64,000 nt of DNA, taken from NCBI RefSeq assembly GCF_003002895.1, contig NZ_PVTI01000009.1, forward strand, positions 1 to 64,000, written 5' to 3'. Made by a program: the position numbers and the translations under genes. Each line of letters begins with the position of its first letter. Within the stretch, counting starts at the first letter, position 1. Positions 1 through 64,000 of the stretch are shown in pieces. The notes below the pieces were generated by a model, which was not told the DNA's origin, searched no databases, and worked only from the letters and a program-made list of their open reading frames with translations. Origin of the DNA: Knoellia remsis (GTDB lineage Bacteria; Actinomycetota; Actinomycetes; Actinomycetales; Dermatophilaceae).

Positions 1-217
1 CGGCGCGAGTGTCCAGGTCCCGGTGCCGGTACCCGTTGCGGCTATTGGTGCGGTCCGGGCTACGGGTGCCGTACTCGGCACCGCACACGCTATCGGCCTG
101 CGCCGACAGCAGCGCGTTGATGAACGTGGTCAGCAGATCGCGCATCAGGTCCGGGCTGGCCTGGGCGAGCTGGTCGTGCAGGAAGACGGCAGGGTCGATA
201 CTGGTGTTCGCGGTCAT
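1..217 (-). CDS. IS256-family (mutator-type) transposase, N-terminal part only
   Basis: The frame opens at ATG 217 and runs off the left edge of the window, leaving 72 residues. It reads like the N-terminus of IS256-type DDE transposases: a helical segment (DLLTTFINALLSAQAD) followed by the typical stretch with CGAEYG, RSPDRTNSRNGYR and HRD. The protein would cut and join the ends of its own element. The catalytic DDE residues lie outside the window, so intactness cannot be judged. It is transcribed leftward, and the DNA to its right should be the end of the element. The family call is by recognition of the N-terminal signature. Confidence 0.8.
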   Translation of the reverse strand, partial: MTANTSIDPAVFLHDQLAQASPDLMRDLLTTFINALLSAQADSVCGAEYGTRSPDRTNSRNGYRHRDLDTRA

Positions 218-335
218 CGCGATGCTCCATTCGAGAGTGCTGTGAGAGGTTCACTCGAAGGATCACGCGGTGACCGCACCTACGTGCGTAGGGACACGCT
301 CACCGGTGTCGTCGTACACCAACCCTATGGACTCA
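1..335 (-). mobile_element. End of an IS256-type insertion sequence (partial)
   Basis: The transposase gene plus about 110 bases upstream of its ATG. Bases 299-335 carry the partly palindromic text GGTGTCGTCGTACACC, which resembles the terminal region of actinobacterial IS256 elements. The exact outer boundary and target duplication cannot be placed because the other end is outside the window. The right limit is approximate. The element ends just short of a 56-bp repeat and tRNA-Ser. Confidence 0.4.
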
Positions 336-349
336 ACTCGGTGGCGGTG

Positions 350-405
350 GGAGCCGCTGTCGCGGCCGCGTTCCTACGTCGCGCGTGCGCTCCAGCTCCC
401 GGCAT
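350..405. repeat. 56-bp repeat copy 1, downstream of tRNA-Ser(CGA)
   Basis: The same length of DNA recurs at 39005-39060 with about 84% identity (47 of 56 bases by eye). The shared core ends in GCGCTCCAGCTCCC. Both copies lie on the 3' side of a minus-strand tRNA gene, just beyond its terminator-like hairpin. No coding role is apparent. Confidence 0.7.
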
Positions 406-427
406 CCCCTCGGCACTCGCCAACAGG

Positions 428-455
428 AAAAGCCCCGGTCGCGAGCTCCCGGGGC
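428..455 (-). terminator. Intrinsic terminator of tRNA-Ser(CGA)
   Basis: Read on the minus strand, a GCCCCGG / CCGGGGC stem with a ten-base loop is followed directly by TTTT. It begins nine bases beyond the encoded CCA of the tRNA, which is the usual place for its terminator. Confidence 0.8.
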
Positions 456-464
456 AATTCCAGT

Positions 465-554
465 TGGCGGTGGCGGTGGGATTTGAACCCACGGTGGGCG
501 TGAACCCACACACGCTTTCGAGGCGTGCTCCTTAGGCCGCTCGGACACACCACC
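465..554 (-). tRNA. tRNA-Ser(CGA), with encoded CCA
   Basis: The acceptor stem GGTGGTG pairs with CGCCACC, the anticodon loop CTCGAAA gives anticodon CGA, there is a long variable arm typical of serine tRNA, and the T-arm is GTGGG-TTCAAAT-CCCAC. The 3' CCA is encoded (467-465). A TATCCT -10-like box lies just upstream (minus strand, 567-562). The CGA anticodon reads UCG codons, which are common in this GC-rich DNA. Confidence 0.95.
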
Positions 555-603
555 GCGAAGCAGGATACGCAACCCGTCCGCCGAGACGAAATCGGGGCAC
601 GCG

Positions 604-1326
604 TCAGGACTTGGCGGCGAGGAGCTGTTCCATGGCCCGGATCTCGGCCGTCTGGGCGGTCTCCATCGCCGTCGCCAGCGTGACGACCTCCTCGCGGTCC
701 GAGCGGGCCAGCACGGCCTCGGCCATCTCGATCCCGCCTCGGTGGTGCGGGATCATCAGCGACAGGAAGATCTTGTCCGCCTCGACGCTCGTCGCCGCCC
801 GCAGCCGGTCGAGGTCCGCGGGCGAGGCCATGCCCGGCATCGGCACCGGGTCGCCCGACACCGAGGTCGGGGACGCCGACGCTCCGCCGGCGTGGTGCTC
901 GCCGCCCATCCAGGCCATCGGCGGCTGCGACCCGGTGGGGGAGAGCCCCCACAGCTGGAGCCAGGCGAACATCTGCCCGATCTGGCCCTGCTGGCTGGTC
1001 GCGATGTCCTCGGCGAGCTTGCGTATTTCCGGGTCCTGCGTCCGCTCCATGACGAGCAGCGACATCTGCACCGCCTGCGCGTGGTGGGTCTGCATGTCCC
1101 GCGCGAACCCCGCCTCCGCTGACCCGTCGATCGGGAACCCGTCGCGCCCGAACAACCCCCAGCCGAGCACGAGCCCGGCGAGCAGCGCCACCGACGACAA
1201 CAACGCGGCGAGACCGAGGACCTCGGCGCGCGAGCGACCCCGCGGACCGGCACCGTCCACCGACGCGTCGAGGTCGTCCTCGCCGTCGATGGAGGTGTCG
1301 GTCACCGCGGAGTCGCGCTCGGTCAC
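604..1326 (-). CDS. DUF305 family membrane-anchored protein
   Basis: A 240-residue protein with a short acidic cytoplasmic N-terminus, one hydrophobic segment at about residues 37-60, then an extracytoplasmic domain. DUF305 proteins are ferritin-like helical proteins often linked to copper or other metals. The expected histidine-rich motifs are visible, HHAQAV near residue 81 and PHHRGG near 193. The GTG start overlaps the stop of the upstream DUF3105 gene (GTGA), so the two are translationally coupled, as is common for this pair in actinobacteria. The substrate or metal is not known. Confidence 0.9.
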   Translation of the reverse strand: MTERDSAVTDTSIDGEDDLDASVDGAGPRGRSRAEVLGLAALLSSVALLAGLVLGWGLFGRDGFPIDGSAEAGFARDMQTHHAQAVQMSLLVMERTQDPEIRKLAEDIATSQQGQIGQMFAWLQLWGLSPTGSQPPMAWMGGEHHAGGASASPTSVSGDPVPMPGMASPADLDRLRAATSVEADKIFLSLMIPHHRGGIEMAEAVLARSDREEVVTLATAMETAQTAEIRAMEQLLAAKS

Positions 1327-2063
1327 GACGCGGACGGGCTCGCGCTCGGCGACGGCTGGGTCGAGGGGCCGACGGGGGCGTCACCGGTCGGAGCCGGCGA
1401 GGCGCCCGGCATACCCTCACCGGTCGGCAGGTCCGAGCCGTCGGTGCCATTGGTGCACAGCGCATTCGGCTCCGGCGTCTGCGGGCCCTGGCGGAACTCC
1501 TTGACGAACTCCTCGATGCGCGGGTCGTCGGCACCGGTGAGCTGGAGCTGCTTGCCCCACGCCGAGATGAACGCCGGTGCCTTGAGGCCCTCGTAGGGCG
1601 ACAGCAGGGTGTACGTGTCCGGCAGGAGGTCCTTGAACTTGTCGACCTGCTCCTTGGGGAGGTCCGGGCGGTAGGTGATCCACACGGCGCCGTGCTCGAG
1701 CGAGTGGACGGCGTTCTCGTTGGGCACCGGCTTGTCGTAGACGCCGCAGTTGAGCCACACCGGGTGGTGCTCGCCGCCGACGGGCGGGTCCTCCTTGTAG
1801 TCCACCTTCGTCTGGACGTGCGCACCGCCGTCGTACTTGTAGGACTTCACCGCGGCGAGGCTGGGCGTGTCCTTCTGGTCACGGATGATGGCGAACGCCA
1901 CGGCGCCGACGATGATCGCGATGGTCACCGCCGCCGCGCCCCAGATGGCGCCGAGGCGGCGGCGGTCCTTGCGCTGCTGCTCCTTGCGCATCTGCGCGAC
2001 GCGGTCGGTCGCTGCGCGCTGGGCCGCGCGTGCCTTCTTGCTGCCACTGCCGGACGGGGCCAC
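1323..2063 (-). CDS. DUF3105 family membrane protein
   Basis: A 246-residue protein starting at GTG 2063 behind AGGAG. It has a basic N-terminal helix (residues 8-36), one membrane segment (about 37-62), then the DUF3105 domain with its hallmark PPVGGEHHPVWLNCG and HSLEHGAVWITY stretches, and a Pro/Ser/Ala-rich tail. The paired histidines and a cysteine suggest metal binding, but no activity is established. It is the first gene of a two-gene operon with the DUF305 protein. Confidence 0.9.
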   Translation of the reverse strand: MAPSGSGSKKARAAQRAATDRVAQMRKEQQRKDRRRLGAIWGAAAVTIAIIVGAVAFAIIRDQKDTPSLAAVKSYKYDGGAHVQTKVDYKEDPPVGGEHHPVWLNCGVYDKPVPNENAVHSLEHGAVWITYRPDLPKEQVDKFKDLLPDTYTLLSPYEGLKAPAFISAWGKQLQLTGADDPRIEEFVKEFRQGPQTPEPNALCTNGTDGSDLPTGEGMPGASPAPTGDAPVGPSTQPSPSASPSAS

Positions 2064-2139
2064 GAGAACTCCTGTTGGTCGATCGGTGTCGGGTGAGATT
2101 GTCGCCTATTCGCCTGTCGGGCGCTCGCGGCAGGCCCGA

Positions 2140-3276
2140 TCAGGCCACCCAGTGCCGGGTCGCGACCGCCCAGGTCGCCGCGAGAAGGAGGACGGCGCAC
2201 AGCCCCAGCCCCACGGCATACAGGCGTCGGTATGCCGGCCGCTCGCCGAGCGTCGCCAGCGCGAGGATCGCGGGGAACCGGGTGAGGGCGTAGCGCGGGG
2301 CCGAGACCCAGAGGGTCGAGCACAGGACGACCCCGACACTGAGGCCGAGGTAGGTCAGCTCCGGCCAACGCCGCTGTCGCCCCAGGAGAACGCAGACGGC
2401 GACACCGCCGAGGATGGCGACGATGTCGGCCGCGCGGCTTGCGGCGAGCCACGCGTTCGGACTGTCGAGCAGCGAGCGCCAGGCCGCGGCCAGCCCCTCC
2501 CACGGCCATGTCGTCGTGCGGTCCCAGCCGCGCTCCTCGGCCTCGCGCTACGCGTTCCACGAGCCGGTGCGTGCGTGCAGGTAGGTGACGAACGCGGCGA
2601 CCGGCACCGCCGGGAGGCCGAGCGCGAGGACATCCCACCGCGGTCGGGGACGCCCGTCGCGGTGCCACTGCACGGCATACAGGACGACGAGACCGGCTGC
2701 GAGGAAGAGGCCATTGACGCGCACCCCGGTCGCGAGCGCCGCGAGCAGCCCGGCCCACCACCAGTGGCGACGGGTCGCGAGCAGCCACGCCCCGAGGGCG
2801 AGGGCGAGGAAGAGTGCCTCGGTGTAGATGGCGACGAGGAAGAAGCCGGTGGGCAGGAGCGCGAGGAGCCAGACCGCGCGCGACGCGGCGAGCGGCCCTC
2901 CGCGGGCGTCGTCGGTGACGAGCCGCCACAGCAGGCCCGCCGCGACGGCGCCGGCGACGAGACTGACGAGCAGGCCTGCGGCGGTGACGTTGCCGCCGAG
3001 GACGGGTGCCGTCGCTGCCATCGTGGCCGGGTAGCCGGGGAAGAATGCCTGGTCGCAGCAGTCCAGGCCGGGCGGCAGGTAGCCTAGGGTCGCGATCCGG
3101 ACATAGTGGTAGCTGTCCCACGCCGCGAACCGGTCGAGCCACCAGGTCCCGGTCGCCCACTCGTGGTCGACCGCACCCTGGCCGGCCGCGGCCGCCATGA
3201 CGAGCAGGGTTGCGCCGAGGGCGATCCGGGACGCGAGGAACGCAGCGGCGGCCCGGACCGCCGGCGAGGTGGGCAC
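2140..3276 (-). pseudogene. PIG-V/mannosyltransferase-like membrane glycosyltransferase interrupted by an amber codon
   Basis: From GTG 3276 the frame encodes a multi-pass protein with WDSYHYVRIATLGY and AFFPGYP, typical of actinobacterial PIG-V-like polyprenyl-phosphate mannosyltransferases (GT-C fold, luminal N-terminal loop with catalytic acid). A TAG at 2550-2548 stops it after about 242 residues. Without any frame change, another 135 codons of the same hydrophobic style follow (WPWEGLAAAW, SAPRYALTRFPAILALATLG) to a TGA at 2142. One base change (CAG to TAG) or a base-calling error would explain this. It overlaps no other gene and follows the LytR_C gene by two bases. Confidence 0.75.
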
Positions 3277-3278
3277 GG

Positions 3279-3863
3279 TCAGCCGGTGGTCGACGCGCTG
3301 GCGGTGCTGCGGGAGGGGCTGGTGGAGGCGCTCGGGTCGGGGCACATCGGCTTGCCCGTCGGCGAGGGCAGGGGAGCGAGGGACGTGAACTTCGCCCCGA
3401 GGACGAGGTCGACGCTGGTGTCCTTGCGCTTGTCCGGAACCAGGGTCGCGCCCTTGCCGGCCATGGGCACGACGAGCTCGGCGCGGCCCTTGCCGCTGGG
3501 GCCGAAGCGCACCTCGGCCGGGCCGGCGACGGCGCGCCCCAGCGGGTCGTTCGCGACCTTGCCGACGGAGAACCCGCGCTCCCGCAGGGCTGCGGCGGTG
3601 CGGCCGGCGAGGCCCTCCTTCTTGGTGGCGTTGTAGACGTTGACCTTGGTGTTGGCCGGTGTTGGGCGCTTCGGGTCGAAGGGCGTGCAGGACGACTCGG
3701 CGTTCGCGGCCGAGCCGCCCCCTGGCTCGGAGGAGGCGCGGTAGTAGGAGTACGCGTACCAGAACGCGAAGAAGAGCATGAGCAGGACGACGAGGATGGT
3801 CGTCGACGCGCGCTTCTGCTGCTGCCGGTGCCGCAGCTCGGCGGTGAGTTCGCGGTCGGACAT
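3279..3863 (-). CDS. LytR_C-domain membrane protein
   Basis: A 194-residue protein with a basic cytoplasmic N-terminus, one membrane segment (residues 21-42, rich in LLMLFFAFWY), then a LytR_C domain. The domain opens with KVNVYNAT near residue 74, contains LRERGFSVGKVAND, and closes with the typical VDLVLGAKF. LytR_C domains are found at the C-end of LCP cell-wall ligases or alone, as here. Their ligand is unknown. A second family member lies at 35812-36846. The tail is Ser/Thr/Pro-rich. The start follows a GGGGAG ribosome site. Confidence 0.85.
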   Translation of the reverse strand: MSDRELTAELRHRQQQKRASTTILVVLLMLFFAFWYAYSYYRASSEPGGGSAANAESSCTPFDPKRPTPANTKVNVYNATKKEGLAGRTAAALRERGFSVGKVANDPLGRAVAGPAEVRFGPSGKGRAELVVPMAGKGATLVPDKRKDTSVDLVLGAKFTSLAPLPSPTGKPMCPDPSASTSPSRSTASASTTG

Positions 3864-3884
3864 CTGCTCCCCTGTCTGGACTTC

Positions 3885-3947
3885 GGCTCGGCTGGTCTGG
3901 CTCGGCTGGTCTGGCTCGGCTGGTCGGCCCGGCTGGTCGGCTCGGCT
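3885..3947. repeat. Short tandem repeat, 13-14 bp unit, four and a half copies
   Basis: Units GGCTCGGCTGGTCT at 3885 and 3899 are followed by 13-base variants at 3913 and 3926 and a partial unit at 3939. The array fills the gap between the VapB-like gene and the LytR_C gene. It would lie in the 5' leader of the latter. Confidence 0.85.
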
Positions 3948-4239
3948 ACTCGATGACGAGGACGCGCGCGTGCAGCGTCGGTCGCTGGTGGAGGGCGGCG
4001 CGCAGGGCGCGGTGCAGGCCGTCCTCGAGGTAGAGCGTCCCCTCGTACTCGACGACGTGGGCGAAGAGGTCGCCGTAGAACGTCGAGTCCTCCGAGAGCA
4101 GCATGCCGAGGTCGAGGGTGCGCTTCGTCGTGACGAGGTCGTCGAGCCGGACGAGCCGCGGCGGGACGTTGGACCACTGGCGTGCGCTGTACCCGTGCTC
4201 GGGGTAGGGACGCGTGTCGCCGACGGCCTTGAAGATCAC
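3946..4239 (-). CDS. Conserved actinobacterial small protein (VapB-antitoxin-like label)
   Basis: About 97 residues from GTG 4239. The frame is open further upstream, but homologues I recall begin at this IFKAVGD. It contains PPRLVRLDDLVTTKRTLDL, DSTFYGDLFAHVV and LYLEDGLHRALRAAL, a strongly conserved pattern in actinobacteria. Databases sometimes label it a type II antitoxin of the VapB family. No toxin gene lies beside it, and its size and sequence do not look like a ribbon-helix-helix protein, so that function is unproven. Confidence 0.7.
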   Translation of the reverse strand: MIFKAVGDTRPYPEHGYSARQWSNVPPRLVRLDDLVTTKRTLDLGMLLSEDSTFYGDLFAHVVEYEGTLYLEDGLHRALRAALHQRPTLHARVLVIE

Positions 4240-4410
4240 GCCCGCCACTGTATGCGGCCATTCTCGGGCGGCGCGCGCCGCCGGGCGGGCCGTGAGCGCA
4301 CCGTGACCTACCCGTTCGGGCGGTGGCCGGATCGGCCCTCGTTGATTAGCGTCTCGTCTCATCATGTGGGCCACAGCGTGGTGGTCCACGGCAACAGGAG
4401 GAAGTCATCC

Positions 4411-5934
4411 ATGCGAGCTCCCCGTCGCAGTGCCATCGCCGGTCTGGCGTTGGCCGGTCTGACCCTGACCACCATCGGTGTCGGACCCGCCCAAGCGGGC
4501 AACCCCAACAACTCGGCCAAGATGCGCAAGGCCGTCACCGTGGACGCGGTCATGAACCACCTCGAGCAGTTCCAGGAGATCGCGGACGCCAATGACGGCA
4601 ACCGCGCCGCTGGCACCTCGGGCTACGACGCCTCGGCCGACTACGTCCAAGGCGTCCTCGAGGCCGCCGGTTACGAGGTCACCCGGCAGTACTTCGAGTT
4701 CGAGTACCAGGAGCCGGGTGAGGTCGAGCAGATCTCACCGACGCCGACGCAGTACGTGTCCAACACCGCGACCGGCTCGGGTGCGGGCGACGTCACCGCC
4801 CAGGTGACCGCCGTCGACATCCAGCTCGGGCTGGGCAACACCAGCACCTCGGGCTGCCAGGAGTCCGACTTCGCGGGCTTCCCCGTGGGCAACATCGCGC
4901 TGATCCAGCGCGGCGGCTGCGACTTCGGCGCCAAGGCCGACAACGCCGAGGCCGCCGGAGCGAGCGCCGTCATCATCTTCAACCAGGGCAACACGACCGC
5001 CGACGACCGCAACGGTCCGGTCAACGCGACCCTGGGCAAGTACGACGTCAACATCCCCGTCGCCGGCGTCAGCTATCTCGCCGGCGTCGACCTCAGTGAC
5101 CCGGCCACGACCGTCGCGCGCGTCTACGCCGCACCCATCGAGATGCGCGAGACCTACAACCTCATCGCGCAGACGGACACCGGCCGCACCGACAACGTCG
5201 TCATGCTCGGCGCCCACCTCGACGGCGCGTTCGAGGGTCCCGGCATCAACGACAACGGCAGCGGCGCCGCGGCCCTGCTCGAGACCGCGGTCCAGCTCGC
5301 CGAGGTCAAGAAGCTCAACAACGCCGTCCGCTTCGCGTTCTGGGGTGCGGAGGAGCTCGGGCTCCTCGGGTCGAACTACTACGTCGAGGACCTCGTGGCC
5401 AACAACCCGGCCGAGCTCGACAACATCGCCACCTACCTCAACTTCGACATGGTGGGCTCGCCCAACTACAAGATCGGGGTCTACGACGCCGACCAGTCCA
5501 CCTACCCGGCCCCGACCGGCGTGCCGATCCCGGCCGGCTCGATCGAGACCGAGGACGTCCTGACCGACTACTTCGACTCCGTCGGGCAGCCGTGGGTGGA
5601 CACGGAGTTCTCCGGACGCTCCGACTACCAGGCGTTCATCGTCAACGGCATCCCGGCCTCCGGCCTCTTCACCGGAGCCGAGCAGCCGAAGACCGCTGCC
5701 GAGCAGGAGCTCTTCGGCGGGCAGGCGGGCGTCGCCTACGACGTGAACTACCACGGTGCCGGCGACGACATCGACAACGTCAGCCGTGAGGCGCTCGACA
5801 TCAACAGCGACGCCATCGCGCACGCCGCGATCACGCTCGCGATGAGCACCGAGACGATCAACGGCAAGCGCAGCGCCGGCAAGTCCGGCAAGCCGCACCC
5901 GAAGTTCGACGCCACCGGGAGGGCCGCCGCCTGA
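4411..5934 (+). CDS. Secreted M28 zinc aminopeptidase with PA domain
   Basis: A 507-residue preprotein starting at ATG 4411, nine bases after AGGAGG. The signal peptide ends near AQAG (about residue 29). A protease-associated domain (about 120-240, with IQRGGCDFGAKADNAEAAGA) is inserted before the M28 catalytic half. The two-zinc site is recognisable: GAHLDG, GINDNGSG, WGAEELG (catalytic Glu pair), YLNFDMVGSPN and YHGAGDD. It resembles Streptomyces griseus-type leucine aminopeptidases and should remove N-terminal residues from extracellular peptides. It appears monocistronic, ending in a strong hairpin. Confidence 0.95.
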   Translation: MRAPRRSAIAGLALAGLTLTTIGVGPAQAGNPNNSAKMRKAVTVDAVMNHLEQFQEIADANDGNRAAGTSGYDASADYVQGVLEAAGYEVTRQYFEFEYQEPGEVEQISPTPTQYVSNTATGSGAGDVTAQVTAVDIQLGLGNTSTSGCQESDFAGFPVGNIALIQRGGCDFGAKADNAEAAGASAVIIFNQGNTTADDRNGPVNATLGKYDVNIPVAGVSYLAGVDLSDPATTVARVYAAPIEMRETYNLIAQTDTGRTDNVVMLGAHLDGAFEGPGINDNGSGAAALLETAVQLAEVKKLNNAVRFAFWGAEELGLLGSNYYVEDLVANNPAELDNIATYLNFDMVGSPNYKIGVYDADQSTYPAPTGVPIPAGSIETEDVLTDYFDSVGQPWVDTEFSGRSDYQAFIVNGIPASGLFTGAEQPKTAAEQELFGGQAGVAYDVNYHGAGDDIDNVSREALDINSDAIAHAAITLAMSTETINGKRSAGKSGKPHPKFDATGRAAA

Positions 5935-5966
5935 CCGTGCGCTGACGCGCACCTGCGTGACCAGCC

Positions 5967-6012
5967 GGTATGCCGTCCGCTCGCCCTCGCAGGGGCGCGC
6001 GGGCGGCATACC
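5967..6012 (+). terminator. Inverted repeat after the aminopeptidase gene
   Basis: Arms 5967-5986 and 5993-6012 (20 bases, two non-Watson-Crick positions) begin GGTATGCCG and end CGGCATACC. It lies 33 bases after the stop codon. There is no T-tract, as is often the case in high-GC actinobacteria. The arms carry the GTATGCCG word that recurs throughout the window. Confidence 0.6.
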
Positions 6013-6099
6013 GCCTTCCGGCAGCCCCCGGCCGGCCTGTGTCGAGGGCCTCCACGGCGTCCGCTGACGGTATGCCGGGTGCGCACTAGAGTGCGGAGC

Positions 6100-7848
6100 G
6101 TGACCGAGAACGCGACGCCAGAGACGCCCGCCACCGACGCCGCTCCGGCGGACACGCCCGACGCCGCTCCGGCGGACGCACCCGCCGCAGAGGCACCCGC
6201 GACGGAGGCGCCTACGGCCGAGAAGGCATCCACCGAGACGCCCGCCGAGAAGGCGCCCGCGGCCCAGAAGAGCTCGGGCGGCCCCATCCTCGACGAGATC
6301 CGGGCGGGGTACGCCTTCGACGGGCCGTCGCTCAACTTCGGCGCGGCCGTCGTCGAGAACACGGCCTACGCCGATGCGCCCGTGCAGATCCCGCTCGCGG
6401 TCCTCAACCGGCACGGCCTCGTCGCCGGCGCCACCGGCACCGGCAAGACCAAGACCCTGCAGCTCATGGCCGAGCAGCTCGCCGGCCAGGGCGTCCCCGT
6501 CTTCCTCGCCGACATCAAGGGCGACCTCTCCGGCCTCGCCAGCCCGGGCGAGGCCAACGACAAGGTGACCCAGCGCGCACAGGACGTCGGGCAGGACTGG
6601 CAGCCCACGGCATACGCGACCGAGTTCCTCAGCCTCGGCGGCCAGGGCAAGGGCGTGCCGATCCGCGCGACGATCACCGACTTCGGGCCCACGCTGCTCG
6701 CCAAGGTGCTCGGCCTCAACGACACCCAGGAGTCGAGCCTCGGCCTCGTCTTCCACTACGCCGACAAGAACGGCCTCGCGCTGCTCGACCTCAAGGACCT
6801 GCGCGCCGTCATCCAGTTTCTCACGAGCGACGAGGGCAAGCCGGAGCTCAAGGCCCTCGGTGGTCTGTCGAGCGCGACGGCGGGCGTGATCCTGCGTGAG
6901 CTCATCGCGTTCGAGGACCAGGGAGCGGATGCGTTCTTCGGCGAGCCGGCGTTCGAGACCACCGACCTGCTGCGCACGACCTCCGACGGCAAGGGCTTGA
7001 TCACCTGCCTCGAGCTGCCCGGGGTGCAGGACCGGCCGGCCCTGTTCTCGACCTTCCTCATGTGGCTGCTCGCGGACCTCTTCCAAGACCTGCCCGAGGT
7101 CGGCGACGTCGACAAGCCCAAGCTCGTCTTCTTCTTCGACGAGGCGCACCTGCTCTTCGCCGACGCGAGCAAGGCGTTCCTCGACTCGATCGAGCAGACC
7201 GTGCGGCTCATCCGGTCCAAGGGGGTCGGCGTCTTCTTCGTGACGCAGTCGCCGCGTGACGTGCCGTCGGGCGTCCTCGCGCAGCTCGGCAACCGGGTCC
7301 AGCACGCCCTGCGCGCCTTCACCCCGGACGACGCCAAGGCGCTGAAGTCGGCCGTCAAGACCTACCCGCACACGCAGTACGACCTCGAGAAGCTGCTCAC
7401 TTCGCTCGGCACCGGTGAGGCGGTCGTGACCGTCCTGTCCGAGAAGGGCGCGCCGACTCCGGTGGCGTGGACGCGCATGCGGGCGCCGCAGTCGCTCATG
7501 GCGCCGTCGCCCGAGGCGCTCGTCGACCAGACGATCGCCGCGTCGTCGATCGCGGGGAAGTATGCCGCGGTGACCGATCGCGAGTCGGCCTACGAGAAGC
7601 TCGCGGCGCGCGTGCAGGCGACGACGCCTCCGGCGTCCGGCGAGGCGGCCGGCACCGGGACTCCGGCGCCGGCTCCCGCGCCCTCGGGTGGCAAGGCTCC
7701 GGCACGCAAGCAGGCCCAGCCCAAGGAGGACCCGGGTCTCGTCGAGCAGGTCGTGAAGTCGAGCGCGTTCAAGTCGGCACTGCGCTCGGCCGGCACGGTC
7801 ATCGGCCGCGAGATCACCCGCTCGATCTTCGGCACCCGCCGCCGCTGA
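6100..7848 (+). CDS. HerA-like helicase/ATPase (DUF853, YjgR family)
   Basis: A 582-residue protein from GTG 6100 (GGAG just upstream). The first 60 residues are an Ala/Pro/Glu-rich low-complexity leader. The ATPase core has Walker A GATGTGKTKT (about residue 112), Walker B-like LVFFFDEAHLLF, and FFVTQSPRDVP, all typical of the cytoplasmic HerA/YjgR group. A Pro/Ala linker leads to a basic C-tail with REITRSIFGTRRR, conserved in the family. The role is unclear and is thought to involve DNA or protein translocation as a ring. The last 34 bases are duplicated just after the gene. Confidence 0.9.
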   Translation: MTENATPETPATDAAPADTPDAAPADAPAAEAPATEAPTAEKASTETPAEKAPAAQKSSGGPILDEIRAGYAFDGPSLNFGAAVVENTAYADAPVQIPLAVLNRHGLVAGATGTGKTKTLQLMAEQLAGQGVPVFLADIKGDLSGLASPGEANDKVTQRAQDVGQDWQPTAYATEFLSLGGQGKGVPIRATITDFGPTLLAKVLGLNDTQESSLGLVFHYADKNGLALLDLKDLRAVIQFLTSDEGKPELKALGGLSSATAGVILRELIAFEDQGADAFFGEPAFETTDLLRTTSDGKGLITCLELPGVQDRPALFSTFLMWLLADLFQDLPEVGDVDKPKLVFFFDEAHLLFADASKAFLDSIEQTVRLIRSKGVGVFFVTQSPRDVPSGVLAQLGNRVQHALRAFTPDDAKALKSAVKTYPHTQYDLEKLLTSLGTGEAVVTVLSEKGAPTPVAWTRMRAPQSLMAPSPEALVDQTIAASSIAGKYAAVTDRESAYEKLAARVQATTPPASGEAAGTGTPAPAPAPSGGKAPARKQAQPKEDPGLVEQVVKSSAFKSALRSAGTVIGREITRSIFGTRRR

Positions 7849-7886
7849 GCCGCGCTCCATCTTGGGCACCCGCCGCCGCTGAGCCG
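7819..7886 (+). repeat. Tandem 34-bp duplication of the HerA-like gene's 3' end
   Basis: Bases 7819-7852, which include the stop codon of the HerA-like gene, are repeated at 7853-7886 with two mismatches. The second copy lies outside the reading frame after the stop, so protein length is unaffected. Confidence 0.9.
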
Positions 7887-7899
7887 CTGGCGTCGCCAC

Positions 7900-7962
7900 G
7901 ATCTGCGCCGGTCGCGCCACCGGCGCAGATCCTGGTGTGGGGCGCTCCCATGCGAGCGCCCC
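7900..7962 (+). terminator. Two consecutive hairpins downstream of the HerA-like gene
   Basis: The first is a perfect 12-bp stem GATCTGCGCCGG with an eight-base loop (7900-7931). The second is an 8-bp stem GGGGCGCT (7939-7946 with 7955-7962). Together they separate the HerA-like gene from the superoxide dismutase gene. No T-run follows. Confidence 0.55.
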
Positions 7963-8037
7963 TCGGCACACTCTGCGCCGGTGGTCGCGGGCGCGTTGGC
8001 TGAGTGTTCCCCGAGAGTCGGCGACGGTCGGCCTGTC

Positions 8038-8062
8038 GTTGTTGCGAACTCTTTGCAACAAC
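8038..8062 (+). promoter_or_regulatory. Nur-box-like operator upstream of superoxide dismutase
   Basis: An 8-bp inverted repeat, GTTGTTGC at 8038-8045 and GCAACAAC at 8055-8062, contains TTGCGA-N5-TTGCAA. The Streptomyces nickel regulator Nur (Fur family) binds TTGCAA-N5-TTGCAA and represses the iron SOD gene. The site lies immediately before the ribosome-binding sequence. The match is seen in the sequence; regulation by Nur is inferred. Confidence 0.6.
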
Positions 8063-8077
8063 GAGAGGGTCGCGGGC

Positions 8078-8698
8078 ATGGCTGACTACTCCCTCCCCGA
8101 CCTGCCCTACGACTACGCCGCCCTTGAGCCCTACATCTCCGGCGCGATCATGGAGCTGCACCACGACAAGCACCACCAGGCCTACGTCACGGGCATCAAC
8201 ACCGCCGTCGAACAGCTGGAGGAGGCGCGCGACCGGCAGCTCTTCGGCAGCCTGTCGACGCTCGAGAAGAACCTCGCGTTCCACCTCGGCGGGCACGTCA
8301 ACCACTCGGTGTTCTGGCCGAACATGTCACCCGACGGTGGCGACAAGCCGGTCGGCGAGCTGGCCGCGGCCATCGACGAGTACTTCGGTGGCTTCGACGC
8401 CTTCCGGGCCCACTTCCAGGCCGTCGCGCTCGGCCTGCAGGGGTCCGGTTGGGCCGTACTGGTGTGGGACGTGCTCGCGCAGCGACCGTTCATCGTCCAG
8501 CATTTCGACCACATGGGGAACGTGCCGCTCGGCATGGTGCCGCTGCTCATGCTCGACATGTGGGAGCACGCCTACTACCTCGACTACAAGAACGACAAGG
8601 CCACCTTCGTCGCGCAGTGGTGGAACGTCGTCAACTGGGCCGACGTCCAGCAGCGTTTCGAGAGCGCCCGCAGCCGGACTCCCGGGCTCATCGCCTGA
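8078..8698 (+). CDS. Superoxide dismutase, Fe/Mn type
   Basis: A 206-residue cytoplasmic enzyme that dismutes superoxide to oxygen and peroxide. The ATG at 8078 follows GAGAGGG. The family's metal ligands are visible: the first His in the [12 protein letters not shown] helix, the second in HVNHSVFW, then Asp and His in [16 protein letters not shown]. Length is normal. Sequence alone does not settle Fe against Mn. A Nur-type palindrome upstream argues for nickel-dependent control, as for the FeSOD of Streptomyces. It is monocistronic and convergent with the next gene. Confidence 0.95.
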
Positions 8699-8711
8699 CC
8701 GGCGTCGCGCG

Positions 8712-9107
8712 TCACAGACCGAGAACCGCTGTGGCGTAGGCGTTCTCGACGTCCGCATCGGTGACCGTATGCCGCGTGCCGTCGCTCGCGGCATACGTCA
8801 CCTCCCAGCCGTCCTCGGTACGTGTGAGGGACAGGAAGCGGTCGCCGAGCAGCTCGCGCAGCTGGTCCTCGCGAGGCAGCCACACGGCCTGGTCGAGCGT
8901 CACCGAGTCGAGTGCCCACTCGGTCGTGCCGTTGAAGCCGAGGACGGTCTGGTCGGCGAAGGACTGCGGCTCGACCGTGAGGTCGCTGATCCAAAAGACC
9001 TGCCCGGTGAGCAGCTCGGCGTCGATGACGAAGCGGTCGCCGGCGGCGGGCTGCCAGAGCACGCCGGCGTCGTGGACGAGCCGGCGGGCGAGCTCGAGGT
9101 CGATCAT
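8712..9107 (-). CDS. Conserved actinobacterial protein of unknown function
   Basis: A 131-residue acidic soluble protein from ATG 9107. It contains GDRFVI, LGFNGTTEWALDS, WLPREDQLRELLG and a C-terminal ENAYATAVL, a pattern conserved in many actinobacteria. Databases often carry a pilus-assembly CpaE label on this family, but there is no P-loop or receiver domain here, so I do not support it. It stands between the SOD gene (convergent) and the VanX-type peptidase gene on the same strand, 59 bases away. Confidence 0.75.
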   Translation of the reverse strand: MIDLELARRLVHDAGVLWQPAAGDRFVIDAELLTGQVFWISDLTVEPQSFADQTVLGFNGTTEWALDSVTLDQAVWLPREDQLRELLGDRFLSLTRTEDGWEVTYAASDGTRHTVTDADVENAYATAVLGL

Positions 9108-9166
9108 CGACCCATCATCGCCGCTGCTCGGTCGTGACGGTGATCCACCGAGAGCGAGGAGGCGCC

Positions 9167-9973
9167 TCAGCGCGAGGTCAGCGATGCCCGGGACACGGGG
9201 AAGTCGAAGAACGTCGTCGGGAAGAGCTCCGGCTTGTGGGTGAAGTGCCACCACTCCTCGGGCAGGTTCGAGAAGCCCTGTGCCGCAAGGGTGCTCACGA
9301 GAAGGTCGCGGTTGGCGCGGGCCTCGCCGGTGATGGCCGGGTTGGCGGTGTGCGAGAGCGTGTCGAAGCAGTCGAACGCGGTGCCCATGTCGAGCGACGC
9401 ATCCGGTGCGCGGTCCTCGACGGGGCCAAAGCACGATCCCGCGGGATGCGGCGAGTGCGGCGTCGGTCCGGGACGGGCGTCGACCGGCTGGATCGTGAGG
9501 TCGACGGTGCTCGCCCGCGAATGGCCCGACTTCGCCGCGATGTAGCCGTCGGCGAAGAGCCGGGACTTGTCAACGCGGGGATAGAACTCCGACTTCATCT
9601 GCTCGTCGTCGAGGTCCTCGGCCCAGCGCACGAAGTGGTCGACGGCGGTCTGGGGCCGGTAGCAGTCGTAGACCTTGAGCGTGAGGCCGCGCGGTCGCAG
9701 GGCGTCCTGGGCCCGCGACAGCGCCTCCGCGGTGGGGCGCGTCACGAGGCACATCGGGGCGCGGTAGCCGTCGATACGTTCGCCGACGAAGTTGTGGTTC
9801 GTCGTGTAGCGGATCTCCTCGACGATCGTCGGGTCGACGTCGCGCAGGGCGACGATCTCCGCCGGCGCCTGAGCCGGGCGTGCGGCGACGGCCGGCTGGG
9901 GCCCGGCGACGGCGACACCCCCGACCATGGCGAGCGAGGCGGTCACGGGGGCGAGGAGACGACGCAGGCTCAT
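9167..9973 (-). CDS. Secreted D-alanyl-D-alanine dipeptidase, VanX/DdpX type (M15D)
   Basis: A 268-residue preprotein with a Sec signal peptide ending near VAARP (residue 30). The zinc peptidase signature is present: SGHSRASTVDL (about residue 147, matching SxHxxGxAxD with Ser in place of Gly) and EWWHF near residue 240, supplying the catalytic Glu and third ligand His. VanX-like enzymes split D-Ala-D-Ala. Outside resistance clusters they are thought to salvage wall peptides. No vanHA genes are nearby, so a resistance role is unlikely. It is transcribed away from the GH20 hexosaminidase gene. Confidence 0.85.
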   Translation of the reverse strand: MSLRRLLAPVTASLAMVGGVAVAGPQPAVAARPAQAPAEIVALRDVDPTIVEEIRYTTNHNFVGERIDGYRAPMCLVTRPTAEALSRAQDALRPRGLTLKVYDCYRPQTAVDHFVRWAEDLDDEQMKSEFYPRVDKSRLFADGYIAAKSGHSRASTVDLTIQPVDARPGPTPHSPHPAGSCFGPVEDRAPDASLDMGTAFDCFDTLSHTANPAITGEARANRDLLVSTLAAQGFSNLPEEWWHFTHKPELFPTTFFDFPVSRASLTSR

Positions 9974-10148
9974 GACCCGTGTCTACTCCGCGGCCCCGGT
10001 CCTCACAAGAGCGTGAGATACGCCGCCTTCGTGAGGACCGGAGCGTCCGCGGTCTCAACGCGGGTGCGAGGATCGGCCGTGTGACAGCTGCCACCCCTCC
10101 CTGCTGCCCCAGCCCACGAGCGTCGAGCCCGGTGACGGCCGGCTGACC

Positions 10149-11651
10149 TTGACCTCTCCGGTCGTCGTCGACGGCACGCCCCGGTTCGTCCGGCACGTGC
10201 GTCGGGCGCTCGGTCCGGGACTCGACGTGCAGCCGGCGGGAGACGGTGCCCCGGCCGTGGTGCGCCTCGTCGTCGACGCTGCGCTGGCGCCCGAGGAGTA
10301 CCACCTCGCCGTGACCACCCACGGCGTCGAGGTGCGGGCGGCCGACGACGATGCGGCCGGCTGGGCCGTCCAGACCCTGCGCCAGCTCCTGCCGACCGAG
10401 GCGTTTGCCCTCTCGGGCCAGGCGAGCGAGTCCGTCGAGCTGCCGGTCGTGACGGTGCGTGACCGTCCGCGGTTCTCGTGGCGCGGGCTGCACCTCGACG
10501 TGGCGCGACACGTCATGCCGGTCGACTTCCTGCTCCGGCTGCTCGACCTCATGGAGCTGCACAAGCTCAACGTCTTCCACCTCCACCTCACCGACGACCA
10601 GGGCTGGCGCTTCCCCGTGCCGTCGCTGCCCGGCCTCACCGACATCGGCTCGTGGCGGGCGGGCACGTGGCAGGGCCAGACCGGCGAGCTCGACGGGGTG
10701 CCGCACGGTGGCTTCTACACGCGCGCGCAGCTCGAGCAGCTCGTCTCGTATGCCGCGGAGCGCGGTATCCGGGTCGTCCCCGAGATCGACGTGCCCGGCC
10801 ACGTACGGTCACTGCTCGCGGCATACCCGCAGATGGGTGCGCGGCCGGTGGCCGCGATGGAGGTGCCCGGCACCTGGGGCGTCTTCGACGAGGTGCTGTG
10901 GCTCGACGACCCGGCGGTCGAGATGGTCGAGACGATCTATGCCGAGCTCCTTGAGGTCTTCCCCTCGACCGACATCCACATCGGCGGCGACGAGTGCCCG
11001 ACGACGGAGTGGGTCGCCGACCCGCGCGGTGCCGAGCTCGCGCAACGTCGCGGCGTCGACGGACCGGGGCAGCTGCAGGGATGGTTCACCCGCCACCTCG
11101 TCGACTGGCTGGCCGAGCGCGGCCGCCGCACCGTCGGCTGGGACGAGATCCTCGAGCAGGGCGACGTGCCGGACGCGCTCGTCATGGCATGGCGCAACCG
11201 CGAGGAGGGTGTGCGTGCGGCACGGGCCGGACACGACGTCGTCATGGCGCCGCAGGAGGTCTTCTACTTCGACCACTACCAGGACGCCGGCCCCGACGAG
11301 CCGCACACGATCGGTGGGCTGAGCACGATCGGCGACGTCGCGGCATACGACGTCCTCGACGGTCTCGACGACGCGGCGGCGGCGCGGGTCGTCGGCATCC
11401 AGGGGCAACTGTGGACCGAGTACATGCCGACGTCGCAGCACGTCGAGTACATGGCGTTCCCGCGGGTGAGCGCGCTCGCGGAGAACGCGTGGTCGGGTCC
11501 GGCCGAGTGGTCCGAGCTCGAGCCGCGGCTGACGGCGCAGCTCGCGCGGCTCGAGGCCCGAGGGGTCAACGTGCGCCCGCTCGACGGACCGCGGCCGTGG
11601 CAGCGCGGCGGCACCGGACGGCTCACGCGGGACCTGCCGTACAAGCCCTGA
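10149..11651 (+). CDS. Beta-N-acetylhexosaminidase, GH20 (apparent 5' frameshift)
   Basis: An enzyme releasing terminal GlcNAc/GalNAc from glycans such as chitin or wall fragments. The beta-barrel catalytic domain shows HLHLTDDQGWR, PEIDVPGH and the catalytic Asp-Glu pair in HIGGDECPT (about residue 278), with WTEYMP later. From TTG 10149 the protein is 500 residues, but the typical N-terminal domain begins earlier: LLPQPTSVEPGDG is encoded upstream in the same frame with no usable start. GTG 10081, behind GCGAGGA, begins a different frame. One base appears to be missing near 10096, so the true gene probably starts at 10081. Confidence 0.85.
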   Translation: MTSPVVVDGTPRFVRHVRRALGPGLDVQPAGDGAPAVVRLVVDAALAPEEYHLAVTTHGVEVRAADDDAAGWAVQTLRQLLPTEAFALSGQASESVELPVVTVRDRPRFSWRGLHLDVARHVMPVDFLLRLLDLMELHKLNVFHLHLTDDQGWRFPVPSLPGLTDIGSWRAGTWQGQTGELDGVPHGGFYTRAQLEQLVSYAAERGIRVVPEIDVPGHVRSLLAAYPQMGARPVAAMEVPGTWGVFDEVLWLDDPAVEMVETIYAELLEVFPSTDIHIGGDECPTTEWVADPRGAELAQRRGVDGPGQLQGWFTRHLVDWLAERGRRTVGWDEILEQGDVPDALVMAWRNREEGVRAARAGHDVVMAPQEVFYFDHYQDAGPDEPHTIGGLSTIGDVAAYDVLDGLDDAAAARVVGIQGQLWTEYMPTSQHVEYMAFPRVSALAENAWSGPAEWSELEPRLTAQLARLEARGVNVRPLDGPRPWQRGGTGRLTRDLPYKP

Positions 11652-11679
11652 TCGGCGAGTGCGCCGGCTCGCCGGGTCG

Positions 11680-12603
11680 TCAGCCGAGGACCCAGGCGAG
11701 CAGCAGGATGACCGGGACCGAACCGACTGTCGTGATGAGGATCGTGTCGCGCGCCAGCGTCGTCGCTCGGTCGTAGCGGGTCGCGTGCACGAAGATGTTC
11801 TGCGCCGTCGGCAGCGCGGACGTCACGACGATCGCGAGCAGCGCGTGCCCCTCGACCCCGAGCACGACGCTCGCGACGAACCACGCGACGAGCGGTTGCA
11901 CGAGCAGCTTGAGCAGCGAGGTCGTCGCCAGCTCGGCTGCCGACCCGGCGCGCCCCAGCCCCGGGCCGAGCCGCAGCGCGACGCCATAGGCGACGAGCAT
12001 GCTCGGCACGGCCATGTTGCCGAGCAGCTCGAGCGGGTTCGCCACGAACGCCGGCAGGGTCCAGCCGGTCAGCGACAGCACGACACCGAGTAGCGAGCCC
12101 ACGGTGAGTGGGTTGCGGATCGGCCGGGACGCGAACTGCCACCACCGCAGCCGCCCCTCGCGGGAGTCCGCGTCGAGCACCGCGAGGGCCAGCGGTTGGA
12201 GGACGAGCATCTGCAGCAACAGCGTCGGTGCGACGTAGGCCGCGTCGCCGAGGACGTAGCTCGCCACCGGGATGCCGAGGTTGCCGGCATTGACGTATGC
12301 CGCGCTGAGCGCGCCGATCGTCGTGTCACCGAGGCTGCGGTGCCACACGAGACGGGCGATGGTGACATAGACCGACGCTGCGACGACCGCTCCGGCGACG
12401 GACGCGATGAGGTTGCTCGACAGCACGTCATGCACGTTGGCGCGCGACAGGGTCATGACCATGAGGGCCGGGCTTGCGACGAAGAACGCGACCTTGGACA
12501 GCACCTGTTGTGCACTGGCGTCGACGATGCGCAGGTGGGCGAGGAGGGCGCCGACTCCGATGACGACACCGATCGTCGCGAATCCGGTGAGTACGCCCTG
12601 CAC
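11680..12603 (-). CDS. AEC (auxin efflux carrier) family permease
   Basis: A 307-residue membrane protein with about ten hydrophobic segments in two five-helix halves. Family features include AYVNAGNLGIPVASYVLG (the conserved Asn-rich crossover) and TSALPTAQNIFVHATRYD in the second half. AEC carriers in bacteria move malate, other carboxylates or amino acids; the substrate is not predictable here. The GTG at 12603 is chosen because the open frame upstream runs through a palindromic repeat. It is convergent with the GH20 gene, 28 bases apart. Confidence 0.85.
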   Translation of the reverse strand: MQGVLTGFATIGVVIGVGALLAHLRIVDASAQQVLSKVAFFVASPALMVMTLSRANVHDVLSSNLIASVAGAVVAASVYVTIARLVWHRSLGDTTIGALSAAYVNAGNLGIPVASYVLGDAAYVAPTLLLQMLVLQPLALAVLDADSREGRLRWWQFASRPIRNPLTVGSLLGVVLSLTGWTLPAFVANPLELLGNMAVPSMLVAYGVALRLGPGLGRAGSAAELATTSLLKLLVQPLVAWFVASVVLGVEGHALLAIVVTSALPTAQNIFVHATRYDRATTLARDTILITTVGSVPVILLLAWVLG

Positions 12604-12670
12604 GGGCTGCAGGTTAGGTGGTCGGTCGCAGCACCGGCGTTGCGGTCTCGCGGAGTGACGCGCCCAAGAC

Positions 12671-12742
12671 GGCTCGCGAGCCTCACCGTGACTCGCAAGC
12701 CTGATCGATCCAGCTTGCGAGTGACGGCCGGGCTTGCGAGCC
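12671..12742. repeat. 72-bp palindromic repeat, copy 1
   Basis: It starts GGCTCGCGAGCC and ends GGCTTGCGAGCC, with a near-palindromic centre around GATCGATC. A second copy, also 72 bp, lies inverted at 63086-63157. The first 40 bases agree at all but one or two positions. It fills the gap between the AEC permease and the vapBC promoter. Confidence 0.85.
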
Positions 12743-12821
12743 GGATCGGGCCTTGCGGGTAGCGGCGACAGCCGACTGCGGCGGCCGCACGCTCGCAGCG
12801 AGACATCATGATGCCTGGGCA

Positions 12822-12841
12822 TATGATGCTATGATGCGGCC
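12822..12841 (+). promoter_or_regulatory. vapBC promoter with overlapping -10 boxes, leaderless start likely
   Basis: TATGAT occurs at 12822-12827 and 12830-12835. The second ends seven bases before the ATG at 12842, which would place the transcription start at the A of the start codon. No ribosome-binding sequence precedes the ATG. Repeated CATCATGATG/GCATATGATGC text around it is suited to autoregulation by the antitoxin. Inference from spacing only. Confidence 0.5.
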
Positions 12842-13096
12842 ATGCGGACAACGGTGACCCTCGACGACGATCTCGCTCGCCTCCTGAGCGACCGTCAGCA
12901 CCGGGAGCGCAAGACGTTCAAGCAGGTGCTCAACGAAGCCCTGCGCGCGGGCCTCACGGTCGCGCCTGCCGAGCCAGAGACGTACCGACATCGCACGCAC
13001 CGATCCGGGGTCCGTCCCGGGTTCGACATCACCGCGCTCAATCGGCTCGCCGACGAGCTTGAGGACGAGGAGACCACGGCTGGCGGGTCTGCGTGA
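12842..13096 (+). CDS. VapB-like ribbon-helix-helix antitoxin
   Basis: An 84-residue protein beginning MRTTVTLDDDLARLL, a classic ribbon-helix-helix DNA-binding N-terminus, followed by a helical region (TFKQVLNEALRAGL) and an acidic C-tail that should wrap the toxin. Antitoxins of this kind neutralise the partner PIN nuclease and repress their own promoter. It overlaps the toxin gene by four bases (GTGA), so the pair is translationally coupled. Confidence 0.9.
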   Translation: MRTTVTLDDDLARLLSDRQHRERKTFKQVLNEALRAGLTVAPAEPETYRHRTHRSGVRPGFDITALNRLADELEDEETTAGGSA

Positions 13097-13521
13097 TCAT
13101 CCCCGACGTCAATCTGCTCGTGTACGCAGTCTTCGACGGGTACCCGCAGCACGAGCGAGCCGCGGCATGGCTGGTCGAGGCGTTGAACGGCGCTGAGGAG
13201 TTCGCCCTCACGGCACCGGCCATCTTCGGGTTCATCCGTCTGGCGACCAGCGCCCGGATCCACGAACGACCCCTGTCCGTCGCCGCCGCGACGGAGTACG
13301 TCGACGAGTGGCTCGCCCGACCGCAGAGCCGCTTCCTCGGGTCGAGTCCGGAGAACGTGCGGTTGGCGCTCGGGCTCCTGGAGGCGGTGGGTACGGGAGC
13401 CAGCCTCACGACGGACGCCCAGCTCGCCGCCCACGCGGTCGAATCGGGCGGAACGGTCTTTTCCAACGACCGTGACTTCGGCCGCTTTGCCGGGGTGCGG
13501 TGGGTCAATCCTCTCGACTGA
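13093..13521 (+). CDS. VapC-like PIN-domain ribonuclease toxin
   Basis: A 142-residue PIN protein from GTG 13093. The acidic Mg-binding residues are visible: Asp in IIPDVNLLVYA (residue 5), Glu44 region after the hydrophobic helix, Asp near TTDAQLAAHA (about 117) and Asp in FSNDRDFGRF (about 136). VapC toxins cut tRNA or rRNA and stop translation. The C-terminal FSNDRDF and WVNPL ending is typical of the subfamily annotated as TA system VapC or ribonuclease VapC. All key acidic residues look intact, so the toxin could be active. Confidence 0.9.
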   Translation: MIIPDVNLLVYAVFDGYPQHERAAAWLVEALNGAEEFALTAPAIFGFIRLATSARIHERPLSVAAATEYVDEWLARPQSRFLGSSPENVRLALGLLEAVGTGASLTTDAQLAAHAVESGGTVFSNDRDFGRFAGVRWVNPLD

Positions 13522-13575
13522 CCTCGCCGCTCCGCCGGTCCCAGCCTGTCCCGCCCCGTTCGATGGGTGAGTTTT

Positions 13576-15483
13576 TCACGGGGTGGGTGGACGCAGCACG
13601 GGCGTCAGGGTCTCGAGGACCGTGGCGTCCTCGATCGTCGACGGCACGTTCGGGGTCTTGCCGTCGGCGATCTCGCGCATCGTCTTGCGCAGGATCTTGC
13701 CCGAGCGGGTCTTGGGCAGGGCGGTGACGACGTCGACCTGACGCAGCGCCGCGACGGCGCCGACCTCGTCGCGCACCCGCTGCACCAGCTCGGCCCTGAT
13801 GCGTTCGCCCTCCTCGCCGGAGCCGTCGATGCCGGACTTGAGGACGACGAACCCGCGCGGCAGCTGGCCCTTGAGCTCGTCGGCGACGCCGATGACCGCG
13901 CACTCCGCGACGGCCTCGTGGCCGGCGAGGGCGGCCTCGATCGAGCCGGTCGAGAGCCGGTGCCCGGCGACGTTGAGCACGTCGTCGGTGCGGCCCATGA
14001 CATAGAGGTAGCCGTCCTCGTCGACGAGCCCGCCGTCCCCGGTGAGGTAGTAGCCGGCATACGTCGACAGGTACTCGCCGACGTAGCGGTCGTCGTCGCC
14101 CCAGAGCGTCGGCAGCGTCCCCGGCGGCAGCGGCAGGCGGATCGCGATGGCACCCTCCTCGCCCGCAGGGAGAGGTGAGCCGGTCTCATCGAGGATCTGC
14201 ACGGCATACCCCGGCACCGGGACCGATGGGGAGCCGGGCTTGATCGGCATCGGCTCCAACCCGCGAAGGCTCGACGCGATCGGCCACCCCGTCTCGGTCT
14301 GCCACCAGTTGTCGACGACGGGGACGCCGAGGCGGTCGGTCGCCCATTGCCAGGTGTCGGGGTCGAGGCGTTCGCCGGCGAGGAAGAGCGTCTCGAGGCT
14401 CGACAGGTCGTAGTCGCGCAGAAGCTCGCCGTCCGGGTCGTCGCGTTTGATCGCGCGGTATGCCGTGGGCGCCGTGAACATGGCCTTCACGCCGTAGTCC
14501 TGGATCACCCGGAAGAACGCGCCGGCGTCGGGGGTGCCGACCGGTTTCCCTTCGTAGAGAACGGAACTCGCGCCGGTGAGCAGTGGCGCGTAGACGATGT
14601 AGGAGTGGCCGACGACCCATCCGACGTCGCTGGCGGTGAACCAGGTGTCGCCCTCGTTGATGCCGTAGATGTTCGGCATCGACCAGCGCAGCGCGACCGC
14701 GTGACCGCCGTTGTCGCGGACGATGCCCTTGGGGCGACCGGTCGTGCCGGAGGTGTAGAGGATGTAGAGCGGGTCGGTCGCCTTGACGGCGACCGGGTCG
14801 GCCGGCTCGGCGTCAGCCATGACCTCGTCCCAGGTCATCTCCTCCCAGTCGGTGTCGCGCACCCCGACTTCGGCGGTCGCCTGCTCGCGCTGCAAAACGA
14901 TGACCGACTCGGGCTTGTGGCTGCTGCGGTCGAGCGCGGCGTCGAGGAGCGGCTTGTACTCGACGACGCGGCTGGGCTCGATGCCTGCCGACGCGGACAC
15001 GACGGCAACCGGCTTGGCGTCCTCGATGCGCGCGGCGAGCTCGGCCGGCGCGAACCCGCCGAAGACGACGGAGTGCACCGCCCCGATCCGCGCGCACGCG
15101 AGCATCGCGACGACGGCCTCGGGGATCATCGGCATGTAGATGACGACGCGGTCGCCCTTCGTCACACCGAGCGAGTCGAGCACCCCGGCGAAGTGCGAGA
15201 CCTCGTCGAGCAGGGCGGCATAGGTGAGGGTCCGGCGGGTGTCGGTGACGGGGCTGTCGTAGTGGATCGCGGGCTGGTCTCCGCGCCCCGCCGCGACGTG
15301 CCGGTCGAGGGCGTTGAAGCAGGTGTTGAGCTCGGCGTCCGGGAACCACCGGTAGAACGGCGGGTTGTCGTCGTCGAGGATGCGCTGCGGGGGAGTGACC
15401 CAGTCGATGTCCTGCGCGGCCTCGCGCCAGAACTCGTCGGGATGCTCGATGCTGCGCCGGTATGCCGCGTCGTAGGCCGTCAT
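13576..15483 (-). CDS. prpE: Propionyl-CoA synthetase (acyl-CoA ligase, ANL superfamily)
   Basis: A 635-residue AMP-forming ligase. The N-domain matches acetyl/propionyl-CoA synthetases (WFPDAELNTCFNALDRH). The P-loop is YTSGTTGRPKG, the adenine motif is DNWWQTETG, and the hinge is YYLTGDGG. The catalytic lysine lies in PKTRSGKILRK near the C-end and is the usual acetylation target. DNGGHAVAL after the P-loop fits PrpE rather than Acs. It activates propionate for the methylcitrate or methylmalonyl route. ATG 15483 is preferred over ATG 15492 because GAGG then lies nine bases upstream. A separate Acs is at 56.2-58.2 kb. Confidence 0.9.
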   Translation of the reverse strand: MTAYDAAYRRSIEHPDEFWREAAQDIDWVTPPQRILDDDNPPFYRWFPDAELNTCFNALDRHVAAGRGDQPAIHYDSPVTDTRRTLTYAALLDEVSHFAGVLDSLGVTKGDRVVIYMPMIPEAVVAMLACARIGAVHSVVFGGFAPAELAARIEDAKPVAVVSASAGIEPSRVVEYKPLLDAALDRSSHKPESVIVLQREQATAEVGVRDTDWEEMTWDEVMADAEPADPVAVKATDPLYILYTSGTTGRPKGIVRDNGGHAVALRWSMPNIYGINEGDTWFTASDVGWVVGHSYIVYAPLLTGASSVLYEGKPVGTPDAGAFFRVIQDYGVKAMFTAPTAYRAIKRDDPDGELLRDYDLSSLETLFLAGERLDPDTWQWATDRLGVPVVDNWWQTETGWPIASSLRGLEPMPIKPGSPSVPVPGYAVQILDETGSPLPAGEEGAIAIRLPLPPGTLPTLWGDDDRYVGEYLSTYAGYYLTGDGGLVDEDGYLYVMGRTDDVLNVAGHRLSTGSIEAALAGHEAVAECAVIGVADELKGQLPRGFVVLKSGIDGSGEEGERIRAELVQRVRDEVGAVAALRQVDVVTALPKTRSGKILRKTMREIADGKTPNVPSTIEDATVLETLTPVLRPPTP

Positions 15484-15590
15484 GTCGGCCATCCTCGCGC
15501 TGTGGCCGGGTGGGGACCAGAGGTTGCGCTCGCGGGTGCGGACGAACGGCGCCGGTCCTGCGACGAACGGGGCCGGCTCGGTTCGCGCCT

Positions 15591-15677
15591 GTCCCTAAGC
15601 GTCCAATTGGGTGAGTTCGGGACGCGTCAGGTCCGCTGTCCCGAAGCGTCCAATTGGGTGAGTTCGGGACGCGTCAG
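15591..15677. repeat. Two direct 40-bp repeats containing CCAATTGG
   Basis: Copies at 15591-15630 and 15638-15677 differ at one base. Each carries GTCCC(G/T)AA and TTCGGGAC arms around CCAATTGGGTGAG. The second copy includes the stop codon of the VOC gene. The same 21-base core, in complement, is duplicated at 46768-46817. Confidence 0.9.
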
Positions 15678-16042
15678 CCCCAGTTCGCGGCCTGGGTGAG
15701 GCAGAACGGGTGGCCGCTCGGGTCGAGCAGGACGCGCCACGTGTCGCCGGGCTGGTCCTCGGGGAGGGTGGCGCCGAGCGCGACACACTCCTGCGCCGCC
15801 GCGTCGAGGTCGTCGACGGCGAGGTCGAGGTGGAACTGCTTGCTGCCGTGCTCGTTCGGCCAGCTGGGCGCCTCGAAGTCGGGGACGGTCCCGAAGCCGA
15901 GGGCGTGGTCGGGGCCGGTGAGCATCGCGTAGCCGTCGGCGTCGTGCGCGATGTCCCAGCCGAGGACGGCGTTCCAGAAGGCGGCGTCGCGGCTGGCGTC
16001 GGAACTGTCGAGGGTGAGCATCTTGAGGGCGGCGAGGGCCAT
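15674..16042 (-). CDS. VOC/glyoxalase-like small protein
   Basis: A 122-residue protein of two beta-alpha-beta-beta-beta modules: KMLTLDSSDASRDAAFWNAVLGW in the first half, KQFHLDLAVDDLDAAAQECVALGA and WRVLLDPSGHPFCLTQ in the second. VOC proteins bind a metal and act as glyoxalases, dioxygenases or binding/resistance proteins. This subgroup is usually just called VOC family. The start has AGGAGA upstream. It is divergent from the AraC regulator gene, 70 bases away, and the two could be functionally linked, though nothing proves it. Confidence 0.85.
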   Translation of the reverse strand: MALAALKMLTLDSSDASRDAAFWNAVLGWDIAHDADGYAMLTGPDHALGFGTVPDFEAPSWPNEHGSKQFHLDLAVDDLDAAAQECVALGATLPEDQPGDTWRVLLDPSGHPFCLTQAANWG

Positions 16043-16112
16043 GTCGTCTCCTGGGTCGGGCGCTGTGGGCGAGTTCGGGTCGGGTGTCCCCGAGCCTGCC
16101 TAGGGTGGGGCC

Positions 16113-16970
16113 GTGTCGGCTAGGACAAACCCGCCATCGCCGCAGCGGACGGCTTCGTATGCCGGGATCCTGCGTCCCGACGAGCTCTCCCGCCGCGTGC
16201 AGGTGCGCCGGTGGCCGGCGTCGGAGCGGGTAGCGCCGTGGGTCGAGAACCACTGGTCGCTCCGGTGGGACCTGCCCGACGGCGCGTCCTACGACAGTGA
16301 GACGCTGCCGCACCCGACGTGCTCGCTCACCGTCGAACGCGGCACCCACCCCCGGCCGGAGCTCGCCGGCGAGGAGGTCGCCATCACCGGGGTCGTCACT
16401 CGCCGCTTCCGGGTCGACATCCGCGGGCGGGGTCGCGTCGTCGGGATGCGCTTCCGGCCGGGCGGCCTCGCCGCACTCACCGGGCACAGTGCCCGCGACT
16501 GGACCGACCGCACCGTGCCCGCCGCCGGGGTCGTGTCACCGGAGGTGAGTGCAGCGCTCGGTGCGCTCGACCTCGACGGGGACGACACGGCATACGAGAG
16601 CGGGATGACGGCCGTCGAGGCCGCGTTCCCGAGCGATCGCGACGTCGACGAGCGCTACGCGCGGGTGCTCCGGGTCGTTGCCGACATGCTCGAGGACCGG
16701 ACCTTCTACTCCGTTGCGCAGGTGGAGGAGCGGCACCACGTCTCGACGCGGACGCTGCAGCGCGACTTCCTCCACTACATCGGGGTCGGGCCGAAGTGGG
16801 TGCTCGCGCGGTACCGGATGCACGACGTCGTCAGCGCCCTCGACGACGGGTACGACGGGCCGCTGACCGAGCTCGCGATGCGGCACGGGTTCTACGACCA
16901 GGCGCACTTCACCCGTGACTTCACGACCCTCGTCGGGGTGACGCCGAGCCGGTACCGCGAGCGTCGGTGA
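16113..16970 (+). CDS. AraC-family transcriptional regulator
   Basis: A 285-residue protein from GTG 16113. The N-terminal domain (residues about 25-150, with WVENHWSLRWDLP and HPTCSLTVE) is the sensor type found in DUF6597-like AraC proteins. The C-terminal pair of helix-turn-helix motifs is clear: VSTRTLQRDFLHYIGVGPKWV and the signature LTELAMRHGFYDQAHFTRDFTTLVGVTPSRYR. The ligand is unknown. It is divergent from the VOC protein gene, a plausible target. Confidence 0.9.
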   Translation: MSARTNPPSPQRTASYAGILRPDELSRRVQVRRWPASERVAPWVENHWSLRWDLPDGASYDSETLPHPTCSLTVERGTHPRPELAGEEVAITGVVTRRFRVDIRGRGRVVGMRFRPGGLAALTGHSARDWTDRTVPAAGVVSPEVSAALGALDLDGDDTAYESGMTAVEAAFPSDRDVDERYARVLRVVADMLEDRTFYSVAQVEERHHVSTRTLQRDFLHYIGVGPKWVLARYRMHDVVSALDDGYDGPLTELAMRHGFYDQAHFTRDFTTLVGVTPSRYRERR

Positions 16971-17013
16971 GCGATTTCGTCGGCGCGTGGGCGCTCGGGT
17001 AACCTCCTCCGTT

Positions 17014-17101
17014 GGAGGATTCGCATAGTGGCCTAGTGCGCACGATTGGAAATCGTGTTGGGATAAAACCCTCGGGGGTTCAAATCCCCCATCCTCCGCC
17101 A
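17014..17101 (+). tRNA. tRNA-Ser(GGA), with encoded CCA
   Basis: The acceptor stem GGAGGAT pairs with ATCCTCC, the anticodon loop TTGGAAA gives GGA, there is a long variable arm, and the T-arm is GGGGG-TTCAAAT-CCCCC. The 3' CCA is at 17099-17101. A TAACCT -10-like box lies at 17000-17005. A hairpin follows eight bases downstream. Confidence 0.95.
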
Positions 17102-17108
17102 AATAGGT

Positions 17109-17138
17109 GTGGCCCCCACGCGGCAGCGGGGGGGCCAC
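17109..17138 (+). terminator. Hairpin terminator after tRNA-Ser(GGA)
   Basis: GTGGCCCCC pairs with GGGGGCCAC around a 12-base loop, starting eight bases after the tRNA CCA. No T-run follows. From here to the operator at 17291 I see nothing else recognisable. Confidence 0.65.
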
Positions 17139-17290
17139 ACTCATGTTGGCAGGTCGGCGCGGCTGGACGCGGAAGTCGGTTCAGGCCGCGGATATCTCCG
17201 CGTCCGACCCCGGTTTCCGCGTCTGGGACCGCGCTAGACCTCTTGCATCGGCTCGACGCCGTGGCTAAGTTCCAAGGTGCAGCCCTAGTG

Positions 17291-17305
17291 CGTGAATTGT
17301 TCACA
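17291..17305 (+). promoter_or_regulatory. Candidate MurR operator upstream of nagZ
   Basis: CGTGA-ATTGT-TCACA matches the CGTGA-N5-TCACG palindromes of the murR-murQ gap at 14 of 15 symmetric positions and lies 31 bases before the nagZ start. It overlaps a longer palindrome TGTTCAC-N6-GTGAACA (17298-17317). A link to the MurR protein encoded in the cluster is inferred from the shared motif. Confidence 0.55.
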
Positions 17306-17336
17306 TCGTCGTGAACACCGAGGAACCGGAGAAGCC

Positions 17337-19148
17337 ATGACCCCCAGGCCCGTCACCCGCCGCACCGCGATCGCCTCGGCGGTCGCCGTCTCCTTCGCCG
17401 CGGGGGCCGCCCCCCGCTCGGCGTTCGGCACCCCGCTCGCGACCCCGGCCGGTCCGCGCGGCTGGGTCGAGTCGACCATCGCGCGCATGACCTTGGAGGA
17501 GAAGGTCGGTCAGCTCTTCGTCCAGAACGTCTACGGCAAGGACGCGACCACGCCCGACGACCGCAACCTCCCGCTCTATGGCGTCGCGAGCCCGGCCGAG
17601 GTCGTGCAGAAGTACCACCTCGGCGGCATCATCTACTTCGCCTGGACCGACAACGTCGCGAACCCCACCCAGATCGCCGGCCTCTCCAACGGGCTCCAGC
17701 AGGCCGCGCTGAGCCAGCCGTCGAAGGTCAAGGTGCCGCTGCAGGTCGCCGTCGACCAGGAGCAGGGTGTCGTCACCCGGATCGGCCCGCCGGCAACCCA
17801 GTTCCCCGGCTCCATGGCGCTCGGAGCCGGCCGCTCCACCGAGGACGCCCGCACCGCCGCCCGCATCACCGGCGAGGAGCTGCGCGCCATGGGCATCAAC
17901 GTCGACTTCGCGCCCGTTGCCGACGTCAACGTCAACCCGCTCAACCCGGTCATCGGGACGCGCTCCTTCTCGAGCCGTCCGGACCTCGCCGCCAGCATGG
18001 TCGCGGCGCAGGTGCAGGGCTACCAGGACGACGGCAACGTCGCTGCGTCCGCGAAGCACTTCCCCGGCCACGGCGACACCGCCACCGACAGCCACGTCGC
18101 GTTCCCCGTCATCACGCACACCCGCGAGCAGTGGGAGCAGATTGACCGCCCGCCGTTCCAGGCCGCGATCGACAAGGGCATCGACATGATCATGACGGCG
18201 CACCTGTCCTTCCCGGCGCTCGACGACTCCGGCAACCCGGCCACGCTGAGCAAGCCGATCCTCACCGGCCTGCTCCGGGAGGAGCTCGGCTACGAGGGCG
18301 TCATCGTCACCGACGCCCTCAACATGCAGGGGGTGCGCGACCTCTACGGCGACGCCGAGGTTGCCGTGCGCGCCCTCGAGGCCGGCGTCGACCAGCTCCT
18401 CATGACGCCGGCGATGGACGAGGCGTATGCCGCGGTGCTGGGTGCCGTGCGTTCCGGCCGGATCAGCGAGAAGGCCATCAACGACAAGCTGCGTCGCGTC
18501 CTCGCGCTCAAGGTCCGTCGGGGCATCGTCGCCGACCCGACGGTCGACGTCTCCGCCGTCCCGCAGCTCGTCGGTCCGGCCGAGAACCTCGCCATCGCCG
18601 ATGCCGTCTCGAACCGCACGACGACCCTCGTCGTCAACGACGACAAGGTCCTCCCGCTCGCCGCGAGCGGCAAGAATGTCCTCGTCACCGGCTACGGCGT
18701 GACGACGACGCAGACCCTCGCGGCGGGCTTGACCGAGGCCGGCGCCACGACGACGACCAACGTCACCGGCACCTCGCCCACCGACGCTCAGATCGCGGCC
18801 GCGGTCGCGGCGGCGCAGGGCAAGGACGCGATCGTCGTCACGACGATGAAGGCTTGGGACACGGCCGTCACCGACAAGCGCGCCGGTCAGCAGAAGCTCG
18901 TCAAGGCGTTGCAGGACACCGGGATTCCCGTCATCGTCGTCGCCACCCGCGACCCCTACGACATCGCCTACCTGCCCGGCACGCGGACCTACCTCGCGAC
19001 CTACTCCTACAGTCCCGTCGCCATCGAGGCCGTCGCCCGCGTCATCGCCGGGACGGTGTCGCCGACGGCGAAGCTGCCGGTCGACATCCCCGCCGAGGGC
19101 GACCCGTCCACGATCCTCTACCCGTTCGGCCACGGCCTCACCTACTGA
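17337..19148 (+). CDS. nagZ: Secreted beta-N-acetylglucosaminidase, GH3 NagZ-like
   Basis: A 603-residue preprotein with a twin-arginine signal (TRRTAIASAVAVSFAAGAA). It resembles the exported Bacillus NagZ (YbbD): an N-terminal GH3 barrel with KHFPGHGDTATDSH (the NagZ loop with catalytic His/Asp dyad, about residue 237) and nucleophile Asp in VTDALNMQGV (about 325), plus a second alpha/beta domain to the C-end. It trims terminal GlcNAc from peptidoglycan chains. It is the first gene of the wall-recycling cluster and is followed by NamZ, which removes the MurNAc thus exposed. Confidence 0.9.
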   Translation: MTPRPVTRRTAIASAVAVSFAAGAAPRSAFGTPLATPAGPRGWVESTIARMTLEEKVGQLFVQNVYGKDATTPDDRNLPLYGVASPAEVVQKYHLGGIIYFAWTDNVANPTQIAGLSNGLQQAALSQPSKVKVPLQVAVDQEQGVVTRIGPPATQFPGSMALGAGRSTEDARTAARITGEELRAMGINVDFAPVADVNVNPLNPVIGTRSFSSRPDLAASMVAAQVQGYQDDGNVAASAKHFPGHGDTATDSHVAFPVITHTREQWEQIDRPPFQAAIDKGIDMIMTAHLSFPALDDSGNPATLSKPILTGLLREELGYEGVIVTDALNMQGVRDLYGDAEVAVRALEAGVDQLLMTPAMDEAYAAVLGAVRSGRISEKAINDKLRRVLALKVRRGIVADPTVDVSAVPQLVGPAENLAIADAVSNRTTTLVVNDDKVLPLAASGKNVLVTGYGVTTTQTLAAGLTEAGATTTTNVTGTSPTDAQIAAAVAAAQGKDAIVVTTMKAWDTAVTDKRAGQQKLVKALQDTGIPVIVVATRDPYDIAYLPGTRTYLATYSYSPVAIEAVARVIAGTVSPTAKLPVDIPAEGDPSTILYPFGHGLTY

Positions 19149-19156
19149 AACCACAC

Positions 19157-19223
19157 CCCGACTGGTTGCCCGTTCGTGCGTGAAAAGCGCAGCGACGAGT
19201 GCACGAACGGGCAACCAGTCGGG
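19157..19223. repeat. Perfect 23-bp inverted repeat between nagZ and namZ
   Basis: Arms 19157-19179 and 19201-19223 are exact complements beginning CCCGACTGGTTGCCCG. The loop contains AGCGCAGCGACGA, which recurs in the loop of the hairpin at 59601-59665. It could attenuate transcription or shield mRNA ends within the operon. It is also one of a family of similar intergenic hairpins. Confidence 0.9.
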
Positions 19224-19243
19224 AAGAACAAAGGAAGCGCACC

Positions 19244-20584
19244 ATGACTGCACCCAACCGTCGACAGCTCCTCACCGGTGGTGTCGGGGTCGCCGGCGCC
19301 GCCGCCCTCGGACTCGGGGCCTCCCCGGCACACGCGACCACGGCAGGCGCGCGGACGGCATACGCCACCGCCTCGAACGACCCACGACGACCGGTGACGC
19401 CGGGCGCGGACGTCGCAGCGGCCGACAACTGGTCCGTCCTCGCCGGCCGCAAGGTCGGCATCATCACGAACCCGACCGGGATCCTGCGCAACCTCCGCTC
19501 GATCGTCGACGAGATGCACGAGGCCGGAACCGTCCACATCCGGGCGGTCTTCGGGCCCGAGCACGGCTTCCGCGGCACGGCGCAGGCCGGCGAGGCCGAG
19601 GACACCTACGTCGACGAGCGCACCGGCATCACCGTCTACGACGCCTACGGCGCGAACACCGCGAAGTTCGCGTCGATGATCAAGGCGTCCGGCACCGACA
19701 CGGTCGTCTTCGACATCCAGGACGTCGGCGCGCGGTTCTACACCTACATCTGGACGATGTACACAGCGATGAAGGCGTGCGTCGAGACCGGCGCCTCGCT
19801 CGTCGTGCTCGACCGCCCCAACCCCATCGGCGGCATGACCCGCGGCCCGATGATGACCGAGGCCTACACCTCCGGCGTCGGCGCCGAGGCGATCGTCCAG
19901 CAGCACGGCATGACCGTCGGCGAGCTGGCGCGGTTCCTCAATGGCGAGATCCTCGCGAGCGACACCGGCGGCCGGACGCTCGACGAGGTCACCGTCGTCG
20001 AGGTGCGCGGCTGGCGCCGCGACGTGACGTATGCCGGTACCGGCCTTCCGTGGGTCCTCCCCAGCCCGAACATGCCGACGCCGGACACCGCGCTCGTCTA
20101 CCCAGGGACGGGCATGTTCGAGGGCACGAACCTCTCCGAGGGGCGTGGCACGACGCGGCCGTTCGAGCTCATCGGTGCGCCCTACGTCGACTACCGCTGG
20201 GCCGAACGGCTCGCGACGCGCGGCCTTCCTGGCGTGGGGTTCCGCGAGGCCTACTTCACGCCGACGTTCAACAAGCACGTCGGCAAGGTCTGTGGCGGTG
20301 TGCAGGTGCACATCACCGACCGGAACGAGGTCGACGCCATCCGCACCGCCGTCGAGATGCTCGTCGCGCTCAAGGCGCTCTATCCCGAGTTCGACTGGCG
20401 TCGCGACAGCTGGGACGCCGCGCGGCCCTACTGGATCGACAAGCTCACCGGCTCGACGCGACTGCGCGACCAGATCACCGCGGGTGCCGACGCCGACACC
20501 GTCATCGGGGCGTGGCAGGCGGAGCTCGCGGCGTTCGAGGCGCAGCGCAAGCCCTACCTCATCTACGGCGGGCCGGCGCGATGA
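19244..20584 (+). CDS. namZ: Exo-beta-N-acetylmuramidase NamZ (DUF1343)
   Basis: A 446-residue preprotein with an RRQLL twin-arginine signal and cleavage near AHA (about residue 28). The DUF1343 domain shows VGIITNPTGI, FGPEHGFRG near residue 105, DIQDVGARFYTYIWTM, and DRPNPIGG, all diagnostic. NamZ (Bacillus YbbC) removes non-reducing-end MurNAc from wall chains, alternating with NagZ. RBS AAAGGAAG. It overlaps the next gene by four bases (ATGA). Confident family assignment; symbol by analogy with Bacillus. Confidence 0.9.
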   Translation: MTAPNRRQLLTGGVGVAGAAALGLGASPAHATTAGARTAYATASNDPRRPVTPGADVAAADNWSVLAGRKVGIITNPTGILRNLRSIVDEMHEAGTVHIRAVFGPEHGFRGTAQAGEAEDTYVDERTGITVYDAYGANTAKFASMIKASGTDTVVFDIQDVGARFYTYIWTMYTAMKACVETGASLVVLDRPNPIGGMTRGPMMTEAYTSGVGAEAIVQQHGMTVGELARFLNGEILASDTGGRTLDEVTVVEVRGWRRDVTYAGTGLPWVLPSPNMPTPDTALVYPGTGMFEGTNLSEGRGTTRPFELIGAPYVDYRWAERLATRGLPGVGFREAYFTPTFNKHVGKVCGGVQVHITDRNEVDAIRTAVEMLVALKALYPEFDWRRDSWDAARPYWIDKLTGSTRLRDQITAGADADTVIGAWQAELAAFEAQRKPYLIYGGPAR

Positions 20585-22368
20585 CTGCGGGCCCGGTGCC
20601 GCAGCACGTCTCCCGTCAGGTCACGCGTCGCGTCTCGCGTCGCGTCGTCCTCGACGGCGGGATCGCCGCTGGGACAGCGCTTTTCGTGAAGCTGCCGTCG
20701 GCCGTCGCGGAGGACTTCACGAAGCCGTTCACCGGGTTCGCCCCGCCGTCGACGGTCCTGCGTGAGGGCACGCCCGCCTCCGTCGGCCTCGACCCGGCAC
20801 CGATCGAGATCGCGAAGCAGCGCGTGATCGGCTACCAGACGGCGCCCGCTGGGGGGACGCCGCTCTACCCCGGTCACGTCGGGCTCATGGCCCACGACGG
20901 CATGATCGTCACAACCCAGGTCGACGGCTGGGCGCTGCGCTACGCCACCGCGACGACCGAGCTCCCGCGCTCGGAGTGGATCCCGATGCGACGCGACACG
21001 ATCTTCGACCTCGCGTCGGTGTCCAAGCTGTTCACGTCGATCGCCGTCGTCCAGCTCATCGAGGAGGGGCGGGTCGAGCTGGAGGCGACGGTCGCGACCT
21101 ATCTGCCGGAGTTCGCGGCGAACGGCAAGGAGTCGGTGCCGATCCGGCACCTGCTCACGCACACGAGTGGGTTCGTCGCGTGGGTGCCGTTGTGGAGCCG
21201 CTACCCCGACAAGGCATCACGCATCGCGGCCGTGATGAACCAGCCGCTGCTCAACCCGGTCGGCTCGACCTACCTCTACAGCGACCTCAACCTCATCACT
21301 CTCGGCGTCCTCGTCGAGAAGCTGCGGGGCATGCCGCTCGACGAGGTCGTCGCGGAGCACATCACCGGGCCGCTCGGCATGAGCGACACCGGCTACAACC
21401 CGACCCAGCGCGAGCGCACCGCCGCGACCGAGTACCAGGTGACGCCGTCGCGCGGCATGGTCTGGGGCGAGGTCCACGACGAGAACGCCTGGTCCCTCGG
21501 CGGTGTCGCCGGACACGCCGGGGTCTTCTCCACCGTCGACGACCTGGCGATCCTCGGGCAGGCGCTGCTCAACGGCGGCACCTACCGCGGCGGCCGGATC
21601 CTGACGCGCAAGAGCGTGGCGATGCTCATCACGAACTACACGACGGACTTCCCCGGCGACGACCATGGGCTCGGCTTCGAGCTCAACCAGATCTGGTACA
21701 TGGACGCCCTCAGCGGCCCGCGCACCGCCGGCCACACCGGCTACACCGGCACCTCGCTCGTCATCGACTTCCAGTCGCGCTCCATCGCGATCCTCCTGAC
21801 CAACCGCGTCCACCCGTCGCGGTCGTGGGGCAGCATCAACCCCGCCCGCCGCGAGTGGGCCGGCGGGCTCGGTCGGGCGCTTCCGGTGAGCCCGCGTGGC
21901 AGGCACGTCGCCTGGGAGACGCAGGCCAACCATGCGTCGTATGCCGTTCTCTCCGTGCCGCTTTCGGTTCCGTCTGCGGGTGCGCGGCTCGGGTTCGACC
22001 TCGTCGCCGAGACCGAGGAGACCGACCTCCTCAGGGTCGAGGTGACGAGTGGTGACCCGGGCAGTGCGGGGGCGGCGTGGACGTTGTTGCCGTTGGACTA
22101 CCGCTACCCCGGCGAGACCCGTCCCGACGCCGAGGACGGCAGTGTCAGCGGGACGCCCGGGATGCGGAAGTGGGCGCTCGTGCGGGCGTTGCTGCCCGGT
22201 GGGACGACCGGCGTGCGCTGGAGCTACACCACCGACGCCAACACCCTCGGTCGCGGTGTGGCGGTGAGCCGGGTCCGTGCCGTCAGCGACGCCGGCGTCC
22301 TCGTCGACAGCGATGGGAACTCCGGCGCCTTCACGGCTTCGGGCTGGACACTCGTCCGGAGGTCGTAG
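20581..22368 (+). CDS. Beta-lactamase-family serine hydrolase, AmiE-like, with C-terminal extension
   Basis: A 595-residue preprotein with an RR-type signal (SRRVVLDGG). The serine hydrolase core (about 60-430) has SVSK (nucleophile and Lys), YSDLN and HTGYTG in place of the usual KTG. In Bacillus the same position of the cluster holds AmiE (YbbE), which removes stem peptides from MurNAc, so an N-acetylmuramyl-L-alanine amidase role is inferred. About 160 extra C-terminal residues (from LGFDLVAETEE, with VDSDGNSGAFTASGW) look like a beta-sandwich carbohydrate- or wall-binding domain, which AmiE itself lacks as far as I recall. Confidence 0.8.
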   Translation: MTAGPVPQHVSRQVTRRVSRRVVLDGGIAAGTALFVKLPSAVAEDFTKPFTGFAPPSTVLREGTPASVGLDPAPIEIAKQRVIGYQTAPAGGTPLYPGHVGLMAHDGMIVTTQVDGWALRYATATTELPRSEWIPMRRDTIFDLASVSKLFTSIAVVQLIEEGRVELEATVATYLPEFAANGKESVPIRHLLTHTSGFVAWVPLWSRYPDKASRIAAVMNQPLLNPVGSTYLYSDLNLITLGVLVEKLRGMPLDEVVAEHITGPLGMSDTGYNPTQRERTAATEYQVTPSRGMVWGEVHDENAWSLGGVAGHAGVFSTVDDLAILGQALLNGGTYRGGRILTRKSVAMLITNYTTDFPGDDHGLGFELNQIWYMDALSGPRTAGHTGYTGTSLVIDFQSRSIAILLTNRVHPSRSWGSINPARREWAGGLGRALPVSPRGRHVAWETQANHASYAVLSVPLSVPSAGARLGFDLVAETEETDLLRVEVTSGDPGSAGAAWTLLPLDYRYPGETRPDAEDGSVSGTPGMRKWALVRALLPGGTTGVRWSYTTDANTLGRGVAVSRVRAVSDAGVLVDSDGNSGAFTASGWTLVRRS

Positions 22369-22377
22369 TTTTGGGCC

Positions 22378-23292
22378 ATGCCACGCTCGACGCCCCGCGA
22401 CGACAGTCCCGACTCGCGCGACAGCACTGCAGACATGGGTGACGCGCCGCTGCTCGTCCGGCTGCGCGGCATACGGCCCACGCTCACGCCCGCCGAGGAG
22501 CGGGTGGCGACCGAAGTCCTTGCCGACGCCCGACGCGCCTCGGACCTGACGATCACCGAGCTCGCTCGGTCCGCCGAGACGTCGGAGACGACGGTTCTGC
22601 GCTTCTGCAAGCGCCTCGGGCTCAAGGGGTATCCGCAGCTCCGGCTCGCGCTCGCGGCCGAGTCGGCGATGCCGCGTGAACAACGGATGGCCGGCAGTGA
22701 CATCAGCGCCACCGACACGATCGACGACATCGTCGCCAAGGTCGCGGCCGTCGACTCCAGCGCCGTCGAGGAGACCGCGCAACAGCTGGATCGCGACGCG
22801 TTGACCCGCGCGGCCGCGGCGGTCGCGGCGGCGAGCCGGGTCGACATCTACGGCATCGGCGCGAGCGCCCTCGTCGGAAGCGACCTGCAGTCCAAGCTGC
22901 ACCGGATCGGTCTGGTCTCCTTCGCGTGGAACGACCCGCACATCGCCCTCACGAGCGCGACCCTCCTTGGTCGTGGTGACGTCGCGGTCGGCATCTCCCA
23001 CACGGGCGCGACGGCGGAGACGATCGAGTCGCTCGGGGTTGCGCGCGAGCGGGGCGCGACGACCGTGGCGTTGACGAACTTCCCGCTGTCGCCGCTCGCG
23101 AGCTCCGCCGACATCGTCCTCACGACGGCGGCCCGTGAGACGTCGCTGCGCTCGGGCGCCACGGCCAGCCGGATCGCGGCGCTCACCGTCGTCGACTGTC
23201 TCTACATCGCCGTGGCACAACGCGACCTGCGGCGAGCCCGCAAGGCGGTGGCCGACAGCCGCAAGGCGGTCGAAGGCCACCACGTCTCGTGA
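22378..23292 (+). CDS. murR: RpiR-family regulator, probable MurR
   Basis: A 304-residue repressor/activator with an N-terminal RpiR helix-turn-helix (ITELARSAETSETTVLRFCKRLGLKGYPQLRLAL, about residues 58-90) and a C-terminal SIS domain (YGIGASALVGSDL, GISHTGATAETIE). RpiR-SIS proteins sense phosphosugars; MurR senses MurNAc-6-phosphate. Its position just before murQ and within the wall-recycling cluster supports this. Two CGTGA-N5-TCACG palindromes at and after its stop codon are candidate self-regulated operators. Confidence 0.85.
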   Translation: MPRSTPRDDSPDSRDSTADMGDAPLLVRLRGIRPTLTPAEERVATEVLADARRASDLTITELARSAETSETTVLRFCKRLGLKGYPQLRLALAAESAMPREQRMAGSDISATDTIDDIVAKVAAVDSSAVEETAQQLDRDALTRAAAAVAAASRVDIYGIGASALVGSDLQSKLHRIGLVSFAWNDPHIALTSATLLGRGDVAVGISHTGATAETIESLGVARERGATTVALTNFPLSPLASSADIVLTTAARETSLRSGATASRIAALTVVDCLYIAVAQRDLRRARKAVADSRKAVEGHHVS

Positions 23293-23333
23293 GCAAGTCA
23301 CGCTGTCATACGTGCGCGCGTGAGAAAATCACG
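23288..23333 (+). promoter_or_regulatory. Paired CGTGA-N5-TCACG palindromes, candidate MurR operators
   Basis: CGTGAGCAAGTCACG at 23288-23302 and CGTGAGAAAATCACG at 23319-23333 have centres 31 bp apart, about three helical turns, so both face the same side of the helix. The first overlaps the murR stop and the second ends two bases before the murQ ATG. A related site lies before nagZ. Binding by MurR is inferred. Confidence 0.65.
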
Positions 23334-23335
23334 TC

Positions 23336-24265
23336 ATGACGAGTGATGTCTCGAGCGAGATCGCCGGTGAGGTCCGGGTCAGCGCCCCCACCGAGGAGCG
23401 CCACCCGGGGACGAGGGGCATCGACACGGCGTCCTCGCTCGAGATCCTTCGCCTCATGAACGACGCGGATCGCACCGTGCCCGAGGCCATCGCACCGGTC
23501 CTGCCGGAGCTGGCCCGCGTCGTCGACCGCGCGGTCGAGGGGATCAGGGCAGGGGGGAGCGTGCACTACTTCGGCGCCGGCACGTCGGGACGGTTGGCGG
23601 TCCTCGACGCAGCCGAGCTCATGCCGACGTTCAACGCGCCCGAGGGGCTCTTCGTCGCCCACCATGCGGGCGGCGAGCGTGCGCTCGTCCAGGCCGTCGA
23701 GAACGTCGAGGACGACGAGGAGCTGGGGCGTGCCGAGGCATCGGGGCTCACGCGGCACGACGTCGCTATCGGGATCGCCGCGTCGGGGCGGACGCCGTAC
23801 GTGCGAGGTGCGCTCACGGAGGCGCGAGCCCGCGGGGCGGCCACAGCCCTCGTGACGTCGAACCCGCGCGCCGAGATCGCCGACGTCGTCGACCACCTCA
23901 TCGCGCCCGACACCGGGCCCGAGGTCGTCACCGGCTCGACCCGGCTCAAGGCCGGCACGGCGCAGAAGCTCGTCCTCAACGCGTTCTCGACGGCCGTGAT
24001 GATCCGACTCGGCCGGACGTGGTCCAACCTCATGGTCGAGGTCGTCGCGACGAACGCGAAGCTGCGCGGACGCGTCATACGGATCCTCCAGGAGGCCACC
24101 GGCGCGGACGAGGACACGGCGCGGGCTGCCCTGGACGAGGCCGACGGGCAGCTCAAGCCGGCGCTCGTCGCGCTGCTGGCGGGTGTGCCCGTCGACGCGG
24201 CAGCGGCTGCGCTGGCCGGGCACGACGGGTCGGTCGCCGCCGCCCTCGCCGGGCTGCGCGCCTGA
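23336..24265 (+). CDS. murQ: N-acetylmuramic acid 6-phosphate etherase
   Basis: A 309-residue SIS-fold lyase that splits the lactyl ether of MurNAc-6-phosphate into GlcNAc-6-phosphate and D-lactate in the cytoplasm. Signatures include EERHPGTRGID, FGAGTSGRLAVLDAAELMPTF with catalytic Glu, GIAASGRTPYV, and TGSTRLKAGTAQKL followed by MIRLGRTWSNLM. The C-terminal region resembles the usual UBA-like helical tail. No MurNAc PTS (murP) or AmgK-type kinase is encoded in the window, so how MurNAc-6-phosphate arises is open. Confidence 0.95.
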   Translation: MTSDVSSEIAGEVRVSAPTEERHPGTRGIDTASSLEILRLMNDADRTVPEAIAPVLPELARVVDRAVEGIRAGGSVHYFGAGTSGRLAVLDAAELMPTFNAPEGLFVAHHAGGERALVQAVENVEDDEELGRAEASGLTRHDVAIGIAASGRTPYVRGALTEARARGAATALVTSNPRAEIADVVDHLIAPDTGPEVVTGSTRLKAGTAQKLVLNAFSTAVMIRLGRTWSNLMVEVVATNAKLRGRVIRILQEATGADEDTARAALDEADGQLKPALVALLAGVPVDAAAAALAGHDGSVAAALAGLRA

Positions 24266-24344
24266 GCACAAGCCCGACGGCCCTACCGGGGCATGGTGCC
24301 GAGCGGGATTCGGTGGGCATCGAGGCCCCGGGTTAGCATGGAGT

Positions 24345-24434
24345 CCGGCACCCCGTGTGGTGGTACCTCACTGAACTCCCCCAGGGCAGGAATGCAGCAA
24401 GGGCAGGTGAGCTCTTCCAGGTACGCGGGGTGTC
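24345..24434 (+). ncRNA. ffs: Signal recognition particle RNA, small bacterial type (4.5S)
   Basis: The ends pair (GGCACCCCG with CGGGGTGTC) and the apical part reads CCCCCAGGGCAGGAATGCAG then CAAGGGCAG. This is the SRP helix-8 form with GGAA tetraloop and the two asymmetric loops that bind Ffh. It is about 90 nt. A TAGCAT -10 box is at 24334-24339. ffs close to dnaX is the usual actinobacterial arrangement. The ends are approximate. Confidence 0.85.
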
Positions 24435-24457
24435 TTCGTATGCCGGCACGTACCTTT

Positions 24458-24555
24458 CCGACATATTGCGCACAGTTCGCACGCTCGCTGGCGCTCGCGT
24501 GCGACCTGTGCGCAATATGTCGGGGGTGGGGCGAACTGTGCGCAATAAGTCGGGG
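24458..24555. repeat. Long inverted repeat with duplicated right arm after ffs
   Basis: The arm CCGACATATTGCGCACAG (24458-24475) is exactly complementary to 24506-24523. The interior TCGCACGC/GCGTGCGA extends the stem. A second right arm ending GCAATAAGTCGG follows at 24532-24553. It could terminate ffs and, from the other side, the DsbA-like gene. It shares the GCAATAAGTCG end with repeats at 50.7 and 59.6 kb. Confidence 0.8.
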
Positions 24556-24563
24556 ATGCGGGG

Positions 24564-25286
24564 TCAGGCGCCGCAGGCGCAGCCGCCGTCACAGCCTCCG
24601 CAGCCCTCGGTGCGCGCCTCGGGGGCGTTGTGCCGGTCGGCCCAGGTCAGCTCCAGTGCCCGGACGAGCGCGTCCACCGGCTGGGCACCGGTCACCGCGA
24701 ACTTCTGGTCGAGCACGAATGCGGGCACGGCCGTGATCCCGATCTGGTTGGCCGTCGCCTCGTCGGCCCGCACGTCATAGCCGTAGTCCTCCGATCCGAG
24801 CATCTCGCGGACGTCCTTCTCGCCCAGCCCGGCCTCGACGGCGAGCCGGACGAGGGTGTCCCGGTCGCCGAGCGCGGCGCCCTCGGAGTACCACCCGCGC
24901 ATGAGCCGCTCCATGACCGGCTTCTCGAGGCCGCGGGCGCGGGCGAGGTGGATGACCCGGTGCGCGTCGAAGGAGTTGCCGCCGACGGCCTTGTCCCACT
25001 GGAAGTCCAGCCCGACCTCGGCGGCGTCGCGCGCCATCTGCTCGTGCTGCGCCACCATCTCCTCGCGCGAGCGGCCGTACTTCGCTGCGACACGGTCGAC
25101 GTTCGAGCCCTCGATGACCGCGGGGGCGTTCCGGTCGAGCTGGTAGCTGTGCCAGATGACGTCGACCTCGCGCGGCTCCTCACCCTCCGGCGTCGCGGCA
25201 GCGAACTCCTCCAGCGCCAGCTCAAGGCGTCGCTTGCCGACGTGACAGAAGGGGCAGACCAGGTCGAACCAGACATCGATGCGCAC
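24564..25286 (-). CDS. DsbA-family oxidoreductase, FrnE-like
   Basis: A 240-residue protein from GTG 25286, without a signal peptide. The thioredoxin-fold active site CPFCHVGKRR is at residue 11 and the cis-proline region is TAVPAFVLDQKFAVTGAQ (about 185-202). These are typical of cytoplasmic FrnE proteins (2-hydroxychromene isomerase/DsbA fold), which act as disulfide or polyketide oxidoreductases under stress. The last 14 residues are Cys/Gly-rich (CGGCDGGCACGA), a tail common in actinobacterial members and possibly metal-binding. Confidence 0.9.
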   Translation of the reverse strand: MRIDVWFDLVCPFCHVGKRRLELALEEFAAATPEGEEPREVDVIWHSYQLDRNAPAVIEGSNVDRVAAKYGRSREEMVAQHEQMARDAAEVGLDFQWDKAVGGNSFDAHRVIHLARARGLEKPVMERLMRGWYSEGAALGDRDTLVRLAVEAGLGEKDVREMLGSEDYGYDVRADEATANQIGITAVPAFVLDQKFAVTGAQPVDALVRALELTWADRHNAPEARTEGCGGCDGGCACGA

Positions 25287-25315
25287 CCCACGACGATACG
25301 TCGCGCGGGCTGGGG

Positions 25316-25603
25316 TCAGACGTCGCGGTGGGCGAGGGACTCGGACCGCACACGGGACAGGCCGGCATACACGACGCAGACGGCGACCACCCACGTCGTG
25401 ATGACGAACCATCCGTTGGACGCGAACCGCGGTGCGCCCCAGAGCATCCCGCCGACAAGAAGGGTGCGCAGCAGGGTGGTCTTGCCGGAGCCGTTCGGGC
25501 CGCGCACGACGAGGCAGGTTCCGGCAGGAACGTGCAGTGAGACCGGTGCGAGGAGGGTCGCCGGGCCGATGACCTTCGAGACCCCTTCCGCCCTGACCTC
25601 CAC
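25316..25603 (-). pseudogene. Remnant: ABC ATPase N-terminus joined to a membrane-protein tail
   Basis: 95 residues. The first 50 are an ordinary ABC ATPase start with Walker [17 protein letters not shown]. Directly after it, in the same frame, comes [12 protein letters not shown] and a hydrophobic helix ([18 protein letters not shown]) with a basic tail, as at the end of a permease. Q-loop, signature and Walker B are absent, so it cannot be a working ATPase. It looks like the scar of an internal deletion that removed the rest of the ATPase and most of a permease gene. Another reading is a small fused protein of unknown role. Confidence 0.6.
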
Positions 25604-25646
25604 GCCGCCACGCTATCCGGCGTGTCATCCGGACCCGGTCACCGGC

Positions 25647-26855
25647 ATGATCGGGCCCGTGACCACGCCGATCCCTCGTGACGACCGTCCTGTCCCGCGG
25701 TGGGCTCGCGCCTTCGCGGTCGTCGCCATCGCCGCGGGGGCGGCGGTGGCGTTCGCTCTGGCCGCCGACGCGGGACCCGACGCGCGCCCGTGGCTCGTCG
25801 TCCTCACCTACGTCGCCGCGGTCGCCGCGACTCTCGGCGCCCTCGCGCTCGGGATGGAGGAGTGGGCGCGCACCGGCAGGCACCCTCGTCGGACGGGTGT
25901 CGCGACGTTCGCCGTCCTTCTCCTCGCTGTCGCAGGGTTCGTCGTGGCGGTCCCGGTGGGATGGGCGGCGGTCACCGGGTGGGTGGCCGGGATCCTCGGG
26001 TCGAGCCTGGTGAGCATCCCGATCCTGCGGCGCAACCGCGGAGCCGTGGATGCCTACTGGGCCGAGCGCCGTCGCGCTGCGACGGTCGAGGCTGCAGAGG
26101 CGCCGGGCGCGAGAGGGCGGCGCGCACCCGGCCGTCGCGGCCGGCCGGCACCCGTCGGGACGATGCTGCGTGGTGAGATCACGCGCGCCCGCCGACGACT
26201 CCTCGCGGTGACGCTCGCAGCCCTCCTGGTGACGGGCGGCTTCGTCGCCGTCTTCCGTTCCGAACCGGCCTTCTGGATGACGGCCGGGGTCGCGGCCTTC
26301 TACGTCCTCTGGGAGGTGCGCGGGATCGCGTCGCGCCGTCTCGCCCTGCGCGCGTACGAGGCGGGCCGGTCCCGTCCTCGCGTCGCCTGGGTCGCCCTGC
26401 TGTACGACCCGGCGCCGAGGATGGTCCGGCCGCTGCTCGCCGTGTGGGACGAGCGCCCGGAGCCGGGACCGGGCCGTTATCCCAAGCCGGACCGGGTCTA
26501 TCGGGCCGACGACGAGGCCGACGACCTGCTCTCGTTCCAGCAGTCCCTGGAGGTCCACGAAGCGTGGGTGCCCGCGTCCCGGGAACCGTTCCTGCCGCCG
26601 CGCTGGGTGGTCGCCGACGCCGGCGCCGCGATCCCGCAACGCCGCGCGCTCTTCGGCCGGTGGTACTTCGGCATGCTCTCGCGCGGCGAACGGTCCGAGC
26701 CGATCGCGCTCCGCGCCGGTGAGCCGGACCCGATGGCCGAGGCCGGTGCGCCGACGCCGCCGTGGGCTCTGCCGTCGGTGCGGCAGGTCGCGGGGTATGC
26801 CGGCGTGCTCGGGTTCTTCGCGGGGCTGTTCCACCTCGTCGTGCTGGCCGGCTGA
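25647..26855 (+). CDS. Multi-pass membrane protein of unknown function
   Basis: About 402 residues from ATG 25647; GTG 25659 is an equally possible start. Hydrophobic segments lie at about residues 20-42, 50-70, 85-108, and 110-125, then a basic stretch (ARGRRAPGRRGRPAP), two more segments (about 185-230), a soluble Pro/Arg-rich part and a last helix at the C-end (VAGYAGVLGFFAGLFHLVVLAG). I recognise no family motif. It stands alone between the ABC remnant (divergent) and dnaX, 192 bases away. Confidence 0.6.
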   Translation: MIGPVTTPIPRDDRPVPRWARAFAVVAIAAGAAVAFALAADAGPDARPWLVVLTYVAAVAATLGALALGMEEWARTGRHPRRTGVATFAVLLLAVAGFVVAVPVGWAAVTGWVAGILGSSLVSIPILRRNRGAVDAYWAERRRAATVEAAEAPGARGRRAPGRRGRPAPVGTMLRGEITRARRRLLAVTLAALLVTGGFVAVFRSEPAFWMTAGVAAFYVLWEVRGIASRRLALRAYEAGRSRPRVAWVALLYDPAPRMVRPLLAVWDERPEPGPGRYPKPDRVYRADDEADDLLSFQQSLEVHEAWVPASREPFLPPRWVVADAGAAIPQRRALFGRWYFGMLSRGERSEPIALRAGEPDPMAEAGAPTPPWALPSVRQVAGYAGVLGFFAGLFHLVVLAG

Positions 26856-26915
26856 GCGCGCGTCGGCCGTGCGCCGGCTCGGCTCCTGGCTGTCTCGGGC
26901 GCGCGCCCTTGCCAC

Positions 26916-26957
26916 CGTCTGCGTGGATGGTCGAGAACCTGACCATCCACGCAGACG
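26916..26957. repeat. Perfect 17-bp inverted repeat upstream of dnaX
   Basis: Arms CGTCTGCGTGGATGGTC (26916-26932) and its exact complement (26941-26957) are separated by eight bases. It lies 61 bases after the membrane-protein gene and 91 before dnaX. It is likely a terminator for the former. Confidence 0.8.
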
Positions 26958-27047
26958 CAAGCAAGCCCGGCGGCGGGAGGCGGGCGGACGGCATACGGTC
27001 TCGTCCTGGACGCTGCGCTGTCACGGGCGGCGACTAGGGTTCACGAG

Positions 27048-29501
27048 GTGAGCACCGCCCTCTACCGCCGCTACCGCCCCGAGACGTTCGCCGACGTCAT
27101 CGGGCAGGAGCACGTGACCGAGCCGCTCATGCAGGCCCTGCGCACGGGGCGGGTCAACCACGCCTACCTCTTCAGTGGCCCGCGCGGCTGCGGCAAGACG
27201 ACGAGCGCCCGCATCCTCGCCCGCTGCCTCAACTGCGAACAGGGCCCGACCGACACCCCGTGCGGCACCTGCGACTCGTGCGTCGCACTCGCGCGCGGTG
27301 GCCCCGGCAGCGTCGACGTCATCGAGATCGACGCGGCCAGCCACGGTGGTGTCGACGACGCCCGTGACCTGCGCGAACGCGCGTCCTACGGGCCGGCGCA
27401 GAGCCGCTACAAGGTCTACATCATCGACGAGGCGCACATGGTGACGCCGCAGGGCTTCAACGCGCTGCTCAAGATCGTCGAGGAGCCGCCCGAGCACGTG
27501 AAGTTCGTCTTCGCGACGACCGAGCCCGAGAAGGTCATCGGCACGATCCGCTCGCGCACCCACCACTACCCGTTCCGGCTCGTGCCGCCCGGCCAGCTCA
27601 CCGACTACATGGAGCGGCTCTGCGCGGCCGAGGGGGTGACCGTCGCGCCGGGCGTGCTGTCGTTCGTCGTGCGCGCCGGCGGCGGGTCGGTGCGTGACTC
27701 GCTGTCCGTGCTCGACCAGCTCATCGCAGGGTCCGGTGACGAGGGACTGACCTACGAGTCGGCGGCGTCGCTGCTCGGCTTCACCGACGGCGAGCTGCTT
27801 GATGCCGCGATCGACGCGTTCGGTGCCGGCGACGGTGCCGGGGCGTTCGCCGCGATCGAGCGGGTCATCGAGAGCGGTCTTGACCCGCGACGCTTCATCG
27901 AGGACCTCCTCGAGCGGCTGCGCGACCTCATCGTCGTTGCGGCCGTGCCCGACGGCGCCTCGGCGGTGCTGAGGGCGCTGCCGCCGGACCAGCTCGAGCG
28001 GATGCGCCAGCAGGCAGCGGCGTTCGGTCCGGGTGCGCTGTCACGGGCGGCCGACGTCGTCAACGCCGGGCTCACCGAGATGACCGGGGCCACCGCGCCG
28101 CGCCTGCAGCTCGAGCTCATCGCCGCGCGGCTGCTGCTTCCCGGTGCCGCGGGGGAGAGCGGGTATGCCGCCCGCCTCGACCGTCTCGAACGTCGCCTCG
28201 ATGTGGGCGGAGTTCCCAGCGGTGGGGGTATGCCGGCCGCTGTGGCGGGCGGACCCCGCACGGCGTCTTCGCCGACGCCGACACCGCAGCCGTCACCCTC
28301 GCCGCAGCCCGCACCCAGCCCGACCCGCGCTCCGCAGGGACAGGCGGGAGCCGGCCAGCCTGCGCCGACGCCGACCTCTCCCGGGCCGGACCAGGCGGGC
28401 CGTCCCGTGCCGCCGCAGGAGCCGCCGAGCGAGCGCCCCGACCCGCAACCCGACGCGCAGCCCGGCGCGCAGCCCGCGCAGAATCCGGGGCCGGGTCAGC
28501 AGCCGCAGTCCGGTCCGGACGGGCCGCAGTTCGTCGAACCCGTCCCGACGCAGGCCCCCAGCGGTCGCGACGAGGATCCCGCCGCAGACGCGCCGGCCCA
28601 GACGGAAACCGTTGCGGCACAGTCCTCCTCGCCGCAACCGAGCCCGGCGCACGGCGGACTCGACACCGCAGCGATCCGGCGGTCCTGGCCCGACATCCTC
28701 GCCAAGGTCTTCGAGCTGCGTCGGACGACGTGGACCTTCGTCTCCGAGCACGCGCAGGTCCTCGACTACAACGGTGAACGCCTCCTCCTCGGCATTGCGA
28801 CGACCGGCCTGGCCAACACCTTCCGTCGTGGCCCGCACGCGACCTATGTCCAACAGGCGCTCATCGATGTCCTCGGCGTCGACGTCCGGGTCGAGGGCGT
28901 GCCCGCTGACGGCTCGTCGGTCGACACCGGCGGTTCCGGCGTCGCGCCCATCGACCCGAGCCGCCCCGACCCGGCGCCCGCCGCGCCTGCCCGCGGCGGT
29001 GGCGGCAACCCGCCCGCGCGCCGCCCGGGTCCCGGCGCGTCCGGCAACGGAGCGGCGAATGGAGCCGGCGGTGGCGGACAGGGTGGGCCCGGCGAGGGCG
29101 CACCGGCTGCCGGTGGCGCGATGGTCGAGCCGGTGACGCCTCCCGACACACACCGCGACGGTCCTGGAGCGGCCCACCACGGTGGGCCGACCGAGACACG
29201 CGAGCGGCCGGCATACGACAGCTCACCCGGAACCCGACAGGCCGAATGGGGGAGTGACAGCGACGACGGCGCCGAGGCGCCCGCGTGGGCGACGGCGCAG
29301 CCGGACGAGGAGCCGCCCGTCAGCCCCTATGCGCGGGCGCGCGAGGCGGTGGCGTCCGAACCGGACCCCGATGAGACGCCCTTGGCCGACGACTCCGCCA
29401 TCAGCGACGATGACGAGGACATCGAAGGCCTCGGCGAGGTCGGTGTCCCCGTCGTCGAGCGCGTCCTCGGCGGGAAGGTCATCCACGAAGAGGACGCATG
29501 A
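27048..29501 (+). CDS. dnaX: DNA polymerase III gamma/tau subunit
   Basis: An 817-residue clamp-loader subunit from GTG 27048. The AAA+ domain has Walker A GPRGCGKTTSARILARCLNC, zinc cysteines in CLNC...CGTCDSC, Walker B IIDEAHM with sensor FATTEPEKVIGTIRSRTHHY. Domain III ends near residue 370. A long Pro/Gln/Ala-rich linker follows, then a C-terminal polymerase-contact region (about 540-620) and an acidic tail ending GVPVVERVLGGKVIHEEDA, conserved in actinobacterial DnaX. It overlaps the acyltransferase gene by four bases. Confidence 0.95.
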   Translation: MSTALYRRYRPETFADVIGQEHVTEPLMQALRTGRVNHAYLFSGPRGCGKTTSARILARCLNCEQGPTDTPCGTCDSCVALARGGPGSVDVIEIDAASHGGVDDARDLRERASYGPAQSRYKVYIIDEAHMVTPQGFNALLKIVEEPPEHVKFVFATTEPEKVIGTIRSRTHHYPFRLVPPGQLTDYMERLCAAEGVTVAPGVLSFVVRAGGGSVRDSLSVLDQLIAGSGDEGLTYESAASLLGFTDGELLDAAIDAFGAGDGAGAFAAIERVIESGLDPRRFIEDLLERLRDLIVVAAVPDGASAVLRALPPDQLERMRQQAAAFGPGALSRAADVVNAGLTEMTGATAPRLQLELIAARLLLPGAAGESGYAARLDRLERRLDVGGVPSGGGMPAAVAGGPRTASSPTPTPQPSPSPQPAPSPTRAPQGQAGAGQPAPTPTSPGPDQAGRPVPPQEPPSERPDPQPDAQPGAQPAQNPGPGQQPQSGPDGPQFVEPVPTQAPSGRDEDPAADAPAQTETVAAQSSSPQPSPAHGGLDTAAIRRSWPDILAKVFELRRTTWTFVSEHAQVLDYNGERLLLGIATTGLANTFRRGPHATYVQQALIDVLGVDVRVEGVPADGSSVDTGGSGVAPIDPSRPDPAPAAPARGGGGNPPARRPGPGASGNGAANGAGGGGQGGPGEGAPAAGGAMVEPVTPPDTHRDGPGAAHHGGPTETRERPAYDSSPGTRQAEWGSDSDDGAEAPAWATAQPDEEPPVSPYARAREAVASEPDPDETPLADDSAISDDDEDIEGLGEVGVPVVERVLGGKVIHEEDA

Positions 29502-30175
29502 GCACGTACTACTGGGTGGGCCGGACGGCGATCACGTCGCTGGCCCACGCCATGTGGCGGCCGACCATCAACGGACGTGACAACGTTCCGCGCGAGGGTG
29601 GCGTCCTCCTCGCGAGCAACCACCTGTCGTTCATCGACAGCTTCGCCATCCCCATCGCGTCACCGCGCAAGGTCGCCTTCCTCGCGAAGTCCGACTACTT
29701 CACCGGCACCGGACTGCGCGGCCGCTTCGTGCGCGGGTTCATGGAGGCCGGCGACGCCATCCCCGTCGACCGCGACTCCTCGAGCGCCGCCAAGGACTCG
29801 CTCGACCTCGCGCTCGAGGTGCTGCGGGCGGGCAAGGCGTTCGGCATCTATCCCGAGGGCACGCGCTCGCGCGACGGGCGGCTCTACCGCGGCAAGACCG
29901 GGGTGGCGTTCTTGGCCCTGACGGCCGGGGTGCCGGTCGTCCCCGTGGGCCTCATCGGCACCGACAAGGTGCAGCCGGTCGGGGCGCGTGGGCTGCGGCT
30001 CGCGGACGTCACCGTCTCGTTCGGGGAGCCGATCCGTCCCGAGGCGTATGCCGGTCTGCCGGCCGGGCGCGCGCGTCGCCAGCTCACCGACGACGTCATG
30101 GACGCCATCGCGGCACTGTCCGGACAGGAGCGGGCCGACACCTACAACGAGCACCCGCCCTCCGTCGGCCCCTGA
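29498..30175 (+). CDS. 1-acyl-sn-glycerol-3-phosphate acyltransferase (PlsC-like)
   Basis: A 225-residue membrane-associated acyltransferase. Motif I is NHLSFIDS (catalytic His-Asp, about residue 32), the next block is GDAIPVDRDSSS, and motif III is YPEGTRSRDGRLYRGKTG (about 114), followed by PVVPVGLIGTDK. It transfers an acyl chain to lysophosphatidate in phospholipid synthesis, or acts on a related lysolipid. The ATGA overlap with dnaX shows co-translation. In many actinobacteria the DNA-binding protein EbfC/YbaB sits between dnaX and recR, but it is missing here. Confidence 0.9.
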   Translation: MSTYYWVGRTAITSLAHAMWRPTINGRDNVPREGGVLLASNHLSFIDSFAIPIASPRKVAFLAKSDYFTGTGLRGRFVRGFMEAGDAIPVDRDSSSAAKDSLDLALEVLRAGKAFGIYPEGTRSRDGRLYRGKTGVAFLALTAGVPVVPVGLIGTDKVQPVGARGLRLADVTVSFGEPIRPEAYAGLPAGRARRQLTDDVMDAIAALSGQERADTYNEHPPSVGP

Positions 30176-30209
30176 GGCCCACCCACCCCAACTTTCCCGC
30201 CCCATGCGA

Positions 30210-30258
30210 GAACCTGGAGCGAGGTGCGGCTTCGGTAGTCGCACCTCACTCAAGGTTC
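30210..30258. repeat. Hairpin upstream of recR with adjacent 16-bp direct repeats
   Basis: GAACCTGGAGCGAGGTGCG (30210-30228) pairs with 30240-30258 with two mismatches around CTTCGGTAGT. The piece AAGGTTCCCTTGCCTC then occurs at 30252-30267 and 30281-30296. It probably ends the dnaX-plsC transcript. Confidence 0.7.
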
Positions 30259-30352
30259 CCTTGCCTCGGCCCCACGCCCGAAGGTTCCCTTGCCTCAGGA
30301 CCGCCAGGCGCGGGACGAGGCCGCTGACGGCTCGGTGGCCTAGGCTGCATGT

Positions 30353-30952
30353 GTGTACGAAGGCGCAGTGCAGGACCTCATCGACGAGCTCGGCCGCCTC
30401 CCCGGCGTCGGGCCGAAGTCGGCGCAGCGCATCGCGTTCCACCTCCTCGCCGCCGACGCCGTCGACGTGCAGCGCCTCACCGACGCGCTGACCCAGGTCA
30501 AGGACAAGGTCCGGTTCTGCGCGACGTGCTTCAACGTCGCCGAGGCCGAGCAGTGCAAGATCTGCGCCGACCCGCGCCGCGACCCGGGCAGCATCTGTGT
30601 CGTCGAGGAGCCCAAGGACGTCGTCGCCATCGAGCGGACGCGCGAGTTCCGCGGCCGCTACCACGTGCTCGGCGGCGCGATCAGCCCCATCGACGGCATC
30701 GGTCCGGACGACCTGCACTTCCGCGAGCTCATGACGAGACTCGCCAGCGGCGAGGTCACCGAGATCATCATCGCGACCGACCCCAACCTCGAGGGCGAGG
30801 CGACGGCGAGCTACCTCGCGCGCTTCCTCAAGGGCATGGACCTCAAGATCACGCGTCTCGCCTCGGGCCTCCCGGTCGGCGGCGACCTCGAGTACGCCGA
30901 CGAGGTCACCCTCGGCCGGGCCTTCGAGGGACGGAGGCTCCTCGATGCCTGA
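30353..30952 (+). CDS. recR: Recombination mediator RecR
   Basis: A 199-residue RecR from GTG 30353. It has an N-terminal helix-hairpin-helix ([20 protein letters not shown]), a C4 zinc finger ([16 protein letters not shown]), and a Toprim domain ([26 protein letters not shown]), followed by the Walker-B-like C-terminal part. It works with RecF/RecO to load RecA at gaps. Complete and of normal length (about 200). It overlaps the DUF5063 gene by eight bases. Confidence 0.95.
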
Positions 30953-31538
30953 CCAGCCCTCGACCAGCGCCGTTCCGGACGAGCAGCTCTCCGACCTGCG
31001 CGCGCTCGCCGACGACTCGGCCGCCGAGGTTCGCACCTACATCACGACGGTCACCGACATCGCCTCCGGCGCCAACCCGGCGGCGGCCCTCCCGCTCGGG
31101 CTCCTGGCCCTCTCCCAGGTGCTCGTCATGGGTGCCCGGCTCGGCGCGATCGAGGACGTCGTGCCGGAGGACCGGTTCGAGGCCGACACCGGCCCGGACA
31201 CCGAGCTCGACCCGCTGCGCGAGAACCTCGCCAACATGTTCGAGGGCCTCGACGAGTACGCCGACGTCGTCGACCCCGTCACCGACCCCGAGCTCACGAC
31301 CGGCTCACTCGCCAACGACCTCACCCTCGTCGCCGGCTGCCTCACCCACGGCCTGAACCATTACGACGCGGGTCGGGTGCTCGAAGCGCTGTGGTGGTGG
31401 CAGTTCAGCTACCTGTCCGACTGGGGCGAGCGGGCGGCGAGCGCGCTTCGCGTGCACCAGGCGCTGCTCGCCCACGTCCGCCTCGATGCCGACGCGGACG
31501 CCGTCGCCGAGGCCGAGTTCGACGCCCTCCACCCCTGA
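30945..31538 (+). CDS. DUF5063 family protein
   Basis: A 197-residue acidic, mostly helical protein starting inside the end of recR. The pattern [21 protein letters not shown] and [31 protein letters not shown] fits the DUF5063 family, which regularly follows recR in actinobacteria. No catalytic motif is seen. The overlap with recR suggests translational coupling and perhaps a recombination-linked role, which is inference. Confidence 0.85.
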
Positions 31539-32035
31539 TCAAGGCGTCGTTCCACCGCGCCGCCGATGGCGTGGCTCACGGCGAGGGAGACCGGCAGGCT
31601 CGTCGCGGCCACGGCCAGGGTCCGCGCGGTCACGCGGTGCGGGTTCGTGCGAAGGGCCCACACGGCATACGGCAGGACGGTGAGGGGTGTGGTCGCGACG
31701 CCGGGCGTGTAGCCGCGCACCGCGACCGACGCGAGCAGGTGCCCCACGCCGTGGATTCCGTATGCCGTGACGCCGGCTCGGTACCACTGGGACCGGCCGC
31801 GGGTGGCGGCGCCGGCAGCCGCGGCGGAGCCGATGAGCGCGCCCATGGCGACGATGGCGGCTCGCTGGCGCCTGTCGCTCGTGGGCTCGCGCAGGAACGG
31901 AATTCGCCGGGCCCAGGCGGGGACGTCGACTCGTCCCTCGGCCACGGCCCGGGTCCACGGCCCCACGGCGAACCACTCCTCGGCGTCATGAGCCGCCCAG
32001 GCGGCGAACAGGAGAGCGGCAGCTCGGCGGCGCAT
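31409..32035 (-). CDS. HXXEE-domain membrane protein
   Basis: A 208-residue protein from ATG 32035 with the family's hallmark AHDAEEW near residue 15 and a paired YGIHGVGHLLASVAVRGYTPG. It has several membrane segments (about 55-75, 90-125 and 130-150). HXXEE proteins are small integral membrane proteins of unknown function, possibly metal-dependent. The last 43 residues (Ser/Ala/Arg-rich) are antisense to the end of the DUF5063 gene. That tail looks unlike the family and may be read-through after loss of the natural stop. Confidence 0.7.
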   Translation of the reverse strand: MRRRAAALLFAAWAAHDAEEWFAVGPWTRAVAEGRVDVPAWARRIPFLREPTSDRRQRAAIVAMGALIGSAAAAGAATRGRSQWYRAGVTAYGIHGVGHLLASVAVRGYTPGVATTPLTVLPYAVWALRTNPHRVTARTLAVAATSLPVSLAVSHAIGGAVERRLDQGWRASNSASATASASASRRTWASSAWCTRSALAARSPQSDR

Positions 32036-32236
32036 GGCGCCGACCCTACGACCCACAGGCGGCCGGGACGGCCGGGGGCTGGCCGGGAGCTCCGGCGACG
32101 GCGCCGGGGTGATCTGTCACACACAGGATTGAATCCTCAATGACAGCGGTTACCAGCACGTAGCGTCGGTCGTGGCTCGGTCCCCTGCATCGGCGCACGG
32201 CGAGCTGACCCGTCGTGTGTCCCTCGAAGGAGTCCC

Positions 32237-32940
32237 ATGCCCACCCCGCCTCGTACGCTCCCTGCTCGCCTGCCCAGCCGTCGCGCCGTCTCGGCAGGTG
32301 CGGCGTGGGCCGTCCCGGTCGCTGCCGTTGCCGCCTCGGCTCCGGCCTTCGCCGCCTCTCCCTGCAACACCCCTGCGGCCATTCCCGCAGGAAGCACGTG
32401 GACGAAGACCATGACCACCGGCCTGAACGACGCACCGGCGACGTGGCTCTCATCGAACCAGCTGCGTTTCTACACCGACTCGACCCGGACCTCGGGCGCG
32501 GCTCCCACCGTGACGTTCATGAGTGGGACGTTCGGCATGGCCGCGAACTTCACGTACACGTTCGACTACGTCCTCCAGACCGCGGAGGAAACATGTCGAG
32601 TGGAGCGTGTACCACCTACAACACGTCACTCAGGATCGAACTTCTGGATGCGGCAGGCACCGTCATCAAGGTGATCTTCAACGGCTACACCCAAAACGGC
32701 GGCACGGGCACCGGCACGCTCGTGCTCCCGCCGAGCAACTGCTCGTCAAGCTCGCGTTCCTCGCAGTTCGGCGACAACGGCGTGGTCGGCCAGTCGGAGA
32801 CCGGCAGCGTCAGCTACACGCCGACGACCACCGCAGACTTCCGGATCCGGTACACCTTCACCCCGGACAACGGAACCAACAGCGGCAACAACGACGACTG
32901 GCTCGTCACCCTGACGTCGTCCTGTCGGCTCGTCGCCTGA
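32237..32940 (+). pseudogene. Secreted protein with twin-arginine-like signal, frameshifted
   Basis: ATG 32237 (GAAGGAG upstream) opens a frame with a signal peptide (SRRAVSAGAAWAVPVAAVAA, cleavage near AFAAS) and a beta-rich domain containing WLSSNQLRFYTDS and NFTYTFDYVLQT. At about 32583-32588 the reading moves to the next frame, where SSGACTTYNTSLRIELLDAAG and FRIRYTFTPDNGTNSGNNDDW continue to a TGA at 32940. The combined product would be about 234 residues. One lost or gained base, or a sequence error, explains the split. I recognise no family. Programmed slippage seems unlikely as no slippery site is evident. Confidence 0.65.
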
Positions 32941-33098
32941 CCGCACCTCCCGTGCCCTGAGGGGTAAGCGGTGACCGGTGACCGGAAGGCGGGCGACCGG
33001 CATACGGGCGCACAGCCTGCTCGCAGACCCGCTCGTTAGACTCGCAGCCGTCCGCGCGAGCCTCGCGACCCGTCCCCGCGACCCACGGGAGAACCCAC

Positions 33099-34388
33099 GT
33101 GCCCATCGTCGTCCAGAAGTATGGCGGCTCCTCGCTCGCCGACGCCGAGAGCATCAAGCGGGTCGCCCGACGCATCGCCGAGACGCGCAAGGCCGGCAAC
33201 GACGTCGTCGTCGCCGTGTCCGCCATGGGGGACTCGACCGACGAGCTGCTCGACCTCGCCCAGGAGGTCAGCCCCATCCCGCCGCCGCGTGAGCTCGACA
33301 TGCTCATGACCGCGGGGGAGCGGATCAGCATGGCGCTCGTCGCGATGGCGATCCATGACCTGGGCATCAGCGCGCGCTCGTTCACCGGCAGCCAGGCCGG
33401 CGTCATCACCGACGAGTCGCACGGCAAGGCCAAGATCATCGACGTCACCCCGGGCCGCATCACCGAAGCGCTCGGCAAGGGTCACGTCGTCATCGTCGCC
33501 GGCTTCCAGGGCGTGAGCCAGACGACGAAGGAGATCACCACCCTCGGCCGCGGCGGCACCGACACGACCGCCGTCGCGCTCGCGGCCGCCCTCAAGGCCG
33601 ACGTGTGCGAGATCTACACCGACGTCGACGGCGTCTTCACGGCCGACCCGCGCATCGTCCCCAAGGCCCGCAAGATCGACCGCATCTCCGCCGAGGAGAT
33701 GCTCGAGCTCGCGGCGAGCGGCTCCAAGGTGCTGCACCTGCGCAGCGTCGAGTACGCCCGCCGCTACGACATCCCGATCCACGTCCGGTCCTCCTTCACG
33801 CCGAAGGAGGGCACGATCGTCACCGACCAGCCCGGCCCCACCCAGCAGGGCCTCGAAGGAGAAGCCGTGGAAGCCCCGATCATCGCCGGCGTCGCGCACG
33901 ACCGCAGCGAAGCCAAGATCACCGTCGTCGGCGTCCCGGACACCAAGGGCAAGGCGGCCCAGATCTTCCAGGCCGTCGCGGCGTCCGAGGCCAACATCGA
34001 CATGATCGTCCAGAACGTGTCGGCGACCGAGACCGGCCTCACCGACATCTCGTTCACGCTGCCCAAGACCGACGGCCAGGGTGCGATGGAGGCGCTGCAG
34101 GCGATCCAGGAGCAGGTCGGGTTCAGCGGCCTGCAGTACGACGACCAGATCGGCAAGCTCTCCCTCGTCGGTGCCGGCATGCGCTCCAACCCGGGCGTCT
34201 CGGCGACGTTCTTCGAGGCGCTCGCCGAGGCGGGCGTCAACATCGAGATGATCTCCACTTCGGAGATCCGGATCTCGGTCGTGACCCGCAGCGAGCTCCT
34301 TGACGAGGCGGTGCGTGCCGTGCACTCCGCGTTCGGGCTCGACTCCGAGGACGGCGAGGCCGTCGTGTATGCCGGCACCGGGCGCTGA
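33099..34388 (+). CDS. lysC: Aspartokinase
   Basis: A 429-residue kinase from GTG 33099 that phosphorylates aspartate, opening the lysine/threonine/methionine/diaminopimelate pathway. It starts with the [17 protein letters not shown] nucleotide motif, has [11 protein letters not shown] and [18 protein letters not shown] in the kinase core, and two ACT regulatory domains from about residue 265 ([27 protein letters not shown]). It precedes asd, the classic ask-asd pair. An internal start for a beta subunit is well placed at 33867. Confidence 0.95.
33867..34388 (+). CDS. Aspartokinase beta subunit, internal in-frame start
   Basis: GTG at codon 257 of lysC is preceded by GAAGGAG at five bases' spacing. 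It would give a 173-residue protein consisting only of the ACT domains. In Corynebacterium glutamicum the same kind of internal start makes the beta subunit of an alpha2-beta2 aspartokinase, beginning at the equivalent place (MEEAVLTGVA there, [10 protein letters not shown] here). The start is inferred from position and ribosome site. Confidence 0.6.
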
Positions 34389-34433
34389 CGGTGCGGCTCA
34401 CCGAGCGCTGCGGCCGGGTCTGAGGCCGCCGGG

Positions 34434-35507
34434 ATGGCTGCCGTGACGGGTTCGGCCGCGCCGACGCTCGCGATCGTCGGGGCGACCGGGGCCGTCGGCA
34501 CCGTCGTGCGCGACGTGCTGCCGATCCGGCGGCACATCTGGGGCGACGTCCGGCTCGCGGCCGGCCCTGAGGACGTGGGATCGGTGCACCGGGTCGCGGG
34601 TGAGGACCTCACGGTCGAGGCCCTGACACCGGACTTCTTCGACGGTGTCGACGTCGCGGTCGTCGACATCCCGCCCGACATCTCCGCTCAGTGGGCCGGC
34701 GTGGCGGTGGAGCGAGGCGCCGTCGTCATCGACAACAGCCCGACGTTCCGCCGCGACCCGCAGGTCCCTCTCGTCGTCCCGGAGATCAACCCCGAGGCCG
34801 TGCGCGAGCGGAGCAAGGGCATCATCGCCAACCCCGGTGCGACGGTCATGACGATGATCGACGTGTTGGCTGTCCTGCACCGGCAGTGGCAGCTCACCGA
34901 GCTCGTCGTGACGAGCTTCCAGGCGGCGTCCGGCCTCGGCCGCGCCGGGATGACCCGGTTGCGCGACGAGATGGAGGTCGTCGGCGCGGACCGCGAGCTC
35001 GGCATGCGTCCGGGGGATGTGCGTCGTGCCATCGAGCACGAGCTCGGGCCGTCGATGTTCGGCGGACCGCTGGCGCTCAACGTGCTGCCCTTCGCGGGCA
35101 GCCACGTCGGCGACGGGTGGAGCTCGGAGGAGTCCAAGATCCGCCAGGAGACCCGCAAGATCCTCGGCATGCCGGAGCTGCGCGTCTCGGCGACGTGTGT
35201 GCGGGTCCCGGTCATCTCGGCCCACTCGGTGTCGGTGCACGCGACCTTCGCCCGGTCCATCCCGGTCGAGAAGGCCCGGCAGGCCCTCGTCGAGGCGCCG
35301 GCCGTGGTCGTCATGGACGACCCGGAGCACGGCGAGTTCCCGACGCCGGTGGACATGGTCGGGGCCGACCCGCGGTTCGTGGGTCGCATGCGTCAGGCCA
35401 TCGACTTCCCACGCACCCTCGACCTCTTCGTCGTGGGCGACAACTTGCGCAAGGGTGCCGCGCTCAACATGATCCAGACCGCCGAGCTGGTGGCCGAGAC
35501 ACTCTGA
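34434..35507 (+). CDS. Aspartate-semialdehyde dehydrogenase-like protein lacking the catalytic Cys
   Basis: A 357-residue protein with the Asd fold: NADP loop VGATGAVGTVVRDVL, AVVIDNSPTFRRDPQVPLVVPEINP, FQAASGLGRAGM, and C-terminal TCVRVPVISAHSVSVHATFARS holding the substrate Arg and acid-base His. The nucleophile motif NPNCTT of true Asd reads NPGATV here (bases 34832-34849), so Cys is replaced by Ala. Without it the thioester step cannot occur. It is probably a paralogue with another or regulatory role, and an authentic Asd should exist elsewhere. It lies 45 bases after lysC. Confidence 0.85.
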   Translation: MAAVTGSAAPTLAIVGATGAVGTVVRDVLPIRRHIWGDVRLAAGPEDVGSVHRVAGEDLTVEALTPDFFDGVDVAVVDIPPDISAQWAGVAVERGAVVIDNSPTFRRDPQVPLVVPEINPEAVRERSKGIIANPGATVMTMIDVLAVLHRQWQLTELVVTSFQAASGLGRAGMTRLRDEMEVVGADRELGMRPGDVRRAIEHELGPSMFGGPLALNVLPFAGSHVGDGWSSEESKIRQETRKILGMPELRVSATCVRVPVISAHSVSVHATFARSIPVEKARQALVEAPAVVVMDDPEHGEFPTPVDMVGADPRFVGRMRQAIDFPRTLDLFVVGDNLRKGAALNMIQTAELVAETL

Positions 35508-35586
35508 CGTCTCGTGGGCGCTGCTGACGCCCCCGCCCAGCCGACGCTCCGGGCGTCCTGCGGGTCCGTCGCTCCGGGAGCTCTGC

Positions 35587-35622
35587 GGTCACGGCGCCGT
35601 CTCGCGTGATGGCGCCGTGACC
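35587..35622 (+). terminator. Hairpin after the Asd-like gene
   Basis: A perfect 12-bp stem GGTCACGGCGCC (35587-35598) pairs with 35611-35622 around a 12-base loop, 80 bases after the stop. The rest of the 304-base gap holds a second GC-rich dyad (35525-35580) and the 9-bp tandem repeat listed separately. Confidence 0.6.
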
Positions 35623-35716
35623 GGGCGGTCAACAACGCGTCACCGGCACGTGTGATGATGCGGTCAACGCTCGGGGTGGAGCGGCTCCGCGGTCTCGGTC
35701 CGGTGACGATCCGGGC

Positions 35717-35743
35717 GTGTTACTCGTGTGACTCATGTGACTC
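35717..35743. repeat. Three 9-bp tandem units in the promoter region of a LytR_C gene
   Basis: GTGTTACTC, GTGTGACTC and ATGTGACTC follow one another, about 70 bases before the GTG start at 35812. TGCAATAG at 35747-35754 could be part of a -10 region. Such iterons may bind a regulator; none is identified. Confidence 0.6.
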
Positions 35744-35811
35744 GTGGTGCAATAGAGGTGCGGTTGTGGGACCGCACGTGCTGGACCGACGACAGGAACC
35801 GAGGAGGGATC

Positions 35812-36846
35812 GTGATCCGTTCGTGGCGCTCGAAGCGTCAGCGCACGCACGAGCAGGAGCTGGCCGAGCGACGCGCTCAGGACCTCTCCGCACTTCCGGT
35901 GCGCGCCGCGGGGGCGGCGCGCGGCATCGCCAAGAAGAGTGTCGAGGCGACGCGTGAGACCGTGCACGAGCAGCTCCTCGAGCGCGCCAAGGCGCAGGAG
36001 GCCCTCAGCGACGACCAGATCTGGCGCCGCTACCAGGTCCGCCACCTCGTCCTCTTCGTCACCATCCCCGCAGTCCTCGTGGGCACGGCAGGCATCGCCA
36101 CGGCATACGGCACCGGACTCATGAGCCACGAGGCGCCTGCGCCGAAGTGCCAGCCGGTCAAGGTGCCTGCGCCGCCCGCGGGCTCCTTCTCCATCGTCGT
36201 CATGAACGCGTCGGGCCAGAACGGCGCGGCGACCGATGTGGGGCGCGACCTCACCCGTCGCGGCTTCAAGGTCACGAGCATGGAGACCGCCCCGCGCAGC
36301 CTCTACGTCAAGGCCCCGGTCAAGATCTTCCACGGCAAGAACGGTCTCGACCAGGCCCTCCTCGCCGCCCAGACGATCGCGGGCGCCGAGCTCGCCTACG
36401 ACGGCCGCAAGGGCACGGACATCTCGTTCGTCCTCGGCGCGGACTTCACGAAGATGCTCCCGGCACCCCCGCCCAAGCCCCCGAAGCTCAACGAGTTCAC
36501 CGTCAACGTCTACAACGCGACGTGGAAGCCCGGGCTCGCCACCGACACCCTCGCCGAGCTCAAGAAGCGCGGGTTCAAGGTCGGCAAGTCGGGCAACGAC
36601 CCGGACAAGTCGTTCCTGCCCAAGGACACCGCCGTCATCCGCTACGGCCAGGACGCCGACCTCGCGGCCAAGCTCGTCGCGAAGCACTTCCCCGGTGCCC
36701 GGCTCGACCAGGTCAGCCGCGACAACATGACGATCGACGTCGTCCTCGGCAACAACTTCGAGACGCTCGTGCCCGTCGCCGACGTGCCCAAGCCGCCGCC
36801 CGTGCGCAAGGACCCGCCGCCCACCGTGATGCGCCCCTGCGACTGA
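35812..36846 (+). CDS. Membrane protein with two LytR_C domains
   Basis: 344 residues from GTG 35812 behind GAGGAGGGA. A basic, helical cytoplasmic part (residues 1-75) precedes one membrane segment (about 82-105). Outside lie two LytR_C units: SFSIVVMNASGQNGAATDVGRDLTRRGF to ISFVLGADF (about 125-215), and FTVNVYNATWKPGLATDTLAELKKRGF to IDVVLGNNF (about 230-325). The tail is Pro-rich. It is related to the single-domain protein at 3279-3863. A role in wall polymer attachment is inferred only from the domain's association with LCP ligases. Confidence 0.85.
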   Translation: MIRSWRSKRQRTHEQELAERRAQDLSALPVRAAGAARGIAKKSVEATRETVHEQLLERAKAQEALSDDQIWRRYQVRHLVLFVTIPAVLVGTAGIATAYGTGLMSHEAPAPKCQPVKVPAPPAGSFSIVVMNASGQNGAATDVGRDLTRRGFKVTSMETAPRSLYVKAPVKIFHGKNGLDQALLAAQTIAGAELAYDGRKGTDISFVLGADFTKMLPAPPPKPPKLNEFTVNVYNATWKPGLATDTLAELKKRGFKVGKSGNDPDKSFLPKDTAVIRYGQDADLAAKLVAKHFPGARLDQVSRDNMTIDVVLGNNFETLVPVADVPKPPPVRKDPPPTVMRPCD

Positions 36847-36880
36847 GTCGTCGTCTGCCGACCGGCTGCGGTCGGTGACC

Positions 36881-36916
36881 GTGTTCACGTATGCCGGCCG
36901 GCCGGCATACGAACAC
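36881..36916. repeat. Perfect 24-bp palindrome of two overlapping GTATGCCGGCC words
   Basis: CGTATGCCGGCC at 36888-36899 is followed immediately by its reverse complement (36900-36911), flanked by GTGTTC and GAACAC. It lies 42 bases after the LytR_C gene and 65 before the phosphofructokinase gene. It could be a terminator or an operator. It is the densest instance of the GTATGCCG word. Confidence 0.85.
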
Positions 36917-36976
36917 CGCGTCCACGACGCGGGCGGTGCTGGGTGTGTCGCCCGTCACACTGGTTGACTTGGGGGC

Positions 36977-38176
36977 ATGGCCGTCCAGACCGTTGCCCTG
37001 CTCACCGCCGGGGGCCTCGCGCCCTGCCTCTCCGCCGCCGTCGGCGGGCTCATCGAGCGCTACACCGAGATCGCGCCCGACGTGCGGATCATCGCCTACG
37101 AGAGCGGGTATGCCGGCCTGCTCACCGGCCGCTCGATCGAGGTCACCCCGGAGGTGCGTGAGGGAGCAGCGCTTCTGCTCAGGTTCGGCGGCTCGCCGAT
37201 CGGGAACAGCCGGGTCAAGCTGACCAACGTCGCCGACGCCGTGAAGCGCGGCCTCGTGCAGGAGGGCCAGGACCCGCTGCACGTCGCGGCCGAGCAGCTC
37301 ACCGCCGACGGTGTCGACGTCCTGCACACCATCGGTGGCGACGACACGAACACCACGGCAGCCGACCTCGCGGCATACCTCGCCGAGAACGACTACCCGC
37401 TCACCGTCGTCGGTCTGCCGAAAACGATCGACAACGACGTCGTACCGATCCGGCAGTCGCTCGGCGCGTGGACGGCGGCCGAGCAGGGCGCACTGTTTGC
37501 CCGGAACGTCCTCGCCGAGCACTCCTCCAACCCGCGGATGCTCATCATCCACGAGGTCATGGGCCGGCACTGCGGCTGGCTCACCGCCGAGACCGCGCGC
37601 CGCCACCACGCCTGGGTGGGGGAGCAGCAGTGGCTGCCCGGGATCGGGCTCGACTCGCGTCGCTGGGACGTGCATGCGGTCTATGTGCCCGAGGCGGCGA
37701 TCGACCTCGCGGCCGAGGGGGAGCGGCTGCGTGGGGTCATGGACGAGATCGGCTGCGTCAACATCTTCCTGTCCGAGGGCGCCGGCGTGAGCGAGGTCGT
37801 CGCCGAGATGGAGGCGGCCGGGCTCGAGGTGCCGGTCGACCCGTTCGGCCATGTCCAGCTCGACAAGGTCAACCCGGGTGCGTGGTTCGGGCGGCAGTTC
37901 GCCGAGCGGCTCGGCGCCGAGAAGGTCATGGTGCAGAAGTCGGGCTACTTCTCGCGGTCGGCTGCGGCCGGGCCGGAGGACCTCGAGCTCATCCGGCGCT
38001 GCACCGACCACGCCGTCGACGCGGCGCTGCGCGGTGAGTCCGGTGTCGTCGGCGAGGACGAGGAGCGCGGCGACGAGCTGCGGGTCATCGAGTTCCCGCG
38101 GATCGCCGGCGGCAAGGCATTCGATGTGTCCGTGCCCTGGTTCACCGAGCTCAAGGCCTCGCTCGGCCAGCCCTGA
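36977..38176 (+). CDS. pfp: 6-phosphofructokinase, pyrophosphate-dependent type
   Basis: A 399-residue PFK-fold enzyme phosphorylating fructose 6-phosphate in glycolysis. The phosphoryl-donor motif is GGDDTN, where the second Asp replaces the Gly of ATP-dependent enzymes, and the substrate loop is LPKTIDNDV with Lys before TIDND. Both changes are the accepted markers of PPi use. MGRHCGWL follows as in the family. The reaction with PPi is reversible, serving glycolysis and gluconeogenesis. Start ATG 36977. Donor specificity is predicted, not shown. Confidence 0.85.
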   Translation: MAVQTVALLTAGGLAPCLSAAVGGLIERYTEIAPDVRIIAYESGYAGLLTGRSIEVTPEVREGAALLLRFGGSPIGNSRVKLTNVADAVKRGLVQEGQDPLHVAAEQLTADGVDVLHTIGGDDTNTTAADLAAYLAENDYPLTVVGLPKTIDNDVVPIRQSLGAWTAAEQGALFARNVLAEHSSNPRMLIIHEVMGRHCGWLTAETARRHHAWVGEQQWLPGIGLDSRRWDVHAVYVPEAAIDLAAEGERLRGVMDEIGCVNIFLSEGAGVSEVVAEMEAAGLEVPVDPFGHVQLDKVNPGAWFGRQFAERLGAEKVMVQKSGYFSRSAAAGPEDLELIRRCTDHAVDAALRGESGVVGEDEERGDELRVIEFPRIAGGKAFDVSVPWFTELKASLGQP

Positions 38177-38241
38177 GCTGGTTGGCGTATGCCGGCCGGT
38201 CCAGGTCGAGCTGCACCATCCCGCTCGAGTTGTCCCAAGCG

Positions 38242-38328
38242 TGGTGACTCGTCCTTCCCGTGGCGAGTCGTCCCTCCATCAGGGGACGACTCAGGCATGA
38301 AGGGACGACTCACCATGTGTCGGGTGAC
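38242..38328. repeat. 87-bp direct repeat, left copy, before the DUF4262 gene
   Basis: The same orientation and length as 38917-39003, about 80% identical by eye. Internally it can fold through GAGTCGTCCC / GGGACGACTC arms. The two copies bracket exactly one gene. Confidence 0.85.
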
Positions 38329-38435
38329 GTGAGCCGCGGTGGCAGCGGTGCGGTGGGCCCGTGAGGAGGCGCGGGTGTCGGTCCCGGTTCCTAGCGTGCG
38401 TGGTCAGTCCAGACCGACGATGCAGAGGAGCAACC

Positions 38436-38903
38436 ATGATCCTGCCCGCAGAGACCGCCTTCATGGACCAACAGCGTGCATGGCTGCGTGACACCGTCCG
38501 ACGCTGCGGGGTGGCCCTCACCTACGTGTCCGATGACGAATGTGAGTGCTGCCGTGCCGTTCCGCAGAGCCGGGCGGCGCAGCGCGCGGACGGCACGAAG
38601 CAGAAGGCGTCCGAACGGTTCGGCTACACCACCGGACTGCACGGCATCGGACACCCCGAGCTGGTCCTGTTCGGGCTCGATCGCCTGCCGACGAGCGGCT
38701 TGCTCAATGGCCTGGCACACGAGGTGTTCCACGGCGAGGTGTTCATGCCGGGCGAGGTGCGGAGGTTCGACGAGCTCGACGTCACCTTCCGCGTCGAGGA
38801 GATGCGCAACCCCCGTGCCCACGTTGTGGCGGCCAACGCGTTCTACGAGATGCCACGGGGCAGCTCGGTGCGTGCCTTCACAGTGCGCCCGCTCGCGGTC
38901 TGA
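38436..38903 (+). CDS. DUF4262-like protein
   Basis: 155 residues from ATG 38436 with GAGGAG upstream. The stretch RFGYTTGLHGIGHPELVLFGL followed by LLNGLAHEVFHGE fits DUF4262, a small family without known activity. An N-terminal cluster CECC (residues 29-32) could bind metal. It is flanked on both sides by 87-bp direct repeats, suggesting it moved, or was trapped, as a unit. Confidence 0.75.
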   Translation: MILPAETAFMDQQRAWLRDTVRRCGVALTYVSDDECECCRAVPQSRAAQRADGTKQKASERFGYTTGLHGIGHPELVLFGLDRLPTSGLLNGLAHEVFHGEVFMPGEVRRFDELDVTFRVEEMRNPRAHVVAANAFYEMPRGSSVRAFTVRPLAV

Positions 38904-38916
38904 CCTCTCCCTCGGA

Positions 38917-39003
38917 TGGTGACTTGTCCCTCCCGTGGTGAGTCGTCCCCACATGGAGGGACGACTCAGGCATGGAGGGACGACTCGCCACCGTCTGAGT
39001 GAC
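38917..39003. repeat. 87-bp direct repeat, right copy, after the DUF4262 gene
   Basis: The partner of 38242-38328. The central 30 bases around GGGACGACTCAGGCATG are the best conserved. It starts 14 bases after the DUF4262 stop. Confidence 0.85.
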
Positions 39004-39004
39004 A

Positions 39005-39060
39005 GGAGCCGCTGTCGCGTCCCGCCTCCTTCGTCGCCGGTGCGCTCCAGCTCCCAGCAT
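39005..39060. repeat. 56-bp repeat copy 2, downstream of tRNA-Pro
   Basis: The counterpart of 350-405, same length and orientation. It lies beyond the hairpin that follows tRNA-Pro on the minus strand and abuts the 87-bp repeat on its other side. Confidence 0.7.
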
Positions 39061-39077
39061 GCTGTCCCCCAACTCGC

Positions 39078-39114
39078 GAGGGCCGCTGCTCGACGAAGTC
39101 GAACAACGGCCCTC
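39078..39114 (-). terminator. Hairpin after tRNA-Pro(CGG)
   Basis: GAGGGCCG(T/C)TG arms with a 15-base loop start six bases beyond the tRNA 3' end on the minus strand. There is no T-run. GTGAGGGCC is also used in the terminator at 40766-40809. Confidence 0.65.
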
Positions 39115-39119
39115 ACTGC

Positions 39120-39194
<75 letters not shown>

Positions 39195-39296
39195 TGGCAT
39201 GCCGCCCGCACCCGGAGGCGCAAGCGACACCCGAGGATAGCCGACGCTCACCCCGGTCCCGAAATCGGTTCCGCCGGTCGGTGAGAGCGGCCGACG

Positions 39297-40238
39297 TCAG
39301 CGCCCGACAAGGGTGAGTAGCGTCGCCTCCGGACGGCACGCGAACCGCACCGGCGCGAAGGGCGACGTGCCCAGACCGGCCGAGACGTGCAGGTATGCCG
39401 CGCCCTCCGGAGCGGGCCGGCCCACCTCGGAACCCGCTCCCGGCCACCACTTCGAGACACCCTTCGCGCGTCCGCGGTCGAGGTCGCAGTTCGTCACCAG
39501 AGCGCCCACCCCTGGCACGGCGAGCTGCCCACCGTGCGTGTGCCCCGCGAGCACGAGGTCGGCGCCGTCCGTGACCATCGCGTCGAGGACCCGCTGGTAG
39601 GGCGCGTGCACGAGACCCATCGTGAGCGCGACGTCCGACGCCGCGGGAGCCGACACCGCGGCATACCGGTCACGCTGGATGTGCGGGTCGTCGACGCCGA
39701 CGAGCTCGACCCGGTGCTCACCCATCGTCACGGTCGTGCGGGCGTTGTCGAGGTCGGCCCACCCGCCGGCGCGCAGCCCGCTCACGAGCTCGCCGACCGG
39801 CAGGTCCACCCGTTCCCGCCGCGGAGCCCGGGCGTAGTGGCGGGTGAGGTAGCGGGCGGGGTTCTTCGGCACCGGCCCGTAGCGGTCGTTCGACCCGAGC
39901 ACGAATGCCCCGGGGAACTGCATGAGCGGTTCCATCGCCCGCAACAGCGCCGGCACGGCATCGACGGCGGCGAGGTTGTCGCCGGAGTTGACGACGAAGT
40001 CCGGTGTGAGAGAGGCGAGCTCGCGCACCCACTCGATCTTGCGGCGCTGTCGGGGCACGAGGTGCAGGTCGCTCACCTGGAGCACTCGCACGGGCGCCGA
40101 CCCGGGCGGCAGGACCGGCAGCGTCGCGGACCGCAGCGCGAACCAGTTCCGCTCGACCAGCCCGGCATACGCCACGCCGGCGACCCCCAGGCCCACGAGC
40201 CCACCGAGTCCGCGGGCCACGCCACCGAGAGTCGTCAT
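39297..40238 (-). CDS. Metallophosphoesterase, membrane-anchored
   Basis: A 313-residue protein with one N-terminal hydrophobic segment, then a calcineurin-like domain. The two-metal ligands are evident: VSDLHLV, NSGDNL, LGSNDR (Asn-Asp where many have Asn-His), HAPYQ and LAGHTHGGQ. The substrate is unknown. Its Mycobacterium counterpart (Rv3683, as I recall) also lies beside ponA2, so the neighbourhood is conserved. ATG 40238 is divergent from the YqeY gene. Confidence 0.9.
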   Translation of the reverse strand: MTTLGGVARGLGGLVGLGVAGVAYAGLVERNWFALRSATLPVLPPGSAPVRVLQVSDLHLVPRQRRKIEWVRELASLTPDFVVNSGDNLAAVDAVPALLRAMEPLMQFPGAFVLGSNDRYGPVPKNPARYLTRHYARAPRRERVDLPVGELVSGLRAGGWADLDNARTTVTMGEHRVELVGVDDPHIQRDRYAAVSAPAASDVALTMGLVHAPYQRVLDAMVTDGADLVLAGHTHGGQLAVPGVGALVTNCDLDRGRAKGVSKWWPGAGSEVGRPAPEGAAYLHVSAGLGTSPFAPVRFACRPEATLLTLVGR

Positions 40239-40281
40239 CGGTCCAGTATCCCGGTTGACGCGGGGTGACAGACTGGGGGCC

Positions 40282-40743
40282 ATGACCGACGCGACGCTCA
40301 AGGACCGGCTGCACACAGACCTCACCGACGCCATGCGCGCCCGGGACAAGGTCCGCTCCGGGACGCTGCGCATGACCCTCACCGCGATCACGAACGCCGA
40401 GGTCGCCGGTGACGAGGCCAAGGAGCTCACCGACGACGAGGTCCTCAAGGTCGTCGCCAAGGAGGCCAAGAAGCGCAAGGAGGCCGCGACGGCATACACC
40501 GAGGCAGGGCGCCCCGAGCTGGCCGAGAACGAGGAGGCCGAGCTGGCCGTCCTCGAGGGCTACCTGCCCAAGCAGCTCGACGACGCCGAGCTCGAGCAGA
40601 TCGTCCGCGCCGCCGTGACGGAGACCGGCGCGACGGGTATGCCGCAGATGGGCCAGGTCATGAAGGTCGCCCAGGCGCAGATCGCCGGGCGCGCCGACGG
40701 TGGCCGGGTGGCCGCGATCGTCAAGAAGGTCCTCGTGGGCTGA
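40282..40743 (+). CDS. GatB/YqeY domain protein
   Basis: A 153-residue stand-alone YqeY protein: KDRLHTDLTDAMRARDKVRSGTLRMTLTAI in the N-terminal helical part, then AAVTETGATGMPQMGQVMKVAQAQIAGRADGGRVAAIVKKVL, the tail domain found in GatB. It may bind tRNA or help amidotransferases, but is not an amidotransferase itself. It is complete and ends in a bidirectional hairpin shared with ponA2. Confidence 0.9.
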   Translation: MTDATLKDRLHTDLTDAMRARDKVRSGTLRMTLTAITNAEVAGDEAKELTDDEVLKVVAKEAKKRKEAATAYTEAGRPELAENEEAELAVLEGYLPKQLDDAELEQIVRAAVTETGATGMPQMGQVMKVAQAQIAGRADGGRVAAIVKKVLVG

Positions 40744-40765
40744 CGGCGCGAACCGCCTACCCACA

Positions 40766-40809
40766 ACGCAGTGAGGGCCCCAGCCTCGTGGCTGGGGCCC
40801 TCACTGCGT
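40766..40809. terminator. Bidirectional terminator between YqeY and ponA2
   Basis: A perfect 20-bp inverted repeat beginning ACGCAGTGAGGGCCCCAGCC closed by a TCGT loop lies 22 bases after the YqeY stop and ten before the ponA2 stop on the other strand. Confidence 0.8.
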
Positions 40810-40819
40810 TCCGGAGCGG

Positions 40820-43285
40820 CTACCTCTTGGTGGGCTTCGGCGGCTTCGGCTTGGGGCCGGGACCTGCCGTCGTGGGCTGCGGAATCGGCGTCGGCGCGAC
40901 GGCCGTCGGCGACGGTGCTGCCGCCGTCGGGCGGGGCGCCTGCGTCCTCGGGCGCTGCTGGACGACGGGCTGGGAGTTGCCGTTCGAGATCTGCAGCGTC
41001 ACCGTGGCGCCCTTCGCCTGGCGCCGGTCGGGGCTCGTCCCCGCGACCCGGCCCTCGCGGACGGTGCTGTCGACGCGACCGCCGACCTTCACCTTGAACC
41101 CGGCTGCCTCGAGCTTCTCCGTGGCGGTCGAGACGCTGTCACCGGTGACGTCGGGGATCGCCTGGTAGTTGCCGTTCTTGACCGCAGCGGACGGTTCGGT
41201 GAACTTGACCACCGGAAGGCCATTGGTCGCGGCCTTCATGATCTGCTCCCACACGGGCGCGGCCACCGTGCCACCGAAGACCTTGGCCTTGTAGCCGTAC
41301 TCGTTGAAGGTCTTGCCATTGAGCGTGTACGGCTTGCCGCTCTTGTTGGCCACCTTGATGTTGCCGATCCACACCGAGGCCGCACGCTGCGGGGTGTAAC
41401 CGACGAACCACGACTGGTTGTGGTTGTTCGTCGTCCCGGTCTTGCCGGCGGCCGGGCGGACCGAGAAGTCCCAGGACCCTTCGGCGGTGCCGCGGCGCTC
41501 CTTGAGCGGACCCTGGAGGAGCTGGTTCACGCCGTCGGCGATGTCGGGCCGGATGACCTGCTTGCAGGACGCCGGGGGGACCTTGATCTCCTTGCCATTC
41601 GCCGTCGTGATGGACGCGATCGGGCTCGGCTCGCAGTACTTGCCCCGGGCCGCGAGAGTCGCGTAGGAGGAGGCCATGGTGATCGGGGTGACCGTCGCCG
41701 CGCCGAGAGCCACGGAGGGGATGGCCTGGTCGACGGGCTTCCCGCTGCCCTCGTGGACGCCCATGCGGGTCATCGTCTCGTGCACCTTGCAGGCGCCGAG
41801 GTCGATGGTCAGCTGCGCGAAGGCGGTGTTGATGGACTCCGTCGTCATCTGGTAGAGCGACATGCGGCCACCGCTGCGGTAGTCGTTGCCGACCCGCCAG
41901 CCCTCAGGACCGGTGCCGCACTTGTCCTTCATCTCGCTGTTGTAGAAGGTGTACGGGTCGTCGGGGCTCGCCGACGGTGCGTTGACCGTCGCGTCGAGCG
42001 GCATCCCGGATTCCAGCGCCGTGACGAGCGCGTAGGTCTTGGCCGTCGAGCCGATCTGGTAGCCGTACTGGCTGCCGCCGTACTTCTGGTCCGTGTTGAG
42101 GTTGAGCTCGCTGTCACCGAAGTCGGTGGCCTGGGCCATGGCGAGGACCTTGCCCGTCCCGGGCTCGATGATCGTCGAGGCGGCGCCGAGGTTGCTCTTG
42201 TTGCCGATCTTGACGGCCCTGGTCAGCTCCTTGAGCGTCGCGGCCTGCAGCTTCATGTCCAGCGTCGTCCGGATCGTCAGCCCGCCCTGGTTGATGTTCT
42301 TCAGGCGCTCCTGCGGGGTCTTGCCGAGGATCGCCATCTGCGGCGACACCTCGAGGTAGCGCATCATGTAGGCGCAGAAGTACGGCTCGCTCGAGCGCTG
42401 GCAGACGCCCTTGGGCGGCTTGCGGTTGCCGAGCATGTCCTGGACCTTGACCTTCTTCGCTGCGGCGACCTCCTTGGCCGAGGCCATGCCGAGGGCCTGC
42501 ATCCGGTCGAGGACGGTGTTGCGGCGGGCCTCGGCCTGCTTGGGGTTGAGGACGGGGTTGTATGCCGTGGGCTGCTGCACGATCCCGGCGAGCAGCGCCG
42601 ACTGCACGAGGGTGAGCTTGGCGGCAGGGACGCCGAAGTAGTTCTGGGCGGCCGCTTCGACACCGTAGGCGCGGTCGCCGTAGTAGACGAGGTTGAGGTA
42701 GCCGGTGAGGATCTGGTCCTTGGTGAAGTTGCGCTCGACGTCGAGGGCGTACTTCAGCTCCTGCAGCTTGCGGGTGTAGGTCTTCGCGACCGCCGCCTGA
42801 GCGGCCTCCTCGTCGTCACGGCGCAGGGCGTTCTCCTGCATCGTGATCTTGACGTACTGCTGCGTGAGCGTCGACGCGCCCTGGACGTCACCGCTCTGGA
42901 AGTTCGACACGACGGCACGGGTGAAGCCGCGGACGTCGAGGCCGCCGTGCTCGTAGAAGCGGGAGTCCTCGATGGCGATCTGCGCCTTCTGCATCCACGG
43001 GGAGATCGACTTCAGCGGGACGACGATGCGGTTCTCGTCGTAGGGGTTCGCGATGAGCTGCTTGCCGCTGGAGTCAACGATCTTGCTCTGCTGGGCGAGC
43101 GGGGAGATGGCGAACTCGCTCGGGAGGTCGTTGAAGGCCTTGACGCTGCTGTTCGCGACGCTGCCGCCGGCGCCGATGGCCGGGATGGCGAGCCCGGCCA
43201 TGAGCAGGCCCATGAGCACACCGAGGACGACGAGTCCCATGAGCAGACGCAGCACATGGGACAGGTTCTGGGCACGACCTTCCAT
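40820..43285 (-). CDS. ponA2: Bifunctional penicillin-binding protein (class A) with PASTA domain, PonA2 type
   Basis: 821 residues: a short cytoplasmic start, one membrane anchor (about 14-40), a GT51 glycosyltransferase with IEDSRFYEHGGLD and STLTQQYVK (about 95-140), a transpeptidase with GSTAKTYA (Ser nucleophile), ESINTAF and KTGTTN, a single PASTA domain (about 715-775, PDVTGDSVSTATEKLEAAGF), and a Pro/Thr-rich tail. It polymerises and cross-links peptidoglycan at the outer membrane face. Position next to whiB4 and the metallophosphoesterase matches mycobacterial ponA2. Start ATG 43285. Confidence 0.95.
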   Translation of the reverse strand: MEGRAQNLSHVLRLLMGLVVLGVLMGLLMAGLAIPAIGAGGSVANSSVKAFNDLPSEFAISPLAQQSKIVDSSGKQLIANPYDENRIVVPLKSISPWMQKAQIAIEDSRFYEHGGLDVRGFTRAVVSNFQSGDVQGASTLTQQYVKITMQENALRRDDEEAAQAAVAKTYTRKLQELKYALDVERNFTKDQILTGYLNLVYYGDRAYGVEAAAQNYFGVPAAKLTLVQSALLAGIVQQPTAYNPVLNPKQAEARRNTVLDRMQALGMASAKEVAAAKKVKVQDMLGNRKPPKGVCQRSSEPYFCAYMMRYLEVSPQMAILGKTPQERLKNINQGGLTIRTTLDMKLQAATLKELTRAVKIGNKSNLGAASTIIEPGTGKVLAMAQATDFGDSELNLNTDQKYGGSQYGYQIGSTAKTYALVTALESGMPLDATVNAPSASPDDPYTFYNSEMKDKCGTGPEGWRVGNDYRSGGRMSLYQMTTESINTAFAQLTIDLGACKVHETMTRMGVHEGSGKPVDQAIPSVALGAATVTPITMASSYATLAARGKYCEPSPIASITTANGKEIKVPPASCKQVIRPDIADGVNQLLQGPLKERRGTAEGSWDFSVRPAAGKTGTTNNHNQSWFVGYTPQRAASVWIGNIKVANKSGKPYTLNGKTFNEYGYKAKVFGGTVAAPVWEQIMKAATNGLPVVKFTEPSAAVKNGNYQAIPDVTGDSVSTATEKLEAAGFKVKVGGRVDSTVREGRVAGTSPDRRQAKGATVTLQISNGNSQPVVQQRPRTQAPRPTAAAPSPTAVAPTPIPQPTTAGPGPKPKPPKPTKR

Positions 43286-43513
43286 GCAGGCAGGGTAACG
43301 CGGGAATCTGTGCGGGCAGGGACGCCGCGACGGCGACCGGAGGCGGGTCGGGAGTGAACCGCGCGCCGCGCGGGACAGCATACCTAGTCAAAGAACTAGT
43401 TATTTCGAACCCCCTGACTAGTCCCCAAATTCGTCATGGTGGGAGTTTCTGCCGCTGCCTAGTTTGACGTGAGCGCCGTTCGGGAGGGAACGGCCCTACT
43501 CAAGGAAGAGCGC
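43286..43513. promoter_or_regulatory. Divergent ponA2/whiB promoter region, locally AT-rich
   Basis: 228 bases without a gene. Around 43380-43470 the base content drops in G+C, with AACTAGTT (43396-43403), CTGACTAGTC and CTAGTTTGACGTGAG. TTTGAC at 43463-43468 could be a -35 box for whiB. The two genes fire in opposite directions from here. No defined operator was identified. Confidence 0.4.
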
Positions 43514-43819
43514 ATGACGATCACCATCGCACCGGACACCGAGTCGCACACCTCCGACTGGTCCACCCGCGGAACCTGCGTCGGCACCGACCCCGACGCC
43601 CTCTTCGTCCAGGGCAAGGAGCAGCGCGCCGCCAAGGTCGTCTGCCGAGGGTGCCCCGTCGCGCTCGAGTGCCTCGCCGACGCGCTCGACAACCGCACCG
43701 AGTTCGGTGTGTGGGGCGGCATGACCGAGCGCGAGCGCCGGGCCCTGCTGCGCCGTCACCCCGACATCCGGTCCTGGCGCCCGGTCCTCGACCGCACCAT
43801 GGCCGCCGCGCGCGACTGA
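43514..43819 (+). CDS. whiB4: WhiB-family iron-sulfur transcription factor, WhiB4-type by position
   Basis: 101 residues from ATG 43514. The four cluster cysteines are present (Cys22 in RGTCVG, then VCRGCPVALEC), followed by the G[V]WGG turn (FGVWGGMTERERR) and a basic C-terminal helix. Wbl proteins bind a 4Fe-4S cluster and act on sigma factor or DNA in redox and developmental control. Placement between ponA2 and the ArsA-like pair is the mycobacterial whiB4 arrangement, so the symbol rests on synteny. Confidence 0.85.
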   Translation: MTITIAPDTESHTSDWSTRGTCVGTDPDALFVQGKEQRAAKVVCRGCPVALECLADALDNRTEFGVWGGMTERERRALLRRHPDIRSWRPVLDRTMAAARD

Positions 43820-43836
43820 CCCTGCCGTATGCCGGG

Positions 43837-45015
43837 TCAGCCGGCGAGCAGTCGACCCACCTCGCGCAGACCGTCGAGGTCGTGGACGTCGGTCGCCGAG
43901 GCGGCGACGGACGTCATCGGCACCTCGGGGTGCGACGCGGCGAACCGTGACACCACGGCCGACTGGCGTGCCGCGACCTCGGCGAGGTCGGTGTGCAGCC
44001 GGAGCAGGCCGGCGGTGAGCGAGTCCCCGGCACCGTCCTCCTCGAGCTGGTCCGCGGCGTCCTCCGCACGCGAGGCCGACAGCGCAGCCGCACCGAGCGG
44101 CTGGAGACGGTTCACGACGAGCCCGGCGAGCGGCATACGCTCCTCACCCAGGCGATCGACGAAGTAGGCCGCCTCGCGCAGGGCGTCGCGGTCCGGGGAC
44201 GCGACGACGACGAACGACGTCGAGTCCTCCTTGAGCAGCGCATAGGTGACGTCGGCGCGCTCGCGGAACCCGCCGAACATCGTGTCGAGCGCGGCGACGA
44301 AGGTCTGCACGTCCTGGAGCATCTGCCCGCCGAGGACCCGGCTCAGGGTCTTCTGGGCGAGGTCGACCCCGAGGCTGAACACCTTGAACCCTGCGCGCCC
44401 ACCGGCCTTTGCCGGCGCCATGAGCAGGCGCACGAAACGCCCGTCGAGGAACGAGCCGAGCCGCTTCGGGGCGTCGAGGAAGTCGAGCGCCGACCGCGAC
44501 GGTGGGGTGTCGACGACGATGAGGTCCCACGTGCCGTCACGTTCGGCCTGGGTGCGGAGCTGGCCGAGCTTCTCCATCGCCATGTACTCCTGCGTGCCCG
44601 CGAAGGAGCTCGACACCGCCTGGTAGAAGGGGTTGGCGAGGATCTGCGCGGCCTTGTCTGGCGTGGCGTGGGCCTCGACGACCTCGTCGAAGGTCCGCTT
44701 CATGTCGAGCATCATCGCGTCGAGGGACCCGCCCTTGCTCGTGTCGACACCGGCCACGGGGCGGGGCGTGTTGTCCAGCTCGGTGAGGCCGAGGGACTGG
44801 GCGAGCCGGCGGGCCGGGTCGATGGTGAGGACGACGACACGGCGCCCGGCCTCAGCGGCGCGGATGCCGAGCGCCGCTGCCGTCGTCGTCTTGCCGACAC
44901 CACCGGCGCCGCAGCAGACGATGATGCCGACACCCTCGTCGGCGAGGAGGGCGTCCACGTCGAGCCGGGCGTGGTCGGCCTTCGCGGTCCTGGCGGTCTT
45001 GGTGGCGCGGGCCAT
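43837..45015 (-). CDS. ArsA-family ATPase, second of a pair
   Basis: A 392-residue P-loop ATPase with CGAGGVGKTTTAAALGIRAA (about residue 35) and TIDPARRLAQSLGL, then VDTPPSRSALDFLD as switch II. ArsA/GET3 ATPases act as dimers on membrane cargo or anion export. This pair matches Mycobacterium Rv3679/Rv3680, which I recall as an anion-transporting-type ATPase pair under whiB4. Start and upstream stop overlap (TGATG). No arsenic genes are nearby, so arsenite export is not implied. Confidence 0.9.
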   Translation of the reverse strand: MARATKTARTAKADHARLDVDALLADEGVGIIVCCGAGGVGKTTTAAALGIRAAEAGRRVVVLTIDPARRLAQSLGLTELDNTPRPVAGVDTSKGGSLDAMMLDMKRTFDEVVEAHATPDKAAQILANPFYQAVSSSFAGTQEYMAMEKLGQLRTQAERDGTWDLIVVDTPPSRSALDFLDAPKRLGSFLDGRFVRLLMAPAKAGGRAGFKVFSLGVDLAQKTLSRVLGGQMLQDVQTFVAALDTMFGGFRERADVTYALLKEDSTSFVVVASPDRDALREAAYFVDRLGEERMPLAGLVVNRLQPLGAAALSASRAEDAADQLEEDGAGDSLTAGLLRLHTDLAEVAARQSAVVSRFAASHPEVPMTSVAASATDVHDLDGLREVGRLLAG

Positions 45016-46043
45016 CAGCGCACCCCCTGCTCGAGCAGCTCCTCGGCGAGCACGGCGATGCCGCCGTCCTCGACGCCACCGGCGAGGGCCGGCAGTTCGA
45101 CGACCGGCGGTCCGGCGTCGGCGATCTCGGCGGCCATGTCGTCCTGGAGGGCGAGGCGCTGCGCGTGGGCGCGACCCTCCGCGAGGAGCCCGGTCACCAT
45201 GGGGTTCGTCGGGCGGAGACCGGCCGCGGCGAGCTCGGTGCGCAGCTGCTCGTCGAGGGCGGCGTCATCGGTGGTCGCGAGGACCGCGACATCCTCGGGG
45301 GAGAGGTGCGGCTCGCGGACCTGGTTGACGACGATCGCACCGAGGTGGAGGCCGGCGGCCTCGAGGTCGCGCAGGCCGTCGAGGCTCTCCTGGACCGGCA
45401 TCTCCTCGAGCAGCGTCACCATGTGCACGACGGTGGAGCGCTGCTTCAGCATGCGGGTGATGGCGTCGGCTTGGTTCTTGATCGGGCCCACCTTCGCGAC
45501 CCCGGCGACCTCGGCGTTGACATTGAGGAAGCGCACCGCGCGACCGGTGGGCGGCGCGTCGAGGACGACCGCGTCATACAGCTGCTCGGTCGGGGCACCG
45601 CTGCCGCGGGAGCCGCGGCCGCCCTTGGGGCGCCCCACCGCCTCGTAGACCTTGCCGATGAGGAGGACGTCGCGCACGCCCGGTGCGATCGTCGTGGCGA
45701 AGTCGATGGCGCCGACCTTCTCGAGGGCACCGCCGGCACGGCCGAGCTTGTAGAACAGCTGGAGGTACTCGAGGAGGGCCGCCTTGGCGTCGACCGAGAG
45801 TCCCCAGAGCTCGCCCCCGCTCGGGTGCGCGACGAGGCGGGTCTCGTCGGTGCCGAGGGGCGGGACGTCGAACGTCTGCGACAGGCCCTGACGGCCCTCG
45901 ACCTCGACGAGGAGGACCCGCTTGCCCGTGCTCGTGAGCGCGAGCGCGAGGGCCGCGGCGACGGTCGTCTTGCCGACTCCACCCTTGCCGGTCACGACGT
46001 GCAGCCGGGCGCCGGTGAGGTCGGCGAGGGGTGGCTGGGGCAC
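45015..46043 (-). CDS. ArsA-family ATPase, first of a pair
   Basis: 342 residues from GTG 46043. The P-loop VTGKGGVGKTTVAAALALAL is at about residue 17 and LLVEVEGRQGLSQTFDV follows where the partner has the Asp-Pro motif. Switch II is VLDAPPTGRAVRFL. It probably forms a heterodimer with the next gene product, given co-translation. It is divergent from the DUF4177 gene. Confidence 0.9.
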   Translation of the reverse strand: MPQPPLADLTGARLHVVTGKGGVGKTTVAAALALALTSTGKRVLLVEVEGRQGLSQTFDVPPLGTDETRLVAHPSGGELWGLSVDAKAALLEYLQLFYKLGRAGGALEKVGAIDFATTIAPGVRDVLLIGKVYEAVGRPKGGRGSRGSGAPTEQLYDAVVLDAPPTGRAVRFLNVNAEVAGVAKVGPIKNQADAITRMLKQRSTVVHMVTLLEEMPVQESLDGLRDLEAAGLHLGAIVVNQVREPHLSPEDVAVLATTDDAALDEQLRTELAAAGLRPTNPMVTGLLAEGRAHAQRLALQDDMAAEIADAGPPVVELPALAGGVEDGGIAVLAEELLEQGVR

Positions 46044-46128
46044 GTGCTCCAGCCTACGGGTGGGCGGGTGCGTGGCCGACCGGCAGTGGGCGGGACCACG
46101 GTCCCGGCACAGGCCCTAGGGTGTGGGC

Positions 46129-46287
46129 ATGCAGAAGTGGGAGTACGCGACCGTTCCGCTCATGATCCACGCGACGAAGCAGATCCTCGACCAGTGGGGG
46201 GAGGACGGCTGGGAGCTCGTGCAGGTCGTCCCCGGCCCCGACGGCAACGGACTCGTCGCCTACCTCAAGCGTCCGAAGGGGGCCTGA
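46129..46287 (+). CDS. DUF4177 small protein
   Basis: Only 52 residues: MQKWEYATVPL at the start and QWGEDGWELVQVVPG then VAYLKRPKG at the end, the compact DUF4177 pattern. Function unknown. It is separated by three bases from the RidA gene and almost certainly co-transcribed. Both reading frame and codon use look real despite the size. Confidence 0.85.
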   Translation: MQKWEYATVPLMIHATKQILDQWGEDGWELVQVVPGPDGNGLVAYLKRPKGA

Positions 46288-46290
46288 GCC

Positions 46291-46764
46291 GTGGGTGCCG
46301 TCGAGGACCGCCTCGCCGAGCTGGGCCTGTCGGTGCCCGAGGTCGCGGCGCCGGTCGCGGTCTACGTGCCCGCCGTCGTCGACGGATCGCGCGTGTTCAC
46401 CTCCGGGCAGCTGCCGATGGTGTCGGGCCAGCTCGCCGAGACCGGCAAGGTCGGGGAGGGCGACGGGTTCGTCTCGCCCGAACGCGCGAAGGAGCTCGCG
46501 CAGATCTGCGCGCTCAACGCCATCGCCGCGGTGAAATCCGTTGTGGGAGACCTGGATCGGGTCGAGCGCGTCGTCAAGGTCGTGGGTTTCGTCGCGTCCG
46601 ACCCGTCGTTCACCGGCCAGCCCGGCGTCGTCAACGGCGCGAGCGAGTTGCTCGGTGCGGCCTTCGGTGACGCGGGCGTGCACGCCCGGTCCGCGGTGGG
46701 GGTGTCGGTGCTGCCGCTCGACGCGCCCGTCGAGGTCGAGATCATCGTCCACGTCGCCGACTGA
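46291..46764 (+). CDS. RidA/YjgF-YER057c-UK114 family protein
   Basis: 157 residues from GTG 46291. RidA-type fold with VFTSGQLPMVSG near residue 32, AQICALNAIAAVKSVVGDLDRVERVVKVVGFVAS and a C-terminal RSAVGVSVLPLDAPVEVEIIVHV. Classical RidA uses an Arg in the C-terminal part to hydrolyse reactive enamines; here that position is RSAVGV. It could be a deaminase or a related protein. The mycobacterial counterpart is Rv3678c by gene order. Confidence 0.9.
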   Translation: MGAVEDRLAELGLSVPEVAAPVAVYVPAVVDGSRVFTSGQLPMVSGQLAETGKVGEGDGFVSPERAKELAQICALNAIAAVKSVVGDLDRVERVVKVVGFVASDPSFTGQPGVVNGASELLGAAFGDAGVHARSAVGVSVLPLDAPVEVEIIVHVAD

Positions 46765-46767
46765 ACC

Positions 46768-46817
46768 GTCCCGATCTCACCCAATTGGACGGATCCGTCC
46801 CGATCTCACCCAATTGG
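46768..46817. repeat. Two direct 21-bp repeats containing CCAATTGG
   Basis: GTCCCGATCTCACCCAATTG begins both copies (46768-46788 and 46797-46817). It equals the complement of the 15.6 kb repeats at 20 of 21 positions. It starts four bases after the RidA stop and lies before the Nudix gene. Confidence 0.9.
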
Positions 46818-46848
46818 TCGGTTAGGGACACGACGAGGAGATTCCGGT

Positions 46849-47547
46849 ATGCCGTTGCGCGAGTTCGAGGCGCCCCGCTCCGAGGCGTGGGTCGCCAACG
46901 CGCGGGCCTGGCTCGCGTCGCCGGGTGAGCCGCTGGTGCCGCGCGGCGCCGCGACCGTCATGGTGGTGCGCGACTCCGCCGACGGTCCGATGGTGTTCGT
47001 GCAGCGGCGGGTGGCGTCGATGGCGTTCGCCCCGTCGATGTACGTCTTCCCCGGGGGCGGGGTCGACGACGCCGACGCCTCGGCCGAGCTGGACGGCACG
47101 GCAGTCGCGGCGCTGGCCGAGCGCATGGCACTGGGGCCCAGCGAGGCACAACCATTGGTGGCAGCGGCTGTTCGCGAGGTCGAGGAGGAGTGCGGGCTGC
47201 GCCTGTCCGCGGGCGAGCTCGTGCCACGGGCCCACTGGGTCACCCCGCCGTTCGAGAAGCGCCGCTACGACACGTGGTTCTTCGCCGCGGCTCTCCCCGA
47301 GGGGCAGTCGGCGCTCGGCGACTCCGGCGAGACCGACCACGACGCGTGGGTGCTCCCGGCACGTCTCCTCACGGCATACGCCGAAGGACGGGCGGTCATG
47401 CTGCCCCCGACGGTGGTCATGCTCGAACAGCTGGCGACGTTCGGGTCGGTGGCGGAGTTCCTCGCCGACGAGCCATCGCTCGCCGTTGTGTCACCGGAGC
47501 TCGTCGACCTCGGCGACCGGCTCGTCATGCGTTCCAACATCCCCTGA
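46849..47547 (+). CDS. Nudix hydrolase
   Basis: 232 residues. The Nudix box is split: FPGGGVDDADAS, then an insertion of about 35 residues, then AAVREVEEECGLRL, a form seen in large actinobacterial Nudix proteins. It hydrolyses a nucleoside diphosphate linked to another group; the substrate is unknown. ATG 46849 follows GAGGAGATT. A paired inverted repeat downstream probably ends its transcript. Confidence 0.9.
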   Translation: MPLREFEAPRSEAWVANARAWLASPGEPLVPRGAATVMVVRDSADGPMVFVQRRVASMAFAPSMYVFPGGGVDDADASAELDGTAVAALAERMALGPSEAQPLVAAAVREVEEECGLRLSAGELVPRAHWVTPPFEKRRYDTWFFAAALPEGQSALGDSGETDHDAWVLPARLLTAYAEGRAVMLPPTVVMLEQLATFGSVAEFLADEPSLAVVSPELVDLGDRLVMRSNIP

Positions 47548-47575
47548 GCACGCCGCGCCGAGGGTGCCGGCCCGA

Positions 47576-47671
47576 CGGACGTGCAATGGACGGGCAATGG
47601 CATGGCCGAGGCTGTGGCCTGTGCTCAGCCATGGTCGTCTCCGCCGACTGGCCGCACCAGTTGCACGTCCG
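47576..47671. repeat. Large inverted repeat between Nudix and MBL genes
   Basis: The outer arms CGGACGTGCAA (47576-47586) and TTGCACGTCCG (47661-47671) are perfect. An inner dyad CATGGC / GCCATG lies between. This makes a long stem with bulges in a 165-base gap. Confidence 0.65.
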
Positions 47672-47712
47672 TGGGTCCGCGTCGGCCCGTCACGGGGTGG
47701 CAGGGTGGGGGC

Positions 47713-48513
47713 ATGGCTGGCGACGAGTGGCATGGAGGGCAGATCACGACGCGGGCGCACTGCGTCCTCGCGCCCAACCCCGGGTCGATGACGCTCGACG
47801 GCACGAACACGTGGGTCCTCATCGAGCCCGGCAGCACCGAGGCCGTCGTCATCGACCCCGGCCCCCTCGACGAGGGCCACCTGAAGCGGGTATGCCGCGT
47901 GGTCGCCGACGCGGGGGCCCGCGTCACCGAGACGATCCTCACCCACGGCCACCACGACCACGCCGAGGCCGCGCCCCGGTTCGCCGAGCTCACCGGCAGC
48001 CGCATCCGGGCGCTCGGCCGCGGCCACGACGACCTCGGCGACGGCGACGTCGTCACCACGGGAGGCCTCGAGCTGCGGGTCGTCGCCACCCCGGGCCACA
48101 CGAGCGACTCCCTCTCCTTCGCCCTCCCGTCCGACCACGCCCTGCTCACCGGCGACACGGTCCTCGGCCGCGGGACCACGGTGGTGGCGCACCCCGATGG
48201 CGAGCTCGCGGCATACCTCTCGTCGTTGGAACGCATCGCCGAGCTCACCGGCAACGGCGAGGTGACCGGAATCCTCCCCGGCCACGGGCCGGCGCTCGGG
48301 GACGCGGCGGCGGTGGTGGCCTTCTACCGCACGCACCGGCAGGAGCGGCTCGAGCAGGTGCGGCAGGCGCTCGCGGACGGCGCCGCACAGGAAGCCGACC
48401 CCGTCGAAGGCGTGCTGACGCGGGTCTATGCCGACGTGCCGCAGGAGGTGTGGCCGGCGGCGCGGTTGAGCATCCGAGCCCAGCTCGACTACCTCGGTGT
48501 CAGCTGGTCCTGA
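47713..48513 (+). CDS. Metallo-beta-lactamase fold hydrolase
   Basis: 266 residues from ATG 47713. The metal motif is THGHHDHAEAA (about residue 77), with ATPGHTSDSLSF, LTGDTVLG and PGHGP completing the MBL ligand set. The C-terminal helical domain (from about 195, with RQERLEQVRQAL) resembles LACTB2-like nucleases and hydrolases. Substrate unknown. It lies tail-to-tail with crp, six bases apart, as in mycobacteria (Rv3677c). Confidence 0.9.
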   Translation: MAGDEWHGGQITTRAHCVLAPNPGSMTLDGTNTWVLIEPGSTEAVVIDPGPLDEGHLKRVCRVVADAGARVTETILTHGHHDHAEAAPRFAELTGSRIRALGRGHDDLGDGDVVTTGGLELRVVATPGHTSDSLSFALPSDHALLTGDTVLGRGTTVVAHPDGELAAYLSSLERIAELTGNGEVTGILPGHGPALGDAAAVVAFYRTHRQERLEQVRQALADGAAQEADPVEGVLTRVYADVPQEVWPAARLSIRAQLDYLGVSWS

Positions 48514-48519
48514 GCAGAG

Positions 48520-49197
48520 TCAGCGCGCGCGGCGCTGCAGGCGTTCCATGTCCTGCACGAGGACGGCGCGGGCCTCGAGCTTGAGCCAGCCGCGGGTCGC
48601 GAAGTCGGCGAGCGCCTTGTTGACGGTCTCGCGGGAGGCGCCGACGAGCTGCGCGAGCTCCTCCTGGGTGAGGTCGTGGCTCACCATGACGCCACCCTCG
48701 ACGGGGCGACCGAAGCGGCCGGCGAGGTCGATGAGCGCCTTGGCGACGCGGCCGGGGACATCGGTGAAGACGAGGTCGGCGAGCGACTCGTTGGTGCGGC
48801 GCAGTCGGCGGGCGAGTGCGGCGAGGAGGGTCGCGGCGACGCCCGGGCGCTCCGCGAGGAAGCTCTTGAGCTGGTCGTGGGTCAGGCCGACGACCTGCGT
48901 CTCCGCGACGGCGGTCGCGGTCGCGGTGCGCGGGCCGGGGTCGAAGAGGCTGAGCTCGCCGAACATCTCACCCGGGCCGAGGATCGCGAGGAGGTTCTCC
49001 CGACCGTCGGCGGAGGAGCGGCCGAGCTTGATCTTGCCCTCGCCGATGACGTAGAGGCGGTCACCGCCTTCGCCCTCGTTGAAGAGCACGTCGCCGCGCT
49101 CCATGTGCTGGCGCGTCATCGACGCGATGAGGGAGCTCGCCGTCTCGTCATCGAGGGCGGCGAACAGGGGAGCTTTGCGCACGACGTCCAGATCCAC
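48520..49197 (-). CDS. crp: Crp/Fnr-family global regulator, GlxR/Crp type
   Basis: 225 residues from GTG 49197. A cyclic-nucleotide domain (about 18-115, with [24 protein letters not shown], the cAMP-pocket signature) is joined by a long helix to a winged helix domain with [29 protein letters not shown]. The length and sequence match GlxR of Corynebacterium and Rv3676 of Mycobacterium, cAMP-responsive regulators of central metabolism. Divergent from nth, as in those genera. Confidence 0.9.
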
Positions 49198-49265
49198 GGG
49201 GTCAGTGTGCCATGAGCGCAAGTCAGGCGCTGGGCACGTCGGTGCCGCGACGTAGGGTGGCGAGC

Positions 49266-50045
49266 GTGCCAGCTTCTTCCGAGGCGTATGCCGCAGAGTC
49301 GCCTGTCGCGCGGACGCGCCGGGCCCGCAAGATGTACCGAGCGCTCGTGGCGCGCTACCCGTATGCGCATGCGGAGCTCGACTTCGAGACACCGTTGCAG
49401 CTGCTCGTCGCGACGGTGCTCTCCGCGCAGACGACCGACGTGACGGTGAACAAGGTCACGCCCGGGCTGTTCGCGCGATGGCCGTCGGCGGCCGCACTGG
49501 CGTGGGCGGACCGCGCTGAGATGGAGGCGGTGCTCAAGCCGACCGGTTTCTTCCGCGCCAAGACCAACTCGGTCATCACGTTGTCGCAGGCGTTGGTGGA
49601 GCGGTTCGGCGGGGAGGTGCCGGGTCGGCTGCGCGACCTGGTGACGCTGCCCGGTGTGGGGCGCAAGACCGCGAATGTCGTGCTGGGCAACGCGTTCGAC
49701 GTGCCGGGCATCACCGTCGACACGCACTTCGGGCGGCTCGTGCGGCGCTTCGGCTGGACCGAGGAGACCGACCCGGTCAAGGTCGAGCACGCCGTCGGGG
49801 CACTCTTTCCGCGCAAGGACTGGGTCATGCTCAGTCACGTCCTGATCTTCCACGGCCGCCGGACGTGCCACGCCAAGAAGCCGGCCTGCGGGGCGTGCCC
49901 GGTGTCGCGGTGGTGCCCGTCCTACGGGTTGGGGCCGACCGATCCGGCCGTGGCCAGGAAGCTGCTCAAGTTCGAGCTCGCGCCCGGCGTGACCGAGCTG
50001 CCGGACCCGCCGCCGGGACCGCTGCCCGACGAGGTGCGCGAGTGA
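49266..50045 (+). CDS. nth: Endonuclease III (DNA glycosylase/AP lyase)
   Basis: About 259 residues from GTG 49266 (preceded by GGGTGGCGAG); an ATG at 49212 would add 18 residues. It removes oxidised pyrimidines. The helix-hairpin-helix [17 protein letters not shown] holds the catalytic Lys, VDTHFGRL the catalytic Asp, and the 4Fe-4S cluster binds [17 protein letters not shown] (C-X6-C-X2-C-X5-C). It overlaps the CoA-type Nudix gene by four bases. Confidence 0.95.
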
Positions 50046-50713
50046 GGGCACCCCGACCGGCGTGGCTCGACCGCGTCGTCGAGAACGCTGCTGGGCACGA
50101 CCTGTCGCCGTTCTCGGAGTTCGTGCCGCCGAACGAGACCGAGCGGGCGTCGGCCGTGCTCATGCTCTTCGGGCCACGAGCGGCGAGCGAGGGCGGTGGG
50201 GAGGACGTCGTCCTGACCGCTCGGTCACGGGACCTGCGGGCCCACCCCGGGCAGGTGTCCTTCCCCGGCGGCCGGATCGATCCCGGTGACGCCGGACCCG
50301 TCGACGCGGCGCTGCGCGAGGCGCAGGAGGAGGTCGGGGTCGACCCGGCGAGCGTCGAGGTCGTCGGGACGCTGCCGGCGCTCTACATGGCGCCGACCGG
50401 CAACGCGGTCACGCCCGTGCTCGCGTGGTGGCCCGAGCCGGGACAGGTTCGCGTCGTCGACCCGGCCGAGGTCGAGCGGGTCGAGCGCGTGCCCGTGACC
50501 GAGCTCGTCGACCCGGGGCGGCGCTTCACCGTCGTGCACCCGGTGGGCTATCGCGGGGCCGGGTTCGAGGCCGGCGGGCTCTTCGTGTGGGGGTTCACCG
50601 CGCTGCTGCTCGGGACGGTCCTCGACCTCGGTGGGGTCGCCCGCGAGTGGGACGCGAGCGTCGAGCGGCCCATCCCGGAGGACGTCATGTCCGCATGGAT
50701 GCGCGACGACTGA
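50042..50713 (+). CDS. Nudix hydrolase, probable CoA pyrophosphatase
   Basis: 223 residues from GTG 50042 within the nth stop. The Nudix box is [25 protein letters not shown]. The preceding [19 protein letters not shown] is the UPF0035/CoA-binding signature (LLxxRS...H.GQ.SFPGG) of NudL-type enzymes, which split CoA into phosphopantetheine and 3',5'-ADP. Co-translated with nth. The order crp-nth-Nudix is the one conserved in mycobacteria. Confidence 0.9.
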
Positions 50714-50856
50714 TTGCCGGTTCCGTTCACCCCGCCCCGACTTATTGCCGGTTCCGTTCGCTCACACCCGCACGGAATCAGCAATAAGTCGGCATCAGTC
50801 GGGACTGATTGCTGGTTCCCGGCACCCGCGCCCGCACGGAATCGGCAATAAGTCGG
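50710..50856. repeat. Tandem inverted repeats with GCAATAAGTCGG ends
   Basis: Left arms start at 50710, 50738 and 50801 (pattern GACT(T/G)ATTGC(C/T)GGTTCC). Right arms CACGGAATC(A/G)GCAATAAG are at 50771 and 50835. They fill the whole 165-base space between two convergent genes and can form two hairpins. Related arms occur at 24.5 and 59.6 kb. Confidence 0.8.
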
Positions 50857-50878
50857 CAGGGGGAGGTGTGCTGGCGCC

Positions 50879-51265
50879 TCAGGGCTTGAGGGTGGCGATG
50901 GTCTGCTCGGCCTCGGCGATGGCGCGCTTCGGGACCGGCTTGGCCTTCGAGAGAGCCTTCTTGCCCATGAGCCCCAGCACGGCCGCGACGAGGAACAGCA
51001 CGAGCGTGACGATGAGGTAGCCGGCCCACAGCGGCAGCCAGATCGCGATGACCTGCGCGAGCGTGTGGAAAAGGAAGATCAGCCCGAGCAGCCCGAGGAA
51101 CGCCGCGCCGCCGAGGAGCCCGGCGCCCTTGCCCATGACCTTGGCGCCGGAGGACACCTCCGCCTTGGCGAGGGCGATCTCGCTGCGGACGATGCCCTGC
51201 ACGTCGTGCGTGGCGTCGGCGACGAGCTGGCCGACGGTCCGCTCGGGTCCGGTCTGGGTTGCCAT
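50879..51265 (-). CDS. Phage-holin-family (DUF1469) membrane protein
   Basis: 128 residues with a conserved soluble N-half (TVGQLVADATHDVQGIVRSEIALAKAEVSSG), two membrane helices (about 50-72 and 78-102) and a basic tail (KKALSKAKPVPKRAI). This is the actinobacterial Actinobacterial holin-X/DUF1469 type. Despite the name it is chromosomal and of unknown role; no phage genes are nearby. It may precede nhaA only by chance, as the nhaA gene lies upstream on the same strand 176 bases away. Confidence 0.85.
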   Translation of the reverse strand: MATQTGPERTVGQLVADATHDVQGIVRSEIALAKAEVSSGAKVMGKGAGLLGGAAFLGLLGLIFLFHTLAQVIAIWLPLWAGYLIVTLVLFLVAAVLGLMGKKALSKAKPVPKRAIAEAEQTIATLKP

Positions 51266-51441
51266 GTGGTGTTCACCTTCGCAGGTCAGGGATCACGGTC
51301 TGCTCCCGACCTTACCGAGTGACCGCTCGCGGCGTGGGTGCGGCCGACCCGTGGTCGAGCCTCGGGCGGTCGCCCGTGGCCGCCCGTGGTCGCCCGTGGT
51401 CGAGCCGCGGGTGGCCGAGCGTGCCCGCCCCGAGCCAGCCG

Positions 51442-52782
51442 TCAGCGGGTGCCGTCGGTGTCCGACCGCTCCTGGAAGGCGTCGGGGATCCCGTCCTGGT
51501 CCTGGTCGACCTGGTCCTCGAGGTGGATCCGGCGGTAGACCGCGTTGCGGCGCCGCAGCACGAGCGAGGCGAGGACCGCGGCGAGCAGCGACCCACCGAT
51601 GACCGCCAGCTTGGCGTGGTCGTCACGCTCCGAGCCCGCACCGAAGGCCAGCTCTCCGACGAGCAGCGAGACGGTGAACCCGATGCCGGTGAGCAGCGAC
51701 AGGCCGATGATGTCGCTCCAGGTGCAGTCCTCGTCGAGCTCGGCCTTGGTGAACCGGGCGAGCAGGAACGTCGCGCCGAGCACACCGACGACCTTGCCGA
51801 CGACGAGCCCGAGGACGATGCCGATGGCGACGGGGTCCCGCACCGCCTCACCGAACCCGCCGCCGATGACCGTGACGCCGGAGGCGAAGAACGCGAAGAC
51901 CGGCACGGCGAACCCGGCCGACAGCGGCCGGAGCCGGTGCTCGAGCCGGTGGGCGACGTCGGCCTTGGCCGGCATCGTCGAGACGGCGGGGACGTGGTCA
52001 CGCGGCTTGACCGGCACGGTGAGACCGAGCAGCACACCGGCGACGGTCGCGTGCACTCCCGACTCGTGGACGAGCCCCCACGTGAGCAGGCCGAGCGGGA
52101 CGAGCAGCCACGGCACGACGATCCGCCGCTGCACGAGGAAGGCGAACACCCCGAGCGGCACGAGCGCGAGCAGCAGCGGCGTGAACGACACCTCGTCCGC
52201 GTAGAAGATCGCGATGATCGTGATGGCGATGAGGTCGTCGACGACCGCGAGCGTCAGCAGGAACGAACGCAGCCCCGACGGCAGGTGCGAGCCGATGACC
52301 GCGAGCACGGCCAGCGCGAACGCGATGTCGGTCGCGGTCGGGATCGCCCAGCCGCGCATCGCCTCGCCCCCGCTCTCGCCGGCGACGAAGATCGTCGCGG
52401 CGAAGATCAGCGCCGGGACCATGACGCCACCGGCGGCGGCGACGACGGGCACGGCCGCCTTGCGCGGGTTGCGCAGGTCGCCGACGAGGAACTCGCGCTT
52501 GAGCTCGAGGCCGGCGACGAAGAAGAAGAGTGCGAGCAGACCGTCCGCGGCCCACTGCCCGAGCGTGAGGTCGAGGTGCCACGGCTCGTAGCCGACCTTG
52601 AAGTCGCGCAGCGCGGCATACGACTCGCGGATCGGCGAGTTCGCCCAGACGAGGGCGACGATCGCGGCGACGAGCAGGATCGCGCCACCGACGGTCTCGG
52701 TGCGCAGGGCGCGCGCGACGAACTGCGCCTCCGTCCACGTGGGCCGGTTGAAGAGGCGGTCCTGCGGCGGGCGAACAGACAT
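51442..52782 (-). CDS. nhaA: Na+/H+ antiporter NhaA
   Basis: 446 residues from ATG 52782 with GGAAGG upstream. About twelve membrane segments. The ion-binding pair is in [17 protein letters not shown], and [40 protein letters not shown] and [13 protein letters not shown] are family signatures. It exchanges sodium or lithium for protons to control pH and salt. The C-tail ([19 protein letters not shown]) is an extra hydrophilic, Asp-rich stretch resembling a calcium-binding loop. The 176-base gap below it holds GC-rich short repeats (about 51350-51425) and nothing else I recognise. Confidence 0.95.
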
Positions 52783-52976
52783 GGGGCCTTCCGGGGTCGT
52801 CAGGGGGACTGCCGACCAGACTTCCCGGCTCACCTGCAATCAATTCTACCGGCGGGGAACGGATGGTCGGTTCGCGTCTCCGGCACCTGGACCGGCCGCC
52901 GAACTGTGGGTGAACAGACGGCGGTATGCCGCGTGCGCGTCACCCGCGGTCCACCTCGCTTCGCGAGCATGGGGAC

Positions 52977-53813
52977 ATGGCGTACCCCTCGCAGGTCGGT
53001 CCGCTCGCCATCGCCCACCGGGGGGGGGCAGGGCTCGCGCCCGAGAACACCCTCGCGGCGTTCGCCCGCTCGACCGCGCTGGGGTTCCGCTACCTCGAGA
53101 CCGACGTGCGGATCACCGCCGACGGGCAGCTCGCCTGCTTCCACGACGAGACGGTGAACCGGGTGACGTCGCGACGTGGCCCGGTGCGCGCCTTCACGAT
53201 GGCCGAGCTGCGCCGGCTCGGCGTCGGCGGCGAGCCGGTCGTGACCCTGTCGGAGGCGCTCGAGGCGTTCCCCGACTCGCGGTTCACCGTCGACCTCAAG
53301 GAGGCCGCGGCGATCGAGCCGCTGGCGCGGGTCCTCGCCCGGCGCGACGTGGGTGAGCGGGTGTGTGTCGCCGGTGCCTGGGACGGGTGGCTGCGGCGGC
53401 TGCGCGAGCTGGCGCCACACGCGCACACGGCGCTCGGCTGGCGGTCGCTCACGACCCTCATCTCGTGTGCCCGGGTGGGCGTGCCGGCACCGCGCTGGGT
53501 GCGGACCGCCGAGTTCGCCCACGTGCCGGTGTCGCTCGGTCGCGTCCCCGTCTTCGTCGACCGCCTCGTCGACAAGGCGCACGCGCACGGCATACGGGTC
53601 ATCGTCTGGACGGTCGACGAGCCAGTCTTGATGGGCAGACTCCTCGGCGCGGGCGTCGATGGCATCATCACCGATCGTCCGGATGTGTTGCGGGAGAGCT
53701 GGATTCAGCGCGGCATCTGGCAGCCGATGCCGAACCGGCCGAGCGCGCCGACTGGCGTGGAGCTCGACCGGTCCGCCGACGGCAGGGTCAGGAGCGGACC
53801 CGCTCCGCGATGA
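52977..53813 (+). CDS. Glycerophosphodiester phosphodiesterase
   Basis: 278 residues from ATG 52977. The GDPD signature is AIAHRGGAGLAPENTLAAF, then YLETDVRITADGQLACFHDETVNRVT (metal and catalytic residues), TVDLKE, and IVWTVDEP...VDGIITDRPDVL at the end. It hydrolyses deacylated phospholipids to glycerol 3-phosphate. No signal peptide, so it is cytoplasmic. A nine-G run (53020-53028) lies within the HRGG codons. The 3' end overlaps the convergent MFS gene by 26 bases. Confidence 0.95.
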   Translation: MAYPSQVGPLAIAHRGGAGLAPENTLAAFARSTALGFRYLETDVRITADGQLACFHDETVNRVTSRRGPVRAFTMAELRRLGVGGEPVVTLSEALEAFPDSRFTVDLKEAAAIEPLARVLARRDVGERVCVAGAWDGWLRRLRELAPHAHTALGWRSLTTLISCARVGVPAPRWVRTAEFAHVPVSLGRVPVFVDRLVDKAHAHGIRVIVWTVDEPVLMGRLLGAGVDGIITDRPDVLRESWIQRGIWQPMPNRPSAPTGVELDRSADGRVRSGPAPR

Positions 53814-55032
53814 GCAGGGTGAGCAGGGCTGCGCCAGCCATCGCGGCGCCGGCCCAGATCGTCGAGACGTAGCCGAGACCGGCCGCGATCGTCACGCCGC
53901 CGAGCCACGCGCCGAGGGCGTTGCCGACGTTGAAGGCGGCGATGTTCGCACCGCTCGCGAGAGTGGGCGCGGAGCCCGCGTTCGACATGATCCGCAGCTG
54001 CAGCCCGGGCACCGTGGCGAACCCGAACGCGCCCATGAGGACGAGTGCGAGCATCGTCAGCACCTGCGACTCGGCGGTGAGCGCGAACCCGACCATGACG
54101 ACGGTCAAGGCGGCGAGCACGGTGATGAGGGTGCGCGGGACGGACCTGTTGGCGCCGCGACCGCCGAGGAGGTTGCCGACGAAGAGGCCGACGCCGAAGA
54201 GGATGAGCAGCCACGGCACCGCCCCACTCGAGAACCCGCTCACCTCGGTCAGCGTGAACGCGATGTAGGTGAACGCGCCGAACATGCCGCCGAAGCCGAG
54301 CACCGTCACGAGGAGCGAGAACCACACCTGCCGGTTCGCGAAGGCCGACAGCTCGTGCCGTATGCCGGCCGCCCACGTGCCGCGGTGGGTGCCGCTGCCG
54401 TCGGGGTCGCGGTCGTTGACCGAGGTCGGGACGAGGGCGGCGATGGCGGCGAGCGCGACGATGCCGATGCCGGTGATGGCCCAGAAGGTCGAGCGCCAGC
54501 CGAGCTGCTGCCCAAGGAGGGTGCCGAGCGGGACGCCGAGGACGTTGGCCGTCGTGAGCCCGGCGAACATCAGCGCGATGGCGCTCGCGGCGCGCTCCTT
54601 GGTGACCAGGCTCGCGGCGACGACCGAGCCGATGCCGAAAAAGGCGCCGTGACACAGGGCCGCGATGACGCGGCCGGTCATCATCACGGCATACGGCGTG
54701 CCGATCGCCGAGAGCAGGTTCCCGACGATGAAGAGCACCATGAGGCCGAGGAGGACCTGCTTGCGAGGGAGGCGAGAGGCCGCGAGGGTGAGGGCGACGC
54801 CGCCGACGGCGACGCTGAGGGCATAGCCGGAGATGAGCCAGCCTGCCGCGGTCTCGGTGACGGCGAAGTCGCGGGCGACCTCGGGGAGGAGGCCGGCGAT
54901 GACGAACTCGGTGAGCCCGATGCCGAAGCCGCCGACGGCGAGGGCGAGCAGGCCCAGGGGAAGCCGGGAGCTGCGTGGGGCAAGGGGTGTGTCGGTGACG
55001 AGGTCCAGCTGCGGAGCCGACGTGGAGGCCAC
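53788..55032 (-). CDS. MFS transporter, drug-efflux type (DHA1-like)
   Basis: 414 residues from GTG 55032, preceded by AGGAAAGGA. Twelve membrane segments. Typical AraJ/Cml-type features: GFGIGLTEFVIAGLLPEVARDFAV at the start, SRLPRKQVLLGLM (loop 2-3) and GRVIAALCHGAFFGIGSVVAASLV. It probably exports drugs, sugars or metabolites. It is divergent from a MarR gene with a large palindrome between them, so control by that MarR protein is likely. Confidence 0.9.
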   Translation of the reverse strand: MASTSAPQLDLVTDTPLAPRSSRLPLGLLALAVGGFGIGLTEFVIAGLLPEVARDFAVTETAAGWLISGYALSVAVGGVALTLAASRLPRKQVLLGLMVLFIVGNLLSAIGTPYAVMMTGRVIAALCHGAFFGIGSVVAASLVTKERAASAIALMFAGLTTANVLGVPLGTLLGQQLGWRSTFWAITGIGIVALAAIAALVPTSVNDRDPDGSGTHRGTWAAGIRHELSAFANRQVWFSLLVTVLGFGGMFGAFTYIAFTLTEVSGFSSGAVPWLLILFGVGLFVGNLLGGRGANRSVPRTLITVLAALTVVMVGFALTAESQVLTMLALVLMGAFGFATVPGLQLRIMSNAGSAPTLASGANIAAFNVGNALGAWLGGVTIAAGLGYVSTIWAGAAMAGAALLTLLIAERVRS

Positions 55033-55060
55033 GTGCGCGTCCTTTCCTGACGAGATATAG

Positions 55061-55100
55061 CGCGTGTGCAACTACTGGTGAGACGTTAGTTGCACACGCG
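55061..55100. promoter_or_regulatory. Palindromic operator between the MFS and MarR genes
   Basis: The perfect 14-bp arms CGCGTGTGCAACTA (55061-55074) and its complement (55087-55100) are separated by 12 bases. It lies 28 bases before the MFS start and 29 before the MarR start. A TAGGAT -10-like box at 55118-55123 suits the MarR gene. Each arm may hold one MarR dimer. Confidence 0.75.
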
Positions 55101-55129
55101 GGATATTGCAAAACGGCTAGGATGGGTCC

Positions 55130-55564
55130 ATGGGTATCTCCGACGACGCGGTGCAGATCCGCGCTCAGGGCTGGCGGCGGCTCGCCGCGCTGCACCAGCT
55201 CGTCGAGTCCGAGCTCGAGCGAGCGCTGCAGGACCGGCACGACCTCTCGGTCGTCGAGTTCAGCGTCCTCGACTCGCTGTCGCGTCAGGACGGGTGGCAC
55301 ATGCGCATGTCCCAGCTCGCCCGCGCCGCGGCCCTGTCACCGAGCGCGTCGACGCGGCTCGTCAACCGGCTCGAGGACCGCGGCCTGCTGACCCGCATCC
55401 TCTGCGCCGACGACCGGCGCGGGATCTACACCGAGCTCACACCCGCGGGGAAGGCGCTCCTCAAGAAGGCCCGGCCCACCCACGACCGCGCCCTCGCCGA
55501 CGCGGTGGCCAAGGCGAAGGACCAGCCCGAGCTGGCAGACCTCGCCGCCACCGTCCTGACCTAG
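55130..55564 (+). CDS. MarR-family transcriptional regulator
   Basis: 144 residues from ATG 55130. A winged helix of MarR type: LSVVEFSVLDSLSRQ, MSQLARAAALSPSASTRLVNRLEDRGLLTR with the wing CADDRRGIYTELTPAGKALL. It probably represses both itself and the divergent MFS exporter through the 14-bp-arm palindrome, with release by a small phenolic or drug ligand. Ligand unknown. Confidence 0.9.
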   Translation: MGISDDAVQIRAQGWRRLAALHQLVESELERALQDRHDLSVVEFSVLDSLSRQDGWHMRMSQLARAAALSPSASTRLVNRLEDRGLLTRILCADDRRGIYTELTPAGKALLKKARPTHDRALADAVAKAKDQPELADLAATVLT

Positions 55565-55576
55565 GACCGCGACAGG

Positions 55577-56170
55577 TCAGGGCAGGCGGCGGCCGAGGAT
55601 GAGCGCGTCGGGCGAGCTGTCGTCGAGCACCGTGAAACCCAACCGCTCGTAGAACCCGACGGCGCGTTCGTTGGCCCGGCCCACTCCCAAGTGCACCCCC
55701 GGCGACCCCGCCTCGGCGAGCTGGTCGAAGAGGTGCTCAAGCAGCCGGCGCCCCCACCCGCCGCCCTGCCAGCGCGGCAGCAGGTCGACGTGGAGGTGCG
55801 AAGGATGCTCTTGCACAACGTGATCCGCGGCCCTCGGCGGCTGGTGGATCAGCGCGACGAGGCGCTCGTCGCGGCTGCCGGCCCGCGCCGACCTCAGTGG
55901 GTAGCGCCGGCGCAGCACCGGCCACCACTCGCGCTCGCACCGCCTCTCGAACGCCCGCGTGTCGAGGGCGCCGATGACGTACCCCTCCGCCCCGGCTCCG
56001 TCGTCGAGGACGGTGGCCAGGGCGGGTTCGAAGGCGACATAGGGACCGACGTAGGCATCCCCGATGAGTCTCTGGACGGCATACAGACCGGTCGCATCGC
56101 GACCGCTGTCTCCCGTGCGCAGGCACACGTCGTACAACGCATCGAGGTCGCGAGCGGCATACGGCCGCAA
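55577..56170 (-). CDS. GNAT-family N-acetyltransferase
   Basis: 197 residues. The acetyl-CoA loop is QGGGWGRRLLEHLFDQL (about 135-151), followed by GVHLGVGRANERAVGFYERLGFTVL. The N-terminal half (RPYAARDLDALYDVCLRTGDSG) resembles GNAT proteins fused or related to hexosaminidase-associated acetyltransferases. Substrate unknown. It lies 27 bases downstream of acs and is probably co-transcribed. Acs is a known target of GNAT acetylation, so a regulatory link is conceivable but unproven. Confidence 0.85.
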   Translation of the reverse strand: MRPYAARDLDALYDVCLRTGDSGRDATGLYAVQRLIGDAYVGPYVAFEPALATVLDDGAGAEGYVIGALDTRAFERRCEREWWPVLRRRYPLRSARAGSRDERLVALIHQPPRAADHVVQEHPSHLHVDLLPRWQGGGWGRRLLEHLFDQLAEAGSPGVHLGVGRANERAVGFYERLGFTVLDDSSPDALILGRRLP

Positions 56171-56197
56171 CGGGTTTCGCGCTTCGGTGGCGACGGG

Positions 56198-58162
56198 TCA
56201 GTCCTCCTTGCCGGAGCCCATGCCCTGCTGGATGAGGTTCATCACTGAGTCGTCGGCGAGGGTCGTGACGTCGCCGACCTCGCGGTTCTCGGCGACGTCC
56301 CGGAGCAGGCGGCGCATGATCTTGCCGGAGCGGGTCTTGGGCAGCTCGGGCACGACCATGATCTGGCGCGGCTTGGCGATCGGGCCGATCTCCTTGGCCA
56401 CGTGGTTGCGCAGCTCCTGCACCGTCGCGTCTCCGTCGTCCTGGGCGCCACCGCGGAGGATGACGAACGCGACGACGGCCTGACCGGTCGTCTCGTCGGT
56501 CGCGCCGACGACCGCGGCCTCGGCCACCGACGGGTGCGACACGAGCGCCGACTCGATCTCGGCGGTCGAGAGGCGGTGGCCGGAGACGTTCATGACGTCG
56601 TCGACGCGGCCGAGCAGCCAGATGTTGCCCTTGTCGTCGTACTTCGCGCCGTCGCCGGCGAAGTAGTACTTGTCGCCGAACCGGCTCCAGTACGTCTCCT
56701 TGTAGCGCTCCGGGTCGCCCCAGATGCCGCGCAGCATCGACGGCCACGGCTTGGTGAGGACGAGGTAGCCGACGGCCTCGGGGTCGGTGAGCGGCTTGCC
56801 GTCGTCGTCGAGGATCTCGGCGCTGATGCCCGGGATGGGCTTCTGCGCCGAGCCGGGCTCGAGGGTCGTCACACCCGGCAGCGGGCTGATCATGATCGCG
56901 CCGGTCTCGGTCTGCCACCACGTGTCGACGATCGGCGCCGTGTCGTTGCCGATGTTCTTGCGGTACCAGAGCCACGCCTCGGGGTTGATCGGCTCACCGA
57001 CGGACCCGAGGACACGGATCGAGGACAGGTCGTACTTCGCCGGGATGTCGGCGCCCCACTTCATGAATGTGCGGATCGCCGTCGGCGCGGTGTAGAGGAT
57101 CGACACCTTGTACTTCTGCGCGATCTCCCACCAGCGGCCCTGGTGGGGCGTGTCCGGCGTGCCCTCGTAGAGCACCTGCGTCGCGCCGTTCGCGAGCGGC
57201 CCGTAGACGATGTAGGTGTGGCCGGTCACCCAGCCGATGTCGGCCGTGCACCAGTAGACGTCGGTCTCGGGGTGCACGTCGTGGACGACGGAGTTCGTGT
57301 AGGCCGCCTGGGTGAGGTAGCCGGCCGTCGTGTGGAAGATGCCCTTCGGCTTCCCCGTGGTGCCCGACGTGTAGAGGATGAAGAGCGGGTGCTCGGAGTC
57401 CATCGGCTCGGGCGTGTGCTCGGTGCTCTGCCGGTCGACGACGTCGCTCCACCAGACGTCGCGGCCCTCGGTCCAGTCGACGTCGGACTCGGTGCGCTTG
57501 ACGACGAGGACCTTCTCGACGGGGGTCGCGTCGCCCGCGAGGGCCTCGTCGACGGCAGGCTTGAGCGGGGCCGCCTTGCCGCGCCGCCACTGCCCGTCGG
57601 CGGTGACGACGACCTTGGCCTCCGCGTCGTTGATCCGCGTGCGCAGCGCCTCGGCCGAGAAGCCGCCGAAGATGACGGAGTGCGGCGCGCCGAGCCGGGC
57701 GCACGCGAGCATCGTCGCGACGGCCTCGGGGATCATCGGCAGGTAGATCGCGACCCGGTCGCCCTTCTCGACGCCGAGCTCGGTGAGGGCGTTCGCCGCC
57801 TTGCACACGTCGTCCTTGAGCTGCGCGTAGGTGACCGTGCGGGTGTCGCCGCCCTCGCCCTCGAAGTGCAGCGCGACCCGGTCACCGTTGCCGGCCTCGA
57901 CGTGCCGGTCGACGCAGTTGTATGCCGCGTTGAGCTGGCCACCGACGTACCACTTCGCGAACGGGGCCTCGCTCCAGTCGAGGGTCTGGTCGAAGTCCTT
58001 CGCCCAGGTGAGGCGCTCACGGGCCTGCTTCGCCCAGAACGCTTCCGGGTCGGCCTCGGCCTCGGCGTAGAGCGCCTCCGTGCCGTTGGCCTCGGCGGCG
58101 AGCTCGGGGCTCGGGGAGAGGTCGAGCTCGGCCAGGTGGCTGGAGAGGTTCTCGTCGGTCAC
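56198..58162 (-). CDS. acs: Acetyl-CoA synthetase
   Basis: 654 residues from GTG 58162 behind AGGAG. An AMP-forming ligase converting acetate, ATP and CoA to acetyl-CoA. Signatures are AYNCVDRHVEAGNGDRVAL, P-loop YTSGTTGKPKG, VYWCTADIGWVTGHTY, VDTWWQTETGAIMISPLPG (acetate pocket Trp) and the C-terminal PKTRSGKIMRRLLR with the acetylatable Lys. It works with the acetate permease encoded at 60.8-62.5 kb. It is complete and typical in length. Confidence 0.95.
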   Translation of the reverse strand: MTDENLSSHLAELDLSPSPELAAEANGTEALYAEAEADPEAFWAKQARERLTWAKDFDQTLDWSEAPFAKWYVGGQLNAAYNCVDRHVEAGNGDRVALHFEGEGGDTRTVTYAQLKDDVCKAANALTELGVEKGDRVAIYLPMIPEAVATMLACARLGAPHSVIFGGFSAEALRTRINDAEAKVVVTADGQWRRGKAAPLKPAVDEALAGDATPVEKVLVVKRTESDVDWTEGRDVWWSDVVDRQSTEHTPEPMDSEHPLFILYTSGTTGKPKGIFHTTAGYLTQAAYTNSVVHDVHPETDVYWCTADIGWVTGHTYIVYGPLANGATQVLYEGTPDTPHQGRWWEIAQKYKVSILYTAPTAIRTFMKWGADIPAKYDLSSIRVLGSVGEPINPEAWLWYRKNIGNDTAPIVDTWWQTETGAIMISPLPGVTTLEPGSAQKPIPGISAEILDDDGKPLTDPEAVGYLVLTKPWPSMLRGIWGDPERYKETYWSRFGDKYYFAGDGAKYDDKGNIWLLGRVDDVMNVSGHRLSTAEIESALVSHPSVAEAAVVGATDETTGQAVVAFVILRGGAQDDGDATVQELRNHVAKEIGPIAKPRQIMVVPELPKTRSGKIMRRLLRDVAENREVGDVTTLADDSVMNLIQQGMGSGKED

Positions 58163-58355
58163 GTCGGACTCCTGTCGTCCTCGTCGGGTGTCGGCTCCAG
58201 CCAACCGCCTTTGCGGGTGTGCTTCAACACCTCGGACGGGGTTTGTCGACCGGTGGCGGGTGTGCGTCGGCGGGCGGACGATCTCGTATGCCGGGTTGCG
58301 ACGAGCGGCACATCTCACCTGCGCGGGGCGCAACCGGGCAGTAACCTGCTGCGCC

Positions 58356-59591
58356 ATGAGCGACGACGCCCACACCCCTGCCAAGGTGCCCAACCCGCCG
58401 CTCCCCGGTGGGTCCGGATCGAAGGTCTCCCCGCTGAAGCCGGGGCAGCTCCCGGCGCCGGCCGCCGAGGCCGGCTACTTCGGCCCTGCCGCCGGGACGG
58501 GTGAGGCCTCCGAGAAGGACCCGCGCTTCAGCACCAGCCAGCCCGAGCCGTCTGCCCCAGCCGGCTCGGCTGCCCCGGCTGCCCCGGCGCCCGAAGCAGC
58601 CCCGACGCACGACGCAGCACCGGCACCTGATGCGGCACCGGCACCCGCCGCAGCACCGGCTCCTGGGGCGGCACCGAGCCCCCAGGCGGCACCGGCATCG
58701 GCGGCGCACGCTGACGATGTGCCCACCTCGCGTGCCGCCGCGAAGGCCGACACGCAGACCGAGCCGAGCGAGCCGCGGGACTGGCAGGCCGACCTGCGCC
58801 GCGGCTGGACCGTCGCGGCCATGGTCCTCGCCGCTCTCCTGTGGTGGCCGGTCGCCTTCAAGGGCTCCGGTCCCGACTGGATGCACCTGCCCTTCACCTC
58901 CGGCGCGGACGGCAGCGGCTACCGCACCGGCAACTGGGTTCTCCTCGGCTGCCTCGTCGGGGCCGGCGTCGTGTCCGCACTCGTGAAGCAGCCGTGGCCC
59001 CGGTTCGGCATCGCGGCGGGCCTCACCGTCATCGCCTGGATCCAGAGCGAAGGTGACGTCAGCTTCGCCGCGGGGGAGCGGCCCGTCCTCGCCGCACTCG
59101 CCGGTATCGGCATGCTGCTCGGGCTGTGGGTCGGAGCGAAGGCCCACGCCGGGGCGGCCGGCATCGCGAGCTTCCTCGCAATCGTCGCGGGGCTCTCCCC
59201 GGCCACGTGGAGCCGCGGGCTGCTGCTCGCGGTCGCGGTGGCGCTGCCGTTCTGGGTGGCGAGTGCCTCGAAGGTCGCACCGACGATCATCGGTGTCGTC
59301 CGGGTCGTCGTGACCTGGCTCGTCTGCGTCCTCATCGCCGTTGGTCTCGCCGCCGGGTTCGCCAAGGTCCCGGCCGGTGGGCTGGCCAGTCCCGGCCAGG
59401 CGACCCGCACCATCGGGGACACGGCGTGGGCCACGCTCCGGAGCCGGTGGCTCGAGATCATCGAGGCCGCGGCCAAGACGTATGTCGGCTGGCTGTGGCT
59501 CGCCGTCGTCATTGCCGTCGCCCTCGTCGCAGTTCGTACGCTCCTCGACCGCCGCGCCAAGGCCGCCAAGGCGACCACCACCACGCGCTGA
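58356..59591 (+). CDS. Ala/Pro-rich membrane protein of unknown function
   Basis: 411 residues from ATG 58356. The first 145 are low-complexity (repeated PAPDAAPAPAAAP-type units) and hydrophilic. From there about seven membrane segments follow (GWTVAAMVLAALLWW, NWVLLGCLVGAGVVSAL, FGIAAGLTVIAWI, and so on) to a short basic tail. No family motif is recognised. It is divergent from acs across 193 bases. Confidence 0.7.
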   Translation: MSDDAHTPAKVPNPPLPGGSGSKVSPLKPGQLPAPAAEAGYFGPAAGTGEASEKDPRFSTSQPEPSAPAGSAAPAAPAPEAAPTHDAAPAPDAAPAPAAAPAPGAAPSPQAAPASAAHADDVPTSRAAAKADTQTEPSEPRDWQADLRRGWTVAAMVLAALLWWPVAFKGSGPDWMHLPFTSGADGSGYRTGNWVLLGCLVGAGVVSALVKQPWPRFGIAAGLTVIAWIQSEGDVSFAAGERPVLAALAGIGMLLGLWVGAKAHAGAAGIASFLAIVAGLSPATWSRGLLLAVAVALPFWVASASKVAPTIIGVVRVVVTWLVCVLIAVGLAAGFAKVPAGGLASPGQATRTIGDTAWATLRSRWLEIIEAAAKTYVGWLWLAVVIAVALVAVRTLLDRRAKAAKATTTTR

Positions 59592-59600
59592 CCTCTCACA

Positions 59601-59665
59601 CGACTTATTGCGAGTTTGCAGAGTGAGGAGCGCAGCGACGAACTCTGCAAACTCGCAATAAGTCG
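59601..59665. repeat. Perfect 23-bp inverted repeat after the membrane-protein gene
   Basis: Left arm 59601-59623 (CGACTTATTGCGAGTTTGCA start) and right arm 59643-59665 are exact complements. The loop GAGCGCAGCGACGA is almost the same as in the hairpin at 19157-19223. It starts nine bases after the stop and could act as a terminator. Confidence 0.9.
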
Positions 59666-59835
59666 TCGGTGAGCGGCCGGCATACGAGGACGGTCGTCAC
59701 TGGACAAAGTGCACCGTATGCCGTCCGCTGCGGTGGTCGGAACGTGCACTCTGTGCCCAGTGTGTCGGGCAACGGTTCCCCTTTGCCCACCGCTCTGCTT
59801 CCCTGAGGGCGAGACGCACCACAAGGAGGTGGGCC

Positions 59836-60738
59836 ATGTTCGAAGAAGGCCAGCTGTACTCGCCCGTGACGCAGCACGACGACGGCACCGTCGAGGTGCA
59901 CCTGAGTGACAACCACCCGGGTCGCAACGACGCGGCATACGTCGGGCGCCGTGGCGAGATCGCCGGCGCCGCGATGGCGTGGACGCGGGGCGAGCCGATC
60001 CCGCGGATCGACTACACCGAGGCCGAACACGACATCTGGCGCACCGTCAGCGCCGAGCTCGCGCCGAAGCACGAGAAGTACGCGCACAGCGAGTACCTCA
60101 CCGCCAAGCGCGAGCTCGCCCTCCCCACCGACCACGTGCCGCAGCTCGACGAGGTGACCGAGCGCCTCGCGCCGCTCACCGGGTGGAGCTACGTCGCGGC
60201 GCCGGGGCTGGTGCCGCTGCGGGAGTTCTACGCCGACCTCGGTGCGCGCACCTTCAACTCGACGCAGTACCTCCGGCACGGCAGCGAGCCGCTCTACACG
60301 CCCGAGCCGGACATCATCCACGAGGTCATCGGCCACGGGAACCAGCTCGCCTCACCGCGGTTCGCGCGGATCACCGAGGCTGCTGGTCAGGCGTCGCTGC
60401 GGGTCGAGACCGACGAGGCGATGAAGTTCGTCGCCGACGTCTTCTGGTTCTCGATGGAGTTCGGCGTCATGCGCGAGCACGGCGAGGTCAAGGCGTACGG
60501 CGCCGGCATCCTGTCGAGCTACGGAGAGATGGACGAGTTCGCGCACATGGAACTGCGGGCGCTCGACCTCGCCGACATGGGCACGCTCAACTACGACATC
60601 ACGCAGTACCAGCCGGTGCTGTTCTGCGCCGAGAGCCTCGACGAGCTCGAGGACGTCGTGGGCGGGTTCTTCGAGACCGTCGACGACGACTCGGCCGCGA
60701 AGCTGCGCGCCGAAGCCGTCACCCGCGGCCTCGTCTGA
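59836..60738 (+). CDS. phhA: Phenylalanine 4-monooxygenase
   Basis: 300 residues from ATG 59836 with AAGGAGGTGG upstream. The non-haem iron ligands are in PDIIHEVIGHG (two His) and FWFSMEFG (Glu). Substrate/cofactor region GLVPLREFYADLGARTFNSTQYLRH is as in bacterial PAH. It converts phenylalanine to tyrosine with tetrahydrobiopterin and oxygen. In the 170-base space before it lie two copies of the GTATGCCG word and no gene. Confidence 0.95.
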   Translation: MFEEGQLYSPVTQHDDGTVEVHLSDNHPGRNDAAYVGRRGEIAGAAMAWTRGEPIPRIDYTEAEHDIWRTVSAELAPKHEKYAHSEYLTAKRELALPTDHVPQLDEVTERLAPLTGWSYVAAPGLVPLREFYADLGARTFNSTQYLRHGSEPLYTPEPDIIHEVIGHGNQLASPRFARITEAAGQASLRVETDEAMKFVADVFWFSMEFGVMREHGEVKAYGAGILSSYGEMDEFAHMELRALDLADMGTLNYDITQYQPVLFCAESLDELEDVVGGFFETVDDDSAAKLRAEAVTRGLV

Positions 60739-60790
60739 CAGACGCCTTGCCCTTCTGGGCGCGCGGACGGCATACGGCGGGTGACAACGG

Positions 60791-60826
60791 ACTGTGCCCA
60801 CCCCGCGAAGGCGAGGTGGGCACAGT
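60791..60826. terminator. Bidirectional hairpin between phhA and the acetate permease gene
   Basis: ACTGTGCCCACC (60791-60802) pairs perfectly with 60815-60826 around a 12-base loop in the 104-base convergent gap. Confidence 0.75.
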
Positions 60827-60842
60827 CGGTGAGGTCAGGACC

Positions 60843-62516
60843 TCAGTGGTCGAGCGCCTTGGCGACGCCGTGACCGGTGAGGCTGCGGACCTCCATCTCC
60901 GCGTACTTCTGCGGGTTGAACTCCTTGCTCGTCACGGTGCCGAGCCAGCCGAGGAAGAAGGCCAGCGGGATCGTCACGAGACCCGGGTTGTCCAGGGGGA
61001 ACAACGAGAAGTCGACGTTCGGGTCGGTGATCATCGACGGTGACGGTCCGCCCTCGGTGAGCGGCGCCTTGCCCGACACGACCGGGCTGAAGATGATCAG
61101 CACGATCGTCGAGATGAGACCGCCGTAGATGGACCACAGCGCGCCGCGGGTGTTGAACCGCTTCCAGAACAGCGAGTAGAGGATCGTCGGCAGGTTCGCC
61201 GACGCCGCGACCGCGAAGGCCAGCGCCACGAGGAACGCGACGTTCTGGCTCTTGGCGAGCATGCCGCCGAGGATGGCGACGACGCCGATGACGATGGCGG
61301 CGATGCGGGCGACCCGCACCTCCTTCTCCTCGGCGACCTGCTCGCCTCGCTTGAAGACCTCGCGGTAGATGTCGTGCGCGAACGTCGCCGACGCCGTGAT
61401 GGTCAGCCCGGCGACGACCGCGAGGATGGTCGCGAACGCGATGCCCGAGATGATGCCGAGGAAGGTGCTGCCACCGAGCTCGAACGCGAGCAGCGGGGCG
61501 GCGGAGTTCGCCTTGCCCGGGGCCGCGTTGATCTCCTCCGGGCCGACGAGGGCGCCGGCGCCGTAGCCGACGACGAGGGTCAGCAGGTAGAAGCCGCCGA
61601 TGAGCCAGATGGCCCACTCGACCGACTTGCGAGCTTGCTTGCTCGTCGGCACGGTGTAGAACCGCTGGAGCACGTGCGGCAGGCCCGCGGTGCCGAGGAC
61701 GAGCGCGAGCGACAGCGAGATGAAGTCGATCTTCGTCGTGAGGTTCTTGCCGTACTTCACGCCCGGCTCGAGGAGCTTCTCCCCGACAGCGGGGTTCTTG
61801 TCGATGGCGCCTTGGAACAGGCTCGACAGGTTGAGGCCGTACTTGCCGAGGACCCAGACGGTCATGATCGCCGTCGCCGCGATGAGCAGCACGGCCTTGA
61901 TGATCTGGACCCACGTCGTGCCGCGCATGCCGCCGATGAGGACGTAGGCGATCATCACGACGCCGACGACGGCGATGACGAGGTTCTGCGCGGCCTCTCC
62001 GCTGACCCCCAGCAGCAGCGACACGAGACCACCGGCGCCCGCCATCTGCGCGAGCAGGTAGAAGAACGACACCGCGAGGACCGACGTCGCGGTCGCGATG
62101 CGGACCGGGCGCTGCTTGAGGCGGTAGGACAGCACGTCGGCCATCGTGAGGCGACCGGTGTTGCGCATGAGCTCGGCGACGAGCAGGAGCGCGACGAGCC
62201 AGGCGACGAGGAACCCGATCGAGTAGAGGAAGCCGTCGTAGCCCTGCAGGGCGATGGCACCGGCGATGCCGAGGAAGCTCGCGGCCGACAGGTAGTCACC
62301 GGCGATGGCGACACCGTTCTGGCGGCCGGAGAACCCGCCGCTCGCGGTGTAGAACTCGCCGGCGGTCTTCTTGCCGCGGGCGATCCGGACGATCACGGCG
62401 AGCGTGACGAGGACGAACCCGGCGAAGATCGCGATGTTGAGGGTCGGGTTGCCGACGGCGACCGTCGTCTCGGCAGGGAGCGCCGGCAGGGCGGTGGGCA
62501 GTGCGGTGAAGGCCAT
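60843..62516 (-). CDS. actP: Cation/acetate symporter (SSS family)
   Basis: 557 residues with about 13 membrane segments. Sodium:solute symporter signatures include GDYLSAASFLGIAGAIALQGYDGFLYSIGFLVAW and GGMRGTTWVQIIKAVLL. ASATFAHDIYREVFKRG is typical of ActP/MctC monocarboxylate permeases taking up acetate, propionate or pyruvate. It follows its usual small partner DUF485 by three bases and complements the acs and prpE ligases in the window. Confidence 0.95.
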   Translation of the reverse strand: MAFTALPTALPALPAETTVAVGNPTLNIAIFAGFVLVTLAVIVRIARGKKTAGEFYTASGGFSGRQNGVAIAGDYLSAASFLGIAGAIALQGYDGFLYSIGFLVAWLVALLLVAELMRNTGRLTMADVLSYRLKQRPVRIATATSVLAVSFFYLLAQMAGAGGLVSLLLGVSGEAAQNLVIAVVGVVMIAYVLIGGMRGTTWVQIIKAVLLIAATAIMTVWVLGKYGLNLSSLFQGAIDKNPAVGEKLLEPGVKYGKNLTTKIDFISLSLALVLGTAGLPHVLQRFYTVPTSKQARKSVEWAIWLIGGFYLLTLVVGYGAGALVGPEEINAAPGKANSAAPLLAFELGGSTFLGIISGIAFATILAVVAGLTITASATFAHDIYREVFKRGEQVAEEKEVRVARIAAIVIGVVAILGGMLAKSQNVAFLVALAFAVAASANLPTILYSLFWKRFNTRGALWSIYGGLISTIVLIIFSPVVSGKAPLTEGGPSPSMITDPNVDFSLFPLDNPGLVTIPLAFFLGWLGTVTSKEFNPQKYAEMEVRSLTGHGVAKALDH

Positions 62517-62519
62517 GGC

Positions 62520-62858
62520 TCAGTGCTCCTTGTCGCCGTCGAGGCGGGCGCCGAGGGCGTCGGCGGCCGGGTCGAACTCACGGTTGGCCCATCGCGCGTA
62601 GATGAACGTGATGGCGAACGTCGTGACGAACTGGCCGAGCCCGAAGAGCAGGCCGATGGTGATGTTGCCGAACACCTTCGTGCCCATGAAACCGGGCGCG
62701 AAGATCGACAGCAGGACGTAGACGAAGTACCAGACGAGGAAGAACGCCGTCATCGGGAAGACGAACCCGCGGAACTTGCGCCGCAGGTCCTGGAACTCCG
62801 GGGTGCTTTGCACTGCGACGTAGGGGTCGTCGCCCTGGGTGCGAGCCTCGTTGCTCAC
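62520..62858 (-). CDS. DUF485 small membrane protein, ActP partner
   Basis: 112 residues. GTG 62858 is preferred because GGAGGTGA sits just upstream; an ATG at 62870 would overlap that ribosome site. The DUF485 pattern is STPEFQDLRRKFRGFVFPMTAFFLVWYFVYVLL followed by a second helix (ITIGLLFGLGQFVTTFAITFIYARWAN). It is regularly encoded before ActP (YjcH in E. coli) and is thought to assist the symporter. Confidence 0.9.
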   Translation of the reverse strand: MSNEARTQGDDPYVAVQSTPEFQDLRRKFRGFVFPMTAFFLVWYFVYVLLSIFAPGFMGTKVFGNITIGLLFGLGQFVTTFAITFIYARWANREFDPAADALGARLDGDKEH

Positions 62859-63085
62859 GGTCACCTCCATGGGTCGTGCCCGGTCAGGGCCGGGTTCGGT
62901 CCCACTGTCGGGGGTTCGGTATGCCGTCCGCGAGCCTTCGCGGGTCGTGTCGCGCCGGGCGGGTGGGCGCCTTCGGTGAGTGGGTGGCCGGCGTCACGCG
63001 CGGGTGCGCCGAGCGGCAGGTGGGGCGCGACGAACGGTCGCGCGGCCGGCATACCGGATGCAGGTCACTGGGCCCTGCACAAAGT

Positions 63086-63157
63086 GGCTCGCGAGCCTTG
63101 CTCTCCCTCGCAGGCCGGATCGATCCGGCTTGCGAGTCACGGTGAGGCTCGCGAGCC
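63086..63157. repeat. 72-bp palindromic repeat, copy 2 (inverted to copy 1)
   Basis: It begins and ends GGCTCGCGAGCC and is centred on GGATCGATCC. It lies in the 344-base gap between the DUF485 and tdh genes, a divergent space that otherwise holds two GTATGCCG-type words (62918, 63047) and a GGTTCGGT run. A promoter for tdh must be here, but I could not assign it. Confidence 0.85.
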
Positions 63158-63202
63158 GTATGGCGTCACAGGCCGGTTCGTGCCGCCCGGCATGATGTGT
63201 CC

Positions 63203-64000
63203 GTGCGCGCACTCGTCAAGACCCAGGCCGGACCCGGACTCGAGCTCATCGACGTCCCCGAACCGGAGTGCGGTCCCAGTGACGTCAAGATCCGCGTCCT
63301 GCGTGCCGGACTGTGCGGCACCGACCTGCACCTCGAGCAGTGGGACGACTGGGCCGCCTCGACCGTGCAGACGCCGATGACGATCGGGCACGAGTTCTAC
63401 GGCGAGGTCGTCGAGGTCGGCGCCAACGTCGAGCGCGTCAAGGTCGGCGACCGGGTCTCCGGCGAGGGGCACCTCGTCTGCGGGATCTGCCGCAACTGCC
63501 GCGCCGGTCGGCGGCACCTGTGCATCAACACGATCGGCGTCGGGGTGAACCGGGACGGGGCGTTCGCGGACTACGTCGTCATCCCCGCGACGAACGCGTG
63601 GACCCAGCCCGCGGACCTCGACCCGGACCTCGGTGCGATCTTCGACCCACTCGGCAACGCAACGCACACGGCTCTGCAGTGGCCGGTCGTCGGCGAGGAC
63701 GTCGTCGTCACCGGCGCGGGCCCGATCGGCGTCATGGCCGTCGCGATCGCGCGGCATGCCGGCGCTCGCCGGATCGTCGTCACGGACATGAGCGAGTCAC
63801 GGCTCGCGCTCGCCACGGCGGCCGGCGCCGACCTCGCCGTCAACGTCGCGTCCGGCGGCACGCTCGCCGACGCACAGCGCGAGCTCGGGATGCTCGAGGG
63901 GTTCGACATCGGTCTGGAGATGAGCGGTGCGCCGCGCGCGGTCGAGGACATGCTCGCGAACCTCAACCACGGGGCGCGGGTCGCGATGCTCGGGCTGCCG
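63203..64000 (+). CDS. tdh: L-threonine 3-dehydrogenase, C-terminal part beyond window
   Basis: 266 residues from GTG 63203 to the right edge. Zinc-alcohol dehydrogenase fold with catalytic zinc ligands in CGTDLH and [12 protein letters not shown], structural zinc cysteines in [38 protein letters not shown] and [11 protein letters not shown], all as in Tdh, then the NAD loop [13 protein letters not shown] with VTDMSESR. It oxidises threonine to 2-amino-3-ketobutyrate. The usual partner kbl would lie outside. Confidence 0.9.

What the first reader, a model, noticed from the sequence alone, without database searches (positions are those of the whole stretch)
17291..23333. Three matching palindromes CGTGA-N5-TCACR define a candidate MurR regulon in the wall-recycling cluster
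Sites at 17291 (before nagZ), 23288 (over the murR stop) and 23319 (two bases before murQ) share CGTGA-N5-TCAC. The last two have centres 31 bp apart, about three helical turns. An RpiR-SIS regulator is encoded between them. I do not know of this operator being described for an actinobacterial MurR.
Basis: partly seen in the sequence, partly recalled or inferred. Interest (0 to 1): 0.75.

Follow-up and report, generated by a model that had tools for sequence, protein, structure and literature searches.

The report
Paired MurR operators controlling wall recycling
In a soil actinobacterium and its relatives, the genes that recycle cell-wall sugars carry paired, precisely spaced DNA sites that a neighbouring repressor probably binds to switch them off, much as in E. 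coli but with a different DNA code.

Summary
The three palindromes are at the stated coordinates. Both promoters of the cluster thus carry a pair of 13-bp sites (about GTNA-N5-TNAC) with the same 31-bp spacing. The pairs are conserved before murQ and nagZ in the family (Knoellia, Terrabacter, Phycicoccus and others) and in Kribbella, and before nagZ in many Pseudonocardiales, at 31 or 32 bp. A profile built only from murQ sites finds the pair at 38 of 43 nagZ promoters. In this genome the 44-bp model returns two hits, both here. In relatives one site of each pair covers the -10 box: the second site at murQ, the first at nagZ. E. coli MurR is reported to bridge two adjacent sites with nearly the same geometry but a different sequence. 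Best reading: a MurR-like RpiR-SIS tetramer represses nagZ-namZ-hydrolase-murR and murQ until MurNAc-6-phosphate accumulates. Binding, repression and effector are inferred. In the window the murQ -35 and -10 hexamers are degenerate although both operators are intact.

The parts
17243..17248 (+). -35-like hexamer of nagZ promoter (TTGCAT), 17 bp before the -10
   Evidence: A TTG hexamer 17 or 18 bp upstream of the -10 in 36 of 37 nagZ-type rows; the generic promoter scan finds none here
17261..17273 (.).
   Evidence: 31 bp centre-to-centre from N2; murQ-trained profile finds this kind of pair at 38 of 43 nagZ upstreams; 44-bp model E 7.9e-5
17266..17271 (+). -10 box of nagZ promoter (TAAGTT) inside operator N1
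   Evidence: TAAGTT in 34 of 37 rows, TAACTT in 2
17292..17304 (.).
17337..19148 (+). nagZ-like GH3 beta-N-acetylhexosaminidase
   Evidence: Pfam PF00933 E 1.6e-92; NCBIfam PRK05337 173.1 bits, below its cut-off of 207
19199..20584 (+). namZ, exo-beta-N-acetylmuramidase (start codon not settled)
   Evidence: Pfam NamZ_N E 4.9e-75, NamZ_C E 2e-57
20563..22368 (+). serine hydrolase / PBP4B-like beta-lactamase-fold protein (open frame; the start lies inside)
   Evidence: Pfam PF00144 E 6.2e-64; NCBIfam PBP4B is the best model but below its cut-off
22378..23292 (+). murR-like RpiR-SIS regulator
   Evidence: Pfam HTH_6 and SIS; closest solved full-length relatives 4ivn, 8ju9, 8k3b; E. coli MurR SIS domain 7en5/7en6
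23289..23301 (.). Operator Q1 (GTGAGCAAGTCAC), overlaps the murR stop codon
23306..23311 (+). Position of the murQ -35 (TTGACG in 31 of 39 rows); here TCATAC, degenerate
23320..23332 (.). Operator Q2 (GTGAGAAAATCAC)
23329..23334 (+). Position of the murQ -10 (TAACCT or TAACAT in 34 of 39 rows); here TCACGT, degenerate
23336..24265 (+). [quoted passage not shown]
   Evidence: NCBIfam PRK05441 369.8 bits (cut-off 168); TIGR00274 301.4 (cut-off 302)

Best explanation
The palindromes are operators of the MurR-like regulator encoded between them. A MurR tetramer (dimer of dimers) binds two 13-bp pseudo-palindromes whose centres are three helical turns apart (31 bp, 32 in some relatives). One pair sits on the nagZ-namZ-hydrolase-murR promoter and one on the murQ promoter. 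In relatives one site of each pair covers the -10 box: the second site at murQ, the first at nagZ. Bound MurR therefore blocks RNA polymerase. When wall turnover raises MurNAc-6-phosphate, the SIS domain binds it, MurR lets go, and the hydrolases, the etherase and MurR itself are made (autoregulated through the nagZ operon). Shown by sequence: the sites, their pairing, spacing, conservation, position on promoter-like hexamers and co-occurrence with MurR. Inferred: binding, tetramer bridging, repression, effector, operon structure.
For: (1) Pair at exactly 31 bp before murQ by strict letter count in 36 of 44 murQ upstreams of family genomes (mean of the other distances 14-60: 0.85), 0 of 18 for distant (~50% identity) MurQ. 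(2) A profile trained only on murQ pairs finds the pair at 38 of 43 nagZ upstreams; median score 23.0 at 31 bp, next best distance 5.4. (3) Of 81 rows of the 44-bp model search in 186 family genomes, 75 lie before murQ (37) or nagZ (38), one at the cluster head of G141 and five elsewhere (E 0.09-0.29); this genome has two, both here. (4) 40 of 45 genomes with MurR at 61% identity or more have a hit, against 3 of 141 others. (5) nagZ copies away from a close MurR (G070, G094, G096, extra copies in G005, G007, G141) have no pair: 0 of 6. (6) Outside the family, with the family-trained profile: Kribbella murQ 13 of 15 at 31 bp; Kribbella nagZ best at 31 or 32 bp with score 15 or more in 11 of 15; Pseudonocardiales nagZ likewise in 18 of 27. 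All four complete clusters among 20 fetched class-wide MurR loci have a pair before nagZ. (7) Where nagZ is missing from the cluster (G141) the pair stays before namZ. (8) E. coli MurR is reported to bridge two sites 17 bp apart, 47 bp in total, over -35/-10 (PMC12713135, passages); K-12 has ATGATTCC twice, 32 bp apart, before murQ.
Against: No binding or expression data. G009 (MurR 64%) and G077 (61%) have no pair before nagZ. murQ of G025 and G178 lacks it. Pseudonocardiales have no pair directly before murQ (0 of 28), Micromonospora none (0 of 3 at murQ and at murR), and 14 of the 20 class-wide MurR loci, three distant ones of family f26 among them, show nothing with this profile. A score of 15 alone is not specific: in the family some other distance reaches it in 26 of 32 murQ and 16 of 28 nagZ regions, because one strong site suffices; the telling fact is that 31 is the best distance in 31 of 32 and 28 of 28. 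In the window the murQ -35 and -10 are degenerate, so what Q1/Q2 repress here is unclear. The protein misses the curated cut-off of the E. coli MurR model (124.6 of 408 bits). Co-occurrence counts are inflated by shared descent.
Confidence: 0.84

Rival explanations
1. The paired sites are bound by a different conserved regulator, and the MurR-like protein is a bystander.
For: No binding data; G077 and G009 have a MurR at 61-64% identity without the nagZ pair.
Against: Presence follows close MurR (40 of 45 against 3 of 141); six nagZ copies without a close MurR lack it; E. coli MurR uses nearly the same two-site geometry; in the family the hits are nearly confined to the cluster that encodes MurR (75 of 81 rows before murQ or nagZ).
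Confidence: 0.07
2. The conservation reflects promoters (and spacing of promoter parts), not an operator.
For: -10 and -35 hexamers are part of the conserved block.
Against: Q1 lies upstream of the -35 and N2 downstream of the -10, outside the core promoter, yet both are palindromes of the same kind; the promoter is shifted relative to the pair at the two genes; in the window the murQ hexamers are degenerate while the palindromes are perfect.
Confidence: 0.03
3. These are CRP/FNR-family (GlxR-like) sites, since GTGA and TCAC are CRP half-sites (motif recalled, from no call).
For: Half-sites look alike.
Against: The spacer is 5, not the 6 of the recalled CRP consensus; the family consensus drifts to GTTA/TAAC and GTGG/TTCC; the paired element is nearly confined to one cluster, unlike a global regulator.
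Confidence: 0.02
4. MurR binds the pairs but responds to another sugar phosphate or acts as an activator, as S. pneumoniae NanR does.
For: SpNanR is an RpiR activator whose effector stabilises the tetramer without changing DNA affinity (PMC12713135, passages).
Against: In relatives sites lie over the -10 boxes, which favours repression; the target genes belong to MurNAc release and use; E. [quoted passage not shown]
Confidence: 0.13

Closest known systems
E. coli MurR and its murQ operator (Jaeger and Mayer 2008; Zhang et al. 2022; neither paper held, known here through passages of PMC12713135 and PMC5061867)
   Same: RpiR-SIS regulator next to murQ; two adjacent sites overlapping the promoter, 17 bp apart and 47 bp in total (centre distance about 32; here 31); a PBP4B-like gene in the neighbourhood (yfeW in K-12)
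   Different: Operator sequence differs: no match to the actinobacterial profile in the 163-bp K-12 murR-murQ gap; here a second pair stands before nagZ-namZ, murR lies inside that gene series rather than divergent, and none of the five cluster genes matched a PTS transporter
S. pneumoniae NanR and V. vulnificus NanR (RpiR family)
   Same: HTH plus SIS, phosphosugar effector, dimer-tetramer; [quoted passage not shown]
   Different: Sialic acid genes; different operator; SpNanR is an activator with an 18-bp site
B. subtilis and S. coelicolor murQ clusters (PMC5061867, passages)
   Same: murR-like and murQ genes clustered, with nagZ in B. subtilis
   Different: No MurR operator is described in the passages seen; neither genome was examined here

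Membership tests
MurR (regulator of MurNAc-6P etherase genes) | N-terminal RpiR HTH and C-terminal SIS domain | tested here: met
   HTH_6 60.3 bits, SIS 79.9 bits, both above cut-off
MurR (regulator of MurNAc-6P etherase genes) | Curated NCBIfam model for MurR (PRK15482) | tested here: not met
   124.6 bits against 408; best general MurR/RpiR model 213.4 against 378. The protein is therefore called MurR-like.
MurR (regulator of MurNAc-6P etherase genes) | Gene linked to murQ | tested here: met
   murR directly before murQ in the window; a MurR match within 3 kb of murQ in all 80 named loci, divergent in L169
MurR (regulator of MurNAc-6P etherase genes) | Two adjacent operator sites about 32 bp apart over the murQ promoter | tested here: met
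   As sequence: pair at 31 bp in 36 of 44 family murQ upstreams, in the window with degenerate promoter hexamers; E. coli repeat at 32 bp
MurR (regulator of MurNAc-6P etherase genes) | Binds the operator; released by MurNAc-6P; tetrameric | not testable with these tools
   No binding or oligomer assay available
CRP/FNR-type operator | Half-sites TGTGA/TCACA with 6-bp spacer (recalled) | tested here: not met
   The three sites, and the aligned relatives, have a 5-bp spacer
sigma70-type promoters within the element | TTGNNN 17-18 bp from a TA-type -10, conserved | tested here: inconclusive
   Met in relatives and at nagZ in the window; murQ hexamers in the window are degenerate; the generic scan finds no promoter in 17150-24700

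The most novel reading that the evidence does not exclude
The two-site, 31-32 bp geometry is an old and constrained property of MurR-type tetramers, kept from Gammaproteobacteria to Actinobacteria while the base sequence changed completely. In this species the murQ promoter hexamers have been given up for a perfect double palindrome (TAAC to TCAC improves the palindrome and breaks the -10). Q1/Q2 would then act as a roadblock to read-through from the nagZ operon, or as an anchor for a MurR tetramer that loops between nagZ and murQ, rather than as a classical promoter operator.
Probability: 0.2. Interest if true: 0.62.

Novelty: new member of a known kind. Interest (0 to 1): 0.46.

Why it matters
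How actinobacteria control recycling of their own wall is little described: in the rows shown by nine full-text searches I saw no actinobacterial MurR operator. The result gives an exact 44-bp element, a two-promoter candidate regulon (nagZ-namZ-hydrolase-murR and murQ) and a spacing rule that can be tested in one gel-shift series. It also provides a search model for annotating MurR regulons in Knoellia, Terrabacter, Kribbella and Pseudonocardiales, and suggests that the two-site geometry of MurR is older than its DNA sequence preference.

Tried and rejected
Regulon beyond the cluster: the other nine CGTGA-N5-TCACR places of the genome score lower with the family profile (2.7-12.8, against 14.3-18.1 for the mur sites). 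An open-frame test in the same call did not discriminate, since long open frames also cover the mur sites. The single site at 13567 (17.8) has no partner at 31 bp. In the family-wide model search the hits away from murQ, nagZ or the cluster head were five, at E 0.09-0.29: G088, G156 contig 2, G004 contig 15, G093 and G014; taken as chance.

Class-wide search with the nagZ-type model (394 genomes) gave 16 genomes at E up to 0.05: four of the family, twelve others. I looked at ten of the twelve (L250 and L253 not opened). L244 and L245 have the pair before nagZ. L246 has a TTGACC-17-TAAGTT promoter with the first site, before a gene whose end looks nagZ-like, but no clear second site. L247 and L254 were first read at the wrong place (contig ends) and, reread, look like chance, as do the others; L249 and L251 share one near-identical stretch. 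L248 has a TTGACT-TAAGTT-like stretch that I could not place.

Window murQ promoter: the generic scan (at least 4 of 6 letters per hexamer and 9 of 12 in all) finds none; by eye I saw only weak candidates. A tree of murR+murQ does not place the window beside K. sinensis (G004), the other species with a TCAC -10, so the change may be independent; support there is 0.70-0.94 and I do not lean on it. A Fisher test was computed, but its p-value is not used because the genomes are related.

Counts and what was left out. murQ: 97 of 186 family genomes matched, many only by weak SIS matches; I read upstreams of all 44 at 64% identity or more and of 18 lower ones. nagZ: 179 of 186 matched, mostly distant GH3 proteins; I read 43 upstreams, then G077 and the second copies of G007 and G005; G177 and G083 were judged only by their model hits. 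Model R1 holds 39 of 44 murQ rows (one duplicate and four low-scoring rows left out), R2 37 of 43 nagZ rows (one duplicate and five without a pair left out), R3 61 rows. The models and the profile used from then on contain the window's own sites, so their scores on the window are not independent; the murQ-to-nagZ transfer is independent between the two genes, and Kribbella, Nakamurella and Pseudonocardiales are outside the training set. One search contained an error for one locus (L182, nagZ start cut off, region wrongly taken); one search repeats it without L182, which lowers Pseudonocardiales nagZ at 31 bp from 14 of 28 to 13 of 27. Class-wide MurR: 93 of 394 genomes matched; I fetched 20 loci outside the family, two of which (G213, G381) I already knew as model hits.
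Full report
WHAT IS THERE. The window is from an unnamed relative of Knoellia: its genus mates in the genome set include contigs whose lengths match those of Janibacter sp. HTCC2649, Knoellia aerolata, K. flava, K. locipacati, K. sinensis and K. subterranea. The cluster runs nagZ (17337-19148), namZ (19199-20584), a serine hydrolase of the PBP4B/beta-lactamase fold (open frame 20563-22368), a MurR-like RpiR-SIS regulator (22378-23292) and murQ (23336-24265), all on the + strand. The long ORF listed at 19180-22368 is a mixture: its first half is an unused frame over namZ.

THE OBSERVATION. The three palindromes are exactly where stated and exceed chance in the window. The consensus alone is not specific: there are 12 places in the genome, and GTGA-N5-TCAC with one mismatch shows no excess in the window. 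The three mur sites have the three best family-profile scores of the 12 (they are among the profile's training rows).

Upstream of nagZ a second, weaker site (GTGGCTAAGTTCC, 17261-17273) lies exactly 31 bp before the palindrome at 17292-17304. Both promoters of the cluster thus carry a pair with the same centre distance. In 60 simulated windows of the same first-order composition the best 31-bp pair scored at most 15.6; the nagZ pair scores 30.0, and the two murQ sites sum to 29.6.

CONSERVATION. I read the DNA before murQ in 44 family genomes with MurQ of at least 64% identity. By a strict six-letter count, 36 of 44 have a pair at exactly 31 bp; the other distances from 14 to 60 average 0.85 genomes. 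With the -35 position as part of the score, 40 of 44 reach 12 or more, the window without any -35 points; the weakest of them, G009, has a poor second site. Exceptions: G025 and G178 have none, G085 has the pair at 32 bp, and G092 has a pair without the usual -35. Before nagZ, a profile trained only on murQ sites finds the pair at 38 of 43 (positives score 16.4 or more, the five failures 3.6 or less): the failures are G009, G094, G096, G070 and the out-of-cluster copy of G141. G077 and second copies in G005 and G007 also lack it. Of these eight, six are copies without a close MurR beside them; G009 and G077 do have a MurR at 64% and 61%, and they count against the model.

OTHER ORDERS. Named genomes (the best 80 of 572 loci) show the same gene order in Kribbella and in most Pseudonocardiales loci, in some with other genes between. 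With a profile trained on the family only, Kribbella murQ reaches 15 or more at 31 bp in 13 of 15. Kribbella nagZ has its best pair at 31 bp in 2 and at 32 bp in 9 of 15. The other four (L149, L155, L156, L162) have two nagZ copies in tandem; in L156 and L162 a 31-bp pair stands before the first copy, in L149 the first copy is cut, and L155 showed none at 31 bp. Pseudonocardiales nagZ has its best pair at 31 or 32 bp with a score of 15 or more in 18 of 27 (31 best in 13, 32 best in 10, whatever the score); their scores are lower than in the family, and other distances reach similar values, so this is weaker evidence. Nakamurella murQ has the pair (1 of 1); Micromonospora 0 of 3 and Leucobacter 0 of 1 at murQ. 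From the class-wide MurR search (93 of 394 genomes matched) I fetched 20 loci outside the family. All four with the complete nagZ-namZ-hydrolase-murR series have a pair before nagZ (31, 31, 31 and 32 bp; scores 20.8, 18.9, 29.7, 22.9); two of these genomes I already knew as model hits. A fifth with nagZ and namZ is cut by its contig. Of the other 15, one (L301) has a pair before murR and 14 show nothing with this profile, including three with a distant (45-46%) nagZ match and three distant MurR loci of family f26.

REGULON. The 44-bp model over 186 family genomes hits 43 genomes at E up to 0.5. Of its 81 rows (three are second-strand rows of the same place), 37 lie before murQ, 38 before nagZ, one at the cluster head of G141 and five elsewhere; all rows with E below 0.08 are at murQ or nagZ. 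In this genome it hits only the two elements described here (E 7.9e-5 and 0.079). 40 of 45 genomes with MurR at 61% identity or more have a hit, against 3 of 141 others. In Knoellia koreensis (G141/L140) nagZ is not found in the cluster and the pair stands before namZ. In the family no pair precedes murR itself (0 of 32), so murR should be controlled through the nagZ promoter.

GEOMETRY AND MECHANISM. At murQ, TTGACG (31 of 39 rows) lies between the sites and TAACCT or TAACAT (34 of 39) 17 bp further on, overlapping the second site; in most family genomes the start codon follows closely, as in a leaderless transcript. At nagZ a TTG hexamer lies upstream and TAAGTT (34 of 37) lies inside the first site, with the second site downstream of the -10. 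The promoter is thus shifted relative to the pair at the two genes, but a site covers the -10 at both. One tetramer holding two sites on the same face of the helix, three turns apart, and blocking polymerase is the natural reading. E. coli MurR is reported as a tetramer proposed to bridge two sites 17 bp apart over -35 and -10, 47 bp in total (PMC12713135, passages), and K-12 DNA shows ATGATTCC twice, 32 bp apart, before murQ. No actinobacterial-type site is seen in that 163-bp gap. So the geometry is shared and the sequence is not. That MurNAc-6P is the inducer is taken from E. coli (PMC5061867, passages) and is an inference here.

A PUZZLE IN THE WINDOW. In this species the murQ -35 and -10 positions read TCATAC and TCACGT, while both palindromes are perfect. 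The change from TAAC to TCAC improves the palindrome and breaks the -10; K. sinensis (G004) has TCACCA. The consensus scan finds no terminator-like site between murR and murQ, so murQ may be read through from nagZ, with Q1/Q2 as a roadblock, or a different promoter may serve. This is unresolved.

MEMBERSHIP. The regulator has the domain order, the murQ linkage and the two-site operator arrangement of MurR, but misses the curated model of the E. coli protein by a wide margin. I therefore call it MurR-like and say that it works like MurR.

LITERATURE. In the rows shown by nine full-text searches (several had more hits than were listed) I saw no actinobacterial MurR operator. Passages were read in PMC12713135, PMC5061867 and PMC12680351 only; the others were seen as listings. 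Both E. coli MurR papers were not held, and regulon databases were not searched. The novelty claim is limited to that.

Noticed in passing
window 23306-23334: murQ -35/-10 hexamers conserved in relatives are degenerate in this species although both operators are intact; K. sinensis (L018) shows a similar -10 change.
   Followed up: partly
window 13567-13579: A single high-scoring palindrome GTGAGTTTTTCAC (profile 17.8) at the 3' end of the acetate/propionate-CoA ligase gene, without a partner at 31 bp.
   Followed up: partly
L106, L108, L109, L114, L115, L107 upstream of murR: In the ~50% identity MurR/MurQ subfamily of the same family a diverged element (by eye about GTNAATNATTTTC) stands before murR; the 31-bp pair reaches a profile score of 15 in only 2 of 11 upstreams read (L109, L114).
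   Followed up: partly
L167, L170, L175, L178 and other Saccharopolyspora loci, about 8384: murR has its own promoter-like stretch with a GTAAGTTTCCCAC site in these Pseudonocardiales, unlike the family of the window.
   Followed up: partly
L156, L162, L155, L149 (Kribbella): Two nagZ copies in tandem at the head of the cluster, with the operator pair before the first in L156 and L162.
   Followed up: partly
L303 (G381): A complete nagZ-namZ-hydrolase-murR series with the nagZ operator pair but no murQ match in the 9-kb stretch fetched.
   Followed up: no
window 24458-24560: Inverted and direct repeats around GCGCACAGTTCGC and GCGCAATATGTCGG just after the small SRP RNA (24344-24440), REP-like by eye.
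   Followed up: no
window 17014-17101: tRNA-Ser (GGA) directly upstream of the nagZ promoter.
   Followed up: no
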